Part shown: one piece after another, positions 1-21,051 of the stretch
How positions within the stretch are numbered: position 1 is the first letter of the stretch
Layout of the letters: the number at the start of each line of letters is the position of its first letter
The notes under the pieces: generated by a model
What the model saw: only the letters and a program-made list of their open reading frames with translations
What the model was told of the DNA's origin: nothing
Databases searched by the model: none
Program-made: the position numbers and the translations under genes
IMG/VR virus record: IMGVR_UViG_3300025102_000356
Location: 1-21,051 of that record
From: a virus
Length of the DNA stretch: 21,051 nt
Direction: 5' to 3' (one strand)

Positions 1-1829
1 ACACTACAGGAGCTGAATATAACGCTAGTGGACTCTACATAACTTCTTTTGATTCTAATGGTTTTACAGTTGGTGATAATTCTGCAGGTAACTATGGAGT
101 AAATGGAAACGGAATAAACTACGTAGCCTGGTGCTTCAATGCTGGAACGGATGCAGCAGCTACTAATAACGATGGGGGCAATACAAGTACCGTAAAAGCT
201 AATACAGATGCAGGTTTTTCTATTATTACATATACAGGTGATGGTACTAATAATTCTTCAGTAGGTCACGGATTAAATAGTATTCCTGAAATGTTTATAT
301 ACAAGAGAAGAAGCTCTTCAGGTTCTTGGAATATTGTACATAAAGATGTCAACAACTATAAAGCTTATTTAGAATTTACTACTGGAGCTGCTAGTAATGA
401 TTCATCAATGCAGTCTCCCACAGACTCTGTAATTAGGTTTAACACTAGCTCACCATCTTTTAATGGCTCAAATCAAGACTGGTTAATATATGCTTTCCAC
501 AGCGTAGACAAAATACAAAAAGTAGGTACTTATACAGGTAATGGCTCTACTAATGGTACTATGGTTGAAACAGGATTCGAACCTGCTTGGATAATAATAA
601 AAGGACTAGAGGGAGATAGATGGTTAATAGCAGATAATAAAAGACATGCTCCTGTAAATAATAATGCTTTTTTAGATGCACAAAGTACTCACCAAGAGTC
701 AGCATTAGGAACAGGTAATGGAGTTACTTTTTTATCTAATGGCTTTCAATTAGCAACAAACGACAATGCTTTAAACGGTACTAATAAAGGATACATATAC
801 CTTGCTATAGCAGCAGACCCTGATACTACTACTCCAACTGTAGAGAATAGCTTTGATGTTGTTACTTATACAGGTAATGGAGGAACTAAAAGTATTGATA
901 CGAGCTTCAAACCTGACCTTGTATGGATAAAGCAAAGAACAGGAAGTGCTGCAAATCATTTACTGTTTGATTCTATTAGAGGTGTTCATAAACAGATTAA
1001 CTCTAATCAAAGCTACGCAGAAACAGATAGGACTTCAATAGACAAAGGTTTAACTTCTTTTGATTCTAATGGGTTTACTGTGAAAGATACAAGTGCAGGG
1101 GATTATGAAATTAATGGGGTAAATGGAGGCACATATTCAGGAAATGGTACTTATGTTGCTTGGGTTTTCAAGGCAGGAGACCACGATGACAACTTACCAC
1201 AGGTAAACACAGAGGGTAGTATTTCTTCGGTTACTTCGGTGAATGATGCATCAGGATTTAGTATTGTGAAATGGACAGGAAACGAACAAGCATCACAAAC
1301 TGTTGGACACGGATTGAGTAGCAGCCCTGAAATAGCGTTCATCAAGCAATTAGATGGAGGTAGAGATTGGATAGTACCTTTATTTACAGAAACTTCTGGA
1401 GATTATATGGAACTAAATGATAATGCAGCTGAAGCAACAGACACTAATAAATGGAGTGCAGTTTCTTCAACAACATTCACAGTAGGTGCTGACCCATTTA
1501 CAAATGGTGCAGGAAGTCCGTATATAGGATATTTCTTTAAATCTATAACAGGTTATCAGAAGATAGGGAGTTATACAGGAACAGGAAGTGCAGTAACAGT
1601 AACAACAGGGTTTAGACCGAGATTTGTAATACAAAAAATTGCATCGGCATCTGGTGATTGGGCGATGTATGATTCTGTAAGAGGTGGGAATAAAATTCTT
1701 TTTCCGTATTTAAGTAATGCGGAGCTTAATGATTCAACTTATGGTGTTACTTTCAACTCAAATGGATTTACTATAAATTCAGGTTATTCTTCAAATGGAA
1801 ATAACTACATCTATTTAGCAATAAAATAA
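1..1829 (+). CDS. Tail fibre/spike protein with DUF7483-like repeats (5' partial)
   Basis: The reading frame is already open at base 3, so the gene starts before the window; the ATG at 291 is internal because the bases before it encode the same repeat pattern. About 608 residues are visible. They form successive modules of roughly 100 residues with recurring elements: a YTGNG turn, GFxPxxVxIK, an SNGFTV strand and an AWxFKA or IYLAI strand. I recognise this as the DUF7483-like beta-sandwich module seen in tail fibres of marine phages. It is predicted to sit at the virion tip and bind a surface glycan; no catalytic residues are apparent. Modules come in a C-A-B order repeated twice (see the repeat entry). 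The stop overlaps the holin start by one base (TAATG). The family assignment is from memory of the pattern; the exact receptor is unknown. Confidence 0.8.
   Translation, partial: TTGAEYNASGLYITSFDSNGFTVGDNSAGNYGVNGNGINYVAWCFNAGTDAAATNNDGGNTSTVKANTDAGFSIITYTGDGTNNSSVGHGLNSIPEMFIYKRRSSSGSWNIVHKDVNNYKAYLEFTTGAASNDSSMQSPTDSVIRFNTSSPSFNGSNQDWLIYAFHSVDKIQKVGTYTGNGSTNGTMVETGFEPAWIIIKGLEGDRWLIADNKRHAPVNNNAFLDAQSTHQESALGTGNGVTFLSNGFQLATNDNALNGTNKGYIYLAIAADPDTTTPTVENSFDVVTYTGNGGTKSIDTSFKPDLVWIKQRTGSAANHLLFDSIRGVHKQINSNQSYAETDRTSIDKGLTSFDSNGFTVKDTSAGDYEINGVNGGTYSGNGTYVAWVFKAGDHDDNLPQVNTEGSISSVTSVNDASGFSIVKWTGNEQASQTVGHGLSSSPEIAFIKQLDGGRDWIVPLFTETSGDYMELNDNAAEATDTNKWSAVSSTTFTVGADPFTNGAGSPYIGYFFKSITGYQKIGSYTGTGSAVTVTTGFRPRFVIQKIASASGDWAMYDSVRGGNKILFPYLSNAELNDSTYGVTFNSNGFTINSGYSSNGNNYIYLAIK
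41..1829 (+). repeat. Three-module (C-A-B) super-repeat within the fibre gene
   Basis: The block AACTTCTTTTGATTCTAATG occurs at 41-60 and again at 1052-1071, 1011 bases apart. Module A begins with GFSI at 213 and again at 1254 and carries VGHGL later in both copies. Module B begins with K(V/I)G(T/S)YTG near 522 and 1563 and ends with YIYLAI. Both A and B copies are 1041 bases apart, so about ten codons were added in the C-A linker of the second copy. The gene therefore grew by duplication of a three-domain unit and not only of single domains. The first C copy is cut by the window edge. Confidence 0.75.
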
Positions 1830-2242
1830 TGGAAAAGAAGAAATTTAAAGATACCGGCGTTGGAAAATTTTTATTAGATAAAATACCTAGCGTCGTTGGG
1901 GCTATTGCTGGTGATACACCTGTTGGCTCTGTAATACAAGCTATAATTGGCGGCTCAAATATGAGCGATTCTGATAAACAAATTGCTCTTGAAAAATTAA
2001 AAATAGAACGTGCTGAAATAGATGGCACAACTAAAAGATGGGTGGCGGATGCTAGATCAGGCTCTTGGTTTGCTTCTAATGTTCGCCCTCTTGTATTAGT
2101 ATTTTTAACAGTTAGTTATGTAGCGGGTTGGTATATGGGATATCCGTTAGATTCCATAACTGGACTTTTAACAATCGTAATTGGAGGCTATTTCGGATCT
2201 AGAGGTGTGGAAAAAGTATTTGGAAACAATAAACATAAATAA
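1829..2242 (+). CDS. Holin, 3TM (GTA-type) family
   Basis: This 137-residue protein matches the pattern of the holin family called 3TMs, known from gene transfer agents and many marine phages. It has a basic N-terminus, a weakly hydrophobic Gly/Ala/Val segment at about 18-42, a charged helical stretch (50-75), the motif WVADARSGSWFASNVRPL, and two membrane segments at about 85-104 and 106-125, followed by a basic tail. Holins form membrane lesions that let the endolysin reach the wall at the end of infection. It starts on the stop of the fibre gene (TAATG), which suggests translational coupling, and it lies two genes upstream of the peptidase, as expected for a lysis cassette. The family call is firm by motif; the lytic role is inferred. 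Confidence 0.8.
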   Translation: MEKKKFKDTGVGKFLLDKIPSVVGAIAGDTPVGSVIQAIIGGSNMSDSDKQIALEKLKIERAEIDGTTKRWVADARSGSWFASNVRPLVLVFLTVSYVAGWYMGYPLDSITGLLTIVIGGYFGSRGVEKVFGNNKHK

Positions 2243-2245
2243 AAA

Positions 2246-2392
2246 ATGGAAGATCTAAAAATATTTGGTCTTAATGTAGGAGCTTTACTATTTTCAGTTA
2301 TACCTGATTTAAATCCTGCATTACAAACGGTAGTTTTAATATTAACAATAATATATACTATCTTAATGATAATTAAAAAATACAAAGAATAA
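2246..2392 (+). CDS. Small one-pass membrane protein, 48 aa
   Basis: A short frame fills the gap between holin and peptidase exactly: ATG at 2246, stop TAA at 2390-2392, leaving 3-base gaps on both sides. The protein has an acidic N-terminus (MEDLKIFG), a moderately hydrophobic start (9-20), one strong membrane segment at about 27-43 (QTVVLILTIIYTILMII) and a KKYKE tail. Tight packing, an A-rich leader and a sensible membrane topology support it as real. From its place between holin and endolysin it may modulate lysis (second holin, antiholin or spanin-like role), but there is no lipobox and no direct evidence. Similar short proteins are common in flavobacterial phages as far as I recall. Function not assigned. 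Confidence 0.65.
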   Translation: MEDLKIFGLNVGALLFSVIPDLNPALQTVVLILTIIYTILMIIKKYKE

Positions 2393-2394
2393 CA

Positions 2395-2739
2395 ATGAAA
2401 TACTTTAATGAATCTGAATTTAATAACTTTGAAAAAATGGATCCTAAGCTTCTTGATATGCTAGATAATCTTAGAGAAACATATGGATATCCAATTACAT
2501 TAACATCAACATACAGATCGCCTCAGCATCCAATAGAAGCGCGTAAATCTAATCCTGGTGAGCATACTTATGGCGCCGCTGTAGATATAGCTTGTGTAGG
2601 GGGTGAGGCTACTTATAAATTAGTAAAAGCAGCTATTGAAGTAGGATTTACTAGAATAGGTATAAGTAGAAAAAATAACTTTGTTCATGTAGGAATAGGA
2701 TATGATGGAGCGCCTCCTATTACAATATGGACATATTAA
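2395..2739 (+). CDS. M15-family peptidase endolysin
   Basis: This 114-residue protein is a compact zinc peptidase of the M15 type (D-Ala-D-Ala carboxypeptidase / L-Ala-D-Glu endopeptidase fold). The metal-binding pattern is clear: GEHTYGAAVDI gives His57 and Asp64, and NFVHVG gives His98. TSTYRSPQHP with Arg41 matches the conserved substrate-side arginine region. It would cut peptidoglycan stem peptides once the holin opens the membrane. There is no signal peptide and no separate wall-binding domain, which fits holin-dependent release and a Gram-negative host with a thin wall. It follows the 48-residue membrane protein by 2 bases and precedes the 72-residue gene by 9. The class is well supported; the exact bond cut is not determined. 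Confidence 0.85.
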   Translation: MKYFNESEFNNFEKMDPKLLDMLDNLRETYGYPITLTSTYRSPQHPIEARKSNPGEHTYGAAVDIACVGGEATYKLVKAAIEVGFTRIGISRKNNFVHVGIGYDGAPPITIWTY

Positions 2740-2748
2740 ATAAATTAA

Positions 2749-2967
2749 ATGAAATTAATTAGAAAAATAAGCGTAGGTACTGATTATAAAAATGAAGCTA
2801 TGCATTATTCTGTTGGACAAGAAGTATATGGTGGACATAAAATATGTGATATACTAGAAGACGATGGAGGTTACAAAATTTATATAACAAAAAACAAAGA
2901 GGTATTGCCTTGGAAATTCTTTAATTCTAACATGGCTGTATCTATAGAATACAATCTGGACTATTAA
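2749..2967 (+). CDS. Conserved phage protein of unknown function, 72 aa
   Basis: The protein is soluble, has no membrane segment and is rich in short beta-type stretches: KLIRKISVG, MHYSVGQEVYGGH, YKIYITK, then the C-terminal pattern NSNMAVSIEYNLDY. I recognise this general pattern as a small protein often placed just upstream of terminase genes in marine phages, but I know no function for it. Its stop is immediately followed by the next start (TAAATG), so it belongs to the same transcription unit as the GroES-like gene. A packaging-related or small regulatory role would be guesswork from position only. Confidence 0.7.
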   Translation: MKLIRKISVGTDYKNEAMHYSVGQEVYGGHKICDILEDDGGYKIYITKNKEVLPWKFFNSNMAVSIEYNLDY

Positions 2968-3576
2968 ATGAAATCATTATTCAATTATATTATATCTACT
3001 AAATCACGGTACAACAACAAAGTAAATGTTGATACAAAAGAATTAATATTAAATACAGAAATTACAGAAAGAGATTATGTATTTGTTAATAGAGTTGGGA
3101 AAGTTTTAAGTGAACCAGCTTATGGAATTACTAGTAAAACACCCCGTAAAGGAGATGATGTAATTGTTCATCATAATGTATTTAGGAGATGGTTTGATAT
3201 TCATGGTAAAGAAAAGAATAGTTCTAATTTTTTAAAAGAAAATGAATTTTTTGTTGCCCCTGACCAGATATTTGCTTTTAATAGAAATAATAAGTGGCAT
3301 TGCCCTGATGAATATTGCTTTGTTGAGCCTGTATATAATAGTAAAAAATGGGACCCTCAGGACGAAGAAAAATTAAAAGGTAAGCTTGTGTATAGCAACA
3401 GTGAATTAGACAAATTAGGGATAGCTATAGGAGACGTGGTGGGATTTACACCTAACTCTGAATATGAGTTTGAAATAGAAGGCAAAAAATTATATAGAAT
3501 ATTATCTAATCAAGTTACAATAAATTATGGACAGAAGAAAAAGAATAATAGAAGCTGCCGAAAAAGCATTAGTTGA
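2968..3576 (+). CDS. Protein with two tandem GroES-like domains
   Basis: The 202-residue protein reads as two co-chaperonin (Hsp10/GroES) type beta-barrels in series. Domain 1 (about 20-108) has VGKVLSEPAYGITSKTPRKG at 43-62, then DDVIVHHN, a loop with basic residues at 72-90, and FFVAPDQIFAF. Domain 2 (about 115-188) has EYCFVEPV, GKLVYSN, GIAIGDVVGFTPNSEYEFEI and LYRILSNQVTINY. Both follow the GroES order: opening strand, G(K/E)V or GKL, a variable loop, GD(D/V/I)V, then an ending like SDILAIV. GroES rings close the folding chamber of GroEL; T4 gp31 and other phage co-chaperonins support folding of the capsid protein. The link here is by pattern only. The last 50 bases overlap the next gene in another frame, so the tail after residue 188 is probably unstructured. 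Alternative: a structural protein that reuses the fold. Confidence 0.55.
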   Translation: MKSLFNYIISTKSRYNNKVNVDTKELILNTEITERDYVFVNRVGKVLSEPAYGITSKTPRKGDDVIVHHNVFRRWFDIHGKEKNSSNFLKENEFFVAPDQIFAFNRNNKWHCPDEYCFVEPVYNSKKWDPQDEEKLKGKLVYSNSELDKLGIAIGDVVGFTPNSEYEFEIEGKKLYRILSNQVTINYGQKKKNNRSCRKSIS

Positions 3577-3772
3577 ACTTGAAAAAGTTATTAGACAAAA
3601 TATTGATTTATCTGAACTAGATCCTGAAAAAGCAAAAACAGCAGCTCAAGCTAAATGGGTTGCAATAGAAGATTCGTTAAAAATTATAGAAAAAATTGAA
3701 GAGTTATCCGATAAAAAATCTAGCAATAAAGAATCTAAAACTTTTTTAGGTGTTGAAAATAGAATCAAATAA
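3527..3772 (+). CDS. Small helical protein, small-terminase candidate
   Basis: The 81-residue protein is almost entirely helical. A basic start (MDRRKRIIEAAEKAL) leads into a helix to about residue 25, then the distinctive NIDLSELDPEKAKTAAQAKW, a second helix (VAIEDSLKIIEKIEEL) and a polar tail. It lies directly before the large terminase and shares a TAATG stop-start with it, the usual place of the DNA-recognising small subunit. It is shorter than typical TerS proteins (about 100-180 residues) and I see no clear helix-turn-helix, so the role is a positional inference. The start at 3527 lies inside the GroES-like gene and has the same AAATTATG leader as other starts here, which supports the 50-base overlap as real. 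Confidence 0.6.
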   Translation: MDRRKRIIEAAEKALVELEKVIRQNIDLSELDPEKAKTAAQAKWVAIEDSLKIIEKIEELSDKKSSNKESKTFLGVENRIK

Positions 3773-6003
3773 TGTACAAACAAACGCTTTATAAAATACA
3801 CAATACTCATTTATCCGATAAAAAAATTAAACATCTTAATAAACATAAGAAGTTTGAATATGGATATAATGAAGATTTAGACTGTGTTATAATAAGTAAA
3901 GATGGTACAATAGGTGATATATATGAAATACAAGGTCTTAAGGTAGCAATACCTAAAACTCCAAATAAAATAGATGGAGAAGATCTAAAGCAAACAGATC
4001 AATATTTTAAAATAAAAAATAAACCTGAATCTTTAAATAAAATAAAAAGCATATATGATTTCCAATCTTACCCAGAAGATATTAAAGAAAAATATTACAA
4101 GTATATTGATGATGAATTTAATTATCGTAATGATGGGTATTGGTTCATGTGCAATGGTTCCCCGAACTACGTTACAGGATCGCACTATGTCTATCTCACT
4201 TGGACAAAAATCGACGTGGGAGCACCAGATTTTAGACAGGCAAACAGAATATTTTATTACTTCTGGGAGGCTTGCAAGGCAGATAAGAGATCTTATGGAA
4301 TGTGCTACCTTAAGAACAGACGGTCTGGCTTTAGCTTCATGGCATCCTCAGAGACTGTTAACTTGGCAACAACTTCCAAGGACTCTAGATTTGGGGTCTT
4401 ATCTAAAACTGGAGCAGATGCGAAGAAGATGTTTACAGACAAGATTGTACCCATATCAATCAACTATCCATTTTTTTTCAAACCAATACAGGATGGGATG
4501 GAAAGACCAAAGACGGAGTTATCCTATAAGATACCGTCAAGAAGACTTACCAGAAACGCCATCAAAGAGACCTATAGTCAGGAGGAATTTGGGCAGGGGC
4601 TCGATACAACAATCGACTGGAAGAACACCGGCGACAACTCGTATGATGGGGAGAAGTTACAACTCCTCGTCCATGATGAATCCGGTAAATGGGAGAGGCC
4701 GGACAATATACTCAACAACTGGAGAGTCACAAAAACGTGCCTCAGGCTCGGTGCCAAAGTAGTAGGTAAATGTATGATGGGATCTACATCTAATGCTTTA
4801 TCAAAAGGTGGAGATCATTTTAAAAAATTATATAATAATTCAGATGTCAAAAATAGAAACCGCAATGGCCAGACTACAAGTGGATTATATGCTTTGTTCA
4901 TACCTATGGAATGGGGATATGAGGGATTCATTGATAAGTTCGGGTATCCTGTCTTCGACACTCCATCAGAACCGATTGAAGGAATTGATGGCGAAAAAAT
5001 ATATTCGGGCGTTATTAACCATTGGAACAACGAGGTAGAAGGTTTAAAACATGACAGTGATGCTTTAAATGAATACTATAGACAATTTCCAAGATCAGAA
5101 AAACATGCTTTTAGAGATGAAACAATTAATTCATTATTTAATTTAACTAAAATCTACGAGCAAATAGATTACAACGAAGAAATGGCCTTAAAAGGTTATG
5201 TAACAACAGGGGCTTTTAGTTGGAAAAACGGTATAAAAGATACTAAGGTAATATGGACGCCAACTAAAAATGGAAGATTTAGGCTATCTTGGATACCCCC
5301 AGTTTCTTTGCAAAATAATATAATTACAAAAAATGGTATTAAATTTCCTGGTAATGATGGGCTCGGAGCCTTCGGATGTGATAGTTATGACATCAGCGGT
5401 ACTGTTGGGGGTGGTGGGTCTAATGGTGCTCTTCATGGATTAACAACATGGAGTATGATTAGCGATATACCTAATACTAAATTTTTTTTAGAATATATTG
5501 CTAGACCGCAAACAGCAGAAATATTTTTTGAAGACGTATTAATGGCTTGTTTGTTTTATGGAATGCCAATACTTGCTGAAAATAATAAACCAAGATTATT
5601 ATATCACTTTAAAAGAAGAGGTTATAGAGGCTTTTCTATGAACCGTCCAGATAAATCTAAGTTAAAATTATCTAAAACAGAAATAGAATTAGGAGGTATT
5701 CCTAATACATCAGAAGATATTAAGCAAGCTCATGCAGCCGCTATAGAATCTTATATAGAAAATCATATTGGTAAAAAAGAAAATTCGTATGGTAATATGT
5801 TTTTTCAAAGAACTTTAGAAGATTGGGCTAAATTTGATATATCAAAAAGAACATCTCATGATGCTTCTATAAGTAGTGGCTTAGCTATAATGGCTTGTCA
5901 AAAACATTTATACCGCCCTTCGGCGGAAAGAGTAACAAAAAAAGTTGATTTTGGTTTTTCAAAATATACTAATTCAGGATCAAGAAGTCAGATAATAAAA
6001 TAA
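3772..6003 (+). CDS. terL: Terminase large subunit (packaging ATPase and nuclease)
   Basis: The 743-residue protein carries both parts of a DNA-packaging motor. The ATPase has a deviant Walker A (KNRRSGFS, 181-188), a Walker B (LQLLVHDE, 296-303; Asp302-Glu303) and a coupling motif (MMGSTSN, 335-341). The RNase H-like nuclease has a first acidic site in FGCDSYD (Asp537, Asp540), a middle Glu603 in ILAENN and a last Asp697 in HDASISSGLAIMA. The roughly 120-residue N-terminal extension makes it longer than the common 450-600. It docks on the portal at the empty prohead, pumps DNA in and cuts it. The stop is 2 bases before the portal start. Base composition is patchy: about 44% GC over 4141-4800 and high again near 4860-5040 and 5355-5420, against 22-30% elsewhere in the gene, with C- and G-ending codons in the rich parts. 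Confidence 0.9.
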   Translation: MYKQTLYKIHNTHLSDKKIKHLNKHKKFEYGYNEDLDCVIISKDGTIGDIYEIQGLKVAIPKTPNKIDGEDLKQTDQYFKIKNKPESLNKIKSIYDFQSYPEDIKEKYYKYIDDEFNYRNDGYWFMCNGSPNYVTGSHYVYLTWTKIDVGAPDFRQANRIFYYFWEACKADKRSYGMCYLKNRRSGFSFMASSETVNLATTSKDSRFGVLSKTGADAKKMFTDKIVPISINYPFFFKPIQDGMERPKTELSYKIPSRRLTRNAIKETYSQEEFGQGLDTTIDWKNTGDNSYDGEKLQLLVHDESGKWERPDNILNNWRVTKTCLRLGAKVVGKCMMGSTSNALSKGGDHFKKLYNNSDVKNRNRNGQTTSGLYALFIPMEWGYEGFIDKFGYPVFDTPSEPIEGIDGEKIYSGVINHWNNEVEGLKHDSDALNEYYRQFPRSEKHAFRDETINSLFNLTKIYEQIDYNEEMALKGYVTTGAFSWKNGIKDTKVIWTPTKNGRFRLSWIPPVSLQNNIITKNGIKFPGNDGLGAFGCDSYDISGTVGGGGSNGALHGLTTWSMISDIPNTKFFLEYIARPQTAEIFFEDVLMACLFYGMPILAENNKPRLLYHFKRRGYRGFSMNRPDKSKLKLSKTEIELGGIPNTSEDIKQAHAAAIESYIENHIGKKENSYGNMFFQRTLEDWAKFDISKRTSHDASISSGLAIMACQKHLYRPSAERVTKKVDFGFSKYTNSGSRSQIIK

Positions 6004-6005
6004 AT

Positions 6006-8411
6006 ATGGCAAAAAATAAAGGGCAATCAATTCAATTCCCGAGTCAAGCTGTCTCAGATGCAACAAAACAATCTAAAGAATATGGATTATCTGTTGCCAG
6101 AGCTATAGAGCAAGATTGGTTTAATAAAGACAATGGAGCTGGTAGGTATTATCAGACAAGAGATGAGTATCATAGACTAAGATTATATGCAAGAGGCGAG
6201 CAATCTATTAAAAAATATAAAGATGAATTTGCTATTAATGGTGATTTATCTTATTTAAATTTAGATTGGAAGCCAGTGCCTATAGTTCCTAAATTTGTTG
6301 ATATAGTTGTTAATGGCATGCAAGATAGGTTATTTAGCATAAAAGCTTTTGCTCAAGATCCTATATCTACAGGTAAAAGAACTAAATTTGTAAATAATAT
6401 ACAAAGAGATCTAGCTGCTAAAAAAATATTAGCTGATATTGAGGCTGAATTAGGTGTTAATGCTAGGAATGTTCCTGAAGAAGATTTACCTTCTAATACT
6501 GAAGAGCTGGAATTATTCATGCAATTAAATTATAAGCAAGGAATTGAAATAGCTCAAGAACAAGCTATTAATAATGTTTTTCTTTCAAACAAATACGATG
6601 AAATAAAAAGCCGCGTAGATTATGACTTGGCTGTTATAGGAATAGGTTGCGCTAAGCATTCTTTTAATAATACTGATGGTATAAAGTTAGATTATGTAGA
6701 CCCCGCTAATTTAGTATGGTCTTATACAGAAGATCCTAATTTTCAAGATTGCTATTATTTTGGAGAAGTTAAAAAAATAAAAGTAAACGAGCTTAAAAAA
6801 CAATTCCCAGAATTAACGGATGAAACTATAGAGCAATATACTAAGAAAGGTTCTAACTACGTTGATTACAGCACTATAGGTAATGATAGGGACAACGCTA
6901 TTGATGACAATAATGTTGTTACCGTTTTATATTTTAACTGGAAAACATGGGAAAGTAATGTTTATAAAATAAAAGAAACTAGTAGTGGTGCAGAAAAAGC
7001 TATACAAAAAGATGATAGCTTTGATCCGCCAAGTGACAAAAGAACTAGATTTAAAAAAGTTGCACAGGCTAGAGAAGTAATATACGAAGGAGCATTTATA
7101 TTAGGAACTTACGAATTATTAAAGTGGGAAAAAGCCAGCAATATGATTAGGCCATTATCTAATACTAACAAGGTAATGATGAATTATATTCTAAGTGCCC
7201 CTAGATTATATAAAGGCAATATAAATTCTTTAGTTTCTAAAATGGCTCCCTATGCTGATTTAGTTCAATTAACTCATTTAAAACTACAGCAGGCTATACA
7301 AAGAATGACTCCTTCTGGGGTTTATCTAGACGCGGATGGTTTAGCTGAAATTGATTTAGGTAATGGTACAAGTTATAACCCACAGGAAGCGTTAAATATG
7401 TACTTCCAAACAGGATCTATTATAGGTAGATCTCAAACTGTTGATGGGGAAATGAATCCAGGTAAAGTTCCTATTCAAGAATTACCAGGAGGTGGTGGTA
7501 ATCAAATACAAATATTAATAGGCGCGTATAATCAATATATTCAAATTATGCGTGATGTTACAGGTCTTAATGAAGCTCGCGATGGTTCCGATCCAGATCC
7601 AAAAGCATTAGTAGGTGTTCAAAAGTTAGCAGCGGCTAATAGTAATACAGCTACAAGACATATTTTAAGTAGCAGTATGTTTATTACAACTAGCTTAGCA
7701 GAGGCTATATCTCTTAGATTTAAAGATGTATTAGAATTTCATCCTTCAAAAGAAGCTTTTATTACAGCCTTAGGCAGATTTACAGTGGGTTCTTTAGAGG
7801 AATTAAAAGAACTTCACATGCATGACTTTGGTATATTTTTAGAACTTGAGCCTGATCAAGAAGAAAAACAACTATTAGAAGCTAATATACAAACAGCGTT
7901 GGCTCAAAAAAGTATATTTTTAGAAGATGCTATTGATATAAGAGAAATAAATAATACTAAGCTTGCAAATCAAGTACTTAAATTTAGAAGAATTAAAAAA
8001 CAACAAGTTGATCAACAGCAGGCTCAAGCGGCAAGTACAGCGCAAGCAGAAGCTCAGGGTCAAGCTCAGGTTGTTGTTGAACAAGCTAAAGCTCAAGCAG
8101 AACAGATTAAAACAGAATCTAAAATTCAAGTTTCTACTGCTGAAAATGAACTTTCAATAAAGAAAATGGAAGTTGAAGCTAGAACTAAAAGAGAGCTTAT
8201 GCAATTTGAATATGATTTAAATGTTCAATTAAAAGAATTAGAATTACAAGCGCAGAAAGAGCTTGTTGATGCTCAAAATACAAGTAAAGAAAAAATATCA
8301 CTTTCAAAAGTTACAGGTCCGGTTGATGCTGGCAAACCTAAAAAGTCCTTTGAATCAAAAGGCAATGATGTTCTAGGGGGTTTTGATTTATCAAGATTTG
8401 AACCTAGATAA
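6006..8411 (+). CDS. Portal protein
   Basis: The 801-residue protein follows the large terminase and has the length of P22- and crAss-type portals (about 700-800) rather than T7 gp8 (536). Supporting segments are the N-terminal helix with SVARAIEQDWF, YYQTRDEYHRLRLYARGEQS near 49-68, a wing region with VDPANLVWSYTEDPNFQD, the stem/crown part ARDGSDPDPKALVGVQKLAA, and helices after it. Portals form the dodecameric ring at one capsid vertex through which DNA passes and to which the tail attaches. The C-terminal part, about 660-765, is an unbroken Gln/Ala/Glu/Lys-rich coiled coil that would form a barrel or crown extension inside the head. The identification rests on context and pattern; the order terL-portal-scaffold-coat makes it secure. 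Confidence 0.85.
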   Translation: MAKNKGQSIQFPSQAVSDATKQSKEYGLSVARAIEQDWFNKDNGAGRYYQTRDEYHRLRLYARGEQSIKKYKDEFAINGDLSYLNLDWKPVPIVPKFVDIVVNGMQDRLFSIKAFAQDPISTGKRTKFVNNIQRDLAAKKILADIEAELGVNARNVPEEDLPSNTEELELFMQLNYKQGIEIAQEQAINNVFLSNKYDEIKSRVDYDLAVIGIGCAKHSFNNTDGIKLDYVDPANLVWSYTEDPNFQDCYYFGEVKKIKVNELKKQFPELTDETIEQYTKKGSNYVDYSTIGNDRDNAIDDNNVVTVLYFNWKTWESNVYKIKETSSGAEKAIQKDDSFDPPSDKRTRFKKVAQAREVIYEGAFILGTYELLKWEKASNMIRPLSNTNKVMMNYILSAPRLYKGNINSLVSKMAPYADLVQLTHLKLQQAIQRMTPSGVYLDADGLAEIDLGNGTSYNPQEALNMYFQTGSIIGRSQTVDGEMNPGKVPIQELPGGGGNQIQILIGAYNQYIQIMRDVTGLNEARDGSDPDPKALVGVQKLAAANSNTATRHILSSSMFITTSLAEAISLRFKDVLEFHPSKEAFITALGRFTVGSLEELKELHMHDFGIFLELEPDQEEKQLLEANIQTALAQKSIFLEDAIDIREINNTKLANQVLKFRRIKKQQVDQQQAQAASTAQAEAQGQAQVVVEQAKAQAEQIKTESKIQVSTAENELSIKKMEVEARTKRELMQFEYDLNVQLKELELQAQKELVDAQNTSKEKISLSKVTGPVDAGKPKKSFESKGNDVLGGFDLSRFEPR

Positions 8412-8442
8412 AACTATTTAAACTATTTTATTATATACAATT
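8412..8442 (+). promoter_or_regulatory. A/T-rich leader before the scaffold gene
   Basis: The 31-base gap AACTATTTAAACTATTTTAT followed by TATATACAATT has a tandem AACTATTT element (the first copy starts one base earlier with the stop codon's last A) and ends in TTTTATTATATACAATTATG. The leader of the gene at 11313 ends in the similar TTTTATATTATTTAATTATG. There is no Shine-Dalgarno motif, and the Bacteroidota sigma consensus (TTTG with TAnnTTTG) is absent. It may be a phage late promoter or just the A/T-rich initiation leader typical of Bacteroidota. Confidence 0.3.
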
Positions 8443-9693
8443 ATGGAAGAAACAATTAATGTTAAACCAGTAGAAGATTCTAATGAGCCTCAAACAACTC
8501 AAGAAAAAGAAGCTGCTGTTTTAGAAAAAGCCGTTGAAGAAGGAACCGTTGATAAAGAATATGGTTTACAAGAAGACGGTGTTTATAAAATTAACTTAGA
8601 TAAACCACCAACACCAAAAGAAGATGCCGTTCAAAAGCAAGAAACAGAGAGCGTATCTGTGGGCGATGGAGCCGGCGATAGCGAAGAAGTGGACAAAGAA
8701 GTACGGGAGCAAGATTCAAAAGAGCCCGAGCAAAAAGAAGAAAAAGAAGAAGAAGAAATAAATGAATCACCTTTAGAGCTTGTAGATGACAAAGAGGAAA
8801 CTAAAGAAATAATTAAAGAGGAACCTCAGCAAGTAATAAAAGAAGAAAAAATACCTGAAGCACCAAAACAAGAGCTTCCGGAAAATATAGAGAAGCTTGT
8901 AAAGTTTATGGATGAAACTGGCGGGTCTGTTGAAGATTACGTTAATTTGAACAAAGATGTTTCAAAAATGGACAATACTACATTGCTTCGTGAATATTAT
9001 AAGAGTACAAAACCTCATTTAGATGCAGATGATGTTGATTTTTTATTTAACAAAAATTTTGCATATGATGAAGAGGCGGATGAACCGTCAGACGTTAAAG
9101 CTAAGCAATTAGCTTTTAAAGAAGAATTATATAATGCTCAAAATTATTTTAATAATGCTAAGGAAAAATATTATGCTGATCTTAAGTTAAGAAAGCAAGA
9201 AAATGTTTCTCCTGAATATATTGAAGCTATGGAGTATTATAAAAATTCACAGCAACAATCAGAAGAATACAATAATCTTCAAAAACAGTTTATTGAAAAA
9301 ACAAATAATGTTTTTAATGATAATTTCAAAGGTTTTGATTTTAAGGTCGGAGAAAACAAATATAGGTTTAAAGTAGATAATACTGAAAAAGTTAAACAAT
9401 ATCAATCAGATATTTCTAATTTTGTTAATGAGTTTTTAGGAAAAGATGGATCTGTAGCCGATGCCCCTGGGTATCATAAAGCTCTATTTTCAGCTACAAA
9501 CGCAGATAAGATTGCAAATCACTTTTACGAGCAAGGCCGTGCCGACGCTATAAAAGAAGCTGCTAAACAAGCTAAAAATATTAATATGGATCCTAGAATA
9601 GATAATACTACAATAAAAACCAATCAAGGAGATAAAATTAGAGTTGTATCTGGTAATTCATCTGATAAGTTGCGCATTAAATGGAATAATTAA
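8443..9693 (+). CDS. Capsid assembly scaffold-like protein
   Basis: The 416-residue protein sits between portal and coat, the place of scaffolding proteins in P22 and T7. The first 150 residues are very acidic and low in complexity, with Glu/Lys runs such as EEKEEEEINE and almost no aromatic residues. The following part (about 150-300) is helical (LVKFMDETGGSVEDYVNL, then NAQNYFNNAKEKYYADLK), and the C-terminal third is mixed, ending in a basic stretch (DKIRVVSGNSSDKLRIKW) of the kind that could contact coat protein. A scaffold would fill the prohead and leave or be degraded before packaging. It begins 31 bases after the portal stop behind an A/T-rich leader. I see no protease motif. Function is inferred from position and composition. 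Confidence 0.7.
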   Translation: MEETINVKPVEDSNEPQTTQEKEAAVLEKAVEEGTVDKEYGLQEDGVYKINLDKPPTPKEDAVQKQETESVSVGDGAGDSEEVDKEVREQDSKEPEQKEEKEEEEINESPLELVDDKEETKEIIKEEPQQVIKEEKIPEAPKQELPENIEKLVKFMDETGGSVEDYVNLNKDVSKMDNTTLLREYYKSTKPHLDADDVDFLFNKNFAYDEEADEPSDVKAKQLAFKEELYNAQNYFNNAKEKYYADLKLRKQENVSPEYIEAMEYYKNSQQQSEEYNNLQKQFIEKTNNVFNDNFKGFDFKVGENKYRFKVDNTEKVKQYQSDISNFVNEFLGKDGSVADAPGYHKALFSATNADKIANHFYEQGRADAIKEAAKQAKNINMDPRIDNTTIKTNQGDKIRVVSGNSSDKLRIKWNN

Positions 9694-9713
9694 CAACTTA
9701 AAATCAAACAAAA

Positions 9714-11246
9714 ATGGCTTTTACTAGTGGCATTCCTGCCGCATTACAACCAACCCAGTCTAAAACATTATATTCTGGGAATTACATTGACTTCACTGCT
9801 GCGGCACATGATCAATGGACACAACAATTTTTACCCGATGTATACGAAAAAGAAGTTGAAAGATACGGAAATCGTTCAATCGGATCATTTTTAAGAATGG
9901 TATCTGCAGAGATGCCTTCAACATCAGATCAAATCATATGGACAGAACAAGGACGTTTACACACTCGTTACGCGAATGTACTCCCTCAGGGGACTGCTGC
10001 GGCGTTGCCGGCTGTTGGTGCGGCGGCTGTAATTGCAGCTGATGCTAATGCTGGAGGTAGATTAAATTTTACTATTCCCGCTCAACCAACTAGCGTAGGT
10101 TTAACTTCAGCAACTACAGGAAACTGTAATTTTAAAGTTGGCCAAACAGCTATGATTCAAGTTCAAACTAGCGCAACTTCTGCGGTAGGAGGTTCTGCTG
10201 CGGTAATCAAAGGTGTAGTAACTTTAGTTTCTGACACGCGTTTTCAAATTAAAGCTTATAAGCCACACGCTGGTGTGACTGCTGCTCAAAGAGTAACTGC
10301 TTTAGTTTATGGATCTGAATTTGCTAAAGGTACTGGAAACTTTACTGAAAAGCTAGATCCTAGCTATGCTACATTTACTAATGCTCCTATTATTATGAAA
10401 GAGCATTACTCAATTAACGGATCTGACACTGCTCAGATTGGTTGGATTGAAGTAACTTCAGAAAATGGAGCAGATGGTTATTTATGGTACTTAAAATCAG
10501 AGCATGAAAACAGACTACGCTGGGAAGACTACGTAGAAATGGCTATGGTTGAAGGTGTTGAAAAAACTGCAGGCGGTGCTAATATTGCACTTGGAACTTA
10601 TGGAGGTAGCTTAGCTGCACAAAACGCACGTGGTACTCAAGGCTTCTTTGACGCAATTGAAGAAAGAGGAAATGTATATTCAGGCTTTGGCGCGCAAGCA
10701 GCTGGAGGCGGCGCGTTAACTGACTTTGATGCTGTGCTTAAGCAATTAGATAAGCAAGGTGCTATTGAAGAAAACATGCTTTTCTTAGATAGAGATCTTT
10801 CTTTAGAAATTGATGACATTTTAGCACAACAAAATGGTGGTTATGCTGGAGGTACTTCTTATGGAGTATTTAATAACAGCGAAGATATGGCTCTTACATT
10901 AGGATTCACTGGATATAGAAGAGGATCTTATGACTTTTACAAAACTGACTGGAAATATTTAAATGACTGGTCAACTCGTGGAGGTTTTGGAGACATAGAA
11001 GGAGTTTTAGTACCAGCGGGTACTTCAACTGTTTATGACCAACAACTTGGGACAAATATTAAGCGTCCATTCTTACACGTAAGATATAGAGCTTCTGAAA
11101 CTGACAACAGAAAAATGAAATCTTGGATTACAGGATCTGTTGGAGGACCAACTAGCTCAGATATTGACGAAATGAGAATGCATTATCTTACTGAAAGATG
11201 TCTTATTACTCAAGCAGCAAATAATTTTGTATTATTTAAAGCTTAA
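9714..11246 (+). CDS. Major capsid protein
   Basis: The 510-residue protein has the expected length and place of an HK97-fold coat protein. The N-terminal part (about 1-90) carries FTAAAHDQWTQQFLPDVYEK and an RYGNRSIGSFLR helix; residues about 92-205 form an Ala/Gly/Val-rich beta domain that looks like an inserted surface or E-loop domain; from about 218 the P- and A-domain pattern resumes (FTNAPIIMKEHYSINGS, a long helix near SEHENRLRWEDYVEMAMVEG, LDRDLSLEIDDILAQQ). The C-terminus (MRMHYLTERCLITQAANNFV) fits a coat protein end. Codon choice differs from neighbours by more GCT, ACT, AAC and TAC codons, as expected for the most highly expressed virion gene. A strong hairpin follows directly. 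Confidence 0.85.
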   Translation: MAFTSGIPAALQPTQSKTLYSGNYIDFTAAAHDQWTQQFLPDVYEKEVERYGNRSIGSFLRMVSAEMPSTSDQIIWTEQGRLHTRYANVLPQGTAAALPAVGAAAVIAADANAGGRLNFTIPAQPTSVGLTSATTGNCNFKVGQTAMIQVQTSATSAVGGSAAVIKGVVTLVSDTRFQIKAYKPHAGVTAAQRVTALVYGSEFAKGTGNFTEKLDPSYATFTNAPIIMKEHYSINGSDTAQIGWIEVTSENGADGYLWYLKSEHENRLRWEDYVEMAMVEGVEKTAGGANIALGTYGGSLAAQNARGTQGFFDAIEERGNVYSGFGAQAAGGGALTDFDAVLKQLDKQGAIEENMLFLDRDLSLEIDDILAQQNGGYAGGTSYGVFNNSEDMALTLGFTGYRRGSYDFYKTDWKYLNDWSTRGGFGDIEGVLVPAGTSTVYDQQLGTNIKRPFLHVRYRASETDNRKMKSWITGSVGGPTSSDIDEMRMHYLTERCLITQAANNFVLFKA

Positions 11247-11262
11247 TAAGTTTTTTAACTAT

Positions 11263-11293
11263 AGGATACAGGCCCTTCGGGGCCTAGTATTCT
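11263..11293 (+). terminator. Hairpin after the capsid gene, likely terminator
   Basis: A perfect inner stem AGGCCC-TTCG-GGGCCT (11270-11285) has the very stable UUCG loop. Below it, after one bulged A at 11286, the arms continue to pair (ATAC with GTAT, then a G-T pair, G-C and A-T), giving about 13 paired positions in total. A T-rich stretch follows (TTCTTATTTTATATTATTT). In such AT-rich DNA this stands out. It may stop or partly stop transcription after the coat gene, or protect its mRNA 3' end, so that coat is made in excess of the genes beyond. The T tract is interrupted, so termination may be leaky. Confidence 0.7.
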
Positions 11294-11312
11294 TATTTTA
11301 TATTATTTAATT

Positions 11313-12083
11313 ATGACAACAAAAACAATTAGTACCCCATCTATAGAAAAAGGATGGGAAATTAAAGACAGAACATATATACTTACAAACAACAGGTCGC
11401 CAATATCGTGGACTATACAAACAAAACATACCGCTAGAAAACCTTTATTATGGTTTGATGAAAAAAACGGTGTAAATAGAGAAATACGATATGCTACAAA
11501 TCAAAAATCGTTATTTGTAGATGAACAAGACGGCGCGGTAACATTATCACATGCTGTATTTTTAGATGGCATAATGTATGTTCCAAAAGAAGATCAAAAT
11601 TTACAAAAATTACTTTCTTTATATCATCCACAAAAGCAAGATTTATGGCAAGAAATAGATGATGTTCAAGAAGCTGCGGAAGAAATTGATGTTCTTGAAT
11701 TAGAGCTTGAAGCTTTAAATTTAGTTAATGAAATGGATATAGAACATTTAGAAGCAATAATGAGAACAGAAATGGGATCCGGTGTTTCTAAGCTATCTTC
11801 TAAAGAATTAAAAAGGGATGGTTATAAATTTGCTAAATCTCAACCTATTCTATTTTTAGAGTTAGCTAATGATGAAGATATAAAACTTCGTAATTTAGCT
11901 AATAGAGCTGTTGAAATTGGTATATTACAATTAACAGATGATAATACTGTTTTTAAATTTGCTAATGGCAAAAAAGTTTTAACAGTACCATTTGAACAAC
12001 ACCCTTATGCTGCATTAGCGCAGTATTTTAAAACTGATGAAGGCGTAGATTTAATGAAATCTATTATGAAAAAGCTTTCATAA
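11313..12083 (+). CDS. Virion-associated protein of unknown function, 256 aa
   Basis: The gene lies between the coat gene and the connector candidates and is flanked by two hairpins. The N-terminal half (1-110) is beta-rich with KDRTYILTNNRSPISW, HTARKPLLWFDE and VNREIRYATNQKSLFVDEQD. An acidic helical linker follows (EEIDVLELELEALNLV, about 120-145), then a helical C-terminal domain with RDGYKFAKSQPILFLELAND and FEQHPYAALAQYFKTDEG. I recognise the pattern as one that recurs after capsid genes in marine phages but know no experimental function. Possible roles are head decoration or head completion. A membrane segment or signal peptide is absent. Confidence is high that it is a gene, low on role. 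Confidence 0.7.
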   Translation: MTTKTISTPSIEKGWEIKDRTYILTNNRSPISWTIQTKHTARKPLLWFDEKNGVNREIRYATNQKSLFVDEQDGAVTLSHAVFLDGIMYVPKEDQNLQKLLSLYHPQKQDLWQEIDDVQEAAEEIDVLELELEALNLVNEMDIEHLEAIMRTEMGSGVSKLSSKELKRDGYKFAKSQPILFLELANDEDIKLRNLANRAVEIGILQLTDDNTVFKFANGKKVLTVPFEQHPYAALAQYFKTDEGVDLMKSIMKKLS

Positions 12084-12089
12084 ATACTT

Positions 12090-12118
12090 GGTATAAGGTG
12101 AGAAATCAACCTTATACC
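12090..12118 (+). terminator. Perfect 10-bp hairpin between genes
   Basis: GGTATAAGGT (12090-12099) and ACCTTATACC (12109-12118) are exact inverted repeats around a 9-base loop (GAGAAATCA). It occupies most of the 56-base gap between two genes, which is one of the largest gaps in the window. No T tract follows (GTCTAATAAAAAC), so classic intrinsic termination is doubtful. It could be an RNase processing site, a 3' stabiliser for the upstream message, or a partial terminator; as a DNA palindrome it could also bind a dimeric protein. Confidence 0.5.
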
Positions 12119-12139
12119 GTCTAATAAAAACAAAAATCA

Positions 12140-12883
12140 ATGGTAAATATAAATGACGTTTACAACACCGTCTTAGTTATAACTAATAAAGATAATCGCG
12201 GATATATAACACCAGAGGAGTTTAATAGATTAGCAAATCAAGCTCAAAATGAAATATTTGAAAGCTATTTTAGAAAGCAATCATCTTATGAGTTAAATGC
12301 AAATTTAACAAGTGATTTTGCTGATCCTATATTAAATACTTCTGAAAAAATTAATGAATTTTATGCTACAAATAATCCAGCAAAAGCAAATAATATATTT
12401 GCATATCCCACAGATTTTTATAGATTAGGTGTTGTATCTGTTGATAATGTAACTGCAGATTATGTTTCACACGAAGATTTAAAATATATTAATTTATCTC
12501 CATTAACCGCTCCTGTAAAAACTCAACCGGTTTATGCTTTAGTTAATGCGGGTGTAAAAATATTTCCTGATTCAATATCTACAGGAGTTACTTTAGAATA
12601 TTTAAAAAAGCCTAATAGACCTAAATGGGGTTATGCAATGCCTACTGCAGCTCAAATTGCAGCAGGAGTTCCTAATAAACCTATATATGATTCTACAGCT
12701 TTTGATCCATCTACTGATAGTTATGATACTCCAGCTAAATCTTATAACTTTGAATTACATTCGTCTGAAGAATATGATTTAGTAGTTAAAATATTATCAT
12801 ACGCTGGAGTTGTAATTAAGCAAGCAGATGTAGCAGGATTTGCACAAGGTAAAGAACAACAAATAGCAGCAACTGAACAATAA
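12140..12883 (+). CDS. Head-tail junction (connector) candidate, 247 aa
   Basis: The protein begins with a helical segment (MVNINDVYNTVLVITNKDNR, then GYITPEEFNRLANQAQNEIF) and continues with mixed strands, including IFAYPTDFYRLGVVSVDN, VYALVNAGVKIFPDS and VTLEYLKKP. The C-terminus is helical (EEYDLVVKILSYAGVVIKQ). The DFYRLGVVSV...KIFP...LEYLKKP pattern resembles phage neck and adaptor proteins that sit under the portal. Its place in the coat-to-tail interval agrees with this. It shares a TAATG stop-start with the next gene, suggesting that the two are made in step. I cannot assign it to a named family with certainty. Confidence 0.6.
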   Translation: MVNINDVYNTVLVITNKDNRGYITPEEFNRLANQAQNEIFESYFRKQSSYELNANLTSDFADPILNTSEKINEFYATNNPAKANNIFAYPTDFYRLGVVSVDNVTADYVSHEDLKYINLSPLTAPVKTQPVYALVNAGVKIFPDSISTGVTLEYLKKPNRPKWGYAMPTAAQIAAGVPNKPIYDSTAFDPSTDSYDTPAKSYNFELHSSEEYDLVVKILSYAGVVIKQADVAGFAQGKEQQIAATEQ

Positions 12884-13806
12884 TGGCAATATCAAGAAAA
12901 CCTTTAGACGTAGATAATTATTCCGCATTAGATGGTGGAACAGGATTAGCTATACCAGGATATTATAGAAGAACTAATTTAAATGATATTATAAATAACT
13001 TTATAGTTGGTTATATTGGAGACGGAAAAGTTTTAACTAAAGTACCTAGGTATGAGGTTGCTTTTTGGGCGCAAAGAGCAGTACAAGAATTTAGTTATGA
13101 TGTATTTCATTCTGAAAAATCTATTGAAATTGAGTTAAGCTCAACTAAATCAATATCTCTTCCTTCTGATTACGTAAATTATATTCGTTTAGAGTATAGT
13201 GATTCAGATGGTATAATGAGACCTATACCAATAAGCTCTACAACAAGAGCTAATAAAGCTGTAGCTCAGGATGAGGATTATAAATATATATATGATCAAT
13301 CTGGTAATATAGCTTTTAAAGAAACATCAGAAACTTTAGAAAAATATCAATCTGCTGAAAAAATATTTGATGTAGAAAGAACAAAAGATTATTATAATGG
13401 ATATTTTGATACAGATGATTTTCAATATTATGGACAAAGATACGGTTTAACACCTGAATTACAAAATATAAATGGTAGTTTTGTACTAGATTTAGAAGCG
13501 GGTAAAATTTATCTTGATGCTGCTTTTCAACAAAACAATTTTGTTACACTAACATATATTTCTGATGGCTTAGGTAATAATGATAACTTTGATAACGTTT
13601 TAGTTCCTAAGTTAGCAGAAGATGCTGTATATTCATCTATACTTTATAATCTTTCCAAAGTAAGAAGCTCCGCTGCGGGTGCAGCTGGTTTATACAAAAA
13701 AGAAGCTTCAGCTAAAATGCGAAATGCAAAGATAAGACTTTCAAACATGAAAGTTTCTGAAATGTCTCAAGTATTGCGCAATAAATCAAAATGGATAAAA
13801 CACTAA
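12883..13806 (+). CDS. Head-tail junction / tail tube candidate, 307 aa
   Basis: The protein starts within the stop of the preceding gene (TAATG). After a short N-terminal arm, it has a helix with VPRYEVAFWAQRAVQEFSYD, then IELSSTKSISLPSDYVNYIR, which is the recurrent pattern of phage neck or ring proteins (an edge strand followed by LPSDY and an arginine). A central Tyr/Asp-rich part with YYNGYFDTDDFQYYGQRYG precedes YLDAAFQQNNFVTLTYISDG and a C-terminal helix bundle (LVPKLAEDAVYSSILYNLSK; SAKMRNAKIRLSNMKVSEMS). This layout resembles adaptor proteins such as P22 gp4 or T7 gp11 in concept; similarity to either is not demonstrated. Confidence 0.65.
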   Translation: MAISRKPLDVDNYSALDGGTGLAIPGYYRRTNLNDIINNFIVGYIGDGKVLTKVPRYEVAFWAQRAVQEFSYDVFHSEKSIEIELSSTKSISLPSDYVNYIRLEYSDSDGIMRPIPISSTTRANKAVAQDEDYKYIYDQSGNIAFKETSETLEKYQSAEKIFDVERTKDYYNGYFDTDDFQYYGQRYGLTPELQNINGSFVLDLEAGKIYLDAAFQQNNFVTLTYISDGLGNNDNFDNVLVPKLAEDAVYSSILYNLSKVRSSAAGAAGLYKKEASAKMRNAKIRLSNMKVSEMSQVLRNKSKWIKH

Positions 13807-13815
13807 TAAAATTCT

Positions 13816-16800
13816 ATGCCAGAAATTAAACGACTCTTTAACGCGAGCAAAATGAATCGCGATTTAGATGATAGATTAGTACCGGCCGGTGAATATCGAG
13901 AAGCTTTAAATATAAACGTAAGTAAATCAGAAGGTTCAGATATGGGCGCTGTTGAAAACTTATTAGGAAATAAACTTATAAACACTACTCTTGTAAATAA
14001 TGCCACTGTAATTGGATCTTATAAAGACACAGGTACTGAAAAAATTTATTATTACATTACATCAAATGATTCTTTTGATGAAAGCAATACTGGGTCACAC
14101 CAAATTATAGAATATGATCAAAAAGCTGAAAAAAGCACTATATTAGTTAACTGTGCTGCCTTAAATTTTCATAAAAATTATCCTATAACTGGTATAAATA
14201 TAGTTGATACTTTATTATTTTGGACAGATAATAGAAATCCGCCTAGAAAAGTAAATGTACAAACAGCTTTAAATGAGCCTGGATACTATAATATAACTGA
14301 TGTTGATGATTTAATATCTGTAGCTAAATATAATCCATTTGAAGCTCCTGAAATACTATCTGTGGGTGCAAATGATGAAGCTGGAAACCCAATTACATCT
14401 AACTTTTTAGAAAATAAATTAGTTAGATTTTCATATAGATGGCAATATGAAGATGGAGAATATAGTACATTAGCTCCATTTACACCTATATGTTTTTCAA
14501 GACTGGGTAATATTGATACTATATCTTCTTCAATAAGTGATTTTGGAGAAATTGAAACTTTTGTAAATGCAATAAAATCTGTGCAATTATCTATTCCTAC
14601 ACCGTCGGGTTTTGGTATAGTAAATGCAGAATTAATATATAAAGAAACAGGATCTAGTACATTATATGTGGTTGAAGATAAATCTATAACAACAGAAACT
14701 AGTGTTAACTTTTTTTATAAGTCACAGGATCCATTTAAAACATTACCGCCAGATCAACTAACTAGGGTTTACGATGCAGTTCCTAGAATTGCAAAATCTC
14801 AGGAGCTTGCGGGCGGAAGACTTATATATGGTAACTTTTTACAAAATTATAATATACCTGATATAGATTTTACTGTAACTAGAACAGGAGAAGATTCAGC
14901 AAGATATACACAAATAGACAGTTTGTCTGTTAAATCAAGAAGAACATATCAAGTTGGTGTTGTATTAGCGGATAAATATGGAAGACAATCTCCCGTTATA
15001 CTATCAAATTCTGGAGGTGATACTGTTTTTGTTGATGCAGGAACAGGCGAAGCGGACTCAACAACAGCTTTTAATGCTTTGCGTATAGCATTTTCTCAAG
15101 CTACCATAGATACATTACAAAACTTAGGGTGGGCTTATTCTTATAGAATTGTTGTAAAACAAAGAGAGCAAGAGTATTATAATTGGATTTCAATTGTTAA
15201 TTCTCAAGATACTGTTGCAAGACTAGGTGATAGTATTAATAAAATACCAAGAGATCAAACTGCTGTTATACCCCCTAGTACATCTTCTACAATATCGCCT
15301 ACAAATATTTCTGTATTTCCAAAAGTTCTTTCTGGTTCAAATCAAACAACTACAACATTAACTAAAGTAAGATCTATATCAAATCCTACAGGAGATGCAA
15401 CAGTTTCAACAGGATCAGCTACATCTGGGTTAGCGGTTTTTGAAACAAAACCAGTAGAGTCAGATTTAGATATATTTTTTGAAACATCAACGGGTGGGGA
15501 AATTTCTCAATTAACAACAACTGCTATTGATATAGAATTTTTTAATTGTTATTTGTTAACTTTTCAATCGGGTACACATATTGAAACAAATAGATTAAGA
15601 GCTGGATTTAACGAAACAGCTTTTGATGTAGGGGTTAGAGCTTTTGTTGTTCAAGAAAATTTTGCAGAAGAAAGAAGATTTAATACTTTAATACACTCTA
15701 GTGGTCTTTTTAATTCAAGAACAAATGTAAATTATATAAATCAATTTAATGAATCTGAGGGGGGATTAACAATATCTTTAGATCCTCATGATGGATCTGT
15801 ACAAAAGCTATTTGCTGATGATACTCAAATAGTTATTTTTCAAGAAGATAAGGTTTCAAGATCACCTATAGATAAAAACTTTATATATGCCGCAGAGGGA
15901 GGAGCTATTCCTGTTACTAGTAATACACAATTTTTAGGAACAATAGCCCCATACGCAGGTGAATTTGGTATTTCTAGCAATCCTGAATCTTTTTCAACAT
16001 TTGGTTTTGTTAAATATTTTACAGATAAAAACAGAGGAAGCGTTTTAAGATTAGCACAAAACGGTATTACAGAAATATCAAATTTTGGAATGAGTGATTT
16101 TTTTAGAGATTCTTTAAAAGGTGCAACTAAAATTATAGGTTCTTACGACGAGTATCATGGTTTGTACAATTTAACTATCACAGGGGAATCATATTCAAGC
16201 AATATTGATACTAATGTAGCTACGTCTAATGATAATTATTTTACAATATCTTTTGATGAAAATGCTAAGGGCTGGACAAGTTTTAAATCTTTTCAAAAAG
16301 AATCAGGAATAAGTTTAAATAATACTTATTATACTTTTTATCAAGGTAAATTATGGCAACATAATTCTGAAGATGTTAATAGAAATAATTTTTATAATTT
16401 AGGAACTCAAGAATCTTATATAGAAACTATATTTAATGATGCTCCTTCTTTGGTTAAACAATTTAATACTATTGGCTACGAAGGAACAGAGGGTTGGAAT
16501 GTAAATTTTATTGATACTGACATATCTAGCGCTGGTGTTTTACCAACAACAACACAAGCTTTTAATACAATATTAAGACTTCAAGGTGTTTCAAACAATA
16601 GTATATTATCAGGAGAAAGATCGATAAATGCTATTGCAGGATCTTTAATTAAATGGATTATATTTGTTGAACCTAAAAGCTCAGACTATAAATTTAATAG
16701 TATTAATGATGTCACTCTTTCTGGAAACAATAATTTAACTGTAACTAATCCATCTGCTATAGTTAATAATAAACTTGCTTTTTTAGTTGAATATACTGTT

Positions 16801-18114
16801 GGTACTTCTGATTCTATACAAAATCTTAATGTAGGCGGCACAGGTGCTTCGTTAGCATTTACAGTAGCATTATTAACAATTAATACAGGTGATTCTGTTA
16901 GTAATGCAAGTGTTAGCCCCGCTGTTCAAACTTTTACTACAGCCGGTTTAAACACAGCATCTTTTACTATAGACGCGGAAGATGGCTACTATATTGAAGA
17001 AGGAGATATATCTATAAACACATCAGGATTATCTACATTAAATAATAGTAGTATATCAGGGTCTGTAAATAAAACTATAAAAGTTGTAAATTATACAGAA
17101 GGGAATAGATATACCGTGGATGATATAAAACAAAATATAATAACTTTTACAGTTGGTAAAACTTATATATTTGATCAATCTGATTCAAGTAATTCTGGTC
17201 ACCCTATAAGATTTAGTACTACAAATAATGGAACTCACGGAGGTGGTTCTGAATATACAACAGGTGTTACTTATACAGGAACTCCAGGTCAAGCAGGGGC
17301 CAATACATCGATAGTAATAACAAGTACAACACCAAATCTTTATTACTACTGTAGTAATCATAGTTTAATGGGGGGTTCTACTAATATATTGCTTTTTGAG
17401 CATTCTAGGTCGTTTGACAATGTTCAATTTTCTATTCCAATAACCGTGCCTTCAAATCCTACAAATAATACAATAGGGGTGAGTGGGCCGGCTAAAGCTA
17501 AGTATGATGTAACCTGGACGGCTCCTAACGTAGGAACTTTAACGCCTCCTGCGGGAGTTACCACGGGAGTTGTTTTTAAAACTTTTCCGTATGATTCTCC
17601 AGCTACTAGACAGGCTAATATAAGGATTACAGCAAGTGCTACTACTAAAGTTCTTTTAGAGGACGCTTATGATCTATCTATGAACGTTTCAGGATTTACT
17701 TCAAGTAAAACATTATCTAGTTTGCAAGATACTTTAGATATTTCAATACAAATTTTGCCTGTATATCAATCCAATTTAATACAATCAACATTAGCTGGTA
17801 ACGGAGAAGTTGATGCTGCCTTAGGAGTATATCCATCAGCTCATACTTTTACTACAACCTCAGCTGTTAATTTGATTATTGGAGATGTAATAACAGAGCA
17901 AGCAAATGTAGATATATTGGTTACGCCTAGTGATTCATGGATATTAATAAATGGAAGTACAGGTGCACAACCAATAAATAAATTAGGACAATTTACAATT
18001 GGGGCATCTGATAATGGAACTGGCTCACAAAGAACAGGCACTGTTGTTATAAGTAATAACAACGGGAGAGTAACTGGCATTTCTAATTCAACTATTAATA
18101 TAACACAATCATGA
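13816..18114 (+). CDS. P22 gp10-like tail protein with added surface domains, 1432 aa
   Basis: The N-terminus (MPEIKRLFNASKMNRDLDDR, then LVPAGEYREALNINVSKSEG) and the body to about residue 900 look like the tail stabilisation / tail hub proteins of P22-type and crAss-like podoviruses: repeated beta blades with DTLLFWTDNRNPPRKV, an AGGRLIYGNFLQN segment and SIGxxD-type turns. Such proteins cap the connector and carry the fibres. Downstream parts look like attached modules: Ig-like beta segments (about 970-1095), a cupredoxin-like module (1096-1195; His1129, Cys1179, His1182, Met1185), another beta segment (1200-1360) and a BACON-like domain (1365-1432). Near 17480-17570 the DNA is richer in G and C than around it, a sign of module exchange. 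The stop overlaps the next start (ATGA). The core call is confident; module functions are inferred. Confidence 0.75.
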   Translation: MPEIKRLFNASKMNRDLDDRLVPAGEYREALNINVSKSEGSDMGAVENLLGNKLINTTLVNNATVIGSYKDTGTEKIYYYITSNDSFDESNTGSHQIIEYDQKAEKSTILVNCAALNFHKNYPITGINIVDTLLFWTDNRNPPRKVNVQTALNEPGYYNITDVDDLISVAKYNPFEAPEILSVGANDEAGNPITSNFLENKLVRFSYRWQYEDGEYSTLAPFTPICFSRLGNIDTISSSISDFGEIETFVNAIKSVQLSIPTPSGFGIVNAELIYKETGSSTLYVVEDKSITTETSVNFFYKSQDPFKTLPPDQLTRVYDAVPRIAKSQELAGGRLIYGNFLQNYNIPDIDFTVTRTGEDSARYTQIDSLSVKSRRTYQVGVVLADKYGRQSPVILSNSGGDTVFVDAGTGEADSTTAFNALRIAFSQATIDTLQNLGWAYSYRIVVKQREQEYYNWISIVNSQDTVARLGDSINKIPRDQTAVIPPSTSSTISPTNISVFPKVLSGSNQTTTTLTKVRSISNPTGDATVSTGSATSGLAVFETKPVESDLDIFFETSTGGEISQLTTTAIDIEFFNCYLLTFQSGTHIETNRLRAGFNETAFDVGVRAFVVQENFAEERRFNTLIHSSGLFNSRTNVNYINQFNESEGGLTISLDPHDGSVQKLFADDTQIVIFQEDKVSRSPIDKNFIYAAEGGAIPVTSNTQFLGTIAPYAGEFGISSNPESFSTFGFVKYFTDKNRGSVLRLAQNGITEISNFGMSDFFRDSLKGATKIIGSYDEYHGLYNLTITGESYSSNIDTNVATSNDNYFTISFDENAKGWTSFKSFQKESGISLNNTYYTFYQGKLWQHNSEDVNRNNFYNLGTQESYIETIFNDAPSLVKQFNTIGYEGTEGWNVNFIDTDISSAGVLPTTTQAFNTILRLQGVSNNSILSGERSINAIAGSLIKWIIFVEPKSSDYKFNSINDVTLSGNNNLTVTNPSAIVNNKLAFLVEYTVGTSDSIQNLNVGGTGASLAFTVALLTINTGDSVSNASVSPAVQTFTTAGLNTASFTIDAEDGYYIEEGDISINTSGLSTLNNSSISGSVNKTIKVVNYTEGNRYTVDDIKQNIITFTVGKTYIFDQSDSSNSGHPIRFSTTNNGTHGGGSEYTTGVTYTGTPGQAGANTSIVITSTTPNLYYYCSNHSLMGGSTNILLFEHSRSFDNVQFSIPITVPSNPTNNTIGVSGPAKAKYDVTWTAPNVGTLTPPAGVTTGVVFKTFPYDSPATRQANIRITASATTKVLLEDAYDLSMNVSGFTSSKTLSSLQDTLDISIQILPVYQSNLIQSTLAGNGEVDAALGVYPSAHTFTTTSAVNLIIGDVITEQANVDILVTPSDSWILINGSTGAQPINKLGQFTIGASDNGTGSQRTGTVVISNNNGRVTGISNSTINITQS

Positions 18115-18350
18115 GCGATATAATAAATTTTCCTTTTGAGGAAAAAGAAGGCAAGTATTTTGCACCTATAGTTTCTGAGCAAACTACATATAAAGTTGTT
18201 AATGGTGCTGTAGTTGTTGATAGTAAAGAATTAGTTGCGGGAATAAAAGGTGTTTTCGCAAGAGTAAGATTAAACTTGCCTATTAATAAGGCTATAAATA
18301 AAACAGAGCTGTTTGCGGTAAATTCGGAAGCAGTAAATTCATCGAATTAA
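18111..18350 (+). CDS. Small protein of unknown function, 79 aa
   Basis: The gene overlaps the stop of the large tail gene by four bases (ATGA) and ends 5 bases before the next start, so it is well anchored in the operon. The product begins MSDIINFPFEEKEGKYFAPI, continues with beta-type stretches (TTYKVVNGAVVVDSKELV) and a KGVFARVRLNLPI segment, and ends in a polar Ala/Ser/Asn tail. There is no membrane segment. It lies between the tail hub and the ejection-protein group and could be a small virion or assembly factor; I do not recognise the family. Confidence 0.65.
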   Translation: MSDIINFPFEEKEGKYFAPIVSEQTTYKVVNGAVVVDSKELVAGIKGVFARVRLNLPINKAINKTELFAVNSEAVNSSN

Positions 18351-18355
18351 ATTAT

Positions 18356-18796
18356 ATGCAATTACAAGTAAGAAAATTACAAGAATCCGATTGGGATTTA
18401 ATACCAAAGTGGTGGGAAGCTTATGACTCTGAAGGTTTCCCACGTGACTTTTTACCCGGTGCATTTCAACTAGGTGATAAACAAGAAGAAAAAAGACAGG
18501 GCTTAGGTGGCTTTATGGTGTGCAAAGGAGATGATCCTATTGCAGCTATGTGGCTATGGATGACAAATAGTAAGATGGCAATTCCAGCTGTTGTAGTGAG
18601 TGATAAATCTTATCGTGACACTGACAGAAGTGATGCATTGCAACTCTTAGTAGATTTTACAACTGATTTTGCTGAAGACTTAGGTTATAAATATGCATTC
18701 GCATGGGCAAAACCGGGTAGATTATTAGAAAAATATAAAAAAGCGGAGTATTATTGCGATGAAACTCCGTCTTACGAATTAATACTAAAATACTAA
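18356..18796 (+). CDS. GNAT-fold protein in the position of T7 gp13
   Basis: The 146-residue protein has the strand-helix order of a GCN5-type acetyltransferase: LQVRKLQESDWDLIPKWWEA, a strand GGFMVCKGDDPIAAMWLWM, the central strand AIPAVVVSDKSYR, a long helix (DALQLLVDFTTDFAEDLGY) and a final part with AFAWAKPGRLLEKYKKAEYY. The usual acetyl-CoA loop (Q/R-x-x-G-x-G/A) after the central strand is replaced by SYRDTDRSDA, so enzymatic activity is doubtful. A protein of this size and fold also precedes the internal virion proteins in T7-like phages (gp13, about 138 residues), where it affects virion assembly. The same role is a fair inference here. It shares a TAATG stop-start with the next gene. 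Confidence 0.65.
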   Translation: MQLQVRKLQESDWDLIPKWWEAYDSEGFPRDFLPGAFQLGDKQEEKRQGLGGFMVCKGDDPIAAMWLWMTNSKMAIPAVVVSDKSYRDTDRSDALQLLVDFTTDFAEDLGYKYAFAWAKPGRLLEKYKKAEYYCDETPSYELILKY

Positions 18797-19941
18797 TGGG
18801 AGACGTAGTAAAAGGCGTAGCATCACTTTTCGGAGGTAGAAAAAGAAGACGTGAACAAAAAGCAGCAAATAAAGGTTTAGACCAAGCAAGAAGAAGACAA
18901 GATGCGTTTAATTTACAAAATGTATATGCGGGTATGGGTACTCCAGATATTTCAATGTCTGGCTATGACCCTTCCCAGGCACAAGTGGGCCAATTAGGGC
19001 CAGCACAACAAGCTCAGTTAGCGCAATTAGCACCTTCACAAGGCTATGAAGCGCAAGGTTATGATCCAAGAACAACATCTATAGGCGGATTAGCTAGAGG
19101 TGCGGATACTGGATTAACCAATACAATGGCTAATCTTCAAGTTTCAACAGCTGCTGCAGATATGCAGGCTAGAGAAGCTGATCAAGCATTAGCAGCATCA
19201 CAAGATTTAGCTGCACAAGCAGGTACAGGGGCGGGAGGTGCTACAGCACTTGCAGCAGCCGCTGCAAAATCAAAAGCTGGTGTTGCTGCATCTATAGATC
19301 AACAGGTTAAAAGAAATGAAATGCTTAGAGCTCAGGGAGAAAGTCAATTACAAAGAGCTCAACTTGCTCAAGGTAATTTAGCTTCTAAATTTGATTTAGG
19401 ACAAAGCCAGTTTAATGTTGGTGCTCAAAACAAAGCGGCGCAATTTGGCGCGCAAGCTCAAAACCAAGCCGCAAGATTTGGTGCTCAATCTGCTAATCAA
19501 TTTGCGTTAGCTCAGTTTGGTGCAGAAAATAAAATGAATCAATTTAATGCTGGTCAGCAAAATCAATTTGCAAGAACACAATTTGGTGCAGAAAATCAAT
19601 TTGCATTAGCCAATCAACAAGCACAGAATCAGGCTGCTAGGTTTGGAGCGAACGCTTCTAATCAAGGTGAAATGGCTAATGCTAGATACCAGTTCCAAAC
19701 AGATGTTATGGAAAGAGAAGGTGAAGCGGCTATACAACAATTTGATTTTAATAAATTACAAGATCAAACAGGTAGAGCAATGGCAAGGAGTAATGCTGCT
19801 GATGCGGCAAGAGCAGAAGCTAAATCAGACCTTATTGGCGGAATTGCTGGAATAGCACAAGCGGGCTTAGCCGCTGCGTCAGGTGGTTTATTTGGAGAAA
19901 AAGTTTCAGGATTTATGGAAAAAACAGGCTTTAATAAATAA
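18796..19941 (+). CDS. Internal virion (ejection) protein candidate, Gln/Ala-rich
   Basis: The 381-residue protein is very rich in Ala, Gln, Asn and Gly with few aromatic residues, apart from regularly placed Phe. The N-terminus is basic (GGRKRRREQKAANKGLDQAR), followed by a Pro/Gln-rich spacer (about 50-95), long predicted helices (95-205), a tandem-repeat zone (about 212-292, units like NQAARFGAQ and QFGAEN), and a weakly hydrophobic Gly/Ala stretch near the end (DLIGGIAGIAQAGLAAASGG, about 347-366). This composition is typical of ejection proteins such as T7 gp14 or P22 gp7/gp20, which travel with DNA into the cell and line a trans-envelope channel. Its place after the GNAT-like gene, as in T7 (13 then 14), supports this. 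Sequence homology is not shown. Confidence 0.7.
   Translation: MGDVVKGVASLFGGRKRRREQKAANKGLDQARRRQDAFNLQNVYAGMGTPDISMSGYDPSQAQVGQLGPAQQAQLAQLAPSQGYEAQGYDPRTTSIGGLARGADTGLTNTMANLQVSTAAADMQAREADQALAASQDLAAQAGTGAGGATALAAAAAKSKAGVAASIDQQVKRNEMLRAQGESQLQRAQLAQGNLASKFDLGQSQFNVGAQNKAAQFGAQAQNQAARFGAQSANQFALAQFGAENKMNQFNAGQQNQFARTQFGAENQFALANQQAQNQAARFGANASNQGEMANARYQFQTDVMEREGEAAIQQFDFNKLQDQTGRAMARSNAADAARAEAKSDLIGGIAGIAQAGLAAASGGLFGEKVSGFMEKTGFNK
19429..19671 (+). repeat. Short tandem repeats in the ejection-protein gene
   Basis: The encoded units of about 10-13 residues recur: NKAAQFGAQ, NQAARFGAQ, NQFALAQFGAEN, NQFARTQFGAEN and NQAARFGAN. At the DNA level TTTGGTGCAGAAAAT occurs at 19516-19530 and 19582-19596, 66 bases (22 codons) apart. 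Phe followed by Gly-Ala appears in nearly every unit, which would place an aromatic residue at regular spacing on a helix or fibre. Confidence 0.65.
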
Positions 19942-19945
19942 TAAT

Positions 19946-21051
19946 ATGGCAAACTATAATTACGACTTTTGGTCAAAAGAATTTGAATATAAGCCTGGTG
20001 GTGCTAAAAGCCAACAAATGATTGGACAAGCTATAGACGATTCTATAGAAGAACGCCGATTAATGGCCGACAGAGCTGAAGCTAAAAGAGATAGGCAACT
20101 TAAAAGAAATATTTTAAATTATAACTATGCGCAAAAGATGGCGCAAGATATGGATGATTTAAATATTATGCCTACAGCCGGTGTGCAGGGAATGGGCGAA
20201 ATTATGACTGCCGCTGGAAGATCTATTGCTGATCAAGCTGCTTATTTAAATAAAGAGCTTAAAAGAACCGGGGATATGACATCGTATTCTGCAGCTATGG
20301 CTAAGTTAAAAGGAGAAGTTAGCAGTATTAAAAACATGGATAAGGAAGCTAAAGCTTTTTTAGGCGGTGTAAATACAGCTATAGAAAACGGTACATTTTC
20401 AGATTATAATTCACCTGAATTATTGGGTATGGCTGAAGATATGCGAAGAGGATCACCTAAGGGTAGATTTGAAAACATTAATGGAGTTACTACTTGGGTA
20501 TCTGAGACTGTCGACGGTAAACCATATCAGGTTGCCGCAAGCCAATTTAGTGAGTTATCTAAAAAACTTCAAGTTAAAGACGATGTAGATACTATATTAA
20601 AGTCATCTATAAGTTTAAACCAAGGACGTGACGGTAATATATTAGGTTTTAATCAAAGTCCATCAGGCATTGGCGGTCAAGGTTTAAGTGCAGCTGATTT
20701 AGCGTCAGATAGTTTAACTGATCTTATAAACACCGCTGGACCTGGCAATAAGGAAAGAAAAAGCGCAGCTTTGTTAGTTGATCATTTTGGTGTACCTTCA
20801 AGAAGAGCTAAAGAGCTTATGACTCAAGTTATTGATGAAGATCAATTAACACCTCAAGAAAAAGCGGATGGTATTGTAACAGAAGGCGATAGGCTATTAC
20901 AACAAAAGTGGTTGCAAAAAGCAGAGTCAATGTATGGTATTAACCAAAAAGCTGTTAGTACTGAGCGTAGAGCAAGAAAAGATAATTTTGAAAGATATGT
21001 AGACATAGAAAATAATAGAAAAGATGTTGCAAACACTCAAGCTAATTTACC
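19946..21051 (+). CDS. Second ejection / internal virion protein candidate (3' partial)
   Basis: An open frame runs from the ATG at 19946 to the window end without a stop (368 codons and two bases), 4 bases after the previous stop. The product starts MANYNYDFWSKEFEYKPGGA and is mostly helical and highly charged: DDSIEERRLMADRAEAKRDR, KNMDKEAKAFLGGVNTAIEN, ERKSAALLVDHFGVPSRRAK and ERRARKDNFERYVDIENN. There is no signal peptide or membrane segment in the visible part. It contains no lytic transglycosylase motif so far. By position it corresponds to T7 gp15 or P22 gp20, a second component of the ejection machinery; this is positional inference. It was too open-ended to be called from a stop codon, so the end lies outside the window. 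Confidence 0.7.
   Translation, partial: MANYNYDFWSKEFEYKPGGAKSQQMIGQAIDDSIEERRLMADRAEAKRDRQLKRNILNYNYAQKMAQDMDDLNIMPTAGVQGMGEIMTAAGRSIADQAAYLNKELKRTGDMTSYSAAMAKLKGEVSSIKNMDKEAKAFLGGVNTAIENGTFSDYNSPELLGMAEDMRRGSPKGRFENINGVTTWVSETVDGKPYQVAASQFSELSKKLQVKDDVDTILKSSISLNQGRDGNILGFNQSPSGIGGQGLSAADLASDSLTDLINTAGPGNKERKSAALLVDHFGVPSRRAKELMTQVIDEDQLTPQEKADGIVTEGDRLLQQKWLQKAESMYGINQKAVSTERRARKDNFERYVDIENNRKDVANTQANL

Follow-up and report, generated by a model that had tools for sequence, protein, structure and literature searches.

Can a phage tail carry a genuine blue-copper domain, and what would such a domain do there? Cells use cupredoxins to carry electrons and as domains of oxidases, and one metabolic gene of phages is known to encode such a protein. 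The question arises from 21,051 nucleotides of viral DNA (the window, by which we mean the whole stretch analyzed), in which an earlier note read a cupredoxin-like segment with a full set of possible copper ligands inside a large tail protein. We found no report of a cupredoxin in a phage tail in the literature searched, a body from which most subscription journals and bioRxiv fall outside. We put at about 0.75 the probability of the explanation developed here, in which residues ~1086 to 1195 of a 1432-amino-acid (aa) protein form a true cupredoxin with a complete type-1 site; that the domain also serves the tail as a copper-dependent contact module is a more tentative part of it.

RESULTS

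The module lies in a muzzle-like tail-tip protein

The gene for the 1432-aa protein is preceded by genes for a terminase, a portal, a coat protein, and two more virion proteins, and the order portal, coat, ring-like, muzzle, a feature of crassvirus-type muzzles, is present in the window. The nearest annotated phages are Cellulophaga phage phi38:1 and its relatives (Pervagoviridae), and the phi38:1 homolog of the 1432-aa protein is gp97, a virion structural protein. Relatives of the coat protein belong without exception to Bacteroidetes phages or to uncultured ones, which makes a marine bacterium from the Bacteroidetes the probable host. Downstream of its match to the crassvirus muzzle family, the 1432-aa protein continues for ~530 aa in Ig-like domains, and a model of residues 906 to 1432 (pLDDT 89.6) places beta-sandwich domains like beads on either side of the module. 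The features of the gene are collected in Table 1.

Elsewhere in the window, positions 3 to 1829 encode a DUF7483 protein with a repeated domain, which is probably fiber-like. A holin-like 3TM protein (1829 to 2242; below the Pfam cut-off) and an M15 peptidase (2395 to 2739) are a likely lysis pair. The small virion-block protein at 18356 to 18796 belongs to phrog_17252 and has no Pfam match; its sequence reads as GNAT acetyltransferase-like.

Table 1. Features of the tail-tip gene and its predicted copper site (positions in the window)
Feature	Positions	Strand	Evidence or remark
1432-aa virion protein bearing the cupredoxin module; muzzle/nozzle-like protein at the tail tip of a phi38:1-like phage	13816..18114	+	
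N-terminal part, residues 4-351	13825..14868	+	PHROG phrog_14478, virion structural protein, E 3e-120
PF25729 crAss_MUZ_C, residues 855-899	16378..16512	+	Pfam 29.6 bits, cut-off 27
Ig-like domain, first half, interrupted by the module, approx. residues 1040-1080	16933..17055	+	
Cupredoxin module, residues ~1086-1195	17071..17400	+	within a loop of the Ig-like domain
His1129 codon	17200..17202	+	predicted first type-1 copper ligand
His1141 codon	17236..17238	+	conserved, not a ligand
Cys1179 codon	17350..17352	+	predicted ligand
His1182 codon	17359..17361	+	predicted ligand
Met1185 codon	17368..17370	+	predicted axial ligand; Leu in 2 copies
Ig-like domain, second half, approx. residues 1196-1228	17401..17499	+	
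BACON-like domain at the C terminus, residues 1370-1431	17923..18108	+	Foldseek 3zmr, prob 1.0; below Pfam cut-off

Limits and predicted fold of the module

The earlier note had placed the module at residues 1096 to 1195. Nucleotides 17101 to 17400 encode exactly these residues, and the strings and residue numbers that it quoted are all right. The end of the module stands, and the true start lies ~10 residues earlier, near residue 1086. The note's reading as a plastocyanin-type sandwich agrees with a confident cupredoxin-type AF2 model, built from an alignment of 53 copies (pLDDT 88.8, pTM 0.80), whose top PDB matches are blue-copper proteins; in the 527-residue context model, the module region has a pLDDT of ~90 to 97. 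The predicted fold agrees with the Greek-key beta-sandwich of about eight strands by which cupredoxins are recognized. Foldseek ranks rusticyanin first among PDB entries; other leading matches are CotA laccase and, with TMq 0.59 and rmsd 3.4, the cupredoxin domain within the nitrite reductase of Hyphomicrobium. The E-values are modest (best, 1.4e-3). In the model, His1129 sits directly before a strand, Cys1179 ends the penultimate strand, and His1182 and Met1185 lie in the loop that follows it, an arrangement along the chain like that of type-1 copper sites. Three “beta-sandwich proteins” of giant viruses (LCMAC201, LCPAC302, and LCPAC304; BFVD entries A0A481YVH3, A0A481Z6J5, and A0A481Z7Q7) also match the module model, with E-values of ~2e-6 to 3e-6.

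Relatives connect the module to blue-copper proteins

The window copy has no match in Pfam, PF00127 included. Searches of the PDB with a single sequence or with profile A1 return weak or immunoglobulin matches, among them Ig light and heavy chains, with pseudoazurin at an E-value of 1 for A1. The connection emerges through relatives. A copy from Woeseiaceae (L310), which was found as a family member and whose domain shares 44% identity with the window module (E 1e-22), scores 25.2 bits against PF00127, above the curated cut-off of 21.2, and covers profile positions 16 to 97 of 99. A second relative, L416, also exceeds this cut-off (28.1 bits), and weak PF00127 matches occur in 7 of 53 phage copies. 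Profile A5, built from 17 diverse family members, matches in the PDB both plastocyanin (E 5.8e-6) and amicyanin (5.9e-4) as well as pseudoazurin, nitrite reductase, and rusticyanin, in all more than 60 distinct sequences that are nearly all blue-copper proteins. Its alignments set the C-x2-H...M motif on that of plastocyanin and, in 1b3i and 1kdi, His on His. Because some members of A5, namely L416, were chosen through PF00127, the A5 result is partly circular; the L310 test is not. Comparison with host pseudoazurins by hhalign gave a probability of 25.9% with A1 and 85% with A5.

The four predicted ligands are conserved together

The type-1 set proposed in the earlier note, His1129, Cys1179, His1182, and Met1185 with a C-x2-H-x2-M loop, is intact in the window copy, and 358 of 372 distinct copies or fragments read H-C-H-M. 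Two more read H-C-H-L; what is left consists of fragments, of copies that insertions have split, and of copies lacking the site. Patterns that contain C, H, and M cannot test those ligands, so the 372 copies include samples fetched with ligand-free patterns. In the first such sample, 73 of 76 copies were complete, two were cut off in the alignment, and one had lost the site; in the second, every complete copy kept it. Far from varying freely, Cys1179, His1182, and His1129 are among the most conserved columns of the 372 copies. Among copies at 26 to 85% identity, nothing is invariant except the four ligands, the Pro that follows the first His, and a Tyr located two residues ahead of the Cys.

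Complete copies without the ligands have mostly lost His, Cys, and His together. These positions are N, S, and Q in L214 (residues 179 to 255 of its open reading frame [ORF]) and D, A, and T in PSS2 (L405, PSS2 gp080), and one site-less copy each occurs in Syn33 (L404, Syn33_035) and S-H9-2. Decayed copies in S-CAM4 and P-SSM4 may retain part of the site, and the rule of joint loss is thus strong and not absolute. With the fold kept and the ligand set lost, L214, L405, and L404 are natural copper-free controls.

His1141 is common in the family, yet some copies with all four ligands intact have W, F, N, or a deletion at this position; it is therefore not a fifth ligand. An internal disulfide is likewise ruled out, Cys1179 being the sole Cys of the module. 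CxxHxxM occurs once among the virion-block proteins scanned, in the module. The 1432-aa protein contains 4 Cys and 6 Met, and the pattern H-x30-70-CxxHxxM arose in 1 of 20,000 shuffles.

The module was inserted once into an Ig-like domain

That the module is an insertion amid Ig-like segments, as the earlier note had supposed, is borne out by comparison of 61 distinct whole-protein homologs, 27 with the module and 34 without. The segment corresponding to residues 1076 to 1202 measures 122 to 137 aa in the former and 15 to 24 aa in the latter, and the flanks on both sides align as one Ig-like domain, leaving a clean insert of ~110 aa within a loop. A single change accounts for presence and absence on a tree of residues 1 to 900 (support 100), and repeated gain among these homologs is accordingly rejected; the module is confined to one clade whose sister group is without it. 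With near-copies excluded, the module is 54 to 72% identical to that of the window, compared with 32 to 46% for the flanking Ig-like domain. Either, therefore, constraint on the module exceeds that on the surrounding domain, or the module is renewed by exchange.

Distribution in phages and cells

The likeness to segments of other marine phage virion proteins, which the earlier note proposed, is confirmed: tblastn at a loose E-value limit of 1 matched 369 phage records, and in 228 of them a single place covers 80% or more of the query. Nearly all of these records bear marine-type names (Synechococcus, Prochlorococcus, Pelagibacter, Methylophilales, marine virus). The PHROG families matched are tail fiber, baseplate wedge, wedge-fiber connector, and virion structural proteins. 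A pattern search of IMG/VR, with a pattern that itself contains C, H, and M, yielded more than 580 relatives. Some proteins hold two or three copies, in tandem or otherwise repeated (L066, L033, L011, L015, L054, and L059). Very distant copies with intact ligands are found in tail spike, fiber, and baseplate proteins of cyanophages (L402, PSSM2_298; L403, PHM2_106; L401, gp9-like and PSSM4_082). A family of short phage ORFs of 220 to 285 aa (L008, L028, L240, and L242; SDRSGFRYKL..EWNG..) has the module at the C terminus. A search of plasmids found no copy.

The domain also occurs in marine bacteria and archaea, as found with a pattern containing C, H, and M: SAR86, Marine Group II, OM182, Woeseiaceae, and Porticoccaceae. 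The cellular carriers begin with a lipobox or signal peptide in chromosomal neighborhoods that look cellular, and other copies, such as Pelagibacteraceae L278, resemble prophage tail genes; gene functions were judged in both cases by reading the sequences. In one group of lipoprotein-like or signal-peptide proteins (L249, L298, L276, L265, L254, L266, and L315), from SAR86, OM182-like and other Gammaproteobacteria, and Marine Group II archaea, the domain lies at or near the C terminus, and L315 has two copies followed by a C-terminal hydrophobic anchor. These lipoprotein-like carriers have no Pfam name, except PF00127 for some relatives.

DISCUSSION

Copper binding and its possible role

Taken together, the fold, homology, ligand conservation, insertion, and spread of the module make copper binding likely, and we consider it very probable that the predicted type-1 site can bind the metal. 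The earlier note had allowed for a tail that senses or holds copper; as a prediction, holding is well supported, and sensing is not. The almost unchanged presence of the four ligands in hundreds of ocean viruses suggests copper-bearing tails in many phages of the ocean.

In the mechanism that we propose, the tail would be assembled in the copper-poor host cytosol with its site empty, so the site would be filled during lysis or from seawater. Bound copper would stabilize the domain, which may be an exposed part of the tail that makes contact with the host surface. Its work would be copper-dependent adhesion, rather than electron transport or sensing, and it may be attracted by lipoproteins on the host surface that handle copper or contain a cupredoxin. 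We hold host contact as the main role tentatively, as the leading candidate at odds somewhat below even. Host contact with copper-dependent stability ranks first, followed by stability alone, a Trojan horse, and a redox function; these roles overlap, and our estimates for them need not sum to one.

The candidate placed second, which we regard as possible, is a structural or adhesive beta-sandwich derived from host blue-copper proteins, for which copper would matter for stability only and have no part in infection. The setting of the module among Ig-like domains fits this reading, as do the whole-site losses in L214, PSS2, Syn33, and S-H9-2, whose retained folds indicate that the sandwich can do without copper. 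Near-absolute conservation of the ligands in hundreds of copies, together with a module more conserved than the neighboring Ig domains, argues against it.

It is unlikely that the copper-loaded tail acts as a Trojan horse, or a copper ligand, recognized by hosts that take up or handle copper in the manner of the Ferrojan Horse proposed for iron. The nearly uniform marine-type names of the matched phage records, the precedent of iron-binding HxH motifs in marine phage tails (PMC11705849), and the same module in marine microbial lipoproteins would accord with this role, but a scan of all His positions in the 1432-aa protein found no His-x-His pair.

A redox device, either an electron carrier or a copper or redox trigger of muzzle opening, appears improbable. 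Electron carriage is the normal job of cupredoxins, rusticyanin is the first Foldseek match, and the ligand set is redox competent, but no redox partner domain is seen in the 1432-aa gene, and what would supply an oligomeric tail with electrons is not obvious. An Ig-like or other non-copper sandwich with HCHM by accident, to which the missing Pfam match of the window copy alone and the weak Ig-chain matches might point, is the least credible explanation and is contradicted by the rarity of the motif in shuffled sequences, the breadth of the blue-copper profile matches, and the mostly joint loss of the ligands.

Comparison with known systems

The module shares with the plastocyanin/azurin family (PF00127) a beta-sandwich, the ligand order His...Cys-x2-His-x(n)-Met, and a Y-x-C before the loop. 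It differs in being a domain of a virion protein rather than a free periplasmic carrier, in carrying an additional glycine-rich segment (GTHGGGSEYTTGVT..) downstream of the first His, and in the residue next to that His, which is Pro in 343 of 358 HCHM copies instead of the usual Asn of classic blue-copper proteins. This Pro predicts an unusual redox potential and would mark the family as a variant. Rusticyanin, an electron carrier of acidophiles, is likewise without Asn after the first His ligand; its N-terminal part and its C-to-M loop are longer than those of the module. The C-x2-H-x2-M loop (CSNHSLM in the window) is two residues shorter than that of plastocyanin and the same as that of amicyanin. 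We do not class the module as an amicyanin, since no gene for the partner, methylamine dehydrogenase, is present among the window genes scanned.

Phage tails appear to hold a large, unannotated family, a variant of known cupredoxins, whose relatives number hundreds in ocean phages that infect Bacteroidetes, cyanobacteria, SAR11, and methylotrophs. Its recognition would explain part of many “hypothetical” or “tail fiber” proteins. We are more doubtful of the wider proposal that this family, with its HP-type second shell and amicyanin-type loop, makes many marine tails copper-binding and puts copper to use in host recognition. On that proposal the module, shared by phages with surface lipoproteins of their marine hosts, may be where the tail meets the host surface.

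Marine phages are known to encode one blue-copper protein, the plastocyanin PetE of cyanophages, an auxiliary metabolic gene (PMC3037559, PMC2984593). PetE is a separate small gene that serves host photosynthesis, whereas the module is built as a domain into tail and baseplate proteins and occurs also in phages of nonphototrophs. Lying within a 1432-aa virion protein, it is not a free, small, exported protein of the PetE type. The muzzle of PhicrAss001 is a hexameric tail tip that is thought to contact the cell surface, and the length of its protein, gp44, varies through insertions (PMC10172136). The 1432-aa protein has in common with gp44 the crAss_MUZ_C domain, the tail-tip position, and variation in length driven by insertions; in contrast to it, gp44 is described, in the passages cited, with Ig-like and crass domains and no cupredoxin (PMC10172136). 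A further parallel involves another metal: tail fibers with iron-binding HxH motifs, as in T4 gp37 and alterophage R22Y, likewise place a metal-binding motif, predicted in our case, in a phage tail (PMC11705849). Metal, fold, and ligands all differ from those of the module, and with a ligand-complete cupredoxin in virion tails, copper would join iron, whose role is itself a proposal, among the factors that bear on infection by marine phages.
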